Shown: positions 1-64,000 of the stretch, in pieces
Numbering within the stretch: position 1 is the first letter of the stretch
Layout: the number at the start of each line of letters is the position of its first letter
Assembly (NCBI GenBank): GCA_019637295.1
Contig: JAHBVX010000001.1
Coordinates: forward strand, 409,501-473,500
Source of the DNA: Polyangiaceae bacterium
GTDB lineage: Bacteria; Myxococcota_A; Polyangia; Polyangiales; Polyangiaceae
Length of the DNA stretch: 64,000 bases
Reading direction: 5' to 3'
Notes under the pieces: generated by a model
Database searches by the model: none
The model's input: the letters and a program-made list of their open reading frames with translations, nothing else
What the model was told of the DNA's origin: nothing
Program-made: the position numbers and the translations under genes

Positions 1-22
1 CCATGTTGACCGCGAGGGCGGA

Positions 23-274
23 GTGAGGGTCCGAGCGCGCGTGGCCGTCGTGCTCGGGCTGATGCTCGCGCTGGTGGGTGCGCAGTGGCTGCTCGGTTCT
101 TGGCTCGCGGACCGGGATCCCGTCGCGGCCGCCTTCTTGGGCGACTACGTGACCTTGGCGCTCGCGCCGGCCTTGCTCGTGAGTCGCCTCGCCACCGTGC
201 TGCTGGTGCCGGGTTGGGTCGTCTACCTGCTCGTGACTACAGCTCTACTAGAACGAGGTTCTTCCCCCGAGTAG
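23..274 (+). CDS. small hydrophobic membrane protein, function unknown
   Basis: I do not recognise this 83-residue protein. It starts at a GTG whose bases form a GTGA overlap with the stop (TGA, 24-26) of another open frame coming from the left edge, so it is probably the last gene of an operon that begins outside the window. The protein is mostly hydrophobic, with one membrane segment near residues 5-25 and a second hydrophobic stretch near 40-72, and a short polar tail. GC-rich third codon positions hold for most of the frame, which supports real coding. It could be a small inner-membrane subunit or a protein of the exosortase/sorting type, but nothing in the sequence decides this. Confidence 0.5.
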   Translation: MRVRARVAVVLGLMLALVGAQWLLGSWLADRDPVAAAFLGDYVTLALAPALLVSRLATVLLVPGWVVYLLVTTALLERGSSPE

Positions 275-410
275 TTGTGGATCCGTGACGGGGAAGGAAG
301 TATCTCCCGGCTTGGTATGTACGCCCGCGGCGGGTCTCCAGCCTTCGAGCTGGTGCTACTCGTGGTCGTCACCTCGGAGCTGCGCCTCGCAGCCATGGAG
401 ATCTGAGCAC

Positions 411-2645
411 ATGAAACTCAAGAAGAACTCGATACTGAGCGGCGCGGTCTTCGCCGCGCTCTCGGGCGCAGCGATGGCTGCCACGCCGCTCGGCTGCGGT
501 AGCGACTCGAACACGTCGTTCACCAGCACCGGCGGCGCGGGCGCGACCGACGGCGGCGCCGCCACGGGCGGCACTGGACTGTTCGGCGGCACCGGTGGCG
601 CGGGCGGCTCGGCCGGAGTCGGGGGAGCAACCGGCGGCACGGGCGGTGGGGATCCCTGTCCCGGCGCGACCCTCTGCGGCAGCAGCTGCACCAACACCAA
701 CTTCGATCCGGCCAACTGCGGCAGCTGCGGCAACGCCTGCCCTTCGGGTCAGCTCTGCTCGTCGGGTCAGTGCAGCCTGACGTGCCTCGGCGGCACCACC
801 CAGTGTGGCACCGAGTGCGTGAACACCAACACGGACTCGGCGAACTGCGGCACCTGCGCCAACGCCTGCACCGGCGGCCAGGTCTGCTCGGCCGGGCAGT
901 GCGGCCTCACCTGCGTCGGTGGCACGACGCTGTGCAACGGGGCGTGCGTCAACACCGGCAACGACACCGCGAACTGCGGCAGCTGCGGCAACGCCTGCCC
1001 CTCTGGTCAGGTGTGTGCAGCGGGGCAGTGCGCTCTGAGCTGCGTGGGTGGCACCACCCTGTGCGGCAACAGCTGCGTGAACACGACGACGGATCCGGCC
1101 AACTGCGGCAGCTGCGGCACCGCCTGCACCGCGGGTCAGGTGTGTGACAGCGGAACCTGCAGCCTGCAGTGCTCGGGTGGCAGCACCAAGTGTGGCAACT
1201 CCTGCGTGGACACCAACACCAGCCCAACCAACTGCGGCACCTGCGGAAACATCTGTCCCGGCGGCCAGGTGTGCAGCGGAGGCAGCTGTCAGGGCTTGTG
1301 CAGCGGTGGCCTCACCCAGTGCGGCAACAGCTGCGTCAACACCCAGACGGACGGGATGAACTGCGGCACCTGCGGTAACGCTTGTGCCTCCGGCGCGACC
1401 TGTCAGAGCGGCACTTGCGTGCAGTGCAACAGCGCGACCACGGACTGCGACGGTGACGGTTGGCTCGTGTCCCAGGGCGATTGCTGCGACAAGCCCGGAT
1501 TGTGCGGCAACGAGCCCGCGCTCGTGAACCCGGGTGCCATCGAGGTGGTCGGCAACGGCCTCGACGACAACTGCAACGGTCTGGTGGATCTGTTCGATAC
1601 GGCGGACACGCTGCCGTGCGATACCACCTTGACCTCGAACTCGTCGGTCGCGGGCGACTACGCCAAGGCCCTCGGCATCTGCAAGACCACGACGGAGAAT
1701 CCGCCCCTCGCGCAGAGGACGTGGGGACTCATCTCCGCGGAGATCCTGCGGGCCGACGGTTCGGCCCTGGGCGATGTTCGAGCGCGGTCGATCCGCAACA
1801 AGTTCGGCAACTCGGTCGTCCCCCTCGAGGGCGGGAGCCTGGTGTCGCTGTCCAGCGGTATCGCCGCGGACGCGACGCAGACCAATCCGGGTCCGAACGG
1901 CGGCGCTCCTGGCGCCGGAAACGTGAGCACCACGCACGCCCCGGGCAGCGCGGTCAACATCTCGACCTGCACCGACGCGCGCTGCATCAAGGACTGGTTC
2001 CAGACCGCGAATCCGCCGCTCAAGGCTGCCAACGCGCTACCCGTCGCCCCCAACTGCGGCTCGGGTGCCGGTGGTACCGTGGCGAATGACTCGGTGATGC
2101 TCCGCTTCCGGCTGCGTGCGCCGACCAACGTGCGGGCGTTCTCCTTCAACTCCTACTTCCTGAGCGCGGAGTACCCGGAGTTCGTGTGCTCGACCTTCAA
2201 CGATCAGCTCATCGCGCTGGTCGACACGCCCGGCTTCACGCCGTCGCCCATCGCCAACCCGGTCGACAAGAACCTGATGACCTACCTGGGCGCTGGCGGG
2301 ACCAAGTGGCCCATCGGCATCAACGTGGCGGCGGGCACGAACCTGTTCGCGGTGTGCGAGACCCAGGCTCAGAACCCGGGTTGCTGGGACACCTCAGTGG
2401 CCTCGACGTCGTGCCAAGCGGGCCCGGCGGGCCTGCTGGGCACCGGTTTCGAGAAGCCCACCGCCAGCAACTGCCTCATCGGTGGTGGCACCTTCTGGCT
2501 GACGACCGCGGGTAACGTGGTGCCTGGCCAGATCGTGGAGTTGCGCATCGTGATCTGGGACGTGGGCGACTCCGCCTACGACTCGGTCGCGCTGCTCGAC
2601 GGCTTCCGCTGGCTGGCCAACGCGACGCTGCCCGGCACCGGCTGA
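411..2645 (+). CDS. Cys-rich repeat lipoprotein with MopE-like motif and choice-of-anchor-L-type C-terminus
   Basis: The ATG at 411 gives a clean lipoprotein signal (lipobox PLGC, Cys29); the frame stays open upstream to 285 but that part does not look like protein. After the lipid anchor comes a Gly/Thr-rich linker (about residues 36-80), then six Cys-rich repeats (about 85-340) with the pattern NCGxCGNxC..GQxC..GxC. Next is a MopE-type putative metal-binding stretch with DCDGDGW and GLDDNCNG (about 344-398). The C-terminal 330 residues resemble the choice-of-anchor-L domain of secreted bacterial proteins (FSFNSYFLSAEYPEF). The whole should sit on the outer surface as a disulfide-rich stalk with a globular head. 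Function is unknown. Similar architectures are common in myxobacteria. Confidence 0.85.
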   Translation: MKLKKNSILSGAVFAALSGAAMAATPLGCGSDSNTSFTSTGGAGATDGGAATGGTGLFGGTGGAGGSAGVGGATGGTGGGDPCPGATLCGSSCTNTNFDPANCGSCGNACPSGQLCSSGQCSLTCLGGTTQCGTECVNTNTDSANCGTCANACTGGQVCSAGQCGLTCVGGTTLCNGACVNTGNDTANCGSCGNACPSGQVCAAGQCALSCVGGTTLCGNSCVNTTTDPANCGSCGTACTAGQVCDSGTCSLQCSGGSTKCGNSCVDTNTSPTNCGTCGNICPGGQVCSGGSCQGLCSGGLTQCGNSCVNTQTDGMNCGTCGNACASGATCQSGTCVQCNSATTDCDGDGWLVSQGDCCDKPGLCGNEPALVNPGAIEVVGNGLDDNCNGLVDLFDTADTLPCDTTLTSNSSVAGDYAKALGICKTTTENPPLAQRTWGLISAEILRADGSALGDVRARSIRNKFGNSVVPLEGGSLVSLSSGIAADATQTNPGPNGGAPGAGNVSTTHAPGSAVNISTCTDARCIKDWFQTANPPLKAANALPVAPNCGSGAGGTVANDSVMLRFRLRAPTNVRAFSFNSYFLSAEYPEFVCSTFNDQLIALVDTPGFTPSPIANPVDKNLMTYLGAGGTKWPIGINVAAGTNLFAVCETQAQNPGCWDTSVASTSCQAGPAGLLGTGFEKPTASNCLIGGGTFWLTTAGNVVPGQIVELRIVIWDVGDSAYDSVALLDGFRWLANATLPGTG
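670..1430 (+). repeat. six tandem ~129-bp Cys-rich coding units
   Basis: Six in-frame units of about 43 codons encode the repeats of the lipoprotein. The units differ at many silent and some coding positions, so this is an old, selected repeat and not a recent expansion. The Cys codons and the Asn-Cys-Gly core are invariant. The repeat also produces long open frames on the other strand. Confidence 0.85.
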
Positions 2646-2683
2646 GCGCCCGGCGGTACGGCGCCCAGGGCGCCACGTGAAGA

Positions 2684-2714
2684 GGCGGGTGACTGCGAGG
2701 TCACCCGCCTTTTC
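2684..2714 (+). terminator. intrinsic terminator
   Basis: A perfect 10-bp stem (GGCGGGTGAC pairs with GTCACCCGCC), 6-base loop TGCGAG, followed directly by TTTTCT. It lies 38 bases after the lipoprotein stop and separates it from the Rieske gene. Confidence 0.85.
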
Positions 2715-2768
2715 TGTTTCGGGCCGCGCCGCCCCGTCGGAGTACACTCGGCCCCGGAAGGCCCGCCG

Positions 2769-3830
2769 ATGCTCGACGTTCACCCTGACATCACCCAGGC
2801 GCGCACGCCGGATGCGGCGCTGTATCGCGATCCCGCGCTGTTCGAGCGCCAAGTCCGTCTGCTCCGTCGCGCTTGGCATCTACCTCCGGCTGGCCTTGGT
2901 GCGGAGCCGGGCTCGGTGCTGCCCTTCGCGCTCCTGCCCGGCGTGCTCGACGCGCCCTTGGTGCTGACCCGCGACGAGCACGGCGAGGTGCGCTGTTTGT
3001 CGAACGTGTGCACCCATCGCGCGAGCTTGGTGGCCGAGGAGGCCGGCTGTCCGGGCGCCCTCCGCTGTCGCTACCACGGCCGCCGGTTCTCGCTCACGGG
3101 GCGCTTCCTGTCGATGCCGGAGTTCGAGGAGGCGCAGGATTTCCCGTCGTCGGACGACGACCTCGCGAGCGTCGCCGTTGGACAGCTCGGGCCAGTCACG
3201 TTCACGTCACTCGAGCCGGTCGCGCCCTTCGACGCGCTCGTCGCGCCTGTACGCGAGCGGCTCGCGTTCGCGCCCTGGGAGCGCCTCGTGTTCACGGACT
3301 GTCGCGAGTACGTCGTGGCCGCGCACTGGGCGCTCTATCTCGAGAACTATCTCGAAGGGTTTCACATCCCGTTCGTTCACCCCGGGCTCAATCAGGTGCT
3401 GGACTACGCAACGTATCGCACCGAGGCGTTCGCCAACGGGAACGTACAGATCGCTCTCGCCACCGACGACACGTTCTTTCATCTTCCCCCCGGGCACCCC
3501 GACGCCGGCCAGCGCATCGGTGCGTACTACTTCTTCCTGTTTCCCGCGATCCTCGTCAACGTCTACCCCTGGGGGGTCTCGCTGAACGCCATCCTGCCGG
3601 AGGCCATCGATCGCACGCGCATCCGCTTCGAGAGCTGGGTGTGGGACGCATCCCTGCGCCAGAGCGGAGCCGGCGCCGCTCTGCACGCGGTGGAGATGGA
3701 AGACGAGGCCGTCGTCGAGAGCGTGGCGCGCGGCGTGCGCTCTCCCTTGTACCGCCGCGGTCGCTACTCACCCACGCGCGAGGTCGGCGTGCACCACTTT
3801 CATCGAATGCTGTCGGCGGCGCTCGAGTAG
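2769..3830 (+). CDS. Rieske non-heme iron oxygenase, alpha-subunit type
   Basis: A 353-residue oxygenase of the aromatic ring-hydroxylating alpha-subunit family. The N-terminal Rieske domain shows Cys81-x-His83 and Cys100-x2-His103 for the 2Fe-2S cluster. The catalytic domain has Asn193, Glu196, His199 and His204 (NYLEGFHIPFVH), the usual bridging and mononuclear iron ligand motif. It would take electrons from a separate reductase and ferredoxin and hydroxylate or demethylate an organic substrate; the substrate cannot be read from sequence. No beta subunit or reductase is adjacent, so it resembles the stand-alone, single-component-type oxygenases. GGAAGG about 7 bases before the ATG supports the start. 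It is convergent with the radical SAM gene, 13 bases away. Confidence 0.88.
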   Translation: MLDVHPDITQARTPDAALYRDPALFERQVRLLRRAWHLPPAGLGAEPGSVLPFALLPGVLDAPLVLTRDEHGEVRCLSNVCTHRASLVAEEAGCPGALRCRYHGRRFSLTGRFLSMPEFEEAQDFPSSDDDLASVAVGQLGPVTFTSLEPVAPFDALVAPVRERLAFAPWERLVFTDCREYVVAAHWALYLENYLEGFHIPFVHPGLNQVLDYATYRTEAFANGNVQIALATDDTFFHLPPGHPDAGQRIGAYYFFLFPAILVNVYPWGVSLNAILPEAIDRTRIRFESWVWDASLRQSGAGAALHAVEMEDEAVVESVARGVRSPLYRRGRYSPTREVGVHHFHRMLSAALE

Positions 3831-3843
3831 TGTATGAGAGTGG

Positions 3844-5703
3844 CTACTCTGCGGCGCCGAGCTGCGGGCATGGCCGTGCGGGGTCGGCCACCAGGGGGAG
3901 CGAGCGCTGCATCGGCTGTGACCGCGTCGTCACGGCAGCAAGGTCCTCGCGGCCGAGTTGAGGTCTGCTGCGAAGGGTCAGGCGCCGCAGGTGCTCTGCC
4001 ACGTCTTCCACGAGCATTCGCCCGAGGCCCGCGCGCGCGCCGCCTTGCAGTCGAAAGACCTCCGACGCCAATGCGCCGTCGCGTTCGCCGAGACGATGCT
4101 CGGTGCGCAAGAGCCCCGGTTGCTGGCCCAGGCCCAAGGCCCGAGCCGCCCGTGCCGCGACGTACAGCACGGGTGCGCCGGCGCTCATCAGCTGTTCCTT
4201 CGCCGTGAGCTCACCGGTCAGTCGGATGATGTCTCGCCGCAGCGCGCGCGCCCGCTCTCGCACCTCAGAGCTCGGCGCGAACGCGATCGCTGCGGTCGTG
4301 ACCGGCAGGGCGCCGCGTACGTCCTCCCGTAGCCGCTCGGCTCGCTTGCGCAAGAGCGGGTTCGGGTCGTTCCGAAGATTCTCGTAGCCGCTGAGCCACA
4401 CGCGTGCCAAGCGAATCGGGCTGGGACCGAGTCGCGCGAAGTCCTGGTCGTAGATGGCGCGTTGCAGCGCCTCCACCGCAGTCGGATCGTCGAAGTGTGG
4501 GTGCTCGAAGTGCATCGCGAAGCCGTCCCAGCGGCGAAGGTCGGGCGCGCGCTTGAAGCCGTTTCGATAGCGCTCTTCCCTCACGACCTGTTCGTGGAAG
4601 GGAGTGCCGGGGAAAGCGAAGTAGATCAGGCACTGGGTCATGCCGGGCTCGAGCGCCATCAGCTCCTCGAACTCGCTCCAGATGATCGCCTCGGTCTGGT
4701 ACGGAAAGCCGATGATCATGCTGGTCAGCGTGCCGCACCCCACGGACTTGAGCTCCGCGTACAGCTGGCCGAAGTCCTTGCCCTGCTGCTTGCGGTAGCC
4801 GGCGCTCTTGCCCTCGAAGGCATTCCACACCAGGTCGAAGCCCATCTCGGCGATCTCCTTGGCTGTGAACTGGGACAGTCCGCGCACGCTGCCGAAGCCC
4901 ATCATGCTGAGGGACTCGCCGCCCTCACGGACGCAGTCGAGGAACTCGAGCGCGCGGCGACGGTGCAGGAAGAAGTCCTCGTCGATCACGATGAAGCCGT
5001 TCATCCTGGCGCCTTCTGCCTCGGCGCGACGCTTGGTCTCGACCAGCGACTCGTAGATGTCGCGCCCCGTCTTGCTGAAGGGTACGTACTTCTGCTTGAA
5101 GAAGTGCGAGGTGCAGCAGAAGTCGCAGCCGTTGGAGCAGCCGAGCCCCGCGGTCACGTGGCCAACCACCGCGCGCAGCTGAAAGCCGAGCACCTGAATG
5201 CTGGGAATGGGCGCGTGCGGGTGGCGGATGGGGCGCTCGGCCGACTCGCCCAGCAGTCGGCGCATGAACCCCACACCCTCTTCGCGACAGACGGCGTCGG
5301 CGTGGGGTGTCAGCACGTCGTCCGGTAGCACGGTGCCGTAACCACCCAGGACGATCTTGGCGTTCGGAGCGTGGCGCCGGATCACCGGGATCATCTCCCG
5401 CACCTTGTGGAAGGTGGCCACCACGAAGTTGATCCCGACGTGGGTGTACTCTCCCCGCCTCAGCTCGGCGATGAGCTCTCGGCGCGACGGGTAGTGCAGC
5501 GTCACCGTCGGTGTCTCCAGATTCTCCGCCAGGTAGTCGATGGCCCACACCCGGATCACCTGGCGCAGACTGAACGGTCCCTGCGCGCGCGTGACCTGCG
5601 CGTGAAACAACTCTGCGCCGACGCTGTCCCCCTCACCAGGCCCGCCGAAGGGACGCATGACACTGGTGAGCAGGAGCTTCTGGCGTGGAGGAATCGGGTT
5701 CAT
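3844..5703 (-). CDS. B12-binding-domain radical SAM protein
   Basis: A 619-residue protein with an N-terminal cobalamin-binding-like Rossmann region (about residues 60-160, with the LGGYGTVLPDD strand and loop) and a radical SAM core whose cluster motif is Cys189-x3-Cys193-x2-Cys196. This is the layout of B12-dependent radical SAM enzymes, which do methylations, ring contractions and other difficult C-C chemistry on lipids, cofactors or natural products. The canonical DxHxxG B12 motif is not obvious, so cobalamin binding is an inference. The tail after residue 430 is helical and unassigned. It ends convergently with the Rieske oxygenase, and the two may be functionally unrelated. Confidence 0.85.
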   Translation of the reverse strand: MNPIPPRQKLLLTSVMRPFGGPGEGDSVGAELFHAQVTRAQGPFSLRQVIRVWAIDYLAENLETPTVTLHYPSRRELIAELRRGEYTHVGINFVVATFHKVREMIPVIRRHAPNAKIVLGGYGTVLPDDVLTPHADAVCREEGVGFMRRLLGESAERPIRHPHAPIPSIQVLGFQLRAVVGHVTAGLGCSNGCDFCCTSHFFKQKYVPFSKTGRDIYESLVETKRRAEAEGARMNGFIVIDEDFFLHRRRALEFLDCVREGGESLSMMGFGSVRGLSQFTAKEIAEMGFDLVWNAFEGKSAGYRKQQGKDFGQLYAELKSVGCGTLTSMIIGFPYQTEAIIWSEFEELMALEPGMTQCLIYFAFPGTPFHEQVVREERYRNGFKRAPDLRRWDGFAMHFEHPHFDDPTAVEALQRAIYDQDFARLGPSPIRLARVWLSGYENLRNDPNPLLRKRAERLREDVRGALPVTTAAIAFAPSSEVRERARALRRDIIRLTGELTAKEQLMSAGAPVLYVAARAARALGLGQQPGLLRTEHRLGERDGALASEVFRLQGGARAGLGRMLVEDVAEHLRRLTLRSRPQLGREDLAAVTTRSQPMQRSLPLVADPARPCPQLGAAE

Positions 5704-5802
5704 GGCCCGCGACGCTAGCGGGCGAGCTGCCAGGGACGGGTCACGACGGGTCAGGATCGCGTCGGGCTTTGACCTCCGTCATCTCCCGCCGGCTCGCCAG
5801 CC

Positions 5803-8166
5803 TCAGGGGAGCGCGAACAGCACGCCCTCGGGTCGCCCGGGCGCGTCCACCGTGAGCGCGGGCTCGACGGCCTCGAGCGCGTGAGCGAGCACCTCGCTCA
5901 TGTCCCGCGCCAGCACGATGTCGAGCGCCGCCCGGACGTTCTCGGGGATGTCTTCGAGGTCGTGCTCGTTCTTGCTCGGGATGATGACTCGCGTGAAGCC
6001 AGCCCGATGGGCCGCCAACACCTTGGCCTTGATGCCCCCGACTGGCAGCACCCGGCCACGCAGGGACGCCTCGCCCGTCATCGCCGTGTCCGGGCGGACC
6101 TTGCGACCCGAGAGCAGGGACGCCAGCGCCGTGAAGATCGTCACGCCGGCTGAAGGTCCATCCTTGGGTACTCCACCCGCGGGAACGTGAATGTGCAGAT
6201 CGTGCGTCTCGAGGAACGCGCTGTCGATGTCGAGCTCGGCGGCGTGGCTGCGCACGTAGGCCAAGGCCGCTCGCGCCGACTCGTTCATCACGTCGCCGAG
6301 CTGCCCGGTGATCTCGAGCTTGCCCTTGCCGGGCATGAGCGTGGTCTCGATGTACAGCACGTCGCCGCCTACCGGCGTGAAGGCCAGGCCCGCGGCCACT
6401 CCCGGCGGGCGCTCGCGCTCGGCGGGCTCGTCCAGGAAGCGCGGGCGACCCAGGATCTTGCGCAGCTTCGGCGTGTCGACCTGCACCGGGCCGTCGGCCT
6501 CGGACGCGCGCGCGACCTCGAGCGCGAGCGAGCGACACAGCTTCGCGAGCTCGCGTCCGAGCTGTCGGACGCCGGCCTCGCGGGTGTAGTCCCGCACGAC
6601 CAGCTCGATGGTGGACTCGTCCAGGGAGACCTGCTCGGGCTCGAGGCCGTGCTCGCCGAGTTGCTTGGGCCAGAGATGCTCGCGCCCGATCGCCGTCTTC
6701 TCGTCCAGGGTGTAGCCGCTGATGTCGATGATCTCCAAGCGATCGCGCAGCGGCGGCGACAGCCCGGACAGCTCGTTGGCCGTGGCGATGAACATCACCT
6801 CGGACAAGTCGAAGGGCAGCTCCAAGTAGTGATCCACGAAGTGCGCGTTCTGCTCCGGGTCGAGCACCTCGAGCAGCGCGGCCTCTGGATCCCCGGCCCA
6901 GCCGCGCCCGAGCTTGTCGATCTCGTCCAGCACGATGACGGGGTTTCTCACCTTCACGCGCCGGAGCGCGCTCACGATGCGCCCTGGCAAGGACCCGACG
7001 TAGGTGCGCCGGTGCCCGCGGATCTCGGCCTCGTCGCGCACTCCGCCGAGGCTCACCCGGGCGAGCGGGCGACCCGTGGCGGCCGCCACCGACTGGGCCA
7101 GACTGGTCTTGCCCACTCCCGGGGGCCCGACCAGCGCGAGCACGGTGCCGCGGGATTTCGAGTTCTTCAGCTTGAGCACCGCCATGTGCTCCAGGATGCG
7201 GCGTTTGACGTCTCCGAGGCCGTGATGCTCGGCCTCCAGCGTCGCTGCCAGCGCGTCCAGGTCGCTGGTGGTGGGTGCACGCTCGGTCCAGGGCAGGTCG
7301 GCGATCAGCTCCAGGTAGTTGCGGATGACGTTTGCTTCCGGGCCCTCGCCCTGCTGCTCGAGGCGCCGCAGCTGCTGGTCCGCGACCTTGCGTACCTCCT
7401 CCGGCAGCTCGAGCGCGTCGATGCGCGCGCGCAGCTTCGACTTGCCATCCGAGGTCTCGTCGCCGTCGAGCTCCTTCTGGATCGCGGCGAGCCGCTGGCG
7501 CAGCATCACCTCGCGCTGCGCCTTCGAGAGGGTTTGTCGTACCTCGGAGTCGATCTTCGTGTCGAGGTCGGCGCGGGCGCGCGCCTCGTGAAACAGCGTC
7601 GCCACCAGTCGCAGGCGCGCTTCGACGTCGAGCGCGTGCAGCACCTCGGCCTTGCGCGCGGGCGCCAGCTCGATCATCGCTGCGACGCGATCCGCGAGCA
7701 GTCCCGGCGCGATGGGATCGGACAGAGTGCGCGAGACCTCGGCGTCGTCGACCACCTCGGCCACGACCGAGCGCAAGCTCTTGGCGAGCGCCCGCGCTTC
7801 GTCCGACTCGGCGTTCGTGAGCTCGACCGGCTCGACGGACGCGGCGGTGTAGCTCTCGCCGAAGTGCAGCGCGCTGAGCCGCACTCGCTCCTTGCCGTCC
7901 ACCAGCGCGACGACGCCGCGCCGGCCCTGGTCGCGGATCTCACGGACGGTCGCCACCACGGCGATGGGGTGCAGATCCGCCTGCGCTGGCTCCTCGACCT
8001 GAGGGTCGAACTGCACCGCCAGGAGCACCTCGGCGCCCACCCCGAAGCGCGCGAGAGCGGCCCGGGAGCGCTTGCGGCCCACTGGGACCGGGACCAGTGT
8101 TCCCGGGAGCACGACGCCCTGTCGCAGGGCCAAGACAGGCAAAATTCGCGATTCAGTCTGAGGCAT
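5803..8166 (-). CDS. lon: ATP-dependent Lon protease
   Basis: A full-length (787 aa) Lon. The N-terminal substrate-binding LON domain covers about residues 8-200, the AAA+ module follows with Walker A GPPGVGKTS near 345-353, and the proteolytic domain has the Ser-Lys dyad Ser672 (KDGPSAG) and Lys715, 43 residues apart as in E. coli Lon. It degrades misfolded and regulatory proteins in the cytoplasm. Myxobacteria usually carry two lon genes, one vegetative and one developmental; sequence reading alone does not say which this is. A sigma-70-like promoter ends almost at the ATG, and a palindrome overlaps its -35 box next to the divergent TetR gene. Confidence 0.97.
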   Translation of the reverse strand: MPQTESRILPVLALRQGVVLPGTLVPVPVGRKRSRAALARFGVGAEVLLAVQFDPQVEEPAQADLHPIAVVATVREIRDQGRRGVVALVDGKERVRLSALHFGESYTAASVEPVELTNAESDEARALAKSLRSVVAEVVDDAEVSRTLSDPIAPGLLADRVAAMIELAPARKAEVLHALDVEARLRLVATLFHEARARADLDTKIDSEVRQTLSKAQREVMLRQRLAAIQKELDGDETSDGKSKLRARIDALELPEEVRKVADQQLRRLEQQGEGPEANVIRNYLELIADLPWTERAPTTSDLDALAATLEAEHHGLGDVKRRILEHMAVLKLKNSKSRGTVLALVGPPGVGKTSLAQSVAAATGRPLARVSLGGVRDEAEIRGHRRTYVGSLPGRIVSALRRVKVRNPVIVLDEIDKLGRGWAGDPEAALLEVLDPEQNAHFVDHYLELPFDLSEVMFIATANELSGLSPPLRDRLEIIDISGYTLDEKTAIGREHLWPKQLGEHGLEPEQVSLDESTIELVVRDYTREAGVRQLGRELAKLCRSLALEVARASEADGPVQVDTPKLRKILGRPRFLDEPAERERPPGVAAGLAFTPVGGDVLYIETTLMPGKGKLEITGQLGDVMNESARAALAYVRSHAAELDIDSAFLETHDLHIHVPAGGVPKDGPSAGVTIFTALASLLSGRKVRPDTAMTGEASLRGRVLPVGGIKAKVLAAHRAGFTRVIIPSKNEHDLEDIPENVRAALDIVLARDMSEVLAHALEAVEPALTVDAPGRPEGVLFALP

Positions 8167-8172
8167 GAACGG

Positions 8173-8202
8173 AATCTAAATTCATTCATTGCTCAGTCAA
8201 TG
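8173..8202 (-). promoter_or_regulatory. lon promoter with overlapping palindromic operator
   Basis: On the minus strand, TTGACT (8200-8195) and TAGATT (8178-8173) are 16 bases apart and would start transcription at about the lon ATG (8166), giving a leaderless or nearly leaderless mRNA. The palindrome CATTG-N6-CAATG (8187-8202) covers the -35 box. It lies between lon and the divergent tetR-type gene, the usual place for an operator bound by the neighbouring repressor. Confidence 0.5.
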
Positions 8203-8238
8203 CCCCCAGCGCTATTCTTCACGGAACGGACCTGGCCC

Positions 8239-8826
8239 ATGACCGATCGTCGCCAGCACATCCTCGACGCCGCGGCGCGACTCTTCAACCAGTACGGCCC
8301 GCAGAAGACCACGATGGCGGACATCGCCCGCGAAGCGTCGGTGGGCGTCGGCAGCGTGTACCTCGAGTTTCCGAACAAGGACGCGCTCTTGCTCGCGATC
8401 TCCGAGCGCCGTCACGCAGGCGTGCTCGGCGCGATCGAGCGGGCGTGGTCGAGTCCCGGCTCCCTCGAGACCCGGCTCGAGCGCGCGCTCACGGCGCGGC
8501 TCGACGCGTTCCTCGACTGCGGCTCCGTCGGCCTCCACGGCGCTGATCTGCTGCACTGCGGCTCGTGCGGACCCGTGCAGCGCGCGCACCACGCTTTTCG
8601 CGAAGCCGAGCACACCCTGTTCGCGGGATTCCTGGCCCAGGGCGCCCAGGAGGGGGTGTTCACCGTGAGCAGCCCCGAACGCACCGCGCGTGCGCTCTTG
8701 CTGGCTTACGAGGCGTTCAGCCCGCCCAGTGTGTTCAAGCGGGAGCGCGCGCCGCTACGGGAGTGTCTCGCGGAGCTGCACCGGCTCATGCTGCGCGGGC
8801 TGCTGACGCGTGAGGCATCGCGTTAG
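8239..8826 (+). CDS. TetR-family transcriptional regulator
   Basis: A 195-residue TetR/AcrR-type repressor. The N-terminal helix-turn-helix (about residues 8-52, with TTMADIAREASVGVGSVYLEF) is typical. The C-terminal ligand domain is variable and contains LHCGSCG, two Cys close together that could sense a metal or oxidant. I place the start at 8239 because the earlier in-frame ATG at 8200 lies inside the palindrome and promoter. It is divergent from lon and probably controls itself and possibly lon through the operator in the 72-bp gap. Its stop overlaps the stop of the convergent Sel1 gene by four bases (TTAG). Confidence 0.85.
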   Translation: MTDRRQHILDAAARLFNQYGPQKTTMADIAREASVGVGSVYLEFPNKDALLLAISERRHAGVLGAIERAWSSPGSLETRLERALTARLDAFLDCGSVGLHGADLLHCGSCGPVQRAHHAFREAEHTLFAGFLAQGAQEGVFTVSSPERTARALLLAYEAFSPPSVFKRERAPLRECLAELHRLMLRGLLTREASR

Positions 8827-11714
8827 CGCGCGCAGGCCTTCTTGTTGCCCATCTGACACGCGCGATCCCGGAGCTGGCTGGCGTACGCGGGCTCCTTCGG
8901 ACCGCCGCGCCCCTTGGCGACCATCTCCGAGAGCGCGAAGCAGGCGCCATCGTCCCGGAGGTTACACGCCTTCTGGTACAGGAAGCGTGCTTCGCTCAGG
9001 TCGGGCTTCGTCCCCCGGCCCCGCTCGAACGCGATCGCCGCCTGGTAGCAGCCGCCGCGATCGCCGAAGGAGCACCCCTGCTCGTACAGGTCCAGCGCCC
9101 GCTCGGCGTCGCGCTTCACTCCACGCCCTTGCTCGTGCAGGACCCCCGCGCCCGTACAGCCCTCACCGGTCTTGCCCGCGCAAGCCCGGTCGTAGAGCTT
9201 GGCGGCCTCGGTGTAGTCCTTCTTCGGCACTCCGGTGCCCGTCTCGTAGGCCCGCGCGAGCGCCGCGCAGCTCGGGAAGTACCGAAGATTGCAGCCTTGG
9301 CGGTACAGCTCGTTGGCCTTCGCCGGGTCCTTCCCAGCACCGACTCCGTCGCCGTGCATCGTCGCGACGTGGTGACAAGCCGCCGCGACACCCGCCCTGC
9401 ACCCCTGGTCGTAGAGCGCCAGCGCGCGGAGCTCGTTCTTGGCCACGATGCCGCCGCGCAGATAGTGGCCCGCGAGCGTCACACACGACTGAGACCGGCC
9501 GGAGTCGCACGCGCGCTGGAACAGGCTGGCGGCTTGCGCCATCGACTGGCTGCCCAATCCGCCTCGAGCGTAGAGGCTCGCGAGATCCTCGCAGGCGAAG
9601 CTCTCGCCCGCGTCGCACGCGCGCTGGTAGTAGCTCGCCGCGAGCTGCGCATCCGCCGGCGTGCCCCGGCCGTGGTCGTACGCGAAGCCGAGGCTACTGC
9701 AGCCCCAGTTGTTGCCGAGCTCGCAGGCTCGCTTGTACCAGGTGAACGCGACCCCGTAATCACGTGGCACCCCGTTGGCGTCGTTGTACATGCCGGCGAG
9801 CTCGCTGCAGGCGAACCCGGAGCCCAGCTCACAGCCCTGCTTCAGGGTCGCCACGGCCTTCGGATACTCCCGGTCTCGCAAATGCAGCCGGCCGCGCCCG
9901 CCGCAGCCGTTCCCGTCATCCAGATTGCACGCTTCCTCGAACAGCTCGGCCGCGCGACGCCGATCGAGCGGCACGCCCACGCCCATCTCGTACAGCCGTG
10001 CGAGGTTGTTGCAGCCTCCGCCGCCGCCCAGCTTGCACGCTCTCTGGTACAGGCCGACGGCAAGGGTCACGTTCCTGGGCCAGGCCGGATCGCCCATCTC
10101 GTACAGGTAGCCGAGGCTCACGCAGGCGTCCGGATGGTGCCGCTGGGACTCGCAGCCGCTCTTGAACAGCTCAGTTGCCTTGCGCACGTCGCGGGGCACT
10201 CCGTCGGCGCTGCGGTACATCCAGCCCAGCCAGTAGCACGCCTGCCCCTGGCCCTTGGCGCAGTCCTCGGTCATGCCTTTGGTGGCGCGGGCAAACAGCT
10301 CCGCTGCAGCCGCCTTGTCCGCGGGGACGCCGTCACCTGCGGCGACGTGCCGAGCCAGGGTCTTACAGGCGATCCAGACGCCTCCATCGCACGCCTTGCG
10401 GAAGAGCGGAACCGCCCGCTCGGCGCTCTTGGTGACGCCGCGGCCTTCGCTGGTCAGCGACGCGAGGTTGTTGCAGCCCCATGGGTATCCGCCGTCACAC
10501 GCGCGTTTGTACAACTTCGCCGCCGCGTCGGGGTCGCGTCGAACTCCCCTGCCCTGGGCGTACTGTACGCCGAGGTTGTAGCAGCCCCGGGCGATCCCGG
10601 CGTCGCACGCCCCTTTGTGTAGTCGCACCGCCATCGGTGGGTTGCGATCCACCCCGTGGCCGCTGCCATACGCGACGCCTAGCCCGGTACACCCGAACTG
10701 CGAGCCGCCGTCACAGGCCTTGTCGTTGAGCTCGAACGCCTTCTTCACGTCGGCCGGCACTCCATCGCCGTCCTGGTACATCTTGGCCAGGATGGCGCAG
10801 CTCTCGGCGTTGCCCCGCTCGCACTGGGTGGTGCAGTTGGGTACGTCGCCCGCCCGGCAACGAAACGACGCCGCGCTGGCGGCTTTGGTGCACTTGCCTT
10901 CGCTCAGCACCAGCCCGTTCGGGCACGCGAGCTTGCCCGAGGCGAGGTCCTCGGCCTTGGCTTGGTCGAGCTTGGCGCCAAGGGCGAGGAGCTCCAGGCG
11001 GATGGGGGCGCCGCACTGGCTTGGCGGATTGGGCGAGTCCGGGGAGGCTCCGCCGCAGGCGGTCAACTCGCCCTCCTTGTTGCTCACTTGCTTGGAGCTC
11101 CGGCTCCCGGCGCTGCCCTCCGCCAGGCTGAACACCTTGGCCACCGTGGTGGCGGAGGCGTTGCTGCCGGTTGCCACCGCGAACGCACCGAGCGTCGCCG
11201 TGCGAACCAGGTGCGTGGCTCCCTGACACTCCCCCGCGAGCTCCTCCAGCTCGACCGTAGGCCGGCTCGCGGTCCGCTTGCCGACCATGACCATGGCTAC
11301 GTCGACGGTCGCTCCCTGCTGCAGCTCACCGCCGAGCTCGACGGCCCACAGGCCGCCGTTCAATGCCAGATTGGCCCTGAGCTCGTCTTGGGTCTTGAGC
11401 CGGATCACCTGCTCCTTCTTGGTCACCCCCACGTAGCTGTAGTCCCCAGCCACCGTGCAGCGGTCGAGCACCTTCAGCTTCTTGCAGTCGTAGGACACCA
11501 CCGCGAGGTTGTTGCGCATGGCGGCCTCGAGATCCGTGCGCAGTTCCGGGGTGAAGTCGACCACCAGCGGCGCCGCGTCCGAAGAGACGTTGAGGCACTC
11601 GCCCTGGGGGATGGCCTTCCCGATGCCCGTTCCTGGTACTTCCCGGGGAAGGCCCCCGGATCCGCAACCCAGCGCCGACGCCGCGATCAGCGCGCACAGT
11701 GAGAGAAGTCGCAT
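8823..11714 (-). CDS. large lipoprotein with 18 Cys-containing Sel1-like repeats
   Basis: A 963-residue protein with a lipoprotein signal (ALGC at residue 17). Residues about 30-290 form an unassigned N-terminal domain. From about residue 300 to the end I count 18 Sel1-like repeats of about 36 residues, almost every one with a C...AC pair (for example GCYNLGVQYAQGRGV). Cys-bearing Sel1 repeats are the pattern of the Helicobacter cysteine-rich proteins, in which each repeat holds one disulfide, and this fits an exported scaffold. Sel1 proteins generally mediate protein-protein contacts. No catalytic motif is seen. The C-terminus is convergent and overlapping with the TetR gene. Confidence 0.88.
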   Translation of the reverse strand: MRLLSLCALIAASALGCGSGGLPREVPGTGIGKAIPQGECLNVSSDAAPLVVDFTPELRTDLEAAMRNNLAVVSYDCKKLKVLDRCTVAGDYSYVGVTKKEQVIRLKTQDELRANLALNGGLWAVELGGELQQGATVDVAMVMVGKRTASRPTVELEELAGECQGATHLVRTATLGAFAVATGSNASATTVAKVFSLAEGSAGSRSSKQVSNKEGELTACGGASPDSPNPPSQCGAPIRLELLALGAKLDQAKAEDLASGKLACPNGLVLSEGKCTKAASAASFRCRAGDVPNCTTQCERGNAESCAILAKMYQDGDGVPADVKKAFELNDKACDGGSQFGCTGLGVAYGSGHGVDRNPPMAVRLHKGACDAGIARGCYNLGVQYAQGRGVRRDPDAAAKLYKRACDGGYPWGCNNLASLTSEGRGVTKSAERAVPLFRKACDGGVWIACKTLARHVAAGDGVPADKAAAAELFARATKGMTEDCAKGQGQACYWLGWMYRSADGVPRDVRKATELFKSGCESQRHHPDACVSLGYLYEMGDPAWPRNVTLAVGLYQRACKLGGGGGCNNLARLYEMGVGVPLDRRRAAELFEEACNLDDGNGCGGRGRLHLRDREYPKAVATLKQGCELGSGFACSELAGMYNDANGVPRDYGVAFTWYKRACELGNNWGCSSLGFAYDHGRGTPADAQLAASYYQRACDAGESFACEDLASLYARGGLGSQSMAQAASLFQRACDSGRSQSCVTLAGHYLRGGIVAKNELRALALYDQGCRAGVAAACHHVATMHGDGVGAGKDPAKANELYRQGCNLRYFPSCAALARAYETGTGVPKKDYTEAAKLYDRACAGKTGEGCTGAGVLHEQGRGVKRDAERALDLYEQGCSFGDRGGCYQAAIAFERGRGTKPDLSEARFLYQKACNLRDDGACFALSEMVAKGRGGPKEPAYASQLRDRACQMGNKKACAR

Positions 11715-11797
11715 GGTGCCAGAGTACCACTCTGCAGGCCGCGTTGGGGCAACTCTTTGCCATGGGCGCAGACTGCAGGAAGGACGGCTTGGCCGGA

Positions 11798-13036
11798 CTA
11801 GTTCTGGGCCCGGGAGCCCGTGTCCGCGCGCACCACGTAGAAGAAGTCCCGGAAGGCGCGCCGCCGGATGTACTCGTCGGCGGTGAACTCGAAGCCCTTC
11901 GCTAGTGGGACGGCCTGGCGCTCGGGTCCGGCGTCCCCGGGCTCGAACAGCACGAACTTCGGGTAGGACCAGTTGACGTCGAGCTGCGCCACGTCGACCG
12001 CGCCCGCGTGGCGCATGCCGCGGGCGAGGGCGCCGGCGGTCGTGTCGTTGCTGATGCCCATGTACAGGACCTGGCGATCGTCACTGAGTCCGACGGCCGA
12101 GCGTCGGATGACCGTCTCGCCGTCCAGCGTCGCGCCCCAGGCGCGGCTCGACGGGTCTTTGAGCCCGATGTGCATCTCGCCGCGCTCGTACATGCAGCCT
12201 GGTGCTTGCCGATACCAGCGCATCTTGGGCTCCTTGTCGGCGATCTTCGCCCAGGTGGCGACCTCGTAGCTGCCGTCCTCGTAGTGGGCGAAGGTGCAGG
12301 CCTTCTCGCGCGGTTTGACCAGCATGACGCCGTCCACCTTCATGCCGTAGTAGCCGTGCTCGGTCATGAAGCCGCCGTTGAAGGCGGCGAGCAGCTCCTC
12401 GTGATGCTCCGGGGCGACGGTTGCGCGTCGCTGGTACTGCTGCGCGTCCTTCTCGAAAGTCTTGGGCTCGCGATAGCCAGCGACGGCATGGACTTGCGTC
12501 CGACGCAGATCGATGGCCACCACGAACAGCTCCGCCCAGGAGCGATTCTTGTCCGGGTGCAGCAGGGTCTTGAACATGTAGGGAGCCTCGTCCGGCCGGC
12601 GCGGATCGACGATGCGCACCCACTGCCCGTCGCCCGGGGCCGACCACTCCTTGTGCACGGGGCCAACATCCGCTGGGCGAAACGGGGGCATGACGGCGCC
12701 GGCGTCTCCTCCATCGCCCGCGTCCGCCGCTGTCGGCTCCGGCGGCGCCTCGGAGGGGACGTCCCAGTAGGCCTTCGGCTTCTCGTCCTTGCGCCACCAG
12801 CGGTTGAAGCGATCCTGAACCCCGTAGGCGACGTCCTGGAGCTTGGCGACGTTGTCCGTGCCGATCACGCTACGGAGGGTGTTGGACAGCAGCGGCCCGA
12901 GCCACTCGACCCGGTGGACGAGGATCCAGAGCACGAGCAGGCTGGTCGGCAGACCGATGGCTCCGCCCAGGAGCCACTTCTTCAAGCGGGAACGCTTGGG
13001 CTTCGGCGGGGTCGACTTGCTCTTCGGCTCCGACAT
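11798..13036 (-). CDS. membrane-anchored phosphodiester-glycosidase-like protein
   Basis: A 412-residue protein with a Lys/Arg/Pro-rich N-terminus, one membrane segment (about residues 24-43) and an acidic Ala/Gly/Asp linker. The C-terminal 250 residues resemble the NAGPA/phosphodiester glycosidase fold (AFNGGFMTEHGYYGMKVDG, then a Gly-rich core), known from the enzyme that removes GlcNAc from phosphodiesters and from bacterial exopolysaccharide proteins. The enzyme domain would face the periplasm. I infer a role in cell-surface glycan or phosphodiester metabolism; the exact substrate is unknown. The gene is divergent from the BamA-type gene with a 105-bp gap. Confidence 0.65.
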   Translation of the reverse strand: MSEPKSKSTPPKPKRSRLKKWLLGGAIGLPTSLLVLWILVHRVEWLGPLLSNTLRSVIGTDNVAKLQDVAYGVQDRFNRWWRKDEKPKAYWDVPSEAPPEPTAADAGDGGDAGAVMPPFRPADVGPVHKEWSAPGDGQWVRIVDPRRPDEAPYMFKTLLHPDKNRSWAELFVVAIDLRRTQVHAVAGYREPKTFEKDAQQYQRRATVAPEHHEELLAAFNGGFMTEHGYYGMKVDGVMLVKPREKACTFAHYEDGSYEVATWAKIADKEPKMRWYRQAPGCMYERGEMHIGLKDPSSRAWGATLDGETVIRRSAVGLSDDRQVLYMGISNDTTAGALARGMRHAGAVDVAQLDVNWSYPKFVLFEPGDAGPERQAVPLAKGFEFTADEYIRRRAFRDFFYVVRADTGSRAQN

Positions 13037-13141
13037 CGGGCCGAAAGCCTAGCCGCTGGCGGGCGGCTGAGCCCATTTCTTGGCGCAGGCCGCAGGCTGT
13101 TCGCTGGGTGGCGCGGCAGCACCCGGGTTAAAAGGCAGACC

Positions 13142-16100
13142 ATGCGCGCGCACGCCCGGCGGCAGCAGTCCAGCGGGTCGCCCGGCCTTCGGGCTCTCGG
13201 GGCGCTGTTGCTCGGGCTCGGCTTGGTGCTGGCCGCGCCACCCGCGGCGGCCCAGCAGGACGCGGACGAGCCGGCGAGCGAGCAGACCCCTCGCCTGCGG
13301 CCACCCACCCCCCTCGGTCCGCTGGCGGGACGGACCATCACGCGCATCGACGTGGTGACCCTCGGGGGACGCTGGCCAGCCGCGCAGCAGCTGCGCCGGG
13401 CTCGTGTGGGTGAGAGCGTGAGCGCGGAGGTGGCGCGGCGTGCAATGCGCGAGCTGCTCGACAGCGGTCGCTTCGCCACCGCGGAGGCGCGCTTCGAAGC
13501 CGATGGTGAAGGAGCACGGCTCGTGGTCGAGGTGCTGCCCCGCCGGCTGATCGCGACGCTACGCGTCAGCGGCTCGCCCCTCGAGCTGGGCGAGGTGTTG
13601 CGTGCGGGTGAGCTGAGGGAGCAAGGCGAGGTGACCGTGCCGCGCCTGGCGGAGATCCGGCAACGCATCCGCGCGCTGCATCAGCGACGGGGCTTCCCCA
13701 GTGCCAAGGTGGAGGTCACCGCGAGTGACACGGACGACCCCCTGCTGGTCGTGCTGTACGTGGAGATCGTCACCGGGGCTCCTCGCCGGATCGCGGCCCG
13801 GAGGTTCGCCGTGTGGCCCAGCACGACCGTGCCCGGGATCCGCGAGTCGGTCGAGCGCTACCCGGTGGTGGATGGGGACCGACTGGATCTCGATGCGCTG
13901 CACGGCGCCGACGAGGTGCTCACCGCCGAGCTTCGAGAGCGCGGCTTCTCGCGCGCGCACGTCAGCCATCGCGTTCGAGACTCGGCTACCGGGCCTCTGG
14001 TGGAGGTCTTGGTGCGAGCCGGACCGCGGATCCGCCTGGTGTTCGAGGGCAACCGCCGCTTCGACGCCTCGCAGCTCGAGGACGCCCTCAGCGTGGGCGC
14101 GACGGACGATCGCTCGCCGTCGACCCTCGCCGCCAAGCTCGAGGAATACTACCGGCAGCGTGGGCTCCTCGACGTGGAGGTCGGGTTTCACGAGCGTGGC
14201 AAGCCGACGGACGCCTACCAGGACCTGGTGTTTCGGATCCGCGAGCGAAATCCCGTGCGCGTGGTCACGCGCAGCTTCGCGTGTCTCAGCGGTCCACGCT
14301 CCGCCGCTGGCGCGGGGGAGGAGCTCGATCGCTTCCTGACGGAGGAGCTGCCCGGACCGGGTGTGCTCAGGTCGGTCGACCCGCGGGTAGTGGACACCAC
14401 CTTCGGGCCTCGGCAGACCACGGGCTCGCGGGTCGCGCCGTTCGAGCCCAGCCCGGCGTCCACTTTCGATCCAGCGACCTATGAGCGCGCCGTCAAACAC
14501 CTGCAGGACCTCTATCGCTCCGAGGGCTACCTGTCCGCGCAGGTGGGTCCCGTCGAGCTCTTGCGTCGGCGCTGCGATCCGCGCTCCCAACCGAGCGAGT
14601 GCATCCCCATCGGTCCGCGGCGGACGCCGAGGACCCCGTGTCGCTACGACGAGGTGGGCGTGCCGCTGCCCGAGCCCGCGGTCGACGCCCGCCTGGTGTG
14701 TCGGGCGGACACCGCCTCGGGGCTGCGCTGCGAACCGGACGCGGTACTGCACATCCCCGTCAAGCTCGGGCCTCTGACGACGCTCTATGATCTGGCCTTC
14801 GACGGCAACAAGGTGTTCGTCGAGAGCGCGCTGGAGGCGGCCGCGGAGCTTCAGCTGGGCAAGCCCGCATCTCAGATTGAGCTGGACAAGGCGCGCCGGC
14901 GTGTCCTGGACGCCTACGCGGAAGAGGGCTTCGCCTTCGCCGACGTCGAGGCGGAGCTGGAGCTCTCCCCGGATCGCACGCGCGCGCGTGCGCGCTTCGT
15001 GATCAGCGAGCGGCAGCGAGTCATCGTGTCAGGGATCGTCGTCCGAGGCGCGCAGCGCACGAACGAGAGTCTAATCCGCAGCCGGGTAGCGCTGAAGACG
15101 GGTCAACCCTATCGCCGGAGTTGGGTGCGGGCCACCGAGGAGCGCCTCGCCACGCTGGGGGTGTTCTCGGCCATCACCGTCGGGTTCGAGGATCCGTACG
15201 TCCCCGCGCGTGAGAAGGTGGTCGTCATTACCCTCAGCGAGCGCAAGCCGCAGTACCTCGACGTGCGTCCCGGCTTCTCCAGCGGCGAGGGCTTTCGGAT
15301 CACGTTCGAGTATGGCCACCGAAACCTCGGAGGCGAGGCGATCCAGCTGACACTGCGATCCCAGCTCGGCTATCTGCCCACCGGGCTCATCCTCGAAGAG
15401 GACGTGCGCAACAAGTACGACGAGCTCGACGTGGGCCAACGCATCGAGCGGCGCAACAGCGCGACGGTCGAGTTCCCGGACGTCGGTCTCGGTCCGCTGT
15501 TTCGCTTCAGCGTCGAGGGCATCGACGTGCGCGACAACGCGCGTGACTACGGCATCACCAAGGACGCCGGCATCACCACGCTGATCTTTCGGCCGTCGCG
15601 GCGCTTCTCCGCCACGCTGGGCGCTTCCCTCGAGCTGAACCGGGCGGAGATCTTCGGCAGCACGCAGAAGGGCGCGCTCGAGGAGTATGTGCGCAACAAC
15701 CCGCGGCTGCGCAACTCGTTCCGTGTGCCAGAAGGTACGACGGTCGCGGTCGCGCAGCGCATCGGCGTCACCTGGGATCGGCGCGACAATCCTCTGGGTG
15801 CCGCGAGCGGAACGCTCATCAGCGCGAGCGTCGAGCACGTGCGCGCCACGCCCGTCGGTGAGGACGAACAGTCCGCCGGAGACACGAGCGTGTTCGCGGC
15901 CACCACCAGTCAGTTCTTGCGTTCGACCAGCCGGGTCGCCGGCTACGTACGGCTCAGCGATCGAGGCCTTGCCTTGGCGGCGAGCTTCCGCTGGGGGCTC
16001 AATACCCAGCTCATCAGCGGGTCTCGCACCTACCCGGATCGCCTCTTCTTCCTCGGTGGCGTCGACAGCCTGCGTGGCTTCCTGCAGGACTCGCTGGTGC

Positions 16101-16465
16101 CCCAAGACATCGCGGACGAGCTGCTCAAGCCGGGCTCCGAGCTCTCGCTGCGCGAGGTGGTGATTCGTGGCGGCGATGTGTTCGTCAATCCGCGCCTCGA
16201 GCTGCGCGTGCCCTTGAGCGGTGACGTGCAGACCGCGCTGTTCTTCGACTCGGGCAACCTGTGGACGCGCCCGGAGTTGATCGAACCCCTGCGGCTTCGC
16301 CACGCCATCGGCAGCGGCCTCCGCATCGGCACCCCTGTCGGCCCACTCGCGTTCGACTACGGCTTCAACGTCGATCGCATCCTCGACGAAGTCGATCCGA
16401 CCCGACAGAATCAGCGCTTCTGGGAAGACATCGGTGCCTTCCACTTCAGCATCGGATTGTTCTGA
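13142..16465 (+). CDS. Omp85-superfamily outer-membrane protein (BamA/TamA type) with POTRA domains
   Basis: A 1107-residue protein with a signal peptide ending at AAAQQ (about residue 39). It carries a series of POTRA domains in the periplasmic half and a C-terminal 16-strand-type barrel of about 400 residues. The conserved loop-6 motif appears as LRGF near 975, and the last strands read GTPVGPLAFDYGF and end in Phe, the usual barrel signature. It is longer than E. coli BamA (810) because of extra POTRA material, including a Cys-rich insertion near residues 477-545 with five Cys. It should insert or export outer-membrane proteins. The start was chosen at the ATG giving the signal peptide; the open frame runs much further upstream but overlaps the divergent gene. 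Confidence 0.88.
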   Translation: MRAHARRQQSSGSPGLRALGALLLGLGLVLAAPPAAAQQDADEPASEQTPRLRPPTPLGPLAGRTITRIDVVTLGGRWPAAQQLRRARVGESVSAEVARRAMRELLDSGRFATAEARFEADGEGARLVVEVLPRRLIATLRVSGSPLELGEVLRAGELREQGEVTVPRLAEIRQRIRALHQRRGFPSAKVEVTASDTDDPLLVVLYVEIVTGAPRRIAARRFAVWPSTTVPGIRESVERYPVVDGDRLDLDALHGADEVLTAELRERGFSRAHVSHRVRDSATGPLVEVLVRAGPRIRLVFEGNRRFDASQLEDALSVGATDDRSPSTLAAKLEEYYRQRGLLDVEVGFHERGKPTDAYQDLVFRIRERNPVRVVTRSFACLSGPRSAAGAGEELDRFLTEELPGPGVLRSVDPRVVDTTFGPRQTTGSRVAPFEPSPASTFDPATYERAVKHLQDLYRSEGYLSAQVGPVELLRRRCDPRSQPSECIPIGPRRTPRTPCRYDEVGVPLPEPAVDARLVCRADTASGLRCEPDAVLHIPVKLGPLTTLYDLAFDGNKVFVESALEAAAELQLGKPASQIELDKARRRVLDAYAEEGFAFADVEAELELSPDRTRARARFVISERQRVIVSGIVVRGAQRTNESLIRSRVALKTGQPYRRSWVRATEERLATLGVFSAITVGFEDPYVPAREKVVVITLSERKPQYLDVRPGFSSGEGFRITFEYGHRNLGGEAIQLTLRSQLGYLPTGLILEEDVRNKYDELDVGQRIERRNSATVEFPDVGLGPLFRFSVEGIDVRDNARDYGITKDAGITTLIFRPSRRFSATLGASLELNRAEIFGSTQKGALEEYVRNNPRLRNSFRVPEGTTVAVAQRIGVTWDRRDNPLGAASGTLISASVEHVRATPVGEDEQSAGDTSVFAATTSQFLRSTSRVAGYVRLSDRGLALAASFRWGLNTQLISGSRTYPDRLFFLGGVDSLRGFLQDSLVPQDIADELLKPGSELSLREVVIRGGDVFVNPRLELRVPLSGDVQTALFFDSGNLWTRPELIEPLRLRHAIGSGLRIGTPVGPLAFDYGFNVDRILDEVDPTRQNQRFWEDIGAFHFSIGLF

Positions 16466-16616
16466 GCGACGCGATTTCGATTTGACAGGTCTCGTCCGTG
16501 CGCGTATCTCTCCGCTTCGTCATGAATGCACGGCATTACTCCTTCGCCCTCACTTGCGCCAAGCGCGCAGGCGGAGGCGCGCTCTAGGGCGACTCTGGTC
16601 TCGTACGCGAGGCAAG

Positions 16617-16644
16617 AGCCGTCCGCAGCCCGGGCGGCTTTTTT
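16617..16644 (+). terminator. intrinsic terminator after the BamA-type gene
   Basis: An 8-bp stem (AGCCGTCC with GGGCGGCT, one G-T pair), 7-base loop, then TTTTTT (16639-16644). It isolates the Ro60-type locus from the Omp85 gene. Confidence 0.8.
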
Positions 16645-16674
16645 CGTTTGTGCTGCAACAGGGCCAAGAAACCG

Positions 16675-16736
16675 CGAGAAGACGGCGGTTCTCGGCCTGA
16701 CACGAGGCTCGAAAATAACTTGGAACGAACCCCGCA
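16675..16736 (+). promoter_or_regulatory. candidate sigma-54 promoter with upstream dyad
   Basis: TTGGAACG-N4-CCGCA (16720-16736) has GG and GC exactly 10 bases apart, as in the -24/-12 consensus, and follows an A-rich stretch (AAAATAA) that stands out in this GC-rich DNA. A perfect dyad CGAGAA-N8-TTCTCG (16675-16694) lies upstream and could be an activator site. Transcription would begin near 16747 and run toward the RNAs and the Ro60-type gene. Known bacterial RNA-repair operons with Ro60 homologs use sigma-54 and the activator RtcR; no rtcR is in this window. Confidence 0.5.
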
Positions 16737-16746
16737 ACTGGGACGT

Positions 16747-17306
16747 CAGAGTCAACCGGACCACACGATGAAGGACCTCCACTCAATCACCCACGCCCCC
16801 TGGCGGTTCGCTGGCGCGAATCGTCCCGGTGCAGGGGAGACCGCAGGCGGCTCGTAGGACGCGAGCGAATTGCTTCCGCGCGAAGCCGCCCCAGGTCCTC
16901 ACCTCGGGCGGCTTCTCTGCATTTGGGGGCGCGTGATCGCGCCCGGGCGCGACACCGGCGCCGCTTCACGACCCCGCGACGCCCGAGCGAACGACGCGAG
17001 GCCAGGGGGAGACACGACCGAAAGGAAGAAGCAGCTGATGAATCGAAAGACCACCAACCACAAGTTGGGTCTGTGAGCCATGAAGGACTCTGGCGCACGG
17101 ACCACCCACGACGCGCGTGATCGCTGCGCGCGCGTCGGCAAGGCGATCTACGGGTCGCGGGGCGGCGGGATGCCGTCGCCCCTTCTGATTTCGACGAGCT
17201 CGCTCGTCGATGGCCACATCGGCCGCGGCGCAACTGCGCCAGGATGTTTGAAAAGCGATGTGACGAGGGACTGGGCATGCCTGCGCGGCGTAGCCCCGTC
17301 CTCACT
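16747..17306 (+). other. structured non-coding leader with a run of strong hairpins
   Basis: No convincing gene fills this stretch. It holds hairpins at 16882-16915 (10-bp perfect outer stem plus a 4-bp inner stem), 17109-17137 (9 bp), 17159-17182 (10 bp, loop GATG, followed by TTCTGATTT), 17191-17210 (8 bp), 17227-17240 (6 bp) and 17268-17301 (two 4-bp blocks). A 12-codon frame (17038-17076, MNRKTTNHKLGL) with AAGGAAG upstream could be a leader peptide, but this is weak. The density of stems suggests a structured RNA or attenuating leader ahead of the tRNA-like elements. Confidence 0.45.
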
Positions 17307-17381
17307 CTCCCTGTCCTGCCGGATTCCGCAGGCATCGGCTTACGAAGCCGGTTGAGCTTGGTTCGACTCCAAGCAGGGAGG
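17307..17381 (+). ncRNA. tRNA-Arg(ACG)-like cloverleaf
   Basis: A full cloverleaf can be drawn. Acceptor stem CTCCCTG/CAGGGAG is a perfect 7 bp; D-stem CTGC/GCAG has an 8-base loop; anticodon stem TCGGC/GCCGG has loop TTACGAA (anticodon ACG, Arg); variable loop is 5 bases; T-stem CTTGG/CCAAG has loop TTCGACT. No CCA is encoded (GCT follows). The D-arm is aberrant: base 10 is C, A14 is replaced by C, and the loop is short. It is therefore either a diverged tRNA gene or a tRNA mimic belonging to the Ro60-type locus. Its position 380 bases before that gene favours the second. Confidence 0.7.
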
Positions 17382-17485
17382 CTAGACGCGCAGCCGCCCG
17401 GCCGCGGAGGTCCTACACGCGACAATCTTCAGGGATTCGCTCGAAAGGGCCGACGACCTCTGCACTCGGGCGGCGCGCCGCAGTC
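17382..17485 (+). other. linker with hairpin and a motif shared with the next RNA
   Basis: GAGGTC (17407-17412) pairs with GACCTC (17455-17460), closing a 42-base loop. The 12-mer GGTCCTACACGC (17409-17420) recurs as GGCCCTACACGC (17507-17518), and CACTCGGGC (17463-17471) recurs at 17617-17625. The shared words suggest a decayed or alternative copy of part of the downstream RNA. Confidence 0.35.
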
Positions 17486-17638
17486 TTTCCCGTGCCCGGC
17501 CGACTAGGCCCTACACGCACCCTAATATTGGTTCGAGTCCAATCAAGTAACCCAAGTCACTTGTAGCCTAATGGTCAGGCATCGGTTTTAGACACCGCCA
17601 AAAGCAACGGCTTTTTCACTCGGGCACGGGAAGTTTTT
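17486..17638 (+). ncRNA. Y-RNA-like (YrlA-type) RNA folding as a circularly permuted tRNA
   Basis: TTCCCGTGCCCG (17487-17498) pairs perfectly with CGGGCACGGGAA (17621-17632), and T5 follows. Inside lies a tRNA in permuted order. First a T-arm (17527-17543, stem ATTGG/CCAAT, loop TTCGAGT), then acceptor 3' strand CAAGTAA (17544-17550), a 6-base loop CCCAAG, acceptor 5' strand TCACTTG (17557-17563, 6 of 7 pairs), T8-A9, a canonical D-arm (GCCT/AGGC, loop AATGGTC), and an anticodon arm (17582-17598, loop TTTAGAC). A further hairpin AAAAGC/GCTTTT follows. The break is in the variable region, so the closing stem replaces the variable arm. Bacterial Y RNAs are known to mimic tRNA T and D arms and bind Ro60 by their end-closing stem, which fits the Ro60-type gene 49 bases downstream. 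Confidence 0.75.
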
Positions 17639-17686
17639 CGCGAGACATCAGCGTAGACGCACGCCGGTGTACTCTGTCACGCAGGG

Positions 17687-19453
17687 ATGATGACCGACCG
17701 AACGCTGCTCCCGGAGAACCAGCTCGGCCCCGCCGAGAAGCTCCTCGATTTGGTGCTCGGCTCGTCGGCGCACCTCTGGCACAACCGGCCGGGACTGGAC
17801 GTGGACGGCAAGTGGTATCCGCGTCGAGACCTCGCTCGGAACCGCCACCTCGCTCGCGGGGTGACCGTGCGTCCGGGGCTGTTCCTGCCTGCCGCGACCA
17901 CGCTCTACTCCAAGCTGCTCGAGCTGTACGAGCTGAACGTGGTGCTCATGGCGCACTTCGCGAGCTATGCGCTGAAGGAGACGGACTGGAGGGACCTCAA
18001 GGTGGCGTGTGCGGCGCTGATGCTCGTGCAGACGCGCTCGGGGCAGCCCGTACACGACGACGACGGCACCGTCGCGTTCTACGACGACGACCACCGGCGC
18101 ATCGGCGAGGCCATGCTGCTCTACTACGAGCACAAGTCTGCGCGCATGATGGCCCCCAAGAGCGTGCTCAGAGTCGCCGAGTTGCTCGAAACGCCGGAGA
18201 TCGCCGAGCTGAACCGACTGGCTGGCTTCGGCGACCCCGCCAGCAAGAAGCCGCCCCTGGGGCGATGGAAGAGCGCGGCGCGGTCCTGGCTCAGGGTACG
18301 AGAGCACAACCGGCCGATGCTCGAGGGGCTGGTCGCCGCGGGCTACAAGGAGACGATCAAGAAGCTCGCGCGCAAGGCCGGCTACAAGCCCGAGAGCGCA
18401 GCGTTCTTCGAGCTGCTCGGCTGGAAGCAGAAGCAGGCCGCCGGCGGTCACCGCAGTGTGGGTCTCGACGGTACCCTCGACGTGCACCGGCGAGAGCGCT
18501 TCGACGGCATCAGCGAGGCCGAGATCTGCGAGGCCATCGTGACCCAGAGGCTCCGCTACAAGGACGTGGTTGGCCGCTTGCCCAAGGACATGGGGCTGAC
18601 GCCGGCCATCCTGGTGGCGCTGTTGCCCACGCTGTCGGATCGCGACTTGCGCATCATGACGCCGACCCTCGAGTCGATGGGCCTGCTGACGGAGCCCGAG
18701 ATCCGCGCGCGTTGGGAGGTAGCGATCGCCAACGCGACGGATCAGCGTGCGCTCAACATCGCCAAGAACGTCCGCGACCAGGGGGTGAAGGCGAAGCTCG
18801 AGGAGGCCGCGGACAACGCCGCGCGGCAGGCGGTCGCGGCGGCCACGGCCGAGGTTGACGTGCACGTCATGTTCCTGATCGACAAGAGCGGCAGCATGTC
18901 CGGGGCCATCGAGCAGTCGAAGGAAGCGTTGTCCCGCATCTTGGCCGGGTTCTCCGCCGAGAAGGTGCACATCGCGACCTTCGATACGATGGGCACGCAC
19001 CTCGCGCCCAAGGCGCCGACGCGCGCCGCAGTGCAGCACATGCTCGCCGACATCCGGGCCGAGGGTGGCACCCTCCACGCTTCAGGCGTACGCGCCCTGC
19101 GGCGGGCGGGCCGCGTGATCCCGCGGACCGCGAAGCTCGTGGTCATCGTGGTAGGCGACGAGGCCGGCGAGACCGGGCAGAACTTCGCGCAAGCGTTCGC
19201 GGAGTGCGGCTACGAGCCGAGCGCCTTCGCGCTCTTGGTCAACGTCGCGGTGACTCGCGGGCGCACGGTGCAAGACGCGGCGCTCGCCGCGGGCGCCCCG
19301 TTCAGCCAGGTGACCATCGAGCAGTTCGACGATCCATACCAGGTCCCGCGCGTGCTTCGGGCGCTGCTCGACGCGCCCCGCGCCGCACCCAAAAAGCAGT
19401 TTGGGCTCGTCGAGCGAGTGATGAGCACGCCGCTGCTCGAGCTGCGGAGCTGA
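17687..19453 (+). CDS. rsr: Ro60-like protein (TROVE-like region plus vWA domain), Rsr type
   Basis: A 588-residue protein, close to the 530-540 of Ro60 and Deinococcus Rsr. The C-terminal vWA domain has an intact MIDAS: DKSGSMS from Asp399, with later TFDT and VVGDEAG. The N-terminal 380 residues are helical; the part before the vWA (LRYKDVVGRLP...LVALLPTLSD...LESMGLL) is laid out like the end of the TROVE ring domain of Ro60, but similarity is too weak by eye to be certain. Ro60 proteins bind Y RNAs and misfolded or damaged RNAs. The tRNA-mimic RNA immediately upstream is the strongest support. Start is ATG 17687 or the next codon, ATG 17690. The gene heads a five-gene run with a JAMM protease, a ubiquitin-like protein and an E1. 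Confidence 0.7.
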   Translation: MMTDRTLLPENQLGPAEKLLDLVLGSSAHLWHNRPGLDVDGKWYPRRDLARNRHLARGVTVRPGLFLPAATTLYSKLLELYELNVVLMAHFASYALKETDWRDLKVACAALMLVQTRSGQPVHDDDGTVAFYDDDHRRIGEAMLLYYEHKSARMMAPKSVLRVAELLETPEIAELNRLAGFGDPASKKPPLGRWKSAARSWLRVREHNRPMLEGLVAAGYKETIKKLARKAGYKPESAAFFELLGWKQKQAAGGHRSVGLDGTLDVHRRERFDGISEAEICEAIVTQRLRYKDVVGRLPKDMGLTPAILVALLPTLSDRDLRIMTPTLESMGLLTEPEIRARWEVAIANATDQRALNIAKNVRDQGVKAKLEEAADNAARQAVAAATAEVDVHVMFLIDKSGSMSGAIEQSKEALSRILAGFSAEKVHIATFDTMGTHLAPKAPTRAAVQHMLADIRAEGGTLHASGVRALRRAGRVIPRTAKLVVIVVGDEAGETGQNFAQAFAECGYEPSAFALLVNVAVTRGRTVQDAALAAGAPFSQVTIEQFDDPYQVPRVLRALLDAPRAAPKKQFGLVERVMSTPLLELRS

Positions 19454-19456
19454 CGG

Positions 19457-20395
19457 GTGGACTACCGAAAGTTCCTGCAGCGGTCCGAAGAGCGCGTGTT
19501 GCCCTACTTTGGTGGCACCGGCGTACAGGACGTTGGCCGCCGGCTCACGGTGATGGAGGTCATGGCCCCGGGCTGGTACCGCACTCGCATCGAGGGCCGA
19601 GCCGCTACGCTGCTCGGGCCTGCGGACCCTCCGGACCTGTCGGCGTCGCCGTGTGTGCGTGGACACTTCGCGCTCGGCTGGCTGTTTCGCGGTGGGCGTG
19701 AGATCGACCGCATCGAGCTGCTGCCGGATGAAGAGCTGGCTCCGCTCACTCCCCTCGTGACCCGGCGCTGGCACTCCGGGGAGCTACTGTTCGAGAGCTC
19801 GGACTTCGAGGGCGACGCCGAGGAGGAGGCTCGCCGTGCGCTCGAGGACCGTCGGAGCTTGGCGCAGCTCTCCGGGGTCGCGGCCTCGCTGCGCGCGGCC
19901 TTTGGCTTCGCGCTCTCTGCTCACGTCGCCGCCGAGCGCCAACTCCGTATCTCGCCTCGTGAGGTGATGGGCAGCGTGCTGAGCATCGCTGCCTCGGGTG
20001 TACCAGCGGTCACGGCGCTGCTCGATCGCATCGCCGAGGCGCGTGAGCTCGAGCGCGTGCGGCTCGAGGCGTGGCAGCGCAGTGAGGGGCTCTTCGTGCC
20101 GCACGCCGCTCCGCCCGAACCAGCGCCTCAGGGCACCAGCGAGCGCGTCGCCCGCGCGCTCGAGCGAGCCGAAGCGTCGCTGCTCTCCCAGCGCAGCCTC
20201 GGTATTGGCCAGCTCGAGGTGGCCTACCGCTTCATGGGTCAGCGCTTCATCAGCGTCGTGGACGAGCGCACCTTGCGCGTGATGGACGCTGGCATCTGCT
20301 TGTCGGGTCACGATGGCGACCTCACGCTGGAGAGTCTGCCGGGAGTGATTCGCGAAGGTTACGAGACGGATCAACTCAACATTACGCGGTGGTGA
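19457..20395 (+). CDS. uncharacterised protein of the Ro60/ubiquitin-like locus
   Basis: I do not recognise this 312-residue protein. It starts at GTG 19457, three bases after the Ro60-type stop, and its stop overlaps possible starts of the JAMM gene, so it is translated with them. The N-terminal part (about 1-100) contains GRRL, PGWYRTRIEGR and SPCVRGH, which look like conserved strand-loop elements. A long Arg/Glu-rich helical middle (about 120-265) follows, and the C-terminus has GICLSGHDGD and ESLPGVIREGY. No membrane segment or signal peptide is visible. Because an E2 enzyme is missing from the operon, one can ask if either Cys-containing loop has that role, but nothing in the fold supports it directly. 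An RNA-handling or adaptor role is equally possible. Confidence 0.8.
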   Translation: MDYRKFLQRSEERVLPYFGGTGVQDVGRRLTVMEVMAPGWYRTRIEGRAATLLGPADPPDLSASPCVRGHFALGWLFRGGREIDRIELLPDEELAPLTPLVTRRWHSGELLFESSDFEGDAEEEARRALEDRRSLAQLSGVAASLRAAFGFALSAHVAAERQLRISPREVMGSVLSIAASGVPAVTALLDRIAEARELERVRLEAWQRSEGLFVPHAAPPEPAPQGTSERVARALERAEASLLSQRSLGIGQLEVAYRFMGQRFISVVDERTLRVMDAGICLSGHDGDLTLESLPGVIREGYETDQLNITRW

Positions 20396-20766
20396 GCATG
20401 GACAGCGCGATCCGGGGTGCACGAGAGGTGTTCTTTCTGGTCGGTCGTGGCGAGGCCGTGCTCTGGTCGGACGCTTCCAGGAGCCCCGTGGCGCTGCCAG
20501 ACTCTCGCCGTCGCTGGGAGATGATCTGGGAGCACCGAGGCGAGATCGAAGAGCTCTCGCACAGCCACCCGCGCGGTCCCTTGGCCTTCTCGACGGAGGA
20601 CGAGACCACGATGCAAGCGCTCGACAGCGCGCTCGGTCGGGCGCTGGTGTTCTCGGTGGTGGCGCCCGCCGGCATGATCCGCGCCGAAGCTGGTGCGGTG
20701 AGCGCCGTGCACGCCGAGCCCTGGTGGACGGAGCTCTTGCGGCGCGCGTCGCACATGGACCCTTGA
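20389..20766 (+). CDS. JAMM/JAB-domain metalloprotease
   Basis: A compact JAB-domain protein (125 aa from GTG 20389; GTG 20392 overlapping the preceding TGA, or ATG 20398, are alternatives). The JAMM zinc motif is complete: His58-Ser-His60, seven residues, Ser68-x2-Asp71 (numbering from 20389), with a Glu in the preceding strands. Such enzymes remove ubiquitin-like proteins from targets or trim their C-terminal tails to expose Gly. The neighbouring small protein ends in Phe-Gly-Ser, so trimming of a single Ser is a natural proposal. In described bacterial ubiquitin-like conjugation operons a JAB protein is the deconjugating or processing enzyme. Confidence 0.85.
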   Translation: MVSMDSAIRGAREVFFLVGRGEAVLWSDASRSPVALPDSRRRWEMIWEHRGEIEELSHSHPRGPLAFSTEDETTMQALDSALGRALVFSVVAPAGMIRAEAGAVSAVHAEPWWTELLRRASHMDP

Positions 20767-20799
20767 CTGAACCCCGAACGCCTCGAAAGGAGGGACGAC

Positions 20800-21042
20800 A
20801 TGGCAATCTTGAACATCACCTACAACGGCTACAGCGCGGACTACCCGCGAGCGATCGACGACGCGGCGACGGACGCTGACATCCGCCGCATCGCGGTGGA
20901 GATCATCAGGAGCGGCGGGCTGCGTGGTCTGCACATCATGACCCTCGCGGACGACGCGTTCGCGTACTACATGGTGGATCGCTTCGACTCCGCGGGAGTG
21001 AAGCGCATCTACTTGCGACCGAAGGTTCCCTTCGGCAGTTGA
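20800..21042 (+). CDS. ubiquitin-like small protein ending in Phe-Gly-Ser
   Basis: An 80-residue protein with a near-perfect ribosome binding site (AAAGGAGG, 20786-20793), much stronger than those of its neighbours, so it is likely the most abundant product. The predicted order is strand (AILNITYNG), strand (YSADYPRAI), helix (DADIRRIAVEIIRSG), then strands to the end (FAYYMVDRF, VKRIYLRPKV), which fits a beta-grasp fold. The tail RPKVPFGS would leave a C-terminal Gly after removal of Ser80. Between a JAMM protease and an E1 this is the expected place for a ubiquitin-like modifier. Direct similarity to ubiquitin, ThiS or PRTRC protein C is not visible by eye, so the identification rests on size, predicted fold, tail and context. 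Confidence 0.75.
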   Translation: MAILNITYNGYSADYPRAIDDAATDADIRRIAVEIIRSGGLRGLHIMTLADDAFAYYMVDRFDSAGVKRIYLRPKVPFGS

Positions 21043-21045
21043 AAG

Positions 21046-21077
21046 CGCCGGGCCCGGGGCACTCCCCGGGCTCGGCG
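21046..21077 (+). promoter_or_regulatory. 14-bp hairpin between the ubiquitin-like and E1 genes
   Basis: A 14-bp stem with one G-T pair and loop CACT, starting four bases after the ubiquitin-like stop. No T-run follows. It could protect the upstream mRNA end or reduce read-through so that less E1 than modifier is made. Confidence 0.55.
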
Positions 21078-21115
21078 GCTTCGTTCAGGGCGCAGAGCGC
21101 CGATGGGAGACGAAC

Positions 21116-21694
21116 ATGGCGACCAAGATTGTCATCTGCGGAGTAGGTGCGCTGGGCTCGCACACCGCCACTCTGTGCCGTAACCTGGACGCGCAGTTGG
21201 TGCTGGTGGATTTCGACCGGGTGGAGTCGAAGAACCTCCTGGCGCAGGCGTTCGTCAAGCCGTCCATCGGCAAGAACAAGGCGGAGGCGCTCAAGCTGCA
21301 GCTCGCCAACTTCTACGGCGTCAAGGTGCAAGCCTTCGGCGTGCGCGCGGCGCCAGAGAACGTCGGGACCTTGCTGGATGGCGCCACGCTGGTGGTCGAT
21401 TGTTTCGACAACGCGGCCAGCCGCAACCTGCTCAGCGCGCGCTGCCGAGCGTCGAGCCAGGCGCTCGTGCACGGCGCGCTGAGCGCGGACGGCACGTTCG
21501 GGCTGGTGCGCTGGGACGAGCGTTTCGCCGCTGATGCCGAGGACGCGGAAGGCCAAGCGACCTGCGAAGGTGGCGAACACTTGCCGCTCATCGGTCTGGT
21601 CGCCGCGGCCTTGGCGCGCAGCATCCAAGACCATCTGCGGGACAACGTGAAGCGAGACTATCAAGTGAGTCTCAATGGCGTGAGCGAGACCTGA
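21116..21694 (+). CDS. short E1/ThiF-type activating enzyme
   Basis: A 192-residue Rossmann protein of the ThiF/MoeB/E1 superfamily. The nucleotide motif GVGALG is at residues 9-14. The acidic pair after strand 2 (VDFD, Asp32 and Asp34), the N...Q segment (Asn40, Gln44), the Lys in IGKNK (Lys55) and VVDCFDN all match E1 positions for ATP binding and adenylation of a C-terminal Gly. It is shorter than ThiF (about 250) and lacks the CxxC zinc pairs and an obvious catalytic-Cys domain, so it may only adenylate, or pass the modifier directly to a target. It is the last protein gene of the locus; a tRNA-like element begins nine bases after its stop. Confidence 0.85.
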   Translation: MATKIVICGVGALGSHTATLCRNLDAQLVLVDFDRVESKNLLAQAFVKPSIGKNKAEALKLQLANFYGVKVQAFGVRAAPENVGTLLDGATLVVDCFDNAASRNLLSARCRASSQALVHGALSADGTFGLVRWDERFAADAEDAEGQATCEGGEHLPLIGLVAAALARSIQDHLRDNVKRDYQVSLNGVSET

Positions 21695-21703
21695 GCCGCC
21701 CTT

Positions 21704-21803
21704 GGGCGCGGGCCAGGGCGTCGCTGACGCTCGGGTTCGTGTCGAGGCGACGCTCCGGTCTCCAAATCCGGTAGCTCGAGGTTCGATTCCTCGCGGGCCC
21801 GCT
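21704..21803 (+). ncRNA. tRNA-Trp(CCA)-like element with enlarged D-arm
   Basis: The 3' half is tRNA-like: anticodon stem CCGGT/TCCGG with loop CTCCAAA (anticodon CCA, Trp), variable TAGCT, T-stem CGAGG/CCTCG with loop TTCGATT, then acceptor strand CGGGCCC. The 5' acceptor is GGGCGCG (6 of 7 pairs), or GCGGGCC in a shifted register. In place of a D-arm is a 7-bp stem GCGTCGC/GCGACGC (21718-21724 with 21747-21753) carrying an inner CTCG/CGAG hairpin. The canonical D-loop GG is absent, so translation use is doubtful. A 12-bp hairpin with one mismatch (21806-21847) follows at once. Confidence 0.65.
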
Positions 21804-22135
21804 GCTGGCAAGCATGCACGCCCGGGCGCGTCCATGCGTGCTGGCCACTCTCTGGTGACGAGGCTCCGGGATCCGCTTTGCTTCGTCGCGAGGCCTGGAA
21901 GATCCACGAGGTTGCCGAGAGGTGGCCTCGGGGCGCTTCACTCTCGCGGCCGCGGCGCAGCCGCCGCGCTGGGTCGCCGTCGCGTGCGCTGGATTCCCCA
22001 GCGCTCTCTGTGATCGCGTTGAGGACGCCGACCTGAATCCCGGGCCTAGTTGTCAGGAGCATGACTCGGCGGTGCCGATCTGGCGTCAGACCTGGAGGCT
22101 CAGTCAGGGTCCGCCGCGTAGCTCTGGCTCACTCT
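21804..22135. other. non-coding stretch after the tRNA-like element
   Basis: It holds the hairpin TGGC-a-AGCATGCA / TGCGTGCT-g-GCCA (21806-21847) directly after the tRNA-Trp-like element. I see no T-run, gene or further tRNA piece in the remaining 290 bases before the end of the convergent lipoprotein gene. Confidence 0.5.
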
Positions 22136-24037
22136 TCAGCGCGGCTGCGGCGGGACGTACACGTCGTTGATCGTGCGGACGTTGCCACCCGCCGGGTAGC
22201 CGTAGGACGAGAACCAGTCCGTGCCCCACACCACCACGCCGAACGGAGCGTCGCTGCTCGCCACGTGGCGGGAGACGCCGCACTGCCCTACCGCCACTCC
22301 ACCCCGCATCAGATCGACGTACGCGACCTCGTAGTCACCTGAGGAGCCGACGGGCTGCCAGCCCGTGACCGTCCCCAGGCACTCCACCTGCACGTCCTTG
22401 AACCCAGAACCGGTGTTCAGCCGGGTGATCACCAGGTTGGTCGTCGAGTAGGTCGGGTCCGTGAAGAACACGTAGCGGTTCAAGAACTGTTGCGGTGGCA
22501 GGATCACGACCCAGTCCTCGTCGCCGAGGTGACAATTGGGTGGCGCGCCTGCAGGCGGCTGCGCCGAGCAGCCGGGGCGCGTCGTGCCGCTCGACAGAAT
22601 CGAGCCAGGCATGTAGTTCGAGAGCAAGAACGGGAAGTCGCTGCCCTGCGAGCGAACCACGAAGGGCTGGTTGGTCTGGAACTCGACGACGTTGCCGGCG
22701 TTCAGCACGCTCGGCGCACCCGCCGGCGGCGCTGGCTCCCACGAGAGCTGCGTGCCGTCCACCACGCCCACGATGCGATGCGGGATGCTCTCCTGCTGCA
22801 GACTGTTCAGTCGCGTCACGATCAGCGGTGCCGCGTACTCGCTCCCTAGCGCGCCGACCGGTGGGATCTGCTGGTGCGTCGCGTCGTGACCACCGCTGCT
22901 GCTCGTGGCGCTGGGCGCGTGCAAGTAGGTCGTTCCGGTAAAGAGCCCAACCGGCTGATCGCTGGCGATGATCATCCCGTTCGTGTCGGCGCCGAGCCAC
23001 TGCAGGATCTCGCCCTCGTTGAGGGAGTAGGTCGTCTTCTGCCCAGCTGGAGCGGCAGCCACGCCAGCCCCGCCTGGCAGCGCCTTCTGCGGAACGATGT
23101 CGACGGTCGTCCCGTTCACGGTGCCCACGACGTGTGCCCAGACGCGACCCGGCGGCTGCGCCGGATCCGGCAGATCGTGGGGTGACATGGTGACGTAGTT
23201 CTTGCCGTACGCGGTTGCCGGAAAGAGCAGCGTGGCGCTGGGCAAGTAGCTGCGCGCCCCGCCGTACGGCAAGATGGCGTACGCGCTGACGGGCGTGTCC
23301 GTCGTCACGCGGAAGGCCTGTCCGCGGCCAGACTCGATCGCCGCGGCGTTGTCGAGCAGCGCGGGCGGGATGGGGCACTCCAGCGACGTCTGGTTCTGCA
23401 CGCCCGGCTTGTGCGACAAGAACAAGATCGCCACCTCGTCCGGCGGTAGTCCTTCCGTGGGTAGAGGTTGATACGTCACGTTCGGAATGTTGCCCTTCGG
23501 AATGCGAGCGAAGCTCGTGACGTCGAAGGTCTGGCCGCCGCGCGTGACCTGGATCTTCACGGAGCGCTTCCAGGCGTTGGCCAGGAAGACGGCGTAGCAA
23601 GGCCCGAGCAGTTGGCTGTACGCACCAGCCCACCCTTGTCCGGTGAACGGCGGATCCGGTGCATAGAAGTCGCAGCCGATGTTGCCGCCCGCCTTGCCCG
23701 CCGCCTCGCAGGGAGGCAAGCACTCACCCTCGAAGCAACCCTGATCCGGCGCGCACGTCTTCACGACGGCGCCGCTCTCGCTCACGACGGACTGCAGATC
23801 CGGTGTGCAGCCGAGCTTGTTCGTCGGTCCACCGTCACCGCCGCCGGTGCCGATGATCGCGCCGGAGCCACCGCTGTTGCCCCCACCGCTCGTGTTGCCC
23901 GTGCCCCCGCCGCCGTTGGCGCTGGTGCCGCCGCCGCCGGCGACGCCGCCGCTGCCGCCGCCGGCGCTGCACGCCGCGGCCGCCAGCCCGGCCACACTCC
24001 CGACCACCAACACCCTACCCAACCACGCGCTAGCCAT
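22136..24037 (-). CDS. IgGFc-binding-domain surface lipoprotein
   Basis: With the start at 24037 the protein has 633 residues and a lipoprotein signal (AAAAC, Cys23). The frame extends about 200 bases further upstream but adds no plausible protein. A Gly/Ser/Asn-rich linker (about 24-65) is followed by a short Cys-bearing region, then a large domain matching the IgGFc-binding N-terminal family, with PFVVRSQGSDFPFLLSNYMP, TPVSAYAILPYGG and a repeated beta pattern. This domain is common on myxobacterial surface proteins; binding of immunoglobulin is the name of the founding member and should not be assumed. It is probably displayed outside the cell and binds glycans or proteins. Confidence 0.85.
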   Translation of the reverse strand: MASAWLGRVLVVGSVAGLAAAACSAGGGSGGVAGGGGTSANGGGGTGNTSGGGNSGGSGAIIGTGGGDGGPTNKLGCTPDLQSVVSESGAVVKTCAPDQGCFEGECLPPCEAAGKAGGNIGCDFYAPDPPFTGQGWAGAYSQLLGPCYAVFLANAWKRSVKIQVTRGGQTFDVTSFARIPKGNIPNVTYQPLPTEGLPPDEVAILFLSHKPGVQNQTSLECPIPPALLDNAAAIESGRGQAFRVTTDTPVSAYAILPYGGARSYLPSATLLFPATAYGKNYVTMSPHDLPDPAQPPGRVWAHVVGTVNGTTVDIVPQKALPGGAGVAAAPAGQKTTYSLNEGEILQWLGADTNGMIIASDQPVGLFTGTTYLHAPSATSSSGGHDATHQQIPPVGALGSEYAAPLIVTRLNSLQQESIPHRIVGVVDGTQLSWEPAPPAGAPSVLNAGNVVEFQTNQPFVVRSQGSDFPFLLSNYMPGSILSSGTTRPGCSAQPPAGAPPNCHLGDEDWVVILPPQQFLNRYVFFTDPTYSTTNLVITRLNTGSGFKDVQVECLGTVTGWQPVGSSGDYEVAYVDLMRGGVAVGQCGVSRHVASSDAPFGVVVWGTDWFSSYGYPAGGNVRTINDVYVPPQPR

Positions 24038-24176
24038 GGCGGCACTATAGCTCACGTCCGCCCTCAGGGCCGCGGGCGCCGGAGGGGCGCGCTCAGGGCG
24101 TCCTGCGCGAGTGGGGCCCGCCGCGGACGCCGCACCTCCGTCAGCCGCTGAGTTGCCGGCCCGGGCCGCTGAGCGC

Positions 24177-24395
24177 TCAGACTTCGTCTTCGTGCCGCAG
24201 GATGGTAAACACTCGGTCTGCCGGGTGCTCCCAGGACTCACCGTGGGCGGCGTCCCGGTGATCGCCGTCGTGGCCCGACGGCAGGCCGCACACGAGGTCC
24301 ACCCGGTTCTTGGCGACGTTCGAAGCCGTTCCCTCGAACTGCTTGGTGACGATCAGAACGGCTCGGGCGTCGCAGTGCGCATCGACCTGGTCCAT
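24177..24395 (-). CDS. small Cys/His-containing protein, unknown
   Basis: A 72-residue frame that begins 16 bases after the thiolase stop in the same direction. GGAGGG lies about 8 bases before its ATG. The centre reads VCGLPSGHDGDHRDAAHGESWEH, with a Cys and four His (two in GHDGDH), a pattern seen in small metal-binding proteins. The family is not recognised. The opposite strand is also open over this stretch, but without a good ribosome site. Confidence 0.5.
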   Translation of the reverse strand: MDQVDAHCDARAVLIVTKQFEGTASNVAKNRVDLVCGLPSGHDGDHRDAAHGESWEHPADRVFTILRHEDEV

Positions 24396-24411
24396 CGATA
24401 CTGCCCTCCGC

Positions 24412-25575
24412 TCACGCTCGCTCGATGAGTCCAGCCGCGCCCATGCCGCCGCCGATGCACATGGTGACGATGCCGTAGCGGCCGTCGCGGCGCTGGAGCT
24501 CTCGGATGATCGAAGCGGTCAGCTTCGCTCCCGTGCACCCGAGTGGATGCCCGAGGGCGATCGCTCCTCCGTTGGGGTTGAGGATGGCGTCCGGGATGCC
24601 GAGCTCGCGCTGCACGTACACCGCTTGCGCGGCGAAGGCTTCGTTGAGCTCGATCACGGAGATGTCCTGCAGCGAGAGCCCGGTCTTGGAGAGCAGCTTT
24701 CGCACGGCGGGGATCGGCCCAATGCCCATGATGGTCGGGTCCACGCCCGCGGTCGCGAAGTGACGGAACCAAGCCTTCGGCTTCAGCCCCAGCTCGCTGG
24801 CCTTCTTCCCGCTCATGACCAAGGCCGCCGCAGCGCCGTCCGAGAGCGGCGAGGAGTTGCCCGGAGTGACGCTGCCGCCGAGCGTGAAGCTCGGCTTGAG
24901 CTGCGCGAGAGAGTCCAGCGTCGTGTCCGCGCGAACCAGCTCGTCTCGCCGAAACTCGACCTCGCGCCGGCCGCCATCGTGAAAGCCGATGCTGCGCACG
25001 GTCACGATTTCGTCCTCGAACTTGCCGGCCTCGCGCGCGGCGGCAGCCTTCTGCTGGCTGCCTAGCGCGAAGGCGTCCTGCGCCTCACGCGAGATCTCGA
25101 AGCGGCGCGCCACGTTCTCCGCCGTGATGCCCATCGGCGTGTACGCCCCCGGTGCCCTCTCCATCAGCTCCGGGCTGGCGCTGATCTTGTAGCCCGTCAT
25201 GGGCACGTGGCTCATGCTCTCCACGCCTCCGGCGACCACGATCTCGTGATGCCCGAGGGCGATGGAGCCAGCGGCCAGCGCGATGGCTTGCAGCCCGCTG
25301 GAGCAGAAGCGGTTGATCGTCATGGCGCTCGTCTCCTCGGGCAAACCGCCGAGCAGGCCTGCCAGGCGCGCGACGTTCAGCCCTTGCTCGCCTTCGGGCA
25401 TGGCGCAGCCCAGCACGAGATCGTCGATGAGCTTCGGCTCCAGGCCGGGCACCCGCGCCAGGAGGCCGGCGAGCACGTCCCCGGCGAGCTCGTCCGGCCG
25501 CTTGAACGCGAGGGAACCCTTGTGAGCGCGGCCAACCGCGGAGCGGACGGCCTCGATGATGGCGATATCGGTCAT
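24412..25575 (-). CDS. fadA: thiolase, acetyl-CoA acyltransferase type
   Basis: A 387-residue thiolase with all catalytic residues: Cys91 (NRFCSSG), His343 (ALGHPLGC) and Cys373 (VTMCIGGG). It cleaves 3-ketoacyl-CoA to acetyl-CoA in fatty-acid beta-oxidation, or runs in reverse in synthesis of acetoacetyl-CoA. The sequence (GGLPEETSAMTINRFC, HVPMTGYK) is closest in style to FadA-type enzymes. The matching two-domain hydratase/dehydrogenase is encoded at 39513, 14 kb away. It appears to share a transcript with the small downstream Cys/His gene. Confidence 0.93.
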   Translation of the reverse strand: MTDIAIIEAVRSAVGRAHKGSLAFKRPDELAGDVLAGLLARVPGLEPKLIDDLVLGCAMPEGEQGLNVARLAGLLGGLPEETSAMTINRFCSSGLQAIALAAGSIALGHHEIVVAGGVESMSHVPMTGYKISASPELMERAPGAYTPMGITAENVARRFEISREAQDAFALGSQQKAAAAREAGKFEDEIVTVRSIGFHDGGRREVEFRRDELVRADTTLDSLAQLKPSFTLGGSVTPGNSSPLSDGAAAALVMSGKKASELGLKPKAWFRHFATAGVDPTIMGIGPIPAVRKLLSKTGLSLQDISVIELNEAFAAQAVYVQRELGIPDAILNPNGGAIALGHPLGCTGAKLTASIIRELQRRDGRYGIVTMCIGGGMGAAGLIERA

Positions 25576-25627
25576 GGGCAGGTTCTAGCGGCGCGCGAGC
25601 GCCGCGTCGAGCGTCCCGACCGCCGCG

Positions 25628-26050
25628 TCAGTGCTTGAAGCTACGGATGTACTTGACCAGCTCCTTGAGCATGGCCTCGTTCTTCTTCAGATCCGGGGCG
25701 GGGGGCATCACCGGGCTCTTGCCCACGGCGGCCCCGCCTCCCACGATCACCTTCTCGATGTGCTCGTCGGTGACCGAGGCCTGCCAAGCGTCGTCCCCGA
25801 ACGCCCGGGGTTTGGGCTCGAGGGAGGCTGCGCCCACGCCGTCACCTTTGCCGGTGGTCCCATGGCAGACCTCGCACTTCTGCGTGAAGTACTTCTTGGC
25901 GTCGGCTGCCGTGACCGTCGCCGCGCCGGTGGCGGGCTGAGCAGCCGCGCTGGACGAGGACGCCGAAGCTGACTTCGACTTGTCGTTGCAGGCCAAGGTG
26001 AGCCCTGCAGCGAGCAGCAGCGGCAGGGTGATTCGGGCAAACTGGGTCAT
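25628..26050 (-). CDS. lipoprotein c-type cytochrome
   Basis: A 140-residue monoheme cytochrome c. The lipoprotein signal ends at LTLAC (Cys21), a Ser/Ala linker follows, the heme site is CEVCH (59-63), and MPP near residue 112 supplies the likely axial Met. It would be membrane-anchored in the periplasm and carry electrons. Its divergent position next to nosZ suggests that it feeds electrons to nitrous oxide reductase, as small cytochromes do in many nos clusters. The 224-bp shared upstream region contains two palindromes. Confidence 0.9.
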   Translation of the reverse strand: MTQFARITLPLLLAAGLTLACNDKSKSASASSSSAAAQPATGAATVTAADAKKYFTQKCEVCHGTTGKGDGVGAASLEPKPRAFGDDAWQASVTDEHIEKVIVGGGAAVGKSPVMPPAPDLKKNEAMLKELVKYIRSFKH

Positions 26051-26183
26051 GACTCGTGAGCTCCTTGTGGTGGTCGCTTAGGGCATGGGGTCGGGTGGCG
26101 CCAATGACGCCGATCAGTCGTGGCGTGCAGCGCACGCCCTCGAACGCGACCTTAGTCGCCTTGTCGATCGGGTGCACGTGGGT

Positions 26184-26254
26184 ACATGACCGACGTCATG
26201 TGCAGCGGGATTGCCGCTTGTTACTCGCCCGCCCGGTGCGACAGTTTGTCGCAC
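26184..26254 (+). promoter_or_regulatory. two perfect palindromes upstream of nosZ
   Basis: ACATGAC-CGAC-GTCATGT (26184-26201) is shaped like a CRP/FNR-family site of the NNR/DNR class (TTGAC-N4-GTCAA), centred about 82 bases before the nosZ ATG. GTGCGACA-GTT-TGTCGCAC (26236-26254) ends 6 bases before the AAGGAGGAG ribosome site and could be an operator or an mRNA hairpin. Both fit control of nosZ, the first by low oxygen or nitrogen oxides. Confidence 0.55.
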
Positions 26255-26274
26255 TCGAACAAGGAGGAGCCCCC

Positions 26275-28158
26275 ATGAAGAAACGTGAACCCAACCTAGA
26301 GAACCGGCGCGAGTTCATCGCAGGCAGTCTCGTCGTCGGGGCAGGGCTCGCGGCGAGCCTCGCTGGCTGTGAGCGGAAGGATCAGGGACCGGCCCCGACC
26401 GGGTCGGGGGCCGAGCCGTCGACCAAGCACGCGGGCATGTCCCCACACATCGAGCCTGGGCAGCTCGATCACTACTACGGCTTCTGGAGCGGCGGTCACT
26501 CGGGCGAGATCCGGATCCTCGGTGTCCCGTCCATGCGCGAGCTCAAGCGCATCCCGGTGTTCAACCGCGACTCCGCGACGGGCTGGGCTCAGACCGACTA
26601 CTCCAAGAAGATGCTCAAGGGTCGCACCAGCGGCGACACCCACCACGTGCACCTGTCGTACACCGACGGCACCTATGACGGCCGCTACATCTTCGTGAAC
26701 GACAAGGCGCAGGGGCGCCTGGCGCGCGTCGACATCGAGTCCATGGAGACGGACGCCATCGTGGACATCCCTCACTCTCAGGGTACTCACGGCATCTTCC
26801 CGCAGCGGCACAAGACCGGGCTGGTGCTGTGCAACGCCGAGTTCCGCTCACCCATGCCGAACGACGGTCGTGATCTCGACGACCCGAAGAAGTACGCCGC
26901 GCTACACACCGCCATCGACGGCGAGACCATGGAGGTCAAGTGGCAGGTGATGGTCGAGGGCAACATGGACCTGTGCGCCACCGACTACAAGGGCCTGTAC
27001 TCCTTCGCGACGAGCTACAACTTCGAGGGCGCGACGTCCGCCGAGGGCATGATGGCGAACGAGCGCGACGCCTTGTACGTGTTCAACCTCGAGAACATCG
27101 CCAAGGCCGTAGCCGAGGGCAAGACCACCACCATCGGTGACTCCAAGGTTCCTGTCTTGGATGCCCGCGGGGACGACGGTCCCTACGTGATGCGCATTCC
27201 GATCCCCAAGAACCCGCACGGGGTGAACGTCGACCCGACGGGCAAGTACGCGATCGCGTCGGGCAAGCTGTCGGCCACCTGCAGCGTCATCGAGATCGAC
27301 AAGCTGAAGGATGCGTTCGAGGGCAAGATCAAGCCGCGAGACTGCGTGGTGGCCGAGCCCGAGGTCGGCCTGGGCCCGCTGCACACCGCCTTCGACGGCA
27401 AGGGCAACGCCTACACCTCGATCTTCCTCGACTCGGTCGTCACCAAGTGGAACATCGAGAAGGCCATCCAAGCCCACAACGCCAAGGGCGAGAAGCCGGA
27501 TCCCATCATCCAGAAGATCGACGTCCACTATCAGATTGGACACATCAACGCGAGCATGAGCGAGACCAAAGAGGCCGACGGGAAGTGGCTGGTCGCGCTG
27601 TGCAAGTTCTCGAAGGACCGCTTCCTGAACGTCGGCCCCCTGCACCCGGAGAACGATCAGCTGATCGACATCTCGGGTGAGAAGATGGTGATCGTGCACG
27701 ATGGTCCGACCTACCCGGAGCCGCACGACGCCGTCGTCGTCAAGAAGGATCTGATCCACCCGGAGAAGATGCAGAACCGCAAGCTGCCGCGCTTCAAGAT
27801 GTACGAGGAGTGGGCGAAGGAGGACGGCGTGGACCTGTTCAAGGACAACAAGATCGTCCGCAACGGTAAGGACGTCCGCGTGTACATGACCAGCCTGGCG
27901 CCCAACTTCGGCCTGAAGGAAGTGCGCGTGAAGAAGGGCGACACGGTGCAGTTCGTCGTGACCAACCAGGACAAGGTCGAGGACTTGTGCCACGGCCTGT
28001 GCGTGAGCCAGCACGACGTGAACTTCCTGGTGAACCCGCAGGACACCCAGAGCGAGACCTTCGTCGCCGACAAGGCGGGAGTGTACTGGTACTACTGCCC
28101 GTGGTTCTGTCACGCCTTGCATCTCGAGATGCGCGGGCGGCTCATCGTCGAGGCCTGA
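26275..28158 (+). CDS. nosZ: nitrous oxide reductase
   Basis: A 627-residue NosZ that reduces N2O to N2 in the periplasm. The beta-propeller carries the CuZ His set (DTHHVHL, GTHGIF, NPHGVNV, GPLHTAF and others), and the C-terminal cupredoxin domain has the CuA motif Cys608-PWF-Cys612-His-x2-His616-x2-Met619. The N-terminus shows a twin-Arg motif (RREFIAG, residues 11-17) and also a lipobox (LAGC, Cys32), which would make it a Tat-exported lipoprotein, unlike the soluble NosZ of proteobacteria. AAGGAGGAG five bases before the ATG fixes the start. It leads a six-gene run with nosR, D, F, Y and L. Confidence 0.97.
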   Translation: MKKREPNLENRREFIAGSLVVGAGLAASLAGCERKDQGPAPTGSGAEPSTKHAGMSPHIEPGQLDHYYGFWSGGHSGEIRILGVPSMRELKRIPVFNRDSATGWAQTDYSKKMLKGRTSGDTHHVHLSYTDGTYDGRYIFVNDKAQGRLARVDIESMETDAIVDIPHSQGTHGIFPQRHKTGLVLCNAEFRSPMPNDGRDLDDPKKYAALHTAIDGETMEVKWQVMVEGNMDLCATDYKGLYSFATSYNFEGATSAEGMMANERDALYVFNLENIAKAVAEGKTTTIGDSKVPVLDARGDDGPYVMRIPIPKNPHGVNVDPTGKYAIASGKLSATCSVIEIDKLKDAFEGKIKPRDCVVAEPEVGLGPLHTAFDGKGNAYTSIFLDSVVTKWNIEKAIQAHNAKGEKPDPIIQKIDVHYQIGHINASMSETKEADGKWLVALCKFSKDRFLNVGPLHPENDQLIDISGEKMVIVHDGPTYPEPHDAVVVKKDLIHPEKMQNRKLPRFKMYEEWAKEDGVDLFKDNKIVRNGKDVRVYMTSLAPNFGLKEVRVKKGDTVQFVVTNQDKVEDLCHGLCVSQHDVNFLVNPQDTQSETFVADKAGVYWYYCPWFCHALHLEMRGRLIVEA

Positions 28159-28223
28159 AGCCGGGGGGGCCACGTCACGCGGACCTCCGGTGCAGACCGC
28201 CGGAGGTCCGAGCTCGGGGCCCA

Positions 28224-30320
28224 ATGACAAAGATCAAGCGTCTCCTCCTGCTCCCTCTCGCCTGCGCGCTGTGCGTGCTGTGGTCGGCGAGGGTGGCTGC
28301 GGCGCCGCCGCCGGCGGCCCTCGACTGTGCGCTACTACCTTGCGCGCGCTTGTTGCCGGGCGTCGAGCGCTTCGAGGACGTGGCTGGCGCGCCCTACAAG
28401 GTCGGCAAGGATGCGACGGGAGAGGTGGTCGGATGGGTGGTGATGTCGACGGACGTCGTGGACATCAAGGCCTACTCGGGCAAGCCCATGGTCACCCTCG
28501 TGGGCCTGCAGAAGGACGGGACCATCGCGGGTGCACGCGTCGTGCACCACAGCGAGCCCATCATCCTGATCGGCATCCCCGACAAGAAGCTGCACGACTT
28601 CGTCGAGCAGTACGTGGGCATGGCGGCGACCTCGCGAGTCACCGTCGGTAAGTCCAAGGAGAAGGGCGTCACCAGCGTGGACGTGGTGAGCGGTGCTACG
28701 GTGACCGTGCTCGCGCAGAATCAGACCATCATGGACTCTGCGCGGGCGCTCGGCGAAGCGGTGGGGGTCATCGAAGCCGAGCCCGCGACTCCCGGCCACT
28801 TCGTGAGCGAGGAGCGACCCTGGACCTGGTCGGAGATGGTGAAGAAGCGGGTGTTCGGTCGGCTGACGCTGACCGACACCGAGATGGGGCTCGTCGGCAG
28901 CGACCAGCTCTTCATCGATCTGTACTTCACCGTGGCGGACGCGCCGCAGGTTGGACGCGCCCTGCTCGGCGACCGCGAGTACGAGCATCACATGTCGCGT
29001 CTCGAGCCCGGGCAGCACCTGCTCGTCGTGTTCGGCAACGGCAGCAGCTCGTTCAAGGGCTCGGGCTTCGTCCGCGGCGGGATCTTCGACCGGGTGCGGC
29101 TCGAGCAAGGCCTCAAGTCGGTGATGTTCACGGACGCCGACTACACCAATCTCTCCGGGGCGCAGGCCGAGGGGGCACCTGCCTTCAAGGAGGCAGCTGC
29201 GTTCCGCGTCAAGGCGGGCAAGCTCGACCCAGGTGTCGCGTACTCGATCGTCTTCTTGGGCAGTCGCTACAACCAGAAGGGTGGCTTCAGCCGCGACTTC
29301 CAAGAGACTCGCGCGGAGCATCGGCTGCCAAGGAGCGTCTACGTGCTCGATGGTCCCGACCCGGAGTCTCGCATCTGGCGCGCCGCCTGGAAGTCGAAGA
29401 CGCTCGAGGTGACCGTGCTCGGCGTGTACCTGCTGCTCGTGGCCGGGGTGTTCGCGGCTCGTCGCTGGTCCACCGCGCGAATGAAGCGGCTCAAGGCGCT
29501 GCACACTGCGTCCCTTCTGCTCAGCCTGTTCGTGCTTGGCCTGTGGCTCCACGCGCAGCCGTCCATCACTCAGGTGCTCACGCTGATCGGGTCGGTGGTG
29601 GGAGAGTGGCGACTGGGCTTGTTCCTCTCGGAGCCGCTGCTGTTCGTGTTCTGGATCTTCATCGCCGCGGTGACGTTGATCTGGGGCCGCGGCGTGTTCT
29701 GCGGGTGGACCTGCCCTTATGGGGCGCTGAACGAGCTGCTGTTCAAGCTCGGGCGCAAGCTCCGTCTGCCGGATCTCGAGCTTCCCCCGCGGGTTCACGG
29801 CAAGCTGCGCTGGCTGCGTTACTTCGTGTTCGCTGGTCTGGTGCTCACGTTCCTGTACTCGTCGGTGCTGGGCGAGCAGTTGGCCGAGATCGAGCCGTTC
29901 AAGTCGACGTTCTTCGTGAGACCCTGGGTTCGGCACTGGGCCTTCTTCGGCTACTGGCTGCTGCTGCTCGGTGTTGCGCTGGTGATCTATCGGCCCTTCT
30001 GCCGCTATCTCTGCCCGCTGGGCGCGGCGCTGGCCATCCCCGGGAGCCTGCGGGCGTCTGGTCCCTATCGCAGGAACTTCTGCGCCAAGTGCACGATCTG
30101 CACGCGGGGCTGCGAGCCGAAGGCCATCCGCGAGGACGGGACCATCGACCCGCGAGAGTGTCTCTCCTGCATGGAGTGTGAGGCGAACTACCGAGACACC
30201 GAGGTGTGTCCACCCCTGGTCGGCATCGAGCGGCTGACGCGGAAGCGCGAAGCTGCCGGCGCGCCGGACCGCGTCGACGAGAAGCTCGCCGAGCTACGCA
30301 AGGAGGCGCAGAAGTGCTGA
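28224..30320 (+). CDS. nosR: NosR-type flavin and iron-sulfur membrane protein
   Basis: A 698-residue protein with a signal peptide, a periplasmic FMN-binding domain (covalent FMN site SGAT, Thr159), a central region, then several membrane segments from about residue 390. In the membrane part are CxxxCP motifs (CGWTCPYG, RPFCRYLCPLG) and two C-terminal 4Fe-4S sets (FCAKCTICTRGC, ECLSCMEC). This is the NosR/NapH-type layout and it passes electrons from the quinol pool to NosZ. It begins 65 bases after nosZ and overlaps nosD. Presence of NosR is usual for clade I clusters; myxobacterial nos loci are often described as clade II, so the mixture is worth noting. Confidence 0.93.
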   Translation: MTKIKRLLLLPLACALCVLWSARVAAAPPPAALDCALLPCARLLPGVERFEDVAGAPYKVGKDATGEVVGWVVMSTDVVDIKAYSGKPMVTLVGLQKDGTIAGARVVHHSEPIILIGIPDKKLHDFVEQYVGMAATSRVTVGKSKEKGVTSVDVVSGATVTVLAQNQTIMDSARALGEAVGVIEAEPATPGHFVSEERPWTWSEMVKKRVFGRLTLTDTEMGLVGSDQLFIDLYFTVADAPQVGRALLGDREYEHHMSRLEPGQHLLVVFGNGSSSFKGSGFVRGGIFDRVRLEQGLKSVMFTDADYTNLSGAQAEGAPAFKEAAAFRVKAGKLDPGVAYSIVFLGSRYNQKGGFSRDFQETRAEHRLPRSVYVLDGPDPESRIWRAAWKSKTLEVTVLGVYLLLVAGVFAARRWSTARMKRLKALHTASLLLSLFVLGLWLHAQPSITQVLTLIGSVVGEWRLGLFLSEPLLFVFWIFIAAVTLIWGRGVFCGWTCPYGALNELLFKLGRKLRLPDLELPPRVHGKLRWLRYFVFAGLVLTFLYSSVLGEQLAEIEPFKSTFFVRPWVRHWAFFGYWLLLLGVALVIYRPFCRYLCPLGAALAIPGSLRASGPYRRNFCAKCTICTRGCEPKAIREDGTIDPRECLSCMECEANYRDTEVCPPLVGIERLTRKREAAGAPDRVDEKLAELRKEAQKC

Positions 30321-31540
30321 GCCGCTTGGTTGGCTTGGCCGCCGCGGGAGCGGTGACGTTCGCCGCCGGGCTCTCGCTCGCAGCAACGCTGACCGTAGCG
30401 CCTGGGCAGAGCGTTCAGGCCGCGCTAGACAAGGCCCGAGATGGCGACACTGTCCAGCTCGGCGCTGGAGTCCATCGCGGTCACGTGGTGGTCCGGCAAC
30501 GCATCGTCTTGCGCGGCGCAAGAGGCGCGGTGCTCGACGGTGGGGGCAGCGGCACCGTCGTGCGCGTCGAAGCGCCGGGCGTCGTCGTGGAAGACCTGAA
30601 CATTCGCGGCAGCGGTCGCGACCTCGGCGCCCACGACGCAGGGGTGTACGTCGCGAAGAGCGCTACCGCATCCGTCTTGCGGCGCCTGACGATTCATGCC
30701 CTGGGCTTCGGCGTCTGGATCCACGAGAACGAGCGCAGCCAGCTGCTCGATAGCCACATCACCGGATCGCTCGAGGGTAATCGCCCCGACCGCGGCAACG
30801 GCATTCAGCTGTTCGATGGGGATCGGCTGCTGGTCCGCGGCAACACCGTGATCGGCGGGCGCGACGGCGTGTACGTGGACGCCACCGACGACAGCACCAT
30901 CGAGCACAATCGCTTCGAGCAGACGCGCTACGCGGTCCACACCATGTACTCCCATCGCAACGTGCTGCGAGGCAATCACGCCAAGGGCAACCTGAGCGGC
31001 ATCGCCATGATGTTCAGCCGCAACACCACGGCGACGGGAAACTGGTCCGAGGACAACACCGAGTCCGGGTTCTTCATGCGCGACGTCGAAGACTGCGTGG
31101 TGACGGGCAACCACTCGCTCCGCAACGGGATCGGACTGTTCTTCTACGGCGCCACCTCCAACACGCTGGAGAAGAACGTGTTCGCTCACAACGCAACGGG
31201 TATGAAGGTGTGGGGCGGGAGCGTACGCAACCGGGTGCGCGGCAACGCGTTCGTGGGCAACGGCATCCCCGTGTTCTTCGTCGCCACGCAAGACCTCGTG
31301 CTCAGCGGCAACTACTGGAGCGACTACTTCGGCTGGGATCAGGACGGCGACGGCTTCGGGGACCGGCCCTATCGCGTGGATAGCTTCACCACACGGCTCG
31401 TCCATCGCTTCCCGAGCGCGGGGCTGCTGCTGCGGAGCCCGGCGATCGAGCTGTTGTCCCACCTCGAGCAGCGGATGCCGCTGCTCCGAGTAGCCACGGT
31501 GGTGGATGACGCCCCGCTGGTGCGTGCGGAGGTCCAATGA
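30314..31540 (+). CDS. nosD: NosD-type copper-site maturation protein (beta-helix)
   Basis: A 408-residue periplasmic right-handed beta-helix with N-terminal signal segment and many parallel-helix turns (GNGIQLFDGD, GIGLFFYGATSN), ending with NYWSDYFGWDQDGDG, the characteristic NosD tail. It receives copper and delivers it to NosZ with the NosFY transporter. The start is GTG 30314, 4 bases before the nosR stop, with AGGAGG about 8 bases ahead; earlier in-frame starts lie inside nosR. Confidence 0.92.
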   Translation: MLSRLVGLAAAGAVTFAAGLSLAATLTVAPGQSVQAALDKARDGDTVQLGAGVHRGHVVVRQRIVLRGARGAVLDGGGSGTVVRVEAPGVVVEDLNIRGSGRDLGAHDAGVYVAKSATASVLRRLTIHALGFGVWIHENERSQLLDSHITGSLEGNRPDRGNGIQLFDGDRLLVRGNTVIGGRDGVYVDATDDSTIEHNRFEQTRYAVHTMYSHRNVLRGNHAKGNLSGIAMMFSRNTTATGNWSEDNTESGFFMRDVEDCVVTGNHSLRNGIGLFFYGATSNTLEKNVFAHNATGMKVWGGSVRNRVRGNAFVGNGIPVFFVATQDLVLSGNYWSDYFGWDQDGDGFGDRPYRVDSFTTRLVHRFPSAGLLLRSPAIELLSHLEQRMPLLRVATVVDDAPLVRAEVQ

Positions 31541-32442
31541 AGTCCGTGGCCTTGTCCAACGTCTCGGTACGCTTCGGCAAGCTGGCCGCGCTCACCGACG
31601 TGAACGTGGCCGTGGGCGAGGGGCAGGCGGTCATGTTGGTGGGGCCCAACGGCGCAGGGAAGTCGACGTTGATCCGCGTGCTGTTGGGGCTCGTCAGCCC
31701 CGACTCGGGCGCGCTCTCGGTCGACGGCGCGGCTCGGCGGGTGGACAACCGGTTCAAGCAGCAGCTCGGCTATCTCCCGGAGGCCGTCGCCTTCGCGGAC
31801 AACCTGACCGGTCGTCAGGTGGCCCTGTTCTTCGCCCGCGCGCGCGGGGTGCCCAAGAGCCAAGTCGACGCGATGCTGGAGCGGGTCGGGCTGTCGCACG
31901 CCGCGCGTCGTGCCGTGCGCGGCTACTCCCGCGGCATGCGGCAGCGGCTCGGGCTCGGCATTGCGATCCTGGCGCAGCCGGCCTTGCTCATCCTGGACGA
32001 GCCAACCGGTGGGCTCGATCAAGAGGGGTTGACGGTGCTGTGGTCGGTGCTGGCCGAGTGGCGCAGCCAGGGGCGCCTGCTCTTGGTCGCGACTCACGAC
32101 ATCGCGCTGATGGAGCGACGGATCGACCGCGTGTGCGTGTTCTCGGCGGGCCGGGTGCTCGCGGATGCCACGCCTGCCGAGCTCCGAGCGCGGGCGGGGC
32201 TGGCCGTCAAGGTCGTGTTCTCGGTGGCGACGGAGGTCGAGGCGCGTGCGCTCGCCGACGGGCTGCGGGGGCGCGCGCACGACGTGGTCGTGGAGGGAGA
32301 GGCCGTGAGCGCGGGCGTGACGCCGGCCGAGCTCTTGCCGCTGCTCGAGCTCGGCGCCGGGAGCTCGGCGGTCCGCGGCGTGCGCGTGATCGAGCCGGGG
32401 CTGGACGACGTCTACGAGCGACTGCTCGGGGGAGCCGCCTGA
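31537..32442 (+). CDS. nosF: NosF, ABC transporter ATPase for NosZ maturation
   Basis: A 301-residue ABC ATPase. Walker A is GPNGAGKST (36-44), the signature appears as YSRGMRQRLG, and Walker B as LLILDEPTGGLD. It powers the NosY membrane subunit, which with NosD supports assembly of the CuZ centre. Its ATG overlaps the nosD stop (ATGA) and its stop overlaps the nosY ATG (TGATG), so the genes are translationally coupled. Confidence 0.93.
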   Translation: MKSVALSNVSVRFGKLAALTDVNVAVGEGQAVMLVGPNGAGKSTLIRVLLGLVSPDSGALSVDGAARRVDNRFKQQLGYLPEAVAFADNLTGRQVALFFARARGVPKSQVDAMLERVGLSHAARRAVRGYSRGMRQRLGLGIAILAQPALLILDEPTGGLDQEGLTVLWSVLAEWRSQGRLLLVATHDIALMERRIDRVCVFSAGRVLADATPAELRARAGLAVKVVFSVATEVEARALADGLRGRAHDVVVEGEAVSAGVTPAELLPLLELGAGSSAVRGVRVIEPGLDDVYERLLGGAA

Positions 32443-33239
32443 TGGGTCGGGTCGCGCGCGCCCTCGTCCTGCACGAGCTGCTCGAGCGCACGCGCGATCG
32501 CTGGGTCGTCGTGGTCAGCGTCGTGTTCGCCCTGCTGGCCTCGGGGGTCAGCCTGTACGCGCGCAGCGCCGAGGCGAGCGCCGAGCGGCTCACCGGGCCG
32601 AGCCTGGTCACGTTGGTGGGGCTGGTGGTGCCGCTCATCGCCCTGGTGCTCGGCCACGACGCCATCGTCGGCGAGCGGGAGCGCAACACCCTCGGGCTGC
32701 TCTTGTCGTTGCCCATCAGCAAGCTCGAGCTCGTGATGGCGAAGTTCGTCGGGCGATGCCTGGCGTTGTGTCTGGCGCTCGCCATCGGGCTCGGCGCCGC
32801 TCTGGCTTTCGCCGAGCCCGTTCAGCGCAGCGTGCTCGCCGCGTTGATCGTGCCCACCATCCTGCTTGGCGTCGCGTTCCTCGCCATTGGCGTGCTCGTC
32901 TCGGCCACCACACGGCGACAGATCACCGCGGCCAGCATCGTGGTCGTGATCTGGTTCCTGTTCGTGTTCTTCTACGATCTCGGGATCCTGGGGGTGCTCG
33001 TGATCACCGACGGTCAGGTCTCGACGAATATCGTCGCCGGGCTCGTGTCCGCCAACCCGGCTGGGCTGTTCCGCGTCGAGATGATGCTGCGCTTCCTGGG
33101 GCCTGGGATGCTCGACAACCTCCCGTCCAACGTGGAGCTGCCGACTCGGCTCGGGAGCGCGGCGATCTGGGCGGGCTGGATCGCGCTGCCCCCACTGGTC
33201 AGCGCACTTCTATTGCGACTGGAGAGAGGAAAGCGATGA
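32442..33239 (+). CDS. nosY: NosY, ABC transporter permease for NosZ maturation
   Basis: A 265-residue integral membrane protein with about six hydrophobic segments and the family motif GERERNTLGLLLSLPIS after the second segment. It pairs with NosF and interacts with NosD. Overlaps on both sides (1 base with nosF, 4 bases with nosL) show that it is part of one transcript. Confidence 0.92.
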   Translation: MGRVARALVLHELLERTRDRWVVVVSVVFALLASGVSLYARSAEASAERLTGPSLVTLVGLVVPLIALVLGHDAIVGERERNTLGLLLSLPISKLELVMAKFVGRCLALCLALAIGLGAALAFAEPVQRSVLAALIVPTILLGVAFLAIGVLVSATTRRQITAASIVVVIWFLFVFFYDLGILGVLVITDGQVSTNIVAGLVSANPAGLFRVEMMLRFLGPGMLDNLPSNVELPTRLGSAAIWAGWIALPPLVSALLLRLERGKR

Positions 33240-33739
33240 GAGCTCGAATGGTGATGGTGATGCTGCTGCTGGCCCTGGGCCTGACAGCCTGTGACAAGAA
33301 GCCGTCAGATGCGGGCAACCCGGCCGGGACCGCGGCCGCCCCGATCGGCGCGGCGGAGTGCTCCGCCTGCGGCATGGTGGTGCGCGAACAGCCGGCTCCC
33401 CGCGGGCAGGTCGTTCACGCTGACGGCAAGCGCGTGCACCTGTGCAGCATCGGTGATCTGGTGCAGTACTTGGCCGAGCCCTCACCCCACGGAAAGCCCG
33501 CCGCGATCTACGTCGAGACCCTCGATCCAGCGCAGGACCCCAAGCAGAATGCGACCGAAGAGCGCCCGTGGGCGCCGGCGGAGTCGGCGGGCTACGTGGT
33601 GGGCGTCGAGCGCAGAGGGATCATGGGCAAACCCGTCCTGGCCTACCCGAGCCGTGAGCTGGCCGTGACCGCGGCTGCAAGGCACAAGGGTCAACCGAAG
33701 CAGTGGTCCGAGCTGCACGCGCACGTCACGTCGCACTGA
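33236..33739 (+). CDS. nosL: NosL copper chaperone lipoprotein
   Basis: A 167-residue lipoprotein (lipobox LTAC, Cys19). The conserved copper site CSACGM (Cys42, Cys45, Met47) is present. NosL binds Cu(I) at the outer side of the membrane and hands it to NosD for CuZ assembly. It is the last gene of the nos run; the next gene is convergent, with no clear terminator in the 13-base gap. Confidence 0.93.
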   Translation: MRARMVMVMLLLALGLTACDKKPSDAGNPAGTAAAPIGAAECSACGMVVREQPAPRGQVVHADGKRVHLCSIGDLVQYLAEPSPHGKPAAIYVETLDPAQDPKQNATEERPWAPAESAGYVVGVERRGIMGKPVLAYPSRELAVTAAARHKGQPKQWSELHAHVTSH

Positions 33740-33752
33740 CCTGGCTTCGGGC

Positions 33753-34718
33753 TCAGCTCTGCGCGAGCAACCAATCCGCGAGGGGCGCGAACACCCGGGT
33801 CTCGGCGTGGCGGCTGATGAACAGATCGGCGTGGGCGAACCATGTCTGGTCGTCGCCCACCGCGAGCTCGTGGCGCTCGGCCGAGCCAAAGGCGTCGAGC
33901 GCGCTGCGCGCTGCCTGGGGCGGCACGATGCCGTCCCGATTGGCCACCACGCACAGCAGCGGCCGATCGATGCGACCGAGGGCCTTGGTGACGTTGATGC
34001 CCGCAACGAACAGGTCCCCCGACTCGACCCAGCGGGCGATCTCGGAGTTGAGCTTGGCGATGGGATCCTCCACCGTCTTGACCAACTCGTCCGCGCGGGA
34101 CAGATCCACGATGGACGTGTTCATGTACATGGACAGCAAGCGCGGGGCTCGCTTGGCGATGAAGGGCAGCACCAGCGATGCCGCCCGGCGAGTGCCCGAG
34201 ATGTGCAGGCGTCGGGTCAGCGCCGGTGACCCGAACGCGAAGCGCATCAAGGGGTGCGCGCTCGACCACGAGAGCGGCGCGCCGATGCCCACGACCGAGC
34301 CGATGCCGTGATCCTCGGGGTGGTGCGCCAGGTAGGCGAAGACGTAGGTCCCTCCCAGGCTACAGCCCACCACGTCCACCCGGTCCGCGCCGGTCTCGGT
34401 GTGCTCGCGCACGTGCCGGAGCGCGCTCGCCAGATCCTCGAGGGCAAGTACGCGGAAGCCCACGTCGCGCGTGCCGCCCTCCGAGCGGGACTCCCCCTGG
34501 CCGCGGAGGTTGCTGGTCCAGACCTCGAAGCCGCGCGCCACCAGGAACTCGATCAGCGACGGGCCGCTCGGGTGAAAGGTCAGCGGCGTCGTGTTCATGC
34601 AGTAGCCCGGGACGAGCAGCACCGGTCGTCGCTGGCGCAGGTGTCCTCCTTGGGCGACGTAACGCCTCAAGTCCAGCGCGAAACCGCTGCTCCGGGGCCA
34701 ATGGCGATCGATCTTCAC
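33753..34718 (-). CDS. alpha/beta hydrolase
   Basis: A 321-residue alpha/beta hydrolase with the nucleophile elbow GCSLGG (Ser120), an oxyanion strand LLVPGYCMN, a cap region and a likely C-terminal His in the last 30 residues. The N-terminus (RRYVAQGG...RRPVLLVPGY) resembles esterases and PHA-synthase-like hydrolases of myxobacteria. Substrate unknown; a lipid or polyester ester is plausible. No signal peptide. It precedes no operon partner with certainty; the ABC exporter genes end 9 bases upstream in the same direction, so all three may be co-transcribed. Confidence 0.8.
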   Translation of the reverse strand: MKIDRHWPRSSGFALDLRRYVAQGGHLRQRRPVLLVPGYCMNTTPLTFHPSGPSLIEFLVARGFEVWTSNLRGQGESRSEGGTRDVGFRVLALEDLASALRHVREHTETGADRVDVVGCSLGGTYVFAYLAHHPEDHGIGSVVGIGAPLSWSSAHPLMRFAFGSPALTRRLHISGTRRAASLVLPFIAKRAPRLLSMYMNTSIVDLSRADELVKTVEDPIAKLNSEIARWVESGDLFVAGINVTKALGRIDRPLLCVVANRDGIVPPQAARSALDAFGSAERHELAVGDDQTWFAHADLFISRHAETRVFAPLADWLLAQS

Positions 34719-34727
34719 TCGGGTGCC

Positions 34728-36551
34728 TCACTCTTCGTGCTGGCGAGCAAACTGTAGCTCGTGCAGCTTGGCGTACAGGCCGCCTCGCGCGAGCAGCTCC
34801 GCGTGGCTACCCTGCTCGGCGATCGTTCCCTTGTGAAACACGACGATGCGATCGGCGCGGCGGATGGTGCTCAGCCGGTGCGCGATGATCACGCCCGTCC
34901 GGCCTCGCCACAGCTCCTCGAGCGCGCGCTGCAGGCGGGCCTCCGTGTCGCTGTCGATGCTGGCGGTCGCCTCGTCGAGCACGAGCACCGACGCTTCGCG
35001 GTACAGCGCGCGAGCGAAGGCGATCAGCTGCCGCTCGCCGGCCGAGAAGTTCCCCCCCTGCTCCTCCACCACCGTGTCGATGCCGTCTGGCCGACGCAGC
35101 AGCAGGTCGAGGGCACCGATCCGGCGCAGGGCTTCCTCCGCGCGAACGCGGTCAGGCTCTTCCCCCGCGGCGATGTTGGTGAGCACGGTGCCAGGGAACA
35201 GGAACACGTCCTGAGGCACGACTGCGAACTTTCTCCGAAGCTCGTCCCGTGGCAGCCCGCGCACGTCGCGCCCATCCACCCGAACCACACCCGACGTCGC
35301 GTCGTACAGTCGCAGGAGCAGCGCGGTGACGGTGGTCTTGCCCGCGCCGGTGGGGCCCACCAGCGCGACCTTCTCGCCGGGGCGCACCGCCAGTGACACT
35401 TCGCGCAGCACGGGCACTCCGGGTTTGTAGCTGAAGGAGACGTCGGCGAGCTCGAGCGCCAGGGCGGGCTCGCCATCCACGGGCTCGCTCACGACCGGGG
35501 CATCCATCTCGGTCCCGGTCGTGTCGAGCAGACCGAACACTCGCTCGGCACCAGCCATGGCGCTCTGCAACAGCGTGTAGCGCTGTGCCAGCGCGCTGAT
35601 GGGCTCGAAGAACTGCACCAGGTAGGCGTTGAACGCGACCACCGTGCCGAAGCTGACCGGGTGGTAGCCAAGTGCGACGATGATGCTGGCCAGACACACG
35701 GCCGCGACCATCTCGATCGCCGCGTCCTGCATGGCTTCGTACTTGATGGCGGAGATGTTGGCGTCGCGGTAGTCGCGATTGATCTCGTCGAACTCGGCCT
35801 CGGCCGCCGTGCGCCGGTTGAACGCCTGGACCACGGTCATGCCCGAGACTTGCTCGTTCATGTTCGAGTTCATGCGCGCCGTCTTGGCGCGGATGGTGCG
35901 GAAGGCCTCGCGCATCCTCCCGCGTAGCAGCACGACGAGTAAGGCCACCGGCGGCGTCGCGGCGAAGGCGATGAGCGCCAGCTTGGCGTCGAGCGCCAAC
36001 ATGAAGGCGACGATGCCCACGAGCTTGACCAGATCGCCGACGGCGTTCAGCGCTCCGGAGGCGAACAGCTCGAGGATGGCGTCCACGTCGTTCGTCACCC
36101 GCGTGACCAGGCGCCCAACGGGTTGGTGGTCGAAGAAGCCCACGCGCTTCTGGTGCAGGAACTCGAACACGTGGCGGCGAAGGTCCGCCATCGCCCGGGC
36201 GCCGGCGACCTGTAGCGCGTAGATCTGCGCGTACACCAGCACCTGCTCGACCAGCACGATGCCGACCAACAGCAGGCCGCTCCGCGTGAGCACCGCCGAG
36301 TCCCCCTGTAGGACGCCACGATCGATGGCGTGCAGCATCACGAGGGGGCGCAGGAGGGACCCCGCTGCCGTCACCAGGATGCTGGCCAGCGCGAGCCACA
36401 GCGCGAGCCGATGCGGGCGGACGAAGGGCCACAGCTGGGCGACCAGCCGGCCGTCGTAGGCCTTGCCCAGCGCGCCCTCCTCGTGAAACGCGCGCAGCAC
36501 CGCCTCGGTGCGCGCGGCGTCGCTGCCCTCTTGGTGCGGGCGCGCCTTCAC
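34728..36551 (-). CDS. ABC exporter half-transporter, subunit 2
   Basis: A 607-residue type-IV ABC exporter with six membrane helices (about residues 45-330) and a C-terminal ATPase. Walker A is GPTGAGKTT, the signature is degenerate (FSAGERQLI in place of LSGGQ), and Walker B is VLVLDEATASID. Its start overlaps the stop of the upstream exporter gene by 4 bases, so the two form a heterodimer. The noncanonical signature in one subunit is usual for heterodimeric exporters with one weak ATP site. Substrate (drug, lipid or peptide) cannot be told. Confidence 0.88.
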   Translation of the reverse strand: MKARPHQEGSDAARTEAVLRAFHEEGALGKAYDGRLVAQLWPFVRPHRLALWLALASILVTAAGSLLRPLVMLHAIDRGVLQGDSAVLTRSGLLLVGIVLVEQVLVYAQIYALQVAGARAMADLRRHVFEFLHQKRVGFFDHQPVGRLVTRVTNDVDAILELFASGALNAVGDLVKLVGIVAFMLALDAKLALIAFAATPPVALLVVLLRGRMREAFRTIRAKTARMNSNMNEQVSGMTVVQAFNRRTAAEAEFDEINRDYRDANISAIKYEAMQDAAIEMVAAVCLASIIVALGYHPVSFGTVVAFNAYLVQFFEPISALAQRYTLLQSAMAGAERVFGLLDTTGTEMDAPVVSEPVDGEPALALELADVSFSYKPGVPVLREVSLAVRPGEKVALVGPTGAGKTTVTALLLRLYDATSGVVRVDGRDVRGLPRDELRRKFAVVPQDVFLFPGTVLTNIAAGEEPDRVRAEEALRRIGALDLLLRRPDGIDTVVEEQGGNFSAGERQLIAFARALYREASVLVLDEATASIDSDTEARLQRALEELWRGRTGVIIAHRLSTIRRADRIVVFHKGTIAEQGSHAELLARGGLYAKLHELQFARQHEE

Positions 36552-38377
36552 GCGCTCCTCGCTTCATCGAGCTCGGTCAGGTCCACCTCACCCAGCCGCG
36601 CCAACTCCTGCTCGATGCGCTGCTCCTCGGCGAAGGACGCGTACAAACCGCCCGCGTCGATCAGCTCGTCATGTGTGCCGTGCTCCACGACCCGGCCTCG
36701 GTCCAGCACGACGACCATGTCGCAGCGCGACGCCGCCGCGACGCGGTGCGTGATCAGCAGCACACCGCGCTTCTTCTTCTCACGGTCGATGGCGTCGAGG
36801 ATTCCGCGCTCGGTCGCCGAGTCCACCGCGCTGAGCGGGTCGTCCAGCACCAGGAGCCTCGGGTTGGCGACGAACGCTCGCGCGAGGGCGGTGCGCTGCT
36901 TCTGCCCGCCGGACAGCTGCACGCCTCGCTCGCCCACGATGGTGTCGAAGCCGTCGGGCAGCGCGAGCACTTCGTCCAAGATGCGCGCGGCAGAAGCCGC
37001 CTCGGTGATCCGCTGCAGCCCCGGCCCCGAATCAGGCTCGGGCAGCACGTAGCCGATGTTGCGTCCGATGGTGGTGGAGAACAGAAACGCTGTCTGCTGT
37101 GCGTAGCCGATTTGACCCCGCACCGTCTCGAGTGGGAGATCACACACGTCCACGCCGTCCAGGAACACGCTGCCGCGGGGCGTGGCCTGCAGGCGAGGCA
37201 GAAGCACCGCGAGCGTCGACTTGCCCGAGCCCGTGCGCCCGACGAGCGCGACGCTGCTCCCCGCGGGCACGCTGAACGACACGTCGTCGAGCACCCGCTG
37301 GTCGCCGTAGGAGAAGGTCAGGTTGCGAACCTCGAGCTCTCCGCGCACGGACTGCGGCGGTGGCAGGTGTCCGTCGACGATGTCGGGCTCTGCCTCGAAC
37401 ACCTCGAGTAGCCTGGAGTAGGAGGCGCGCCCGCGTTGGATCAGCCCCACCACGAAGCCGAGCGCGATGAGCGGCCAGGTCAGGCGCGCCAAGGCCCGAT
37501 AGAAGGCCAGAAATCCGCCCGCGGTCAGCTCCCCCATCAACATCAGGTGACCGCCGTACCAGAACACCACCAATATCCCGATGGCGGTGATGGCCTGCAT
37601 CACCGGTCCCATGGAACCCCGCAAGCGTGCGAGCGCGAGGCTCTTGTCCAAATAGTCCTGGTTGGTCGTCTCGAAGCGCCGAAGCTCGCTGTCCTCGAGC
37701 GCAAAGCTGCGCACGACGCGCACGCCCGCTATGCTCGACTGCACGGCCTCGCTCATCTTGCCGATCGAGTCTTGGTTCGACCGGGTGCGCGTGTACATGA
37801 GCCGGGAGAAGTGACGAGTCACGAGCAACAGGATGGGCAGGGTGCACAGCGCCGCAGCGGTGAGCTTCGCGCTGATGCTCACGGTGACTGCGAGCGCGCT
37901 CACGAGCGCGAACACCGTGTTGATCACGTTGAGCACGCCAAAGCCGAGCAGGATCCTCAGCTGGACGAGGTCGTTGGTGACGCGGCTCATGATCTCGCCC
38001 ACGCTCATGCGTCGGTAGAAGGAGGGCCCGAGCTTCTGCAAGTGGTGCAACAGGGCGCGCCGTAGCTCGTACTCTGCGATCCTGCCGCCATTGAAGATGG
38101 TCACGCGAGAGAGCACGCGAATCCCGAACGCCACGAGGGCCACGAGCACGAGCAGCCCGCCCAGGTTGCCGGCGCTGCTGAAGTCGCCTGCCATCGCCTG
38201 GTTGACGGCCCGCATCAGGCGCGTGTCGAACCAGTACTGTGCGTACTGGTACAGTGCGAGGAGCACCATACCGCCGCCGTAGCGCGTGGCCTGTCGTCGG
38301 AAGTGCGCCGTCAGGCGAATGGGAATCGTGGACGCATCAGGGGACGAAGGGGGCATGTCGCGCCGGCGTGGAGTCAC
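36548..38377 (-). CDS. ABC exporter half-transporter, subunit 1
   Basis: A 609-residue ABC exporter with the membrane domain at about residues 35-330 and ATPase domain after 345. Walker A GRTGSGKST, signature LSGGQKQR and Walker B LLVLDDPLSAVD are canonical except that the catalytic Glu after Walker B is Asp-Pro (DDP). Such changes occur in the degenerate-site partner of heterodimers. A second ATG seven codons inside is an alternative start. It is the first gene of the exporter pair. Confidence 0.88.
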   Translation of the reverse strand: MTPRRRDMPPSSPDASTIPIRLTAHFRRQATRYGGGMVLLALYQYAQYWFDTRLMRAVNQAMAGDFSSAGNLGGLLVLVALVAFGIRVLSRVTIFNGGRIAEYELRRALLHHLQKLGPSFYRRMSVGEIMSRVTNDLVQLRILLGFGVLNVINTVFALVSALAVTVSISAKLTAAALCTLPILLLVTRHFSRLMYTRTRSNQDSIGKMSEAVQSSIAGVRVVRSFALEDSELRRFETTNQDYLDKSLALARLRGSMGPVMQAITAIGILVVFWYGGHLMLMGELTAGGFLAFYRALARLTWPLIALGFVVGLIQRGRASYSRLLEVFEAEPDIVDGHLPPPQSVRGELEVRNLTFSYGDQRVLDDVSFSVPAGSSVALVGRTGSGKSTLAVLLPRLQATPRGSVFLDGVDVCDLPLETVRGQIGYAQQTAFLFSTTIGRNIGYVLPEPDSGPGLQRITEAASAARILDEVLALPDGFDTIVGERGVQLSGGQKQRTALARAFVANPRLLVLDDPLSAVDSATERGILDAIDREKKKRGVLLITHRVAAASRCDMVVVLDRGRVVEHGTHDELIDAGGLYASFAEEQRIEQELARLGEVDLTELDEARSA

Positions 38378-38465
38378 GTGCCCCGCCTAGGCGACCCCCC
38401 GAGTGCACCGGCCAGGACCGCTCCGCAAGGTCCTTGGCTCTCGGGCCCGCTGCCGAGCGTCGGAG

Positions 38466-38852
38466 TCAAGTCGCGCAGGTTCCGGTCGCCGGGTCGCAGC
38501 GACCGGTCCAGCGCAGCCGGTTCTTGGCGAACTTCGTGTAGGCTGCGTCGAGCAGGCCAGCGACGCCCGGTAGGCGAGACAGCGCTACCGCCGGCCCAAA
38601 GCCCACGGCCCCGTACAAGCGCCTGAACACCTCCACCCCCTCGATGACCGTGCCGTCGGCGAGTCGCCCGTGGATGCGGTCCATCAGCGCAGCGGGGTCG
38701 AGCCCGAGCGAGCTCGCGTCGAACTCCGGCGCGGCGATGTCGGTGAACCGAATGCGTCCGCGTCGGTCGAGCCGCATCAGCATTCGGATCTCCCGCATGC
38801 ACAAGGGGCACTCTCCGTCGTAGAACACCTCGACGTCGTGAGCTGCCGACAT
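38466..38852 (-). CDS. DCC-family (DUF393) thiol-disulfide oxidoreductase-like protein
   Basis: A 128-residue protein with the family motif YDGECPLC (Cys15, Cys18) at the N-terminus and the later RRLYGAVG and FAKNR segments. DCC proteins have a thioredoxin-like fold and are thought to be oxidoreductases, but physiological roles are not settled. It is cytoplasmic by sequence. Two further Cys lie in the last ten residues (RCDPATGTC). Confidence 0.85.
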
Positions 38853-38959
38853 TCGAGCTTCCTAAGGACGCGCCCCGCCGCGCGCAAGGCCCCGGTTCGC
38901 GGGACCACCGCGCTGTTTTGCTCGACCCGGACCGACCGTTCCGGGTCACACTGGCGCTC

Positions 38960-39442
38960 ATGAGCCTGCGGTTCGACGTTGGAAGCGTGCTGCTTGGTGC
39001 GCTGCCACTGCTTGGGTGCTCGTCGCCTGAGCCCGCCGAGCCGGTCTCTCGATGCAACGCCGTCGACGCTCCTCCAGCGCACGCGCCCGCCATCGAGGTG
39101 CTGCACCCCGGCACTCTCGAGCCGCTGGAGGCAGGGGCCGCCTTGTACCCCGTGTCCGGTTCGCAAGGCGGGCGCCATGTGGACCTGGTGGTGCGCTTGT
39201 TCGCCGGTGGCCGGCAGCTGGTCGACGTGCGTGGGGAGTTCGTCAGCCCCGCGGACGGCGCTGTGCTCGGCGAGGGACTCGAGACCATTCGCACGTGCGG
39301 TGAGCGCTGGACTGACGTGCACGACCTGAGGGTCTTTCTCTACGCCTATGGCGACCAGCCGATGATGCTACGCGTGCGCGCCCCGTTCGCCGCCGCCGAG
39401 TCCGTGGTGCTCGAGTTGCCGGTCGTGCTCACCGAACCCTGA
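38960..39442 (+). CDS. lipoprotein, unknown function
   Basis: A 160-residue lipoprotein with signal MSLRFDVGSVLLGALPLLGC (lipobox LLGC). The rest is a small beta-rich domain with two Cys (SRCNA and RTCGE) that may form a disulfide. No family recognised. The ATG at 38960 is chosen for the signal peptide; the frame is open 14 codons further upstream. It runs toward the beta-oxidation gene 70 bases away. Confidence 0.65.
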   Translation: MSLRFDVGSVLLGALPLLGCSSPEPAEPVSRCNAVDAPPAHAPAIEVLHPGTLEPLEAGAALYPVSGSQGGRHVDLVVRLFAGGRQLVDVRGEFVSPADGAVLGEGLETIRTCGERWTDVHDLRVFLYAYGDQPMMLRVRAPFAAAESVVLELPVVLTEP

Positions 39443-39512
39443 CCGCCCGAGGCGCTTGCCCCCGGCGCGGTTCTGTCCAAGGGTGGCAGCCGAACCTCAG
39501 GAGAGTTTGGTC

Positions 39513-41879
39513 ATGATTCCGATCCGGCGAGTAGGAGTGATTGGCGCGGGCGTGATGGGCAGCGGCATCGCGGCGCACCTGGCCAACGCGAGCATCGAGG
39601 TCGAGCTGCTCGACATCGTCCCGCCGAACCTGTCGGATGCGGAGAAGGGCAACCCGCGCGCGCGCAGTCGCTTCGCGGAGGGCGGGCTCGACAAGGCGCT
39701 CAAGAGCAAGCCCGCGGCGTTCTTCCACCCGGGGCGTGCCAGCTTGGTGCGAGCCGGGAACCTCGAGGATGACTTCGACCGCTTGAAGTCGTGCGATCTG
39801 GTGATCGAGGCGATCGTCGAGCGCCTCGACATCAAGCGCGCGTTGTTCGGCCGCCTCGACGCGGCGCTCTCGGAGTCGACGTTGGTGGCTTCGAACACCT
39901 CGGGCCTGCGCATCGCAGACATGCTCGAGGGGCGTAGCGCGGGCTTTCGAAGCCGTTTCTGCGTGATGCACTTCTTCAACCCGGTGCGCTACATGAAGTT
40001 GCTCGAGCTGGTGAACGGGCCCGAGACGTCGGCGGAGACGACTCGGCGCATCGAACACTTCGGGCGCGAGGTGCTGGGCAAGGGCATCGTGTTCGCGAAG
40101 GACACCCCGAACTTCATCGGCAATCGCATCGGCACGCACGCCATGCTCTTCGGCATCCATCAGATGCTCGAAGACGGCTTGGCGCCGGAGGATCTCGACG
40201 CCATCACCGGGCCGCCGATGGCGCACCCCAAGAGCGCCAGCTTTCGCACCGCCGACGTGGTGGGCCTCGACACCGTCGTTCACGTCGCGGACAACTGCTA
40301 CGACGTGCTCACGAAGGATCCCGAGCGGAGCGTGTTCAAGCTGCCCGAGTACGTGCGCGAGATGGTCGCCGCCGGGCTCTTGGGCAACAAGACCAAGAGC
40401 GGATTTTACAGAAAGCGCGGCGACGAGATCGAGACCTACGATCCCTACGAGAAGAAGTATCGGGCTCGCGGTGGTAGCGCAGACGTGCGCAAGGCGTGCA
40501 AGGCCATCGCGTCCCACGAGGACCCGCGGGAGCGCGTGCGCAAGCTGTTCGAGGACGACGGTCCGGCGGGCACGTTCGCCTGGAAGCTCACCCGACGGGC
40601 GCTCGCCTACGCCGCGACCATGATCGGCGAGATCACCGACAGCGTGACGGCGATCGACGACGCCATGCGCTGGGGCTACGGCTGGGAGCTCGGGCCCTTC
40701 GAGTCGTGGGACGCAATGGGGTTCGCGCGCGTGGTCGAGCGCATGGAGAAGGACGGCGTCGCGCTGCCGGCTGCGATCGCGACGATGAAGGCCGCAGGCG
40801 CCACCGCGTTCTATCGCAGCGGTGAGGTGTTCGATCTCACGGTGGGCAAGTACGTCGCGCGTGAGACGGACCCTCGCGATCTTCCCGTGCCGGCTCTGCG
40901 CCGCGGCGACGCCCCGGTGCTGCGCAACGGAGGCGCCGACGCGTGGGATCTCGGCGACGGTGTGCTGGGCCTGACCTATCGCAGCAAGGCCAACAGCATC
41001 GATCCAGACGTGATCGCCCTACTCGAGCAAGCCACCGAGCGGGCGGAGCGGGACTTTCGCGCGCTGGTCATCGCCAACGAGGGCGAGCACTTCAGCGTGG
41101 GCGCGAACCTGTTCGGCGTGGTGGTCGCGGCTCAGCAGCAGCAGTGGGACGAGCTGGGCAAGATGGTCTCCGCGCTGCAGCAGGCGGGCCAGCGCCTCAA
41201 GTACGCCAAGGTTCCGGTGGTCGCGGCGCCGTTCGGCATGGCGGTGGGTGGCGGACTCGAGGTGTGCCTCGCCGCTGGTGCAGTGCAGGCCGCCGCGGAG
41301 ACCTACGCGGGCCTCGTGGAGGTCGGCGTCGGGCTGATCCCCGCGGGCGGCGGCTGTCTCAATCTCGTGTGGCGTGCGCTCGAGTCGATCCCCGAGGGGG
41401 CGGACGTGATCGTGCAGTCCCTGGTCGGCCAGGTGTTCAAGAACATCGCCACGGCGAACGTGGCGACGAGCGCGCTGATGGCGCAGGAGCTCGGGTACTT
41501 TCGAAGGTCGGATGGGATCAGCTTCGACAAGGCCCGGCTCGTGACGGACGCGAAGGCGCGCGCGCTCGGCATGGCTCGGAGCGGCTACCACGCTCCTGCC
41601 CCGCGCGCGTACAAGCTGCCCGGGGAGAGCGGCATCGCGACCCTCGGCATGCTCGTGGACACGATGACCGCAGGCGGCTTCGCCACCGAGTACGACGCCG
41701 TCATCGCGCGCAAGCTCGCGCGGGTGCTCTGCGGCGGTGCGGGCGGGGCCGCGCGCTTGGTGACGGAGCAGGACATGCTCGATCTGGAGCGTGAAGCGTT
41801 CCTGAGCCTGTGCGGGGAGCAGCGCACCTTGGACCGGATGCAGCACATGCTGATGCACAACAAGCCGCTGCGAAACTGA
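39513..41879 (+). CDS. fadN: 3-hydroxyacyl-CoA dehydrogenase / enoyl-CoA hydratase fusion, FadN type
   Basis: A 788-residue bifunctional beta-oxidation enzyme in FadN order. The NAD-binding dehydrogenase comes first (GAGVMG at 11-16, catalytic His in MHFFNPV) with its two C-terminal helical domains. The hydratase/isomerase domain follows at about residues 490-690 (VIANEGEHFSVGANL and GMAVGGGLE form the oxyanion hole region). AGGAGAG 8 bases before the ATG fixes the start. It would act with the thiolase at 24412-25575. The order is the reverse of E. coli FadB (hydratase first). Confidence 0.93.
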   Translation: MIPIRRVGVIGAGVMGSGIAAHLANASIEVELLDIVPPNLSDAEKGNPRARSRFAEGGLDKALKSKPAAFFHPGRASLVRAGNLEDDFDRLKSCDLVIEAIVERLDIKRALFGRLDAALSESTLVASNTSGLRIADMLEGRSAGFRSRFCVMHFFNPVRYMKLLELVNGPETSAETTRRIEHFGREVLGKGIVFAKDTPNFIGNRIGTHAMLFGIHQMLEDGLAPEDLDAITGPPMAHPKSASFRTADVVGLDTVVHVADNCYDVLTKDPERSVFKLPEYVREMVAAGLLGNKTKSGFYRKRGDEIETYDPYEKKYRARGGSADVRKACKAIASHEDPRERVRKLFEDDGPAGTFAWKLTRRALAYAATMIGEITDSVTAIDDAMRWGYGWELGPFESWDAMGFARVVERMEKDGVALPAAIATMKAAGATAFYRSGEVFDLTVGKYVARETDPRDLPVPALRRGDAPVLRNGGADAWDLGDGVLGLTYRSKANSIDPDVIALLEQATERAERDFRALVIANEGEHFSVGANLFGVVVAAQQQQWDELGKMVSALQQAGQRLKYAKVPVVAAPFGMAVGGGLEVCLAAGAVQAAAETYAGLVEVGVGLIPAGGGCLNLVWRALESIPEGADVIVQSLVGQVFKNIATANVATSALMAQELGYFRRSDGISFDKARLVTDAKARALGMARSGYHAPAPRAYKLPGESGIATLGMLVDTMTAGGFATEYDAVIARKLARVLCGGAGGAARLVTEQDMLDLEREAFLSLCGEQRTLDRMQHMLMHNKPLRN

Positions 41880-41891
41880 CGCCTGCGGCGG

Positions 41892-42362
41892 CTACGGCAA
41901 CAGCGCCTTCGATCCCGTCGCGTGGTCGTTCTCGACGGACGTCCACGCTGGCTCGAAGCGATCCGGTAGGCGGGTCAGGAAGCGCGAGCTGCCCCCGTTG
42001 TAGCGTGCCGCCACCTCGGCGCGAAGCGCGCGGTAGCGTGCGGTGAGCTCCTCTTCGCTGGGCGGCTGCCCCGGTGACACGACCTCTGGGCGCGCGCGAT
42101 ACGCGGCCGCTCCCGGCACGGCGTAGGGCTCTTCGGCGTGGGCCGCCTCGCGCAGGTACTCGACGAAATCGCGCTGCGAACAGAACAGGGCGAGGGCGTA
42201 CTCCAGGTAGCGCGGACTCAGTCGGCAGGAGAGCACGGTGGCCCGAACCCGGCCCGGGCCGTACCACTCCTCCGGCCCGAAGCGCGAACGCAGTCGAGGC
42301 CCGACGCGCCGGAGATGGCGAGAAACGTTCCACCACTTGCGCGCTCGCTCCACCACGCCCAT
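41892..42362 (-). CDS. conserved-looking hypothetical protein
   Basis: A 156-residue protein rich in Arg and aromatic residues (ARKWWNVSRHLRR, CSQRDFVEYLREA). No signal peptide, no membrane helix, no catalytic motif that I recognise. Coding is supported by third-position GC bias and by position: it is divergent from the formylglutamate-hydrolase gene with a 95-bp gap and convergent with fadN. Function unknown. Confidence 0.6.
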   Translation of the reverse strand: MGVVERARKWWNVSRHLRRVGPRLRSRFGPEEWYGPGRVRATVLSCRLSPRYLEYALALFCSQRDFVEYLREAAHAEEPYAVPGAAAYRARPEVVSPGQPPSEEELTARYRALRAEVAARYNGGSSRFLTRLPDRFEPAWTSVENDHATGSKALLP

Positions 42363-42457
42363 GCCACGACCTGACTCCGAGCGTAGCGCCGGCGCGGCTT
42401 CGGGTCCACCCGGATGGCGTGCACCTCGAGCTGGCTTGGACTACGGATCACTGCGCC

Positions 42458-43180
42458 ATGGACATCGAGTATCAAGACGCCTTCGAGCAGATCACCGGCG
42501 ACGCGGCGTCGCCCTTCGTGCTCACGTGCGAGCATGCCTCGGAGCGCTTGCCAGAGCCCTGGTGTTGGCCCGCGGCGGATCGCTGGCTGGTCGGGACGCA
42601 CTGGGCCTACGACATCGGTGCTTCGGAGCTGACCCGTGACGTGTGCCAGTCCCTCGCCGCGCCCGCGGTGCTCGCGCGCTTCTCGCGCCTGCTGGTGGAC
42701 CCCAACCGCGCGCTCGAATCGGACACGCTGTTTCGCGAGGTCGCCGAGGGTCGCCCGGTGGAGCTGAACGTCGCGCTACCGCCGGCGCAGCGAGTCGAGC
42801 GCATCGCGCGGCTGTACGAGCCCTTTCATCAAGCCGTCGCGCGGTGCGTCGAGCAGTCAGCTGCCGCCGTGGTCCTCGCCATGCACACGTTCACTCCCTT
42901 GTACGAAGGCCAGACGCGAGCGCTCGAGGTCGGCGTGTTGTTCGACGAGGACGAGGCCCTCGCGCGACGCGTTCAGTCGCTGCTGCGCGCCGAGGGTCTG
43001 CGCACGGAGCTGAACGAGCCGTACTCCGGAAAGGCAGGGTTGATGTACGTGGCCGACCGCCACGCGCGACGCTTCGGTCGCCAGGCGCTCGAGCTGGAGG
43101 TGCGCCAAGACCTGGCGGTGCAGGCCGACGTGCGCCGCAGGATCGTGAGTGTGCTCGAGCACCTCGCGCGTGAGCTGTGA
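42458..43180 (+). CDS. N-formylglutamate amidohydrolase-like protein
   Basis: A 240-residue protein of the N-formylglutamate amidohydrolase family. The motifs LTCEHASERLPE, HWAYDIGASELT, RLLVDPNR and MHTFTP are typical, and the Glu/His residues in them are the probable zinc ligands. In histidine degradation the founding enzyme frees glutamate from N-formylglutamate, but many family members outside hut operons hydrolyse other substrates. No hut genes are here. The ATG at 42458 matches the family's usual N-terminus; the frame is open further upstream across the divergent gene. Confidence 0.82.
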   Translation: MDIEYQDAFEQITGDAASPFVLTCEHASERLPEPWCWPAADRWLVGTHWAYDIGASELTRDVCQSLAAPAVLARFSRLLVDPNRALESDTLFREVAEGRPVELNVALPPAQRVERIARLYEPFHQAVARCVEQSAAAVVLAMHTFTPLYEGQTRALEVGVLFDEDEALARRVQSLLRAEGLRTELNEPYSGKAGLMYVADRHARRFGRQALELEVRQDLAVQADVRRRIVSVLEHLAREL

Positions 43181-43181
43181 C

Positions 43182-43592
43182 TCAGGGCTGGGGCGCGGCG
43201 GTAGCCGTCACCCGCAGCCAGAACTCGGCGCAGCTGTCGTTGCGCACCGTGACAGCCTCTTCCGTCACTGCTTCGATCACGGCTTGATTCCCGGCGCTCT
43301 CGGAGGCGTTGTTGCCGGTGGTGAGCGGAGACTCGGCAAAGGACAGGTAGGTGTTGACGGAGTGCGGCTGCCGGCCCAGACCGTGCAGGAGCTTGTAGCG
43401 ACGCCCAGCCGGGAAGTGCAGCCAGTTGCTCTGCCAGGGAGTCGTCTCGTACACCGTGCCCGACGGATCGACGGTGCCTTCGCTGTAGTCCACCGCGTCA
43501 ACCTGGCTGGCGCGACAGTCATGCGCGCAACCGCCAGCGAGGGCCATGAGCGTGAGCCCTGCGCAAAGCCCGAGGCCGAATCGTCGCCACAC
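43182..43592 (-). CDS. lipoprotein, unknown function
   Basis: A 136-residue protein with a lipoprotein signal (ALAGGC, Cys22) and a beta-rich body with two further Cys (HDCRA, DSCAE). No family recognised. It is convergent with the amidohydrolase-like gene with one base between the stops, and lies directly downstream of the GYF/GAF gene in the same direction, so they may form a pair. Confidence 0.65.
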   Translation of the reverse strand: MWRRFGLGLCAGLTLMALAGGCAHDCRASQVDAVDYSEGTVDPSGTVYETTPWQSNWLHFPAGRRYKLLHGLGRQPHSVNTYLSFAESPLTTGNNASESAGNQAVIEAVTEEAVTVRNDSCAEFWLRVTATAAPQP

Positions 43593-43595
43593 GGG

Positions 43596-44441
43596 TCAGA
43601 GCCAGCCTTGCTCGACGATACGCTTGGCGAGCGCGTCCACGACGTCTTCCACCGCGGCGATCTCGCGCGCGCGGAACGCGCGGGTGTTGCGCCCGAGCTC
43701 GATCAGCGCGATGAGACCGCCCGCGACGCGGACAGGCACCATGGCCACGCCGCGAGGGCCGGGCAGCGCGCGCGCGATGCGCCCGGCGATGTGACGGCCC
43801 GCCTCCCCCAGCCGCGGCTCGGCGACGATGGTGTGGCCAGCCTGGGCGGCGAGCAGCGAGGGATCATTGTCTGCCAAGCGTTCCCCGAGGAGCGGCTCCA
43901 CTCCGGGGCCCTGCGCGAAGGTGCACACGGTGGCGTTCAAGTCGGGGCGGACGACGTGCACGAGGCCGACGAACGCCGAGGCCGCCGTGACCGCGGTGGA
44001 CACGGCAAGAAGGAAGGCTTGCTCCAGGGTCTCGGCGGCGGCGAACACGTTCACGGGGTCGACCGCGGGCGGTCGGACGGATGGGGGCAGCTGCTCGTTG
44101 GCGGGCGCGATGAGCTCCTCGACGGCGGGCGGTGGAGGTGGCTCGTTGCGCGGGTTGCTCGCCCGAACCTCCGCGTCCACGCTGACCTGCGCGAGCTCGG
44201 CGACCTGCTCGCTGCGCTTGGCATCGCTCAGGCCATCGATGTCCTCGAGGCGTCGCCACACCTTCCACGTCGTGTGCCGCACCAGCGAGCCCGCCGGGAT
44301 CCGCCCGGCGTGCAACCCGCGGCGCATGAGCTCGAAGGTGACCGGACCCACGGCCTCCACTCCGTTGGTGACGAACCAGTCGTCGGTCTCCGCCGAGCTC
44401 GCGGCGGGGCTCTTGCTCTCAGTGAGGTCCATCGCGTGCAT
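43596..44441 (-). CDS. GYF_2-GAF two-domain protein
   Basis: With the start at 44441 (AAGGGGAAG ahead of ATG) it has 281 residues; the frame is open further upstream but that part runs through the divergent cobA-hemD region. The N-terminal 60-residue module (DDWFVTNGVEAVGPVTFELM..GRIPAGSLVRH..WKVWRRLEDI) is a GYF_2-type domain common in myxobacteria. A Pro-rich linker follows (about 90-125). The C-terminal half is GAF-like (SAFVGLVHVVRPDL, VAMVPVRVAGGLIALIELG). It is probably a signalling adaptor. The gene is divergent from cobA-hemD. Confidence 0.75.
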   Translation of the reverse strand: MHAMDLTESKSPAASSAETDDWFVTNGVEAVGPVTFELMRRGLHAGRIPAGSLVRHTTWKVWRRLEDIDGLSDAKRSEQVAELAQVSVDAEVRASNPRNEPPPPPAVEELIAPANEQLPPSVRPPAVDPVNVFAAAETLEQAFLLAVSTAVTAASAFVGLVHVVRPDLNATVCTFAQGPGVEPLLGERLADNDPSLLAAQAGHTIVAEPRLGEAGRHIAGRIARALPGPRGVAMVPVRVAGGLIALIELGRNTRAFRAREIAAVEDVVDALAKRIVEQGWL

Positions 44442-44628
44442 GACACTTCCCCTTGGGGCCATTGTCCTACAGTGGCCCACAAGGGGGGCGGATGTGGCAG
44501 AGGCCCGGTCCTTCGTCAAGGCCAGCCGGAGCAGCGCGCGGATAGCGGCGGATTTCCAAGTGGTTTCGAGGGCGCTGGAGGCGCGCGCCCCGGCTGGCCC
44601 CGCGCCGCCGCCGCGAATAGGCTGAGGT

Positions 44629-46140
44629 ATGGCGCGAGGCAAGGTGTGGCTGGTGGGGGCGGGTCCGGGTGACCCCGGGCTCATCACCGCGCGCGGTCTC
44701 GAACTGCTGCGGGGGGCCGACGTCGTGCTCCACGACTCGCTCGCCCATCCCTCGCTGCTCGTAGAGGCGCACGGGGAGGTGCGCGACGTCGGCAAGCGCT
44801 ACGGCGTCGAGAGCCCGACCCAGAGCTCGATCAACGAGCAACTCGTCGCGCTGGCCCGCGCGGGCAAGCGCGTCGTGCGGCTCAAGGGCGGCGATCCGTT
44901 CCTGTTTGCCCGGGGTGGTGAGGAGGCAGAAGCGCTCGCCGACGCGGGCATACCGTTCGAGGTCGTTCCGGGAGTCCCATCACCGGTGGGCGCTGCCGCC
45001 TACGCGGGTATGTCGCTGACCCATCGGGAGCTGTCCTCCAGCGTCACGTTCATCACGGGCAGCGATCGGGCGGGCCAGGAATGGTCGCCGGCGGCCTGGC
45101 AGAAGCTCGCGACCGCCACGGACACCATCTGCGTGCTGATGGGCATGCGTCGGCTCGAGGAGATCCTCGCGGCGATAGTCGCGGGTGGTCGACCGGGAGA
45201 CACACCAGCGGCGGTGATCCAGTGGGGAGCGCGGCCGGAGCAACGCGTCGTGACCGCTACGCTCGAAACCCTCGCGCCCCTGGCACGTACCGCTGGTCTC
45301 TCCAACCCCGCCATCATCGTGGTGGGCGAGATCGTCGAGTTGCGCGATCGCCTGCGTTGGTACGACTCACGACCCCTGTTCGGCAAGCGGGTGCTGGTGC
45401 CGCGCGCGGCGCACCAGGCAACCGTGACCGCGCACGCCATTCGCGAGCGCGCTGCGCTGCCGGTGCTGTTCCCGGTGATCGAGATCCACGACCCGCCCGA
45501 CGTCGAGCGGCTGCGCCGCGCCGCGCGCGCGGTCGAAGACTACTCCTGGGTGGTGTTCACCAGCGTCAACGGGGTGGAGCGCTTCTTCTCCGCGCTGAAG
45601 GACGTTGGCCGGGACGCGCGCGCGTTCGGGCGCTCGCGCATCGCCGCAATCGGCCCCAAGACGGGCGATGCGCTCGAGGCGCACGGACTCGTCGCGGATC
45701 GCGTCGCCGAGGAGTTCGTTGGGGAGAGCTTGGCCGCGGCGCTCACCGCCGAGGGCGAGCGCGGTCGGGTGCTCATCCCGCGCGCCCTGGTGGCGAGAGA
45801 GGAGCTCCCTGCCGCGCTTCGCGCTGCCGGGTTCGAGGTCGACGTCGTGCCGGCGTATCGGACCGAGCCGGCGAGCTCGGCGCGCGCGGGTGAGCTCCGT
45901 CGTCTGCTCGAGGAGCAGCTCGTGGACGTGGTGCTGTTCACCAGCGGCTCCACGGTCGTGTCCAGCTGCCAGCTGCTCGGTGAGAACGCCGCCAAGCTGC
46001 TCTCGACGGCGACGGTGGCGAGCATTGGACCCATCACGACCCGCGCCGCCCGGGAGCACGGGATCGAGCCCGCCGTGACGGCCAGCGAGTTCACCGTGGA
46101 CGGGCTGCTCGACGCGCTCGAGGCGCACCTCGCCGGCTGA
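44629..46140 (+). CDS. cobA-hemD: uroporphyrinogen-III C-methyltransferase / uroporphyrinogen-III synthase fusion
   Basis: A 503-residue fusion. Residues 1-245 are a SUMT/CobA methyltransferase with the SAM-binding loops [16 protein letters not shown] and [13 protein letters not shown]; it makes precorrin-2 from uroporphyrinogen III. Residues about 250-500 are HemD-like ([52 protein letters not shown]), which closes hydroxymethylbilane to uroporphyrinogen III. The fusion channels the common tetrapyrrole precursor to siroheme or corrinoids. Such fusions are known in Gram-positives and delta-proteobacterial relatives. No hemC is adjacent. Confidence 0.93.
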
Positions 46141-46330
46141 GCGTCCGGACCCCGCGGGGGCAGCGTCCGGGCTCGGCGCCAACTCGCGGTTGGCGGGGCA
46201 CGGTTGCGGGGTCGGACTCCGCGCGAAATTTCCCCGGCGATCCCCTGGGAATCGCCGCGCTCCTCGCTGGCCCGCGACTTGCTTTTCCCGGGGCTCCGGC
46301 CGCGGGTTGGTCGGTGGTGAGGCCGAGCAA

Positions 46331-47827
46331 ATGACGGATATGGCGTGGTGGTCGAGGAGGACCTGTGCGGTGCTGGCGCTGGGCGGCGCTGTCGGAGCGA
46401 CCGCGTGTGGCCCGTCGGGCTTCGACGAGCATGAGGCCCTCGGGCAGCTGCGCGAGGCCGTGGCGTTGCCGTCCAAGGCCCACTGCAACATCGTGGTCGA
46501 GGGCAAGGGCACCAAGAGCATGGAGGAGGACTACCTCCCGCGAGTCATCACCTGCGAGAACGGCGGTGCCAGTCTGCAGGCGCTCAAGGCTCAGGCCATC
46601 GCGGCCCGCTCGGTCGCGTACTACGCCATCGCCACCAAGGGCAGTATCTGCGACAGCCAGGGTTGCCAGGTGTACACCTGCGGCGCGGCCCCACAGGCCA
46701 AGCACTACCAGGCCGTCAAGGAGACGGCCGGCATGTACCTGTCGCACAGCTCGATGCTGACGTACGGCTTCTACGTCGCAGGCGACTCGAAGGTGACGGC
46801 TCCAAGCTGCAAGGGCAACACGGCCAACGCCTCCACGGAGAAGTACGTCACCTACAACGAGGGCAAGACCGGCGCCGGCGTGAAGATGACCACGCTCGGC
46901 TACATACCCCCGAACCAGTCCATCTACGGCCAGAACCGAGGCTGCATGGGGCAGTGGAGCTCGCGCTGTCTCGAGAACAGCAAGGGCTACGACTACAAGC
47001 AGATCCTGCAGTTCTTCTACGGTGCGGACATCAAGATCACCACCGCGCCCGGGCCCTGCGTGACGCCCGTGCCCGTCGACACGGACGGAGACGGCATCGA
47101 GGACGGCAAGGACAACTGCCCCACCGTCAAGAACGCCAACCAGAAGGACACCGACGGGGACGGTAAGGGCGACGCGTGTGATCCGGACATGGACGGCGAC
47201 GGTGTGCCGAATGCCCAAGACAACTGTCCGCTGATCAAGAACGCTGGGCAGCTCGACACGGACGGCGATGGGATGGGCGACGCCTGTGACGACGACGACG
47301 ACAACGACGGTGTGCCGGACGCCCAGGACAACTGCCCCAAGATCAAGAACCCGGATCAGCTCGACAACAACTCCGACGGCATCGGCAACGCCTGTGAGGC
47401 GGACACGGACGGAGACGGGGTGCCCGACTCCGAAGACGTCTGCCCGGACGATGCCGACCCGGAGCAGCTCGACAACGACAGCGATGGCGTGGGCGACGTC
47501 TGCGACGACGACGACGACAACGACGGCGTCCCGGACGACGAGGACAACTGCCCGCTCGTCGCCAACCATAGCCAGCTCGACAGTGACGGGGACGGCGTCG
47601 GCGACGCCTGCCAGGGTCAGACGGGCAGCGGTGGGTGGGGAGGCGCCGGCGGCGAGAGCGGCAGCGGCAGCGGCGGAGCAGCCGCGGGCAAGGGACAGCA
47701 GACCCAGCTGATGGGCTCGGGCAGCGAGGGCGGCTGCAGCACCACCGGGAGCCGCCGCGGCTCAGGCGGCGTTTCGCTGCTGCTAGGGCTCGCTCTCGTG
47801 CTACTCAGTCGGCGTAGGCGATCATGA
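46331..47827 (+). CDS. SpoIID/LytB-type protein with TSP3 repeats and MYXO-CTERM tail
   Basis: A 498-residue surface protein. The signal peptide ends at a lipobox-like ATAC. Residues about 45-240 are a SpoIID-like domain ([32 protein letters not shown]), the family that includes lytic transglycosylases and amidase enhancers acting on peptidoglycan. From about 250 to 430 are thrombospondin-type-3 calcium-binding repeats ([15 protein letters not shown]). The end is a MYXO-CTERM tail: a Gly-Cys motif, a hydrophobic helix and RRRR. It overlaps the next gene by 4 bases (ATGA), whose product has the same repeats and tail. Confidence 0.85.
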
Positions 47828-49239
47828 TCCGGCTCGCGCGTCTCCTGCCGACGACTGCCGCCCTCTCGCTCGTGGGCTGTGTGCTCGCGTCCGAAGGGGA
47901 TGTCCACCCGCACGACGACCACGAGCCCGAGGTCACGTCCACGGTTCAGCTGGCTGCGGGCACCACGGTCTACGACGCGTCGCAGACCACCTGCACGACC
48001 ACGAGCGTGAAGGGGCTGAGCGAGCAGATCGTCGCGCAGATGAACTGCAACCAGAAGAACATGATGGCCGTGGTGCCCAAGCGTCCTAACATCACGTTTG
48101 GCTCGGCGGTGTTCCCCTTCATGCAGGCTGCGGCGTCGAACGCGTTGGTCAAGGCGCTCGACGCCAACCCCAGCAAGAGCATGACCGTCAACAGCATGTA
48201 CCGCACCGTCGCGCAGCAGTACTTGCTGTATCTCTGGGGGCAGCAGAAGAAGTGCGGCATCGGGCTGGCGGCGAGCCCGGGAAACTCCAACCACGAGACC
48301 GGGCTCGCCATCGACACGTCGCAGTACTCGACGTGGCAGAGCGCGCTGCAGTCCCAGGGCTTCAAGTGGTTTGGCAGCGCCGACGCAGTTCACTTCGACT
48401 ACGTCGGCAGCGGCACCACGAACCTCAAGGGCAAGGGAGTACTCGCGTTCCAACAGCTGTGGAACCTGAACAACCCGAACGACAAGATCGGTGAGGACGG
48501 CGACTACGGCCCGCAGACCGAGGCGCGTCTCAAGAAGGCGCCGGCGGCTGGCTTCGCCAAGGGGAGCACCTGCGCTCAGGAGCCCGTCGAGCCCGACACG
48601 GATGGCGACGGGGTGGTGGACTCGAAGGACAACTGTCCCACCGTGAAGAACGCCGACCAGAAGGACACGGACGGGGACGGCCAAGGTGACGCTTGCGACA
48701 CGGACTTGGACGGCGACGGCGTCCCCAACGCTCAGGACAACTGCCCCGGCCTCGCCAACCCGGACCAAGCGGACTCCAACGACGACGGCGTGGGCGACGC
48801 GTGCGATGCGGACGCGGATGGGGACGGAGTGCCCGACGGCAGCGACAACTGTCCCGACATCGTCAACTCGGATCAGGCGGATCTCGATGGTGACGGCGTG
48901 GGCGACGCGTGCGATCACGATCGCGACGGCGACGGCGTGCCCAACGACGTGGACGTGTGCCCGGACGTGATGGATCCCTGGCAGCTCGACGCGGATGGTG
49001 ACGGCGTCGGGGATGCGTGCGACGGCGCCGCCGGCGGCGAAGCCGGGCAGGCGGGCGCCGCCGGCAAGCCCGGGGGACAGACCACCGCCCTGTCGAGCAG
49101 TGGCTCCGAGGGAGGCTGCGCGATCCGGGGCGATGGGCCCGGCGGATGGCTCGCGTTGCTGGCCGCGCTCGGGCTGCTCGGCGCAGCTCGGCGCGCTCGT
49201 TCCGCGCGGGCCCCTGGTCGCCCGGGTAGTGGGGCCTAG
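47824..49239 (+). CDS. VanY/M15-type D-Ala-D-Ala carboxypeptidase-like protein with TSP3 repeats and MYXO-CTERM tail
   Basis: A 471-residue protein with a lipoprotein-type signal (LVGC, Cys19). The enzyme domain (about 60-210) has [23 protein letters not shown] and VHFDY, the zinc-binding pattern of M15 (VanY) peptidases that trim peptidoglycan stems. A peptidoglycan-binding-like stretch follows ([14 protein letters not shown]...[12 protein letters not shown], about 205-240). TSP3 repeats (about 260-400) and a MYXO-CTERM tail (GCAIRG, hydrophobic helix, Arg cluster) end it. The next gene upstream has the same repeat and tail, so the two work as a pair on the cell wall, calcium-dependent and sorted to the surface. 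Confidence 0.88.
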
Positions 49240-49449
49240 AATCCTGAGAGGGTTCGAGCGCTACATCCCGCCCGTCAGTGCGGAGCTTCGGCTCACGTCC
49301 CGCTCACCCAGGCGACCGGCGTAGCGTGCGCGGACCAGTCCGGCAGCGTCCGAGACGTTCGATGCCGCGGTCGCTCGGGTGCGCTCGGCGCAGGGTCTGA
49401 GTTGCTGTGACGCTCCTGGGGGGCTAGGGTCCTCATTGCTCATTTCGAG

Positions 49450-49490
49450 CCCTGACGAGGCCGACCCGTACCAGGCAGGAACGACGGGCC
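49450..49490 (+). promoter_or_regulatory. guanidine-III (ykkC-III) riboswitch
   Basis: CCTGACGAGG (49451-49460), CCCGTACC, CAGG and GGAACGACGGG follow the order of the guanidine-III aptamer. The first stem is CCTG (49451-49454) with CAGG (49472-49475), and the pseudoknot is CCCGT (49465-49469) with ACGGG (49484-49488). Both helices keep pairing while bases differ from the Thermobifida type, which is covariation. The GTG start codon of a guanidinium-exporter-type gene follows at once, so control is probably at translation initiation. Confidence 0.82.
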
Positions 49491-49829
49491 GTGGAGGATA
49501 TCCACCTGGCCTGGTTCGTTCTGATCGTCGCAGGGGTCCTCGAGGTCGTCTGGTCGCTCGGGCTCAAGTACACGCAGGGCTTCACTCGCCCCGTGCCGAG
49601 CGTCATCACCTCGACCGCCATCGTCGCGAGCATGGTCCTGCTCGCGCGCGCCACGCGCACGCTGCCGATCGGCACCGCGTACGCGGTCTGGGTCGGCATC
49701 GGCGTGGTGGGAACCGCCGTCGGCGGCGCGCTGCTCTTCGGTGAGCCAATGCCGCCCCTACGCGCGGCGTTCGTCGCGCTGCTGCTGGTGGCGCTTGTCG
49801 GGCTGAAGATGACGTCCGGGGCGGTGTAG
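49491..49829 (+). CDS. sugE: small multidrug resistance (SMR) exporter, guanidinium (Gdx/SugE) subtype
   Basis: A 112-residue SMR protein with four membrane helices, the conserved Glu in the first one (AGVLEVVWSLGLKYTQGF) and the family's GTAYAVWVGIGVVGTAVGG segment. The SugE/Gdx subtype exports guanidinium in exchange for protons, not drugs. The guanidine-III riboswitch directly before the start supports this subtype. The start is GTG 49491; no other plausible one exists. It is convergent with the RING-finger gene. Confidence 0.93.
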   Translation: MEDIHLAWFVLIVAGVLEVVWSLGLKYTQGFTRPVPSVITSTAIVASMVLLARATRTLPIGTAYAVWVGIGVVGTAVGGALLFGEPMPPLRAAFVALLLVALVGLKMTSGAV

Positions 49830-49911
49830 CCGTTCGCGGAGTCGAGGGCCGTGTCCCTGCGGGGCGCTCGTCTTCAGTTCGGGGTCATGCCTTCGCACCG
49901 CCTCCCCCCGG

Positions 49912-52500
49912 TCACGTCAACAGGTCCGAGGCCCGCAGGGTGGGCGCGAGCTGCTCGCGGAACACCGCGAGCACGTCGGCGCCACGGGGCAGCGCGAGGT
50001 CCCCGCGCAGCAGCAGCGCCGCGACCGAGGGGCGGCCGGCGAGATCGACGGGGCCGGCGAGGGGTTCGGCGCCCACCCCGCTCCTCAGCCGATCAAGGAA
50101 GGCCTCGGCGCTCTCACCGGAACTGCGCTCGAGCTCGCGGACGCCGCCGCCGTCCCGTAGCAGCACCCGCTGACCGCGCGCTGCGGCGTGGAGCCGTCCG
50201 AGGTCCAGCAGGTTTGGACGCGCGCCGGAGGCGAAGTAGGCGAGCGCCTCAGGGCAGAGCTTCTGGATGGCGCTGTTGGACGTGCCCACGTTGTTGAACC
50301 CGAACATGCCCCGCGAGTACAGATCGAGCCAGTGCAGGGTGTTCGACTGCAGATCGAACAGCAGCGGCAAGTAGATACCGTTAACTCCCGCGAGCGCGAA
50401 CTTCAGCTCGGCCGTGCGCGGGTCGAAGTACTGGCCCTGGACGTCGTCGCGCAGCATGAGCCCGGCCCAGGCACGGTCGAGCGCACCGAAGGCCAGGCCA
50501 GAATAGGCGTTCACCACCATCACCGCGTAGCGAATCCCCCGCGCCTGCGCGGCGCTCCGATCCACGTCCACGAACTCGGTGGCGCCGCTCGGGTAAGGCG
50601 CGGAGGTCAGGTCGCCCGCGCTCCTGGCTATCTTCTCGAACGTGAGCTGGTAGTACGAGCACACGCCCACGTACTCCCAGTCGGCGTCGTAGAAGCCCAC
50701 CGACAAATCCAGATCCGTCCACTCCTTGCCGGGGGGATCGCACCAGTGAAGGAACAAGCGAATGGCCTTGCCAGGCGGCACGCCGATGGACGAGCCGCGC
50801 GCCAGGGCGACGGCGCTGCGGCTCGCCGTGCGCTCGTTGAATGGTACGACCACCCGAGCGAGCGCCTCGTCGAGGAGCCAGGTGTCGCGAGCCTCCGCTC
50901 GCGCGAAGCGCGCGAGCAACTCGGCCTCGACGCAGCGAACGACGCGTGCCGTGACGCTCGGAGGGAGCGGCGGTCGCGCGTCCTGCGCCGACACTCCCGT
51001 CACGGCGGCCCCCTTCGGGAAGTAGACGCGAACTGGTGCGGGCTGATGCCGCGTGCGGAAGTGAGCGGCGAGGGTGAGCAGCATCGGCGTCGGCAGGCTC
51101 GGCGCTGCATCCTCGGCCGCGTCGAGCGCCTCCTCGAGCCGCGCGGGGGACGCCTCGACGGCGAGGCGGAGCAGGTGGTCGAGCCGCCGGCCGAGCTCCC
51201 CCGGGCGAGCGGACAACAGCGTGGTGAGCGCGGTCGTATCTCTGTCCCGGACCGCGGCCTCGACTCGCCCGCGATGGGTTGGTTGGCGCGGCGCGGGGAC
51301 GCCGGCTGGCGACTTCTTGCGCACGACGTGGAAGGCGCGGGCCACGTTCGGGAAGCGCCGCTGGTGCTCGTGCGGGTGCAGGAACTGCCCGACCCACACC
51401 CACAGCGAGGCGTGCCGCAGCATGTCCTCGCGCAGCTGCTGCTCCGGGATGCGCTCGAGCAGCGCGAGCAGCGTGCGGCGCAGCGACCGCGGGAGCCTGC
51501 GCACGCCGAAGCGGGTCACCTTCTGGGGCACGGAGACGTGAGCGAGCTGCGGGGGCAACGTGCCGCCGAAGCGCCGCACCATGCGCGCCAGGATCCCCTG
51601 TGGGGCGACGGTGACGGCGACCACCCGTGAGCGCTCCACGGGCTGCAGGGACGGATCCGCGCCGGAGTAGGCTGCGATGAAGCGCAGCACGTCGGTGGCG
51701 GTGGTCATGTGCGGGGCCGCCCTCTCCATCAGCGCGCCTGGCTCGGCGTGGTCGTAGAGCGTGCCGAAGACCTGGGCGACGTTCTCGCGCAGCGGGATGT
51801 CCTCCGGGATCCAGTCGAGCGCCGCGGGACCGAACTCGCGGAGCAGCACCAAGAGGACGTCACGATCGTCCGGCGACAGCGCCTGCGTGCGCGCGCACAG
51901 CTGCCGAAACAGCTTGCGTGCCTCGTCACCGACGTCGTGGCCGAGGTGCAGCACGCGGAAGCGCACGTGCTCCGCGGCCGGGCCGCGCGGCTTGGTGGGC
52001 ACCAGGAAGGGCGTCCCTTCGGTGGGCCTCCGCCCGCAGATGGGGCACGCGGAGTAGTTGCTGCCGTCGAAGCACAGGCTGCACACGACGTGGTGGCACG
52101 GAGCGAGGACGTGCGTCGTGCCGTCCTTGCCGCACAACAAGCACTCCTGGTCCTCCGCCTGGAAATAGTGGACCAGGAAGCGGTCCACCCACAGGCCGAA
52201 GGTGTCCACCGGGATGTCGTTGGGAAAGCTCCGGAACAACGGCGTGTGGTCCTGGTCGCTGCCCTGATCCTTCGCCAGCGCGTCGAGCAGCCAGCGCGTG
52301 ATCGGAACGAGACCAGCGGCTGGAACGCTGGTGAGCCGCTCCCGAAGCGGCATGGACAGCGCGTAGCCCAGCGCCGCCAGCTCGAGGTCGAGCGCTTGCA
52401 TGACCGGCTCGCTCTGGCGCTCGTTGCCCGCCTTCACGACGACCACACCCCGCCTGCGCAGCAGCGCGCGGCGCGTCTCGGGGTGGTCGAAGTTCGTCAT
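49912..52500 (-). CDS. large protein with N-terminal RING finger (MXAN_6230/SCO0930-like)
   Basis: An 862-residue protein (ATG 52500; TTG 52533 would add 11). Residues 120-155 form a complete RING-HC set: Cys120, Cys123, Cys135, His137, Cys140, Cys143, Cys152, Cys155. RING fingers are E3 hallmarks in eukaryotes and rare in bacteria. Helical regions fill about 180-560. Residues about 590-760 (DLDLSVGFYDADW, FVDVDRSAAQARGIRYAVMVVNAYSG) resemble TerD-type or related stress domains, though calcium-binding DxDxS is not obvious. The family, as I recall it, is named after Myxococcus MXAN_6230 and Streptomyces SCO0930 and has no known function. No signal peptide. Whether it is linked to the ubiquitin-like locus 28 kb away is open. 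Confidence 0.8.
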   Translation of the reverse strand: MTNFDHPETRRALLRRRGVVVVKAGNERQSEPVMQALDLELAALGYALSMPLRERLTSVPAAGLVPITRWLLDALAKDQGSDQDHTPLFRSFPNDIPVDTFGLWVDRFLVHYFQAEDQECLLCGKDGTTHVLAPCHHVVCSLCFDGSNYSACPICGRRPTEGTPFLVPTKPRGPAAEHVRFRVLHLGHDVGDEARKLFRQLCARTQALSPDDRDVLLVLLREFGPAALDWIPEDIPLRENVAQVFGTLYDHAEPGALMERAAPHMTTATDVLRFIAAYSGADPSLQPVERSRVVAVTVAPQGILARMVRRFGGTLPPQLAHVSVPQKVTRFGVRRLPRSLRRTLLALLERIPEQQLREDMLRHASLWVWVGQFLHPHEHQRRFPNVARAFHVVRKKSPAGVPAPRQPTHRGRVEAAVRDRDTTALTTLLSARPGELGRRLDHLLRLAVEASPARLEEALDAAEDAAPSLPTPMLLTLAAHFRTRHQPAPVRVYFPKGAAVTGVSAQDARPPLPPSVTARVVRCVEAELLARFARAEARDTWLLDEALARVVVPFNERTASRSAVALARGSSIGVPPGKAIRLFLHWCDPPGKEWTDLDLSVGFYDADWEYVGVCSYYQLTFEKIARSAGDLTSAPYPSGATEFVDVDRSAAQARGIRYAVMVVNAYSGLAFGALDRAWAGLMLRDDVQGQYFDPRTAELKFALAGVNGIYLPLLFDLQSNTLHWLDLYSRGMFGFNNVGTSNSAIQKLCPEALAYFASGARPNLLDLGRLHAAARGQRVLLRDGGGVRELERSSGESAEAFLDRLRSGVGAEPLAGPVDLAGRPSVAALLLRGDLALPRGADVLAVFREQLAPTLRASDLLT

Positions 52501-52737
52501 GGGGCCCGTGTCGTTCCCGCGTCGCACCGGCAAGAAGTAGAAGGGAAGGAAATCGAGCGAGCTGATTGGACCATAGAAGGAAGCCCGCTCCGAGCCTTCC
52601 CCCGTTCGAGGGTAGCGCGACGCTCACTTCAGCGCCAGACCCGCCTGGCGCCTTCCATGTCGATCAGACGCGGTGACGACGGCTGCTCGACCCCCGCGGT
52701 GATGCCACCCGAGGACCTCCGGCGATCTCCGACGCGC

Positions 52738-53868
52738 TCAGCTCGTGGTCATGCCTTCGCACACGAACGCCCCGGCGTCCGAGCTCCAAGTAACGCTACC
52801 CCCGCAAGCGTGGCAGTCGCCGTACGAGATGCTGGACCCGCCGTCCCAGCCGCAAGACCCGCCGGGGCCGCTGCCGGCCCCTCCGCCTCCGCCTGTGCAG
52901 CACGCCGCGTCGCAGGCGCACGTCTCGCCGCTGCTGCACACGCCATCGAGCACGCACGTCTGACCACCACCAGCGCAGTAGCCGACACCCGAGCCGGCAC
53001 CCCAGCAGTACTGACCGAGCGGACAGTCGAAGTCACTGGTGCATCCGGAGGCCAGGCACTGTCCGTTGACGCACGTCTGGCCGAAGCCGCAGACCACGTT
53101 CGCGCAGGGGTCGAGGGACTGGCACTGGCCACTCACGCACGACGAGCCCACGGGGCAGACGACGTTCGCACACGGGTCGACCGGCGAGCAGATCCCCGCG
53201 GAGCACGTGGAGCCGGGGGGACAATACACGCTGGCGCAAGGGTCGACAGGGTAACACTGGCACTCGGCGTCCAGGCCCGAACCGGCCGGGCACTCGATGT
53301 CTCCACACACGTCCTGGCACTCTCCGCCGGAGCACTCCGTTCCCGGTGGGCACTCGACCCCCGCGCATGGATCCATGCCGGTGAAGGAGTAATTGCAGGG
53401 GACGACGACGTTGACGATGCACGTCCAGCTCTCCGTGTCGGTCGGTATCCAGCACTCGAACGTGTCGTTGTTGACGTAGGACGAGAAACCCGGCGTCTTG
53501 TAGCAGAGGTTCGCGACCCCATGAACCTTGTACGATGAGCCTCTGCACACGGACCGCGCCTCCGTATAGGCACTTCCCCAGGCCGCCCGGCGGGCGTTCT
53601 CTCTGGTCCGCTGCGAGGCCTGCTGCATGGTCTCTCCCGGGTAGTCCTGCCAGACTCGTCGGATCGATACCGTGGCGCTGCCGAAGCCCTCGATATCGCG
53701 GCTGCCCCAGCACGCCTTCGAGTTCTCGGCAGACGCTGGGGACTCCACCGTCGGGTCCTCCGGGCGTTCACCCGCCACGCATCCCCCCAGCGCTCCGAAG
53801 GCGAGCAGCCCGGTCGAGATGACGGTGAGACGTGAGATGAGGTAGCGGTGTGATCTCCCAGTGTTCAT
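52738..53868 (-). CDS. Cys-rich repeat lipoprotein
   Basis: A 376-residue lipoprotein; start at 53868 with AGGAG ahead, lipobox GGC after a hydrophobic signal. Residues about 30-150 form an unassigned Cys-containing domain. From about 150 on are EGF-like short Cys repeats with DPCANVVCPVGSSCVSGQC type units (five or so), then a C-terminal Gly/Cys-rich part. The repeats resemble those of other myxobacterial surface proteins. Function unknown; a disulfide-rich adhesive or structural role is likely. Confidence 0.8.
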   Translation of the reverse strand: MNTGRSHRYLISRLTVISTGLLAFGALGGCVAGERPEDPTVESPASAENSKACWGSRDIEGFGSATVSIRRVWQDYPGETMQQASQRTRENARRAAWGSAYTEARSVCRGSSYKVHGVANLCYKTPGFSSYVNNDTFECWIPTDTESWTCIVNVVVPCNYSFTGMDPCAGVECPPGTECSGGECQDVCGDIECPAGSGLDAECQCYPVDPCASVYCPPGSTCSAGICSPVDPCANVVCPVGSSCVSGQCQSLDPCANVVCGFGQTCVNGQCLASGCTSDFDCPLGQYCWGAGSGVGYCAGGGQTCVLDGVCSSGETCACDAACCTGGGGGAGSGPGGSCGWDGGSSISYGDCHACGGSVTWSSDAGAFVCEGMTTS

Positions 53869-54046
53869 GACGTTTCTCCTCGTTGATGATCCAGCGATTC
53901 GCTCGTGCGCGGAGGCGTGGTGTCCGCGACTTCGGGCAGGCGCGCTTGCGCGCTCACCGGCCACGGCCAGTGGTCACGCGCGTCTGCGTTCAGCTAGCTT
54001 CGTGCCCGCGTCGGCAACCACCGGTTGCCACGCGAGGAAGTCCTCC

Positions 54047-54964
54047 TCACCCACCACTCGCGCACACGATGCAGTCCACGCCGGGGTTCTGGGAGAGCAG
54101 CGTCTGGTGGACGGGATCGAACACCAAGCTGAAGGCGACCGTGTTCCAAGGGCAGTTCGCGTTGCTCGAGAGCAGCGACGGGGTGTGATGAACCGGCGCG
54201 ACAGTCAGGGCGGCGCGTGCACCCACTTGGAGTTCCACCCCGCCGGAGTGTTCGGTCCACGTCCACGAGGGCTTCTGGATGGTCAGAACGTCCGGTGGTG
54301 CGGCGCGGTAGGTGCCCGAACCCGTGTGGGCGCACCAGGCGAAGGTGTCGTAGTGCAGCTCTTCCTTGTGCAGCACCGCCATGCCGTCCTGGACGCTGAG
54401 GCTAGGGCAGTCCTTGGCGAACTCCTCCAACCCGGGGACGACGTCAGGCAAGTACTGAGCGTTGATGAAGTGGATCGAGAGCGCGGCGCCGTTGCGTCGT
54501 AGAAGCACCGAGAAGGAGTCGTTGTAGGACTGCAGGCCAGCGAGGGACCTACGGGTGAAGCCCAAGATCGCGTTGTTTGGCAGGGCGCTGCAGGGGACAG
54601 GGCTCCCCACCCACTCGTGCGCTACGAGCCGGAACACCTCCGGTATCCCCGCCAGGCGCTCCAGAACCCGCGCGCTAGCGTCGGAGGTGGGGTCCTTGCA
54701 GTCGAGCTCCAGACCCAGCTCCCAGGCGGTCGCCAGGGTGCCCCGTTGATGGCCCCAGGTGACGGTGGCGTCGATGCCCAGCGCATCCAACTTCGCTCGA
54801 GCCACGGCCTCTGCACCCGCGTCTGGAGTGAACTGGAACACACTGCTCTGGCTGCACGTCGGGGAGTGCAGCTGCGACGTGTCGACCGTGTCGGTGTCTT
54901 CACCGGTCGCGGATGAGCAGGCGGGTAAGAGTGCCAAGACCAGCAGCCAGGGTTTGCGGTTCAT
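54047..54964 (-). CDS. lipoprotein, unknown function
   Basis: A 305-residue lipoprotein with signal NRKPWLLVLALLPAC (start 54964; five codons longer to 54982 is possible). The mature protein has several Cys and no recognisable motif. An Asp/Glu-poor beta-rich composition and Trp-Thr-Trp segment near residue 230 do not identify a family. It stands alone between Cys-rich lipoprotein genes. Confidence 0.7.
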   Translation of the reverse strand: MNRKPWLLVLALLPACSSATGEDTDTVDTSQLHSPTCSQSSVFQFTPDAGAEAVARAKLDALGIDATVTWGHQRGTLATAWELGLELDCKDPTSDASARVLERLAGIPEVFRLVAHEWVGSPVPCSALPNNAILGFTRRSLAGLQSYNDSFSVLLRRNGAALSIHFINAQYLPDVVPGLEEFAKDCPSLSVQDGMAVLHKEELHYDTFAWCAHTGSGTYRAAPPDVLTIQKPSWTWTEHSGGVELQVGARAALTVAPVHHTPSLLSSNANCPWNTVAFSLVFDPVHQTLLSQNPGVDCIVCASGG

Positions 54965-55232
54965 GCAACGAAGCTTGTGCAACCGCCGTGCCGTCGTGTA
55001 CGGCGGCGGCTCGTGGGCAACATCGGAGTCGTGGAGGGATCAGGGTGAGCCACCTGGTACGGGAGGGATTCAGTCGCGGACGCGCGCAAACTTCCAGGCG
55101 CCTCCTCGAGCGCGCCTGCAGAGCTCTCAGCAAGGGCGAGTAGCACTCCTCCTCCCGACGTCCCGCGCACGGCGCGGTCCTCAGCAGTAGTTCGCCAGCT
55201 GCCGTGGCACGGCGGTTGCTGAGCTGCGCGCC

Positions 55233-55499
55233 ATGAGTTCAACGAACCGAACGCTGAGCCTTCTGCTGGGCCTCTCACTCGCGGTGGTGGGCTGTGTCGC
55301 CGAGGACGTCCCGAGCGACGCTGATGGTGAGATGGTGAGCTCCGAGTCCTTGAGGGACTGTCCGACCATTCTCAACGGCTGCTACGTGACGTGTCAGGGA
55401 GCCCAGCCGACTCCCGACGCGCAGTGCTTCCTCGACTGCGATGCGAGCTTTCGGCGCTGCGTCGGGCTCGAGGTCGAGGTCGAGCTGAACCAGTGGTAG
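55233..55499 (+). CDS. small Cys-rich lipoprotein
   Basis: An 88-residue lipoprotein with signal ending VVGC (Cys21). The mature 67 residues contain six Cys in two CxxxC sets (CPTILNGCYVTC and CFLDCDASFRRC), likely three disulfides in a small knot. Family unknown. Such short secreted Cys-rich proteins are frequent in myxobacteria. Confidence 0.7.
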   Translation: MSSTNRTLSLLLGLSLAVVGCVAEDVPSDADGEMVSSESLRDCPTILNGCYVTCQGAQPTPDAQCFLDCDASFRRCVGLEVEVELNQW

Positions 55500-55724
55500 C
55501 GCCGGGGTCGTGGCGGCCGCGGCCGCTCGGGCTGGCGGTGCCCGGTGATGCCCGACGCTGCCCGGCGACTTCGGCGACGACTCCGTGGCGCGGCCGAACG
55601 TGGCTCCGGAGCTCGACCGCTGGCTCTGCTTCACGCAAGCCGTGAGGCGGGCGCCCGCGCGCGCCCGTAGTCATTTCTTCCCCACGTCTTCCATCGCACC
55701 CGCGTCTGGCCCAACTTCCTCGCC

Positions 55725-56945
55725 ATGAACGTGCTCAAGTCGCTGATCGGGCCGGGCGCGCTGGCGCTCGCTTTCGCTGGGGCCTGCGGGTCGTCGTCCG
55801 GTGGTGGCGGGACGGCGGGCAGTTGCGAGGGGCTCTGCGCTCACCTACAAGCCGGCGTCGACTGCGCCGGGCTCGACTTCGCGACGTGCGTCTCCGAGTG
55901 TAACGCCATGGTCGGCTCGTGCCCGTCGCGCGCGAGCTCCGTGATCGACTGCTTGAGGGGGCTGCCCATCGAGTGCACCGGACAAGGTCAAGCGGTGGCC
56001 AAGGCCGTCGGCGCCGCGGCGAGCCAGCCGGTGACGATGGTGACGCCCACCTCGACGTTGCTGGTGATGGATGCGGCGTGTGCTAGCGCCGTGAGCGCGT
56101 TCCAGACCTGCGCGCCCGTCGGAAGCGGCGGTGGCTCGGGCTTTGGCGGGACGAGCGGCAGCGGCGGCGTCACGAGCGATGGCGGCGGTATTGGCGGGAC
56201 GAGCGGCAGCGGCGGCGTCACGAGCGATGGCGGCGGCATGGACGGCACGAGCGCGGGCGGCACGGGTGGCGCCAGCGGCGGCGGAACCGGTGGTGTCGCC
56301 GTGGACGAGTGCAATCCAGTCACGCTCTTCGGCTGCCAGGCCGCCGGTCCGGGCGCCACCTGCGATCAGGACAGCCTCAAGCAGGGCAAGTTCTCCTGCT
56401 ATCCGGCGCCGAACACCGCCGGCCTGTGCCAGTCGTGCAACAACTCCACGGGCCCCTACTGCGGCGCAGGCATGAAGTGCCTCGACGGCACCTGCGCGAA
56501 GTACTGCTGCAGCATCATGGACTGCGGGACTGGCGTGTGTGACAAGACCAACCTGTCTGCCTGGGGGATCGGCGTGTGTGTCAGCGCGGAGGGAAGCAAC
56601 GTGCCGGCCGACTGCAACCCGGGCTGGTACGAGCAGGAGCGTTTTCAGCAGACGGGTCCCAGCGGCGGCAACCGCCCCTTGTACGCGGCCTGCGTCGCGG
56701 GCAACGAGTGTCAGAGCGGGCTGTGTTCTCGCGGAGTATGCACCGCAGTGTGCGCCGCCCAGGCGGGGCCTATCATGACCTGCCCGGGCCCGGGCGCGCT
56801 CGCGTCCAACGTCACGCCCGCGTGCATCACCGTGCCGGAGACACCGGCGCTCAAGGTCTCGCAGCGTTGTCTGTTGAGCTGCAACAGCGGCTCCGTGTGC
56901 CCCCAGGGGACGACCTGCAGCAGCGGATACTGCATGAACTTGTGA
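55725..56945 (+). CDS. Cys-rich lipoprotein with Gly/Ser tandem linker
   Basis: A 406-residue lipoprotein (lipobox AGAC, Cys21). Residues about 33-130 form a Cys-containing helical domain (CEGLCAHLQAGVDC). A Gly/Ser/Thr linker (about 131-195) contains a 16-residue unit repeated twice. Residues 196-406 carry about 22 Cys in CxxC-type spacings (CQSCNN, CCSIMDCG, CQSGLCSRGVC). A disulfide-rich surface domain is likely. Function unknown. Similar linker and Cys style occurs in the first lipoprotein of the window. Confidence 0.8.
   Translation: MNVLKSLIGPGALALAFAGACGSSSGGGGTAGSCEGLCAHLQAGVDCAGLDFATCVSECNAMVGSCPSRASSVIDCLRGLPIECTGQGQAVAKAVGAAASQPVTMVTPTSTLLVMDAACASAVSAFQTCAPVGSGGGSGFGGTSGSGGVTSDGGGIGGTSGSGGVTSDGGGMDGTSAGGTGGASGGGTGGVAVDECNPVTLFGCQAAGPGATCDQDSLKQGKFSCYPAPNTAGLCQSCNNSTGPYCGAGMKCLDGTCAKYCCSIMDCGTGVCDKTNLSAWGIGVCVSAEGSNVPADCNPGWYEQERFQQTGPSGGNRPLYAACVAGNECQSGLCSRGVCTAVCAAQAGPIMTCPGPGALASNVTPACITVPETPALKVSQRCLLSCNSGSVCPQGTTCSSGYCMNL
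56145..56236 (+). repeat. 48-bp tandem repeat in the lipoprotein linker
   Basis: A 44-base block (56145-56188) is repeated exactly at 56193-56236, period 48, coding for GGTSGSGGVTSDGGG units. Exact identity at silent positions indicates a recent duplication, so the linker length is probably variable between strains. Confidence 0.85.
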
Positions 56946-57166
56946 GAGGGTCACCGGCGGTAGCCGCTGTCGACCGCGGGTTGCTCCGGCTCGGCTGGGG
57001 CGCTCCGCGGGACTCGTAGACGCGCGCCTCGGCGATGGGTTGGGCGGTCCCTTCGGCGGCGCGCAATAAAGTGGCCCCGGCTGGGTCGAGACGTGGGCCG
57101 GTCGGCGCGCTCGTGCCGCACGGCCCCCTGGTCGCCCACGGCGCCTCGTGAGATAACACCAGGTCG

Positions 57167-58504
57167 ATGAGCGATGGCCCCACCCGGGCGCGGCCCCTGC
57201 CCACCGTCGTGCGCTATGCCAAGGCGCGCGTCAGCGTGACCCGCGGACCCAACGTTGGGCTGGTTCACGAGAGCGCAGGGGTGCCGATCCGCATCGGGAC
57301 TGCGCCGGAGAACGACATCGTGCTCGCGGACGACACTGTGAGCCGTCGACATGCGGATCTCGAGCCCACGCCGCTGGGCATGCGGGTGAGGGACGTCGCC
57401 TCCACCAACGGGATCCTGCTCGGGGGAGTCCGGCTCAAGGACGCCTTCGTCCCCGGGGACTTCCAGATCGCGCTGGGTGAGACTTGGATCGCGGTCAACT
57501 GGCTGCAGGAGACCGTCGGGCGCCTGCAGGTCGCCATCGACCGGTTCGGAGACGTGCGGGGCAAGTCCCCTCGCATGCGCGAGCTGTTCGCCGATCTCGA
57601 TCGCATCGCGGCCACCGACGTGAGCCTGCTCATCGAGGGCGAGACGGGAACCGGCAAGGACCTGGTCGCCGAAGCCATTCACGGCGAGTCGTCTCGCGCG
57701 GGCGGCCCCTTCGTCGTCTTCGACTGCGGCGCCGTGTCCCCGACGGTGATCGAGAGTGAGCTGTTCGGGCACGAGCGAGGGGCGTTCACCGGAGCGCAGG
57801 CGCAGCACGCCGGCCTGTTCGAGCAGGCCGACGGCGGGACCCTCTTTCTGGACGAAATTGGCGAGCTCCCCCTCGAGCTGCAGCCGAAGCTGCTGCGCGT
57901 GCTGGAGAAGCGAGAGGTTCGAAGGGTCGGCGGCCGCGGCACCGTCTCCGTCGACGTTCGCATCTTGGCCGCGACGAATCGCAACCTTCAAGCAGAGATC
58001 GAGAAGGGCGCGTTCCGTCAGGATCTGTACTTCCGCTTGGCCCAAGCGCACGTCACCGTCCCCGCGCTGCGCGACCGCATGGAAGATCTGGAGCTACTGG
58101 TCGAGCACTTTCTCGCGCATGAGCGCCCCCCCAAGCCCATCACCGACGTCGCACCCCACATCTGGGACATGTTTCGAGCCCATCGCTGGCCCGGGAACGT
58201 ACGCGAGCTGAAGAACGCCGTTCAGCGCCTGGCCATCACCCCCGAGCGCCCCATCCAGGGCGGCGTGATCAGCGACGAGGCCAAGGGTCGCGTCGCGGAG
58301 GTGACGCAGTGGGTCGTGGGAGATAGCGTCGTACCGCTCCGCATCGCCCGCCGGCAAGCGGGGGATGACTTCGAGCGCACCTACCTCGATCAGCTGCTGC
58401 AGCGCACGGACGGCAATGTCACCCGGGCCGCCGCCCTGGCCGAAGTGTCCCGCCAGATGATGCAGAAGCTGATGCGCAAGCACGGACTCGGCGAAGGCCG
58501 CTGA
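57167..58504 (+). CDS. FHA-domain sigma-54-dependent transcriptional activator
   Basis: A 445-residue activator. The N-terminal FHA domain (about 20-120) has the phosphothreonine-binding pattern [17 protein letters not shown] and STNG. The AAA+ domain has Walker A GETGTGKD (about 157-164) and the sigma-54-contact loop GAFTGA (about 205-210). A Fis-type helix-turn-helix ends it ([21 protein letters not shown]). It would respond to a Ser/Thr kinase signal and open sigma-54 promoters. Such FHA activators are a myxobacterial speciality. It lacks a CARF domain and so is not RtcR. Confidence 0.93.
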
Positions 58505-58655
58505 CGCCGGCGAGCCCACGCACCGATTCGAGGCGCCCCGGCTCAAACTGGTGCAACAGCGCCGGCGCTCCGCCGCCAGTTCTCCCGCAATTCACGGCGC
58601 GCGGCCTGACGGCACGAAGCTCGCAAGGTGAGCAGGTCACAGCGAGGAGAGAGCG

Positions 58656-59507
58656 ATGACCTTCGACATTCGATTCTGGGGCGTTCGTGGCAGCATTGCG
58701 GCGCCGGGTCCCGACACCCAGCTCGTGGGTGGCAACACCAGCTCCGTCGAGGTGGTGTGCGGACAGCGACGCATCCTCTTGGACGCGGGGACGGGTCTGC
58801 GCCGGTTGGGCGACGAGCTCCTGAAGTCCGGGCCCGTCGATGTCACCCTGCTACTGAGCCATCACCATTGGGATCACATCCAGGGGTTGCCCTTCTTCGT
58901 CCCGCTGTACTTGCCCACCACACGACTACACGTCGTCGGTCCCGCTGCCGAGCGCTGCACCATGCATGACGTACTAGAGCACCAGATGACGAGCCCCGTC
59001 TTCCCGGTGCGACTCGATCAGGTGCCCTGTCAGCTCACCACCCAGGAGGTATCTCCTGGGGCGCGCTTCGACCTCGGAGACGTGCACGTGCGCGTGGCCA
59101 AGCTCAATCATCCCGGAGGGAGTCTGGCGTATCGCATCGACTACCAGGGCAAGAGCGTCGTGTACGCCACGGACACCGAGCACTACTCCTGTGTCGACCC
59201 CATGCTGTGTTCGCTAGCGGAAGGTGCAGACGTGCTGATTTACGACTCCCAGTACACCCCGGCGGAGTATCGCGGCGAGATCGGACCGTCGAAGGTCGGT
59301 TGGGGGCACTCCACCTACGAGGATGGCGCCGCGCTCGCCCAAGCCGCAGGCGTGGGCCGATACGTGCTGTTCCACCACGACCCCAAGCGTTCGGACGACC
59401 AGGTGCTCGAGTTGGAGACCCGCGCGCGTGGCCTGTTTCGAGCCTCGGTGGCCGCGCGGGAGGGGATGCACATCGCCCTTGGCTCGGTAGGAGAGGCGGC
59501 TGCTTGA
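58656..59507 (+). CDS. metallo-beta-lactamase-fold hydrolase
   Basis: A 283-residue MBL-fold protein with the metal motif HHHWDHIQG (about residues 69-77), a later His in LNHPGGS, Asp in YATDTEH and a C-terminal His in FHHDP. The N-terminal FWGVRGSIAAPG...GGNTSS is typical of the PhnP/cyclic-phosphodiesterase-like branch. It would hydrolyse a phosphodiester or similar. It lies between two sigma-54 activator genes and its stop overlaps the TTG start of the second, so hydrolase and regulator are probably made together. Confidence 0.9.
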   Translation: MTFDIRFWGVRGSIAAPGPDTQLVGGNTSSVEVVCGQRRILLDAGTGLRRLGDELLKSGPVDVTLLLSHHHWDHIQGLPFFVPLYLPTTRLHVVGPAAERCTMHDVLEHQMTSPVFPVRLDQVPCQLTTQEVSPGARFDLGDVHVRVAKLNHPGGSLAYRIDYQGKSVVYATDTEHYSCVDPMLCSLAEGADVLIYDSQYTPAEYRGEIGPSKVGWGHSTYEDGAALAQAAGVGRYVLFHHDPKRSDDQVLELETRARGLFRASVAAREGMHIALGSVGEAAA

Positions 59508-61048
59508 GTCTCGCGGTCGAGCTGGGCAGCGCGCCGCCCGAGATCCACGCTATCTTGGGCCCCCGGGTCATGTCGCGTCTGTCCCTGCTCGTCGATCTGT
59601 CGTCGCTCCTGGCGCGGGAGGTCGATCTCGACGCGCTGCTGTCCTCGGCGTGTGAGCGGCTGAGCGAAGCGCTGTCCGCCGACCGGGCCAGTATCTGGCT
59701 CGTCGACGCCGAGCAGGGCGACTTGGTGACACGGGTAGCCCAGCTGCCGGAGGTGCCTCAGCTGCGCCTCTCACTGGACCGAGGTATTGCCGGCTACGTC
59801 GCGCGCACTGGCGCCACGGTACGCGTGGACGATGCGACGCGTGACCCACGCTTCGATCCCAGCGTGGACAGGGAGACGGGATACACCACGCGCTCGATGC
59901 TCGTCGTGCCCATCCGTGAACACGCGGACGCGCCCGTGCGCGGGGTCGTGCAGCTCCTCAATCGGCAAGACGGCCCCTTCGACGAAGAAGACGAGCGCTA
60001 CCTCGAAGCGCTCGGGATGCAGCTCGCGCGCGCGCTGAGCCTGACCACGCTACGGGCCGAGGTGAGGGCGGCGCCGGGGGTGACGCTGCGGGGGCCGTTC
60101 AATCGTATCGTGGGACGCAGCGCGGCGATGAAGCGGGTGTACGAGCGCGTGGCCCTCGCCGCTCAGACCGACGCTTCGGTGCTGCTGTGCGGCGAGACGG
60201 GGACGGGCAAGGGGCTGTTCGCTCGGGCGGTACACGTCAACTCGTCTCGCCAGGGCGGCCCCTTCGTGGTGGTAGACTGCACGACGCTGCCCGCCCAGCT
60301 AGTCGAGAGCGAGCTCTTCGGGCACGAGCGCGGTGCGTTCACGGGTGCGGAACGCCGGGTCTGCGGCAAGGTGGAGACGGCTGACCGCGGCACGTTGTTT
60401 CTCGACGAGATCGGCGAGCTGCCGCTCGAGATGCAGGGCAAGCTGCTGCGGTTCCTGCAGGAGCGGGTGTACGAGCGGGTTGGAGGTCGTGAGACGCTGC
60501 GGGCGGATGTTCGCGTGCTGTGCGCCACCCACAGGGACCTGAAGCGCTCGGTGAGGGAGGGTCGATTTCGCGAGGACCTGTACTACCGGGTTCGGGTCGT
60601 CGAGGTCGAGATCCCGCCGCTGCGGGAGCGGGGCCGGGACGAGATAGTGATCCTCGCTCGTCACTTCGTGGAGACCTACGCCCAGCGCTACGCTCGTCCC
60701 GCGCTGCAGCTCACGCCGGAGGTGCTCGAGCGCGTGGCGCTGTATCCCTGGCCCGGCAACGTCCGCGAGCTCGAGCACTGGGTCGAGAGCGCGACGGTCC
60801 TGTCGCCGGATGGCCGCGTAGCAGACGAGCTGCTGCCAGCGCCACCCTCGGAGGGACCGAGTTCGTCGCACTCGGCGCGTGGGGGAGTCTGGCTGCCGGA
60901 TGGTCTCACCCTCGACGCGGCGACCCGTCGCTACATCGACGCGCAGCTTCGTGTCGCGGGTGGAAACCGAACCGAGACCGCGAAGCGCCTCGGGATCGGG
61001 CGCAACACGATCGGTCGCCTGCTCGGGCCCGGAGGCGAGAAGAAGTGA
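59504..61048 (+). CDS. GAF-domain sigma-54-dependent transcriptional activator
   Basis: A 514-residue activator. A GAF domain (about 22-185; ADRASIWLVD, GIAGYVARTGATVRVDDA) senses a small molecule. The AAA+ domain shows GETGTGKG and GAFTGA, Walker [11 protein letters not shown], and a Fis-type helix-turn-helix (GNRTETAKRLGIGRNTIGRLL). The start is TTG 59504, overlapping the preceding stop (TTGA), with AGGAGAGG about 8 bases before; ATG 59570 is an alternative that still keeps the GAF domain. It could regulate its hydrolase partner. Confidence 0.9.
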   Translation: MSLAVELGSAPPEIHAILGPRVMSRLSLLVDLSSLLAREVDLDALLSSACERLSEALSADRASIWLVDAEQGDLVTRVAQLPEVPQLRLSLDRGIAGYVARTGATVRVDDATRDPRFDPSVDRETGYTTRSMLVVPIREHADAPVRGVVQLLNRQDGPFDEEDERYLEALGMQLARALSLTTLRAEVRAAPGVTLRGPFNRIVGRSAAMKRVYERVALAAQTDASVLLCGETGTGKGLFARAVHVNSSRQGGPFVVVDCTTLPAQLVESELFGHERGAFTGAERRVCGKVETADRGTLFLDEIGELPLEMQGKLLRFLQERVYERVGGRETLRADVRVLCATHRDLKRSVREGRFREDLYYRVRVVEVEIPPLRERGRDEIVILARHFVETYAQRYARPALQLTPEVLERVALYPWPGNVRELEHWVESATVLSPDGRVADELLPAPPSEGPSSSHSARGGVWLPDGLTLDAATRRYIDAQLRVAGGNRTETAKRLGIGRNTIGRLLGPGGEKK

Positions 61049-61070
61049 GCGGCTCGCTCCCGGCCTGGGT

Positions 61071-61826
61071 CTAGCGGGACTCGTACACCGCCAGGGACGG
61101 CAGTTCGAGGGCGGTGAGGAAGCCCCCGTTGCCGCAGCCCGTGTCGATGCCGACGACGTTCTCGTAGGACCAGAGGTCCTTGGGATCCTCCGGGGTGAAG
61201 CTGGACAGCTCCGGCGGCAAGAACTCGGTGCGGGTGTGCCCGAACACCACGCGCTTTCCGCGGTAGTTGCGGAAGAAGTCCTCGTCGCGTACCCACAGCA
61301 CCGCGGAGGGCGGGTAGGGCAGCTCGCTGGGGTGCGAGAAGCCGCCCGTGGCCCGCTTGGGCAGACCTGCGTGCACGTACAAGGCGTGCGCGTCCTCGTA
61401 CCAATACGGCAGCGACTCGAACCACCCGACCACGTCGGGTGGGAAGAAGCTCCCGCTCTCGAACGCCTCTTGCTCCTCCGGTGTGGCGTGCTCGTCCTTC
61501 TCCGGTGGTGCCCGCCCGACGAACGAGCGATACGCGGCCAGGCAGCCGTGCGAGGGCGGCCGTACGAAGCCGGGCCAGCGCTCACGGCGCACGTGAAGCC
61601 AGGCGTCCTCGTGATTGCCACGCAGGGTCACCACCTTGGCGCGGACGCGCTGGGGCAGACGCCTGAGGTACTCCACGACCTGCTTGGACTGCGGACCGCG
61701 GTCGACGTAGTCGCCCAGGAACACGAGCGTGTCCGTCACGTCCAGGCGCGGCAAGCGCGACAGGAGCGTCATGAGCTGGCCGAGCTCGCCGTGGATGTCC
61801 CCGATGGCGAACGTGCGCTCTGCCAT
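61071..61826 (-). CDS. serine/threonine-type metallophosphatase
   Basis: A 251-residue calcineurin-like phosphatase. All metal motifs are present: GDIHG (9-13), GDYVDRG (about 38-44), GNHE (about 71-74), then VFGHT and IDTGC. This is the bacterial PrpE/lambda-phosphatase-like group that removes phosphate from proteins or hydrolyses Ap4A. Myxobacteria have many eukaryote-like kinases, so a protein phosphatase is a fair inference. It is convergent with the GAF activator and follows the glycosyltransferase gene by 3 bases, so both are co-transcribed. Confidence 0.9.
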   Translation of the reverse strand: MAERTFAIGDIHGELGQLMTLLSRLPRLDVTDTLVFLGDYVDRGPQSKQVVEYLRRLPQRVRAKVVTLRGNHEDAWLHVRRERWPGFVRPPSHGCLAAYRSFVGRAPPEKDEHATPEEQEAFESGSFFPPDVVGWFESLPYWYEDAHALYVHAGLPKRATGGFSHPSELPYPPSAVLWVRDEDFFRNYRGKRVVFGHTRTEFLPPELSSFTPEDPKDLWSYENVVGIDTGCGNGGFLTALELPSLAVYESR

Positions 61827-61829
61827 GGT

Positions 61830-64000
61830 TCAGGGGAAGCGCACGCGGGCGACGAAGAACTTGTTGTTGAGCTCTTTGCTGGTCAGCACCTCGAAGTCGG
61901 CGGGGTTGTCCAGCTCGCTCTTGAGGGAGCCCACGCGACCGTGCTCCGTCGTGAAGTACATGACCTTCACGCCCCGCTCCCGCTCCTGCTTCACCCAATC
62001 CTTGAACTTCTGGCCGCTCGCCACGAACGCCGGCAGCCGGTTGCCGGAGTAGAAATTCTCGCCCTTCCAGTTCATCTGATAGGCGACGAGGGGCGCCTCG
62101 GGTCCTGGGCGGTCTGCGTAGTATGCCAAGACCGTCTCCCGCTGGCCCCAGTGCGGCGCTGCCCGCACCAGGTAGACGTTGATGCCCCAGGCAGCCCACA
62201 CGACACTGGTCGCGAGCAGGAGCGCGACGGCGTGGGTTCGGAACCGTCGCCAGGCGATCAGCGCACACAGCGCCACACTCGCGATGGTGAAGGCGGTCAG
62301 CACGGCCTCGAAGCGTAGATCTTCGAGGGGCCAAGGGCGCCGGTAGTTGTACGTGAACAGGTGCATCAAGCGGGCCTGCCCGTCGATGTCTCCCTTCTGC
62401 GTGACGAACATGTCGCGCCCGGCGAGCCCCACCACCGCCGCGGATGCCAGTCCGATGACGCCAAACAGCACGTGGTCGAAGTGCTGGCTCGGCTCCGTGG
62501 GCGCTATCTCTGCGGGTGAACGCGGGCGACCGAAGAGCAGCGCTGCGCCGCCGCCGAACAACGAGCCGATCACGATCGAGGTCACGCCGATCCACAGCAC
62601 CGCCGGGGGTGGGCCCGCGGGTTCGCCCGGGACCACGAGGCCGAACACGGACCCGGGGAAGAGTCGACTGATGCCGTACACGAGCAGCAGCGCGCCGAGG
62701 AGCAGACCGCTGACATAGTGGGGAAGGTAGCGCCGCTGCGGCAGGACGCCGCGGCTAATCATGCGGTCCAGCATCACACCCAAGAGTACGGCAGTGGGCG
62801 GGACCACCGGCAAGATGTAGTGGTGAAACTTGGTCAGCGTGATGGTGAACATCGAGAAGGCGCTGATGAACCACAGCGCCATGAACGTGCCTGCGTCCCC
62901 GCGCAGGTCCCGCACGTCGTTCACGCGACGGGTCCACCACACGAGCCCTGCCGCGGCCAGCCCGGTCCACGGAAATAGGCCGTAGCCAAGCTGCCAGATG
63001 TAGTAGCGGAAGCTGACGTCATCCCCGGTGTTCGTGTCGTGGACGTGCACGAAGGCCCGCTTGTACATGTCGTGGAACAGCAGCCGGTCCGTGAAGGGCT
63101 GGCCGTGCCGCATGTACATTTGCACGTACCAAGGCAGCGTGATGCAGGCCACGAGCAACACCAGACCGAGCAACTCGAGGCGGGTGAGCTCGCGCCAGCG
63201 ACGGGTCGCACCCAGGTATGCGCCTGCGATGAACACCGGGAGCACCAGCCCCGGCGCCCCTTTGCCCATCGCGCTCAGCGCGACGAACGCCCAGGCGGCG
63301 AGGAACGCGAGCCGCTGCTTGCGCCGCTCGCCGCGGTTCATCCACAGGAGCACGCCCGTGACGCCGCCCCACAGCAGCGACGCGTGCCAGGGCTGGAACG
63401 CCTTGGTCACCGGCTGGTGCTCTCGGCAGCCATCGTTGCCGGGGAGCCCGCAGTTGCCACCGCCCGAGCCGCTCCAGAACTCGTCCAGGTGAGGGCGAAA
63501 GCCGTGCGGCGTGGCCTCGATCTGCAGCGTGAGGTTGCGAGTGGCCAGATACAGGACCTGTGGTAGCGCGAGCAGCAGCACCGCCGCGAACAAGAGGTGG
63601 TACGCGGACACGCGCAGGGTGCGCGAGCCCAGCCGGATCTCGTACACCCGGACCTTCTCTTCCGGGTCGGTGAACAGACCGAAGAGCAAGAGACCCATCG
63701 CCGCGGTCAGCGGAGCGACGTAGGGCATGTCGGTCATGGTCTGATGGCTGATCAGGTACCAATAGGGCATGGTGGCCAGCACCACGCCGCCGAGCAGCCC
63801 GACCCGTCGCCCCCACACCCGAGCGACGCCCTTGTACAGGAAGTAGGCCGCCAGCACCGTGAGCAGGAACACGGGCATGCGCGCCGCCCACTCGGGCTGC
63901 GGGAAGCGCCCGTGTGCGGCGCCGATCAGCATCTGATCGGGTGCCCAACCGACGCCGAGCGCCGAGAACGAGAGCGCCTGCATCCAGAAGTCGAGCACGG
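61830..64000 (-). CDS. GT39/ArnT-type membrane glycosyltransferase, N-terminus outside window
   Basis: The last 723 or so residues of a polytopic membrane protein; the start lies beyond the right edge. The first visible part (SALGVGWAPDQMLIGAAHGRFPQPEWAARMPVFLL) and the following helices match the dolichyl-phosphate-mannose/ArnT (GT39/GT83) family, which moves sugars from polyprenyl phosphates to proteins or lipid A. There are about 12 hydrophobic helices and a C-terminal soluble domain (SELDNPADFEVLTSKELNNKF). Acceptor unknown. Confidence 0.85.
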   Translation of the reverse strand, partial: VLDFWMQALSFSALGVGWAPDQMLIGAAHGRFPQPEWAARMPVFLLTVLAAYFLYKGVARVWGRRVGLLGGVVLATMPYWYLISHQTMTDMPYVAPLTAAMGLLLFGLFTDPEEKVRVYEIRLGSRTLRVSAYHLLFAAVLLLALPQVLYLATRNLTLQIEATPHGFRPHLDEFWSGSGGGNCGLPGNDGCREHQPVTKAFQPWHASLLWGGVTGVLLWMNRGERRKQRLAFLAAWAFVALSAMGKGAPGLVLPVFIAGAYLGATRRWRELTRLELLGLVLLVACITLPWYVQMYMRHGQPFTDRLLFHDMYKRAFVHVHDTNTGDDVSFRYYIWQLGYGLFPWTGLAAAGLVWWTRRVNDVRDLRGDAGTFMALWFISAFSMFTITLTKFHHYILPVVPPTAVLLGVMLDRMISRGVLPQRRYLPHYVSGLLLGALLLVYGISRLFPGSVFGLVVPGEPAGPPPAVLWIGVTSIVIGSLFGGGAALLFGRPRSPAEIAPTEPSQHFDHVLFGVIGLASAAVVGLAGRDMFVTQKGDIDGQARLMHLFTYNYRRPWPLEDLRFEAVLTAFTIASVALCALIAWRRFRTHAVALLLATSVVWAAWGINVYLVRAAPHWGQRETVLAYYADRPGPEAPLVAYQMNWKGENFYSGNRLPAFVASGQKFKDWVKQERERGVKVMYFTTEHGRVGSLKSELDNPADFEVLTSKELNNKFFVARVRFP

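Follow-up and report, generated by a model that had tools for sequence, protein, structure and literature searches.

Ro60-Y RNA particles range from bacteria to humans, and human Ro60 is a major autoantigen. To our knowledge, few partners have been assigned to the tRNA-shaped end of bacterial Y RNAs. In the open-licence literature searched, the pairing of a Ro60-type protein with a ubiquitin-like (Ubl) tagging set was not found; the likeliest place of a prior description, the 2016 work of Burroughs and Aravind, which reportedly covers TROVE modules that have tRNA-like RNAs, is outside that scope. Compared with bacterial Ro60/Rsr-Y RNPs, the locus described here, contained in a window of 64,000 nucleotides from a Polyangiaceae bacterium (the whole stretch of DNA analysed), shows a TROVE protein too divergent for Pfam; its RNA family holds a whole permuted tRNA, often with several different RNAs per locus, and in phages, as well as in some bacteria, tRNA arrays accompany the module. 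The Salmonella rsr-yrlBA-rtcBA operon, in the part of PMC7790460 that treats it, likewise encodes a TROVE-fold protein next to a Y RNA that contains a tRNA-like domain, whereas here a Ubl candidate, an E1, a JAB peptidase and a protein named B replace RtcB and RtcA. Ro60 of Thermus phage phiLo (PDB 9l5y) is a TROVE fold in a phage, like that of the present module, and jumbo phages (PMC7824862) and Borgs (PMC11208441) encode TROVE proteins for which a role in RNA repair or RNA binding was proposed. In the relevant sections of these two papers, no Ubl, JAB or E1 is named together with those proteins, and our protein is missed by Pfam TROVE. The phage and plasmid tRNA arrays outlined in PMC5966550 likewise consist of densely packed, codirectional tRNA genes representing many isotypes, but here such genes are joined to a fixed protein-RNA module.

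The Ubl, E1 and JAB genes also resemble described systems. In PRTRC cassettes, a ThiF-type E1 is found with a JAB and a small protein; the window E1 scores 30.5 with the NCBIfam PRTRC model, whose cut-off is 144.75, and none of the other PRTRC models gives a match. FtsH-ternary conflict systems, as outlined in PMC7159879, contain Ubl, E1 and JAB in an operon, also near a vWA protein, whereas the vWA domain is here part of the TROVE protein. Unlike in those systems and in the E1-E2 proteins of PADLOC, no E2, RING E3, MoxR or FtsH was found here.

Organization of the locus

The window shows five abutting ORFs on the + strand (Table 1), as claimed by an earlier reading made from the sequence only. 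The gaps between them measure 3, -7, 33 and 73 bases, and G+C at third codon positions is 81-91%. The JAMM, short E1 and vWA assignments of that reading are consistent with Pfam, the JAB protein matching Prok-JAB at E 5.6e-4 with a score of 20.2, under the cut-off of 25. Searches of Pfam, NCBIfam, PADLOC and PHROGs gave no name for B or the Ubl candidate, nor for the TROVE protein beyond vWA, and these library negatives were not counted as absence. The tRNA-Arg-like and tRNA-Trp-like RNAs claimed before and after the genes were both recovered by ARAGORN. The tRNA-Trp(CCA) is over the Rfam tRNA cut-off of 29 bits, has the lowest score among the 45 tRNA matches in the genome, and has a counterpart in locus L044 at 12575-12645. 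The tRNA-Arg(ACG) and two copies in L044 show 92% mean column identity (3 sequences), and this gene is perhaps a remnant of a tRNA array carried by some relatives. Single-sequence folding of both is weak (z -1.5 and -1.7). The candidate sigma-54 promoter of that reading is not supported: the best site, at 16721, scores 16/19 and is equalled in 47% of shuffled copies of the stretch. Upstream of 25 related loci, eight sites scoring at least 17 were found, at scattered places in seven loci, where shuffles lead one to expect about 5.8; the best is 18/19 in L019.

Table 1. Features of the locus (positions in the window).
Feature	Position	Strand	Basis
tRNA-Arg(ACG)-like gene	17307..17382	+	ARAGORN; two similar copies in L044
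Short Y-like RNA	17390..17480	+	closing stem and conserved motifs, without tRNA-mimic insert; R1 45.1 bits
Y-like RNA with permuted tRNA	17488..17634	+	R1 120.5 bits (itself a training sequence); covariation
Divergent TROVE/Ro60-type protein, 588 aa	17687..19453	+	helical repeat region and vWA domain
Protein B, 312 aa	19457..20395	+	C-terminal domain with invariant Cys281
JAB/JAMM peptidase, 125 aa	20389..20766	+	GTG at 20389, alternative ATG at 20398
Ubl candidate, 80 aa	20800..21042	+	C-terminal end RIYLRPKVPFG-S
Short E1 (ThiF-type domain), 192 aa	21116..21694	+	Pfam ThiF E 3.7e-22
tRNA-Trp(CCA)-like gene	21733..21802	+	ARAGORN; Rfam tRNA 36.5 bits

The Y-like RNA family

The longer Y-like RNA shows, in this order, a closing stem, an inner stem, a T-arm, an acceptor, a D-arm and an anticodon-like arm, that is, a circularly permuted tRNA. 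Its single-sequence fold is moderate (z -2.9, matched by 3/200 shuffles); since such folding was weak to moderate, comparative covariation was used instead, and it shows that the permuted tRNA claimed inside a closing stem belongs to a genuine RNA family. For an alignment of 22 bacterial RNAs, RNAalifold predicts 30 pairs, with both sides changed in 22; paired cells amount to 93.8%, against 72.1% in shuffles (as high in 0/500), and double-change cells to 134, against 35. Candidates were chosen by T-arm and 3' motif, so T-arm pairs and the 3' motif are not independent evidence. Alignment A2 omits five of 27 candidates (L044:7185, L047:840, window:17309, L034:4783 and L039:2588), because the permuted acceptor was unseen or the segment was cut at the wrong motif; two of them were later recovered by the covariance model R1, as L034:4790 (84.9 bits) and L039:2594 (110.8 bits). 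The A2 row L034:4633-4772 is missing from the R1 hits, perhaps through a one-base overlap with its neighbour.

The R1 search covered 46 of 55 loci and the window. In the whole genome it gave three matches, the second strongest being the short Y-like RNA, which spans the full model and had been overlooked by the sequence-only reading. Y-like RNAs above 40 bits are found upstream in 16 of the 27 loci L019-L045, one of which (L040) has no upstream DNA; in the complete modules L021, L023, L026 and L037 the search found none above 40 bits. Several RNAs with different tRNA heads may occur at one locus, with five above 80 bits in L036 and three in L034. A model built from bacterial RNAs only found full-length members above 45 bits at 14/25 phage loci. 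The phage RNAs found in this way (n=23), realigned and refolded, show 29 pairs, 26 of them double-changed; this fold is biased towards structure because the RNAs were picked by a structure-aware model, except for the anticodon arm, which is among the pairs and is absent from the selecting model.

The permuted order T-arm, acceptor, D-arm is shared with YrlA RNA (RF02553), which matches the tRNA-mimic part only and below its cut-off of 69 bits: 44.1 in L041, the best of three stretches, 39.8 in L022 and a weak 20.7 in the window. YrlA matches neither the closing stem nor the conserved motifs (CCGGCCGACGAGGCCCTACACGCA ... CACTCGG), and an anticodon-like arm is present here. The family thus shows the YrlA type of arrangement, a permuted tRNA mimic on a closing stem next to a TROVE gene.

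The module proteins

The window vWA protein shows VWA domains only in Pfam. Pfam TROVE (PF05731) gave no hit at E 1 in this protein or any of 26 homologs, and none at E 0.01 in five phage or plasmid homologs, so the protein was filed as a divergent TROVE-fold subfamily and not as a PF05731 member. The Ro60-type assignment, which was to be judged by a TROVE profile match, is missed by Pfam, yet it is borne out by hhalign against 14 canonical TROVE proteins of myxobacteria (E 4.2e-8 at a probability of 94.9, over residues 195-506, partly including the vWA domain); the canonical set itself matches Ro60 and Rsr with E values of 7e-168 or lower. The AlphaFold model (pLDDT 80.1, 26-row alignment) combines a helical-repeat ring and a vWA domain in one chain, as in the TROVE/Ro60 fold, and TROVE/Ro60 structures take Foldseek ranks 1-5 over 563-620 alignment columns. 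VIA-align against 9kop, 9nen, 1yvp, 2nvo, 9nfa, 9nep, 9nf8 and 2i91 gives Z 13.6-15.0 and rmsd 4.6-5.2 over 420-444 residues, to be read beside the Z 16 attained by vWA-only chains across some 165 residues and the Z 13 that helical repeats can attain by chance.

Protein B belongs to no Pfam family, and its predicted model (pLDDT 87.7) has no named fold by Foldseek in PDB and BFVD. Residues 60-118 weakly resemble RNA-binding OB folds, the VIA-align matches (Z up to 6.7) being mostly OB-like: cold-shock, IF1A, RNase II and exosome domains. Cys281 is invariant in 59/59 aligned sequences. No E2 is among the Foldseek and VIA-align matches of B, which does not rule one out.

The JAB protein keeps the JAMM metal site HxHP...SxxD (H49, H51, P52, S59 and D62) in 50/50 sequences and the upstream Glu (E4) in 48/48, in trimmed-domain numbering. 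The 80-residue protein, a beta-grasp candidate in the earlier reading, fits a Ubl in size, in gene position (between JAB and E1) and in having an invariant Gly near the C-terminus (Gly79, 46/46); it has orthologs in bacteria and phages, and a profile search with it gave no match. In the E1 sequence, nucleotide-binding motifs and the catalytic Cys are present, and 11 residues of the trimmed domain are invariant in 46/46: Gly6, Gly8, Gly11, Asp29, Asp31, Asn37, Gln41, Lys52, Asp92, Asp95 and the catalytic Cys147 (Cys150 in other numbering). With these residues invariant in the sequences compared, the active sites of the Ubl-E1-JAB set look intact. The E1 profile is closest to MoeB in PDB, followed by TcdA, ThiF and Uba4, with SUMO E1 behind. 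No E2 or E3 was recognised among the module proteins (Pfam, NCBIfam, PADLOC) or in eight representatives of the further protein families that recur at phage loci: three HNH, one beta-lactamase-fold and four unnamed.

Distribution of the module in bacteria and phages

After removal of duplicates (L072, L081 and L084), TROVE, B, JAB, Ubl and E1 genes lie on one strand and in one order at 25/25 distinct phage loci, with wide gaps between them at many; all five are present at 21. A separate E1 search of viral contigs found all five genes in 40 of 46 close matches, near-duplicate contigs included. No other family is present at more than 11/25 phage loci, frames overlapping module genes excluded. 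Among 17 viral records, the phage marker phrog_2 (terminase large subunit in PHROGs) is found in 11, ten at E 1e-10 or better, and it also matches 11/14 control genomes, presumably through prophages; PF03237 is found in two, and the phage status of six rests on IMG/VR classing.

Among 282 Myxococcota genomes, 10 contain the TROVE family (E <1e-100), 10 the Ubl and nine both; phage contigs in bins may explain the module in five of the 10 genomes with TROVE. Strains that contain the module include named myxobacteria (Archangium, Hyalangium). In the DNA examined, L028, L029, L031-L033, L035 and L040 show TROVE, B and JAB without Ubl and E1 (the DNA of L033 and L040 stops shortly after JAB), and L030 shows TROVE alone. 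Genome G276, in which TROVE has no match, retains JAB-Ubl-E1 together with four tRNAs. In the Archangiaceae loci, unrelated genes, mostly on the opposite strand, are inserted between JAB and Ubl, so bacteria can do without tight linkage. Many bacterial and phage homologs, although not all, have both the RNAs and the Ubl-E1-JAB genes, in line with the association proposed by the earlier reading. That reading did not extend to the many giant-phage contigs with the unit, where it is accompanied by arrays of ordinary tRNA genes.

tRNA genes near the module

The phage loci contain 360 tRNA genes at 24/25 loci, 347 of them codirectional, with at least 10 per locus at 16 and up to 37 tRNAs and 18 amino-acid types at one locus. 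In the 17 viral records, 115 of the 150 listed tRNAs lie within 35 kb of the module, against 28.1 expected, and three records (G317, G319 and G329) have a tRNA cluster away from it. Bacterial arrays are exceptional: besides L019, L044 and the window, 13 of 14 five-gene loci have no tRNA and one has one; the window has two tRNA genes and L036 none. Reading the arrays of L022, L044 and L019 as permuted RNAs was rejected. In 38/54 of their tRNAs the own acceptor pairs 7/7 (L022 22/25, L044 11/17, L019 5/12), and a fixed end position in the script explains some of the others, so the arrays are read as ordinary tRNAs.

Discussion

Comparison shows that a TROVE-fold protein, Y-like RNAs with permuted tRNAs, protein B and a predicted Ubl-E1-JAB set occur together, the genes in a constant order and, in phages, mostly close to numerous tRNA genes. 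The best reading is that the window probably holds a chromosomal, tRNA-poor copy of a tRNA-centred RNP module that giant phages carry as well. The module itself is virtually beyond doubt and its function as a Ro60-type RNP is probable, while a Ubl tagging step and its purpose are put forward tentatively; RNA surveillance coupled to protein tagging, as proposed in the sequence-only reading, is thus partly supported. In such a module, the TROVE protein would bind the closing stem of the Y-like RNAs, like Ro60, and the tRNA-shaped heads would offer a tRNA surface to nucleases, modification or repair enzymes, or the ribosome. The E1 would adenylate the Ubl and then accept it on its own Cys; B, perhaps RNA-binding and with an invariant Cys, may hand the Ubl on or act as an adaptor, so that proteins caught on a tRNA or Y RNA would be tagged, and JAB would mature the Ubl or take it off. 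The likely use would be guarding or policing the tRNA pool in conflict, phage tRNAs being shielded from host anticodon nucleases and host tRNAs from invaders; the anticodon-nuclease part is argued solely from context.

Two other uses of the same genes, fairly unlikely to a similar degree, have to be weighed. The E1 and a Ubl thiocarboxylate could work as a sulphur carrier (as in ThiF/ThiS, TtuC/TtuB or Uba4/Urm1) thiolating tRNAs or the Y-like RNAs, with JAB maturing the Ubl and the TROVE-Y RNP presenting the RNA substrate. The order of E1 profile matches, in which TcdA is a tRNA-modifying ThiF relative, the bare ThiF-type domain of the E1, the tRNA setting and the lack of a recognised E2 agree with this, but the Ubl tail is usually Phe-Gly and not the Gly-Gly of sulphur carriers. 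JAB accompanies the Ubl at 25/25 phage loci, which removable conjugates fit at least equally, and no sulphur-transfer gene was recognised in the families of at least 4/25 phage loci, several of them nameless. Sulphur carriers of the Ubl kind that act in tRNA modification have been described, as outlined in PMC7911844 and PMC2948915. The Y-like RNAs could instead be decoys absorbing anticodon nucleases, stabilised by TROVE, while the array replaces cleaved tRNAs and the Ubl set merely regulates the turnover of TROVE or B. The tRNA-rich phage locus with 18 amino-acid types and the several differently headed RNAs of L036 and L034 would suit this, as would YrlA, suggested in the pertinent part of PMC7790460 to be a competitive inhibitor of an anticodon nuclease in Salmonella; yet the Ubl set is almost as constant as TROVE at phage loci, and tRNAs are few or absent at most bacterial loci, which would be odd if they were the point.

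That a Ro60-type surveillance unit and an unrelated Ubl toolkit merely share a mobile tRNA-array hotspot, with no joint work, is improbable: G276 and the split Archangiaceae loci would agree with it, but order and strand are fixed at all 25 phage loci despite the gaps, no other family is present at more than 11 of them, and TROVE and Ubl co-occur in 9/10 genomes. Still less credible is a degenerate RNA-repair operon of the RtcR/RtcBA type, like Salmonella rsr-yrlBA-rtcBA, which has lost its ligase. Here too TROVE adjoins a YrlA-like RNA, and RtcB is found in 6/6 module-bearing Myxococcota genomes tested and in 9/17 viral records, in G318 about 12 kb from the TROVE gene. In the bacterial genomes, RtcB nevertheless lies outside the module, on other contigs in 5/6 and about 205 kb away in G000, which has no canonical TROVE, and no sigma-54 site is above chance.

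The proposed tRNA-centred module may even be an RNA-guided tagging system, a rather unlikely extension. A Ro60-type ring would be loaded with a set of Y RNAs of the permuted-tRNA kind, whose heads each mimic a different tRNA; it would catch proteins attacking or handling tRNAs, and B, through its OB-like part and Cys, would transfer the Ubl. If true, this would be a protein modification with its specificity written in non-coding RNA, which giant phages would use to protect their tRNA arrays and which myxobacteria would have kept. The operon names candidate partners of the tRNA mimics of Y RNAs, namely a Ubl, an activating enzyme, a protease and protein B, and places a dedicated protein-RNA unit beside the tRNA arrays of giant phages, a long-standing puzzle. 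As the module is compact, has active sites that look intact and is present in named strains, what Y RNAs recruit and which partners the phage tRNA arrays have become directly testable.

Divergent Ro60-type protein of the module

The first gene of the module is predicted to encode a divergent protein of the Ro60 type. Pfam finds only vWA domains in the window protein, and the Pfam TROVE family matches none of its 26 homologs. The AlphaFold model made with these 26 aligned homologs shows a pLDDT of 80. In a Foldseek search of the PDB, the top five matches of this model are one TROVE domain (9kop), three chains of Ro60 and the Ro60 of Thermus phage phiLo (E 1.8e-9 to 3.9e-8). VIA-align pairs 420-444 residues of the model with eight Ro60/TROVE entries (Z 13.6-15.0, rmsd 4.6-5.2), and for chains that share only the vWA domain Z is as high as 16 over some 165 residues. 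Failure to match TROVE by profile, named in the sequence-only reading as a refuting outcome, is seen with the Pfam family, but profile-profile comparison with 14 canonical TROVE proteins from other Myxococcota does give a match (probability 94.9, E 4.2e-8) that spans residues 195-506, partly in the repeat region and partly in the vWA domain. Canonical TROVE was found in 14 of 235 genomes from the phylum, with no match in the window's genome, and these 14 genomes have none in common with the 10 that contain the module Ubl.

Organization and distribution of the five genes

The five abutting genes between a tRNA-Arg-like and a tRNA-Trp-like RNA, noticed from the bare sequence, were all located on the forward strand (17307-21802). 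All five ORFs show a strong third-position G+C (81-91%), and both tRNAs have counterparts in the bacterial locus L044. Since the contig has at least 841 kb and the ORF upstream of the module resembles, by eye, an Omp85 protein, the window copy appears chromosomal.

Features of the module locus in the window
Feature	Position	Strand	Basis
tRNA-Arg(ACG)	17307-17382	+	ARAGORN
RNA of the Y-like family, no tRNA-mimic insert, closing motifs present	17390-17480	+	covariance model
Y-like RNA	17488-17634	+	covariance model
Five abutting genes TROVE-B-JAB-Ubl-E1	17687 to 21694	+	ORFs
tRNA-Trp(CCA)	21733-21802	+	ARAGORN

Judged by gene order, the five genes form a unit. The same order, suggested as a search in other Myxococcota, was found at many loci of this phylum when the five proteins served as queries in tblastn and profile searches. 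Among 282 Myxococcota genomes drawn, 10 contain the TROVE family (E under 1e-100), 10 contain Ubl and nine contain both. In genome G232 TROVE and Ubl are on separate contigs, G077 has TROVE without Ubl, and G276 has Ubl, JAB and E1 without a TROVE match, so the Ubl genes can persist after loss of TROVE. The JAB-Ubl-E1 locus of G276 (L159) also contains four tRNAs, and B was not found in the 14 kb examined. Shorter sets were found in the stretches examined: TROVE-B-JAB without Ubl or E1 in L028, L029, L031-L033, L035 and L040; TROVE-B only in L027 and L046-L047; and TROVE alone in L030, L041 and L042. Contig ends cut L027, L033 and L040-L042.

Y-like RNA family in bacteria

The window RNAs belong to a real structured RNA family. 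In the upstream regions of homologous loci, 27 candidates were picked by the T-loop and the 3' motif, and 22 were aligned; the T-arm and 3' motif are therefore selection criteria, and the other helices are unselected. RNAalifold without supplied structure shows a closing stem, an inner stem, the T-arm, a 7-pair permuted acceptor and the D-arm, with 30 pairs, 22 of them changed on both sides. The permuted tRNA inside a closing stem, first seen in the window alone, belongs to this family. Paired cells make up 93.8% versus 72.1% with partners shuffled (none of 500 shuffles as high), double-change cells number 134 versus 35.3, and a partner shifted by 1-3 columns leaves only 31-45% pairing.

With the covariance model of these 22 RNAs, 46 loci were searched together with the window. 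The window and 16 of the 27 loci L019-L045 show matches above 40 bits that lie upstream of the TROVE gene; those of L020, L024, L025, L033 and L035 are outside the training set. Among 59 related genomes, five show a Y-like RNA over 90 bits (G000, which is the window's, G244, G249, G285 and G292), and all five contain the window's TROVE family (E no higher than 1e-250); in 17 others of the 59, the search for this family gave vWA-level similarity at most (maximum 42.8 bits). Elsewhere the model gives many weak partial matches, which are ordinary tRNAs in tandem. Rfam YrlA (RF02553) gives 44.1 and 39.8 bits (E 4e-9 and 7e-8, short stretches) with the tRNA-mimic part of two members and 20.7 bits with the window Y-like RNA, all below its cut-off of 69. 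Short Y-like RNAs are also present at L044 7267-7370 (38.8 bits) and L045 10249-10325 (39.4 bits). The Myxococcota loci L052, L053 and L054 show remote E1 relatives, accompanied in L052 and L054 by a remote relative of the C-terminal half of the TROVE protein; their Y-like RNA matches score at most 46.8 bits (L054 11078-11224).

The module in giant phages

Scanning IMG/VR with the TROVE alignment yielded 27 loci on contigs of 70-619 kb, and GenBank Virus Rctr197k one further locus; removal of three duplicates left 25. In all of them the module genes found are on a single strand in identical order, and 21 contain the five genes within the stretch examined. E1 was not found within that stretch in L075, L088, L091 and L092; L133, on the same contig as L091, contains the E1 of that contig. 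A separate E1 scan gave 55 loci: 46 close (L102-L147, near-duplicates included), 40 of them with the complete five genes in order and six otherwise, and nine remote, three of which (L148, L149, L152) also match TROVE and B remotely. Counts of both scans are not additive because contigs are shared. Other families present in at least four of the 25 loci reach a maximum of 11 loci, frames overlapping module genes excluded. Eight representatives of these include three HNH nucleases, a beta-lactamase-fold hydrolase and four without Pfam match. The hydrolase (Lactamase_B_2, E 4e-11; L071 7683-8729, with relatives in three other phage loci) lies among tRNA genes, is of a kind that includes RNase Z, and is possibly a tRNA 3'-end processing enzyme. 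As a marker of phage origin, the terminase large subunit (phrog_2) was found in 11 of the 17 viral records tested.

The bacterial model finds 23 full-length Y-like RNAs that score above 45 bits. They are spread over 14 of the 25 phage loci, and in 13 of these 14 they lie no more than 2 kb downstream of E1. Folded without supplied structure, they show the outer stem, T-arm, acceptor and D-arm as in bacteria, and an anticodon arm that is absent from the bacterial model; 26 of 29 pairs are double-changed, and paired cells reach 89.7% versus 61.3% shuffled. Since these RNAs were picked by a model holding the structure, the common helices lean towards it. Once they are rewritten in normal tRNA order, ARAGORN accepts all 23 phage RNAs and 18 of the 25 bacterial ones. 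The control included the 23 phage and 20 of the 25 bacterial RNAs, omitting five that had previously failed: cognate halves pass in 23/23 and 18/20, halves from different RNAs in 49/92 and 29/80, and the encoded order in 0/23 and 0/20, respectively. This acceptance test has only moderate stringency. Directly after the acceptor strand, N-CCA is present in 10 of the 23 phage RNAs and in five of the 25 bacterial ones (chance 1 in 64 at a fixed place). The triplets in the loop differ widely, so each head mimics a different tRNA or no particular one.

tRNA genes around the module

At least one tRNA is present in 24 of the 25 phage loci and ten or more in 16; 347 of their 360 tRNAs are on the module strand. 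In 17 viral records with 11-55 tRNAs each, some of which may be fragments, 115 of the 150 listed best tRNA matches are within 35 kb of the module, where an even spread expects 28.1; in G317, G319 and G329 the tRNAs cluster away from it. At bacterial module loci tRNA arrays are the exception: L022, L044 and L019 show 25, 17 and 12 tRNAs, read as ordinary, the window keeps two, and of the other 14 five-gene loci 13 have none and one has a single tRNA. The array of L022 (Hyalangium versicolor, 14152-16371), after E1, covers 18 amino-acid types and has 26 ARAGORN entries including a doubtful tmRNA call; most of its tRNAs lack an encoded CCA. Two plasmid loci, L066 (Dolichospermum) and L067 (Kovacikia, cyanobacterial, with 33 tRNAs alongside), contain remote relatives of TROVE, B and E1 but no match to the JAB and Ubl profiles, and this set is possibly a more distant branch.

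History and proposed function

In a quick midpoint-rooted TROVE tree of 79 rows, the window falls in a fully supported 28-row clade, surrounded by phage rows; 24 of its rows are labelled Myxococcota or come from Myxococcota genomes and four are labelled otherwise. This topology suggests that a single lineage has long been maintained in myxobacteria. Contigs L046 and L048-L051, from Myxococcota bins (G232, G255, G250, G183, G188), group with phage L093 and are perhaps phage contigs within bacterial bins. The TROVE protein of L043 (BNCN01000002, 'Comamonas sp. KCTC 72670') is inside the Archangiaceae clade, which suggests a mislabelled or contaminated assembly.

Across bacteria and phages, eleven E1 motif positions including Cys147 are conserved in 46/46 sequences, JAB HxHP and SxxD in 50/50, Ubl Gly79, at or near the C-terminus, in 46/46, and B Cys281 in 59/59. 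Identity to the window proteins is 35-41% for phage TROVE and 38-51% for close phage E1, and active-site constancy despite this divergence argues for working enzymes; the Ubl set looks intact. No E2 was recognised among the module proteins. Residues 60-118 of B resemble OB folds of cold-shock domains, IF1A, RNase II and the exosome (Z up to 6.7), which is only suggestive of an RNA-binding-type OB fold.

Comparison demonstrates co-occurrence, fold, RNA structure and conserved active-site residues. A sulphur-carrier system instead of protein tagging is a serious rival, because E1 resembles MoeB, TcdA, ThiF and Uba4 most and the setting is one of tRNAs. In the likeliest reading, with protein tagging, E1 would charge Ubl, JAB would mature Ubl or reverse the tagging, and B may bridge RNA and Ubl transfer, while the TROVE protein would hold the closing stem of the Y-like RNAs, whose tRNA-shaped heads may recruit tRNA-acting proteins.

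Already described are Ro60-Y RNA operons with RtcB/RtcA (PMC7790460), TROVE proteins in jumbo phages (PMC7824862) and Borgs (PMC11208441), and Ubl systems of prokaryotes that lie close to vWA proteins (PMC7159879); among the matches listed from the open-licence literature, no description was found of TROVE or Y RNA joined to bacterial Ubl, JAB or E1. The purpose of the module may be the care of the tRNA pool during phage-host conflict.
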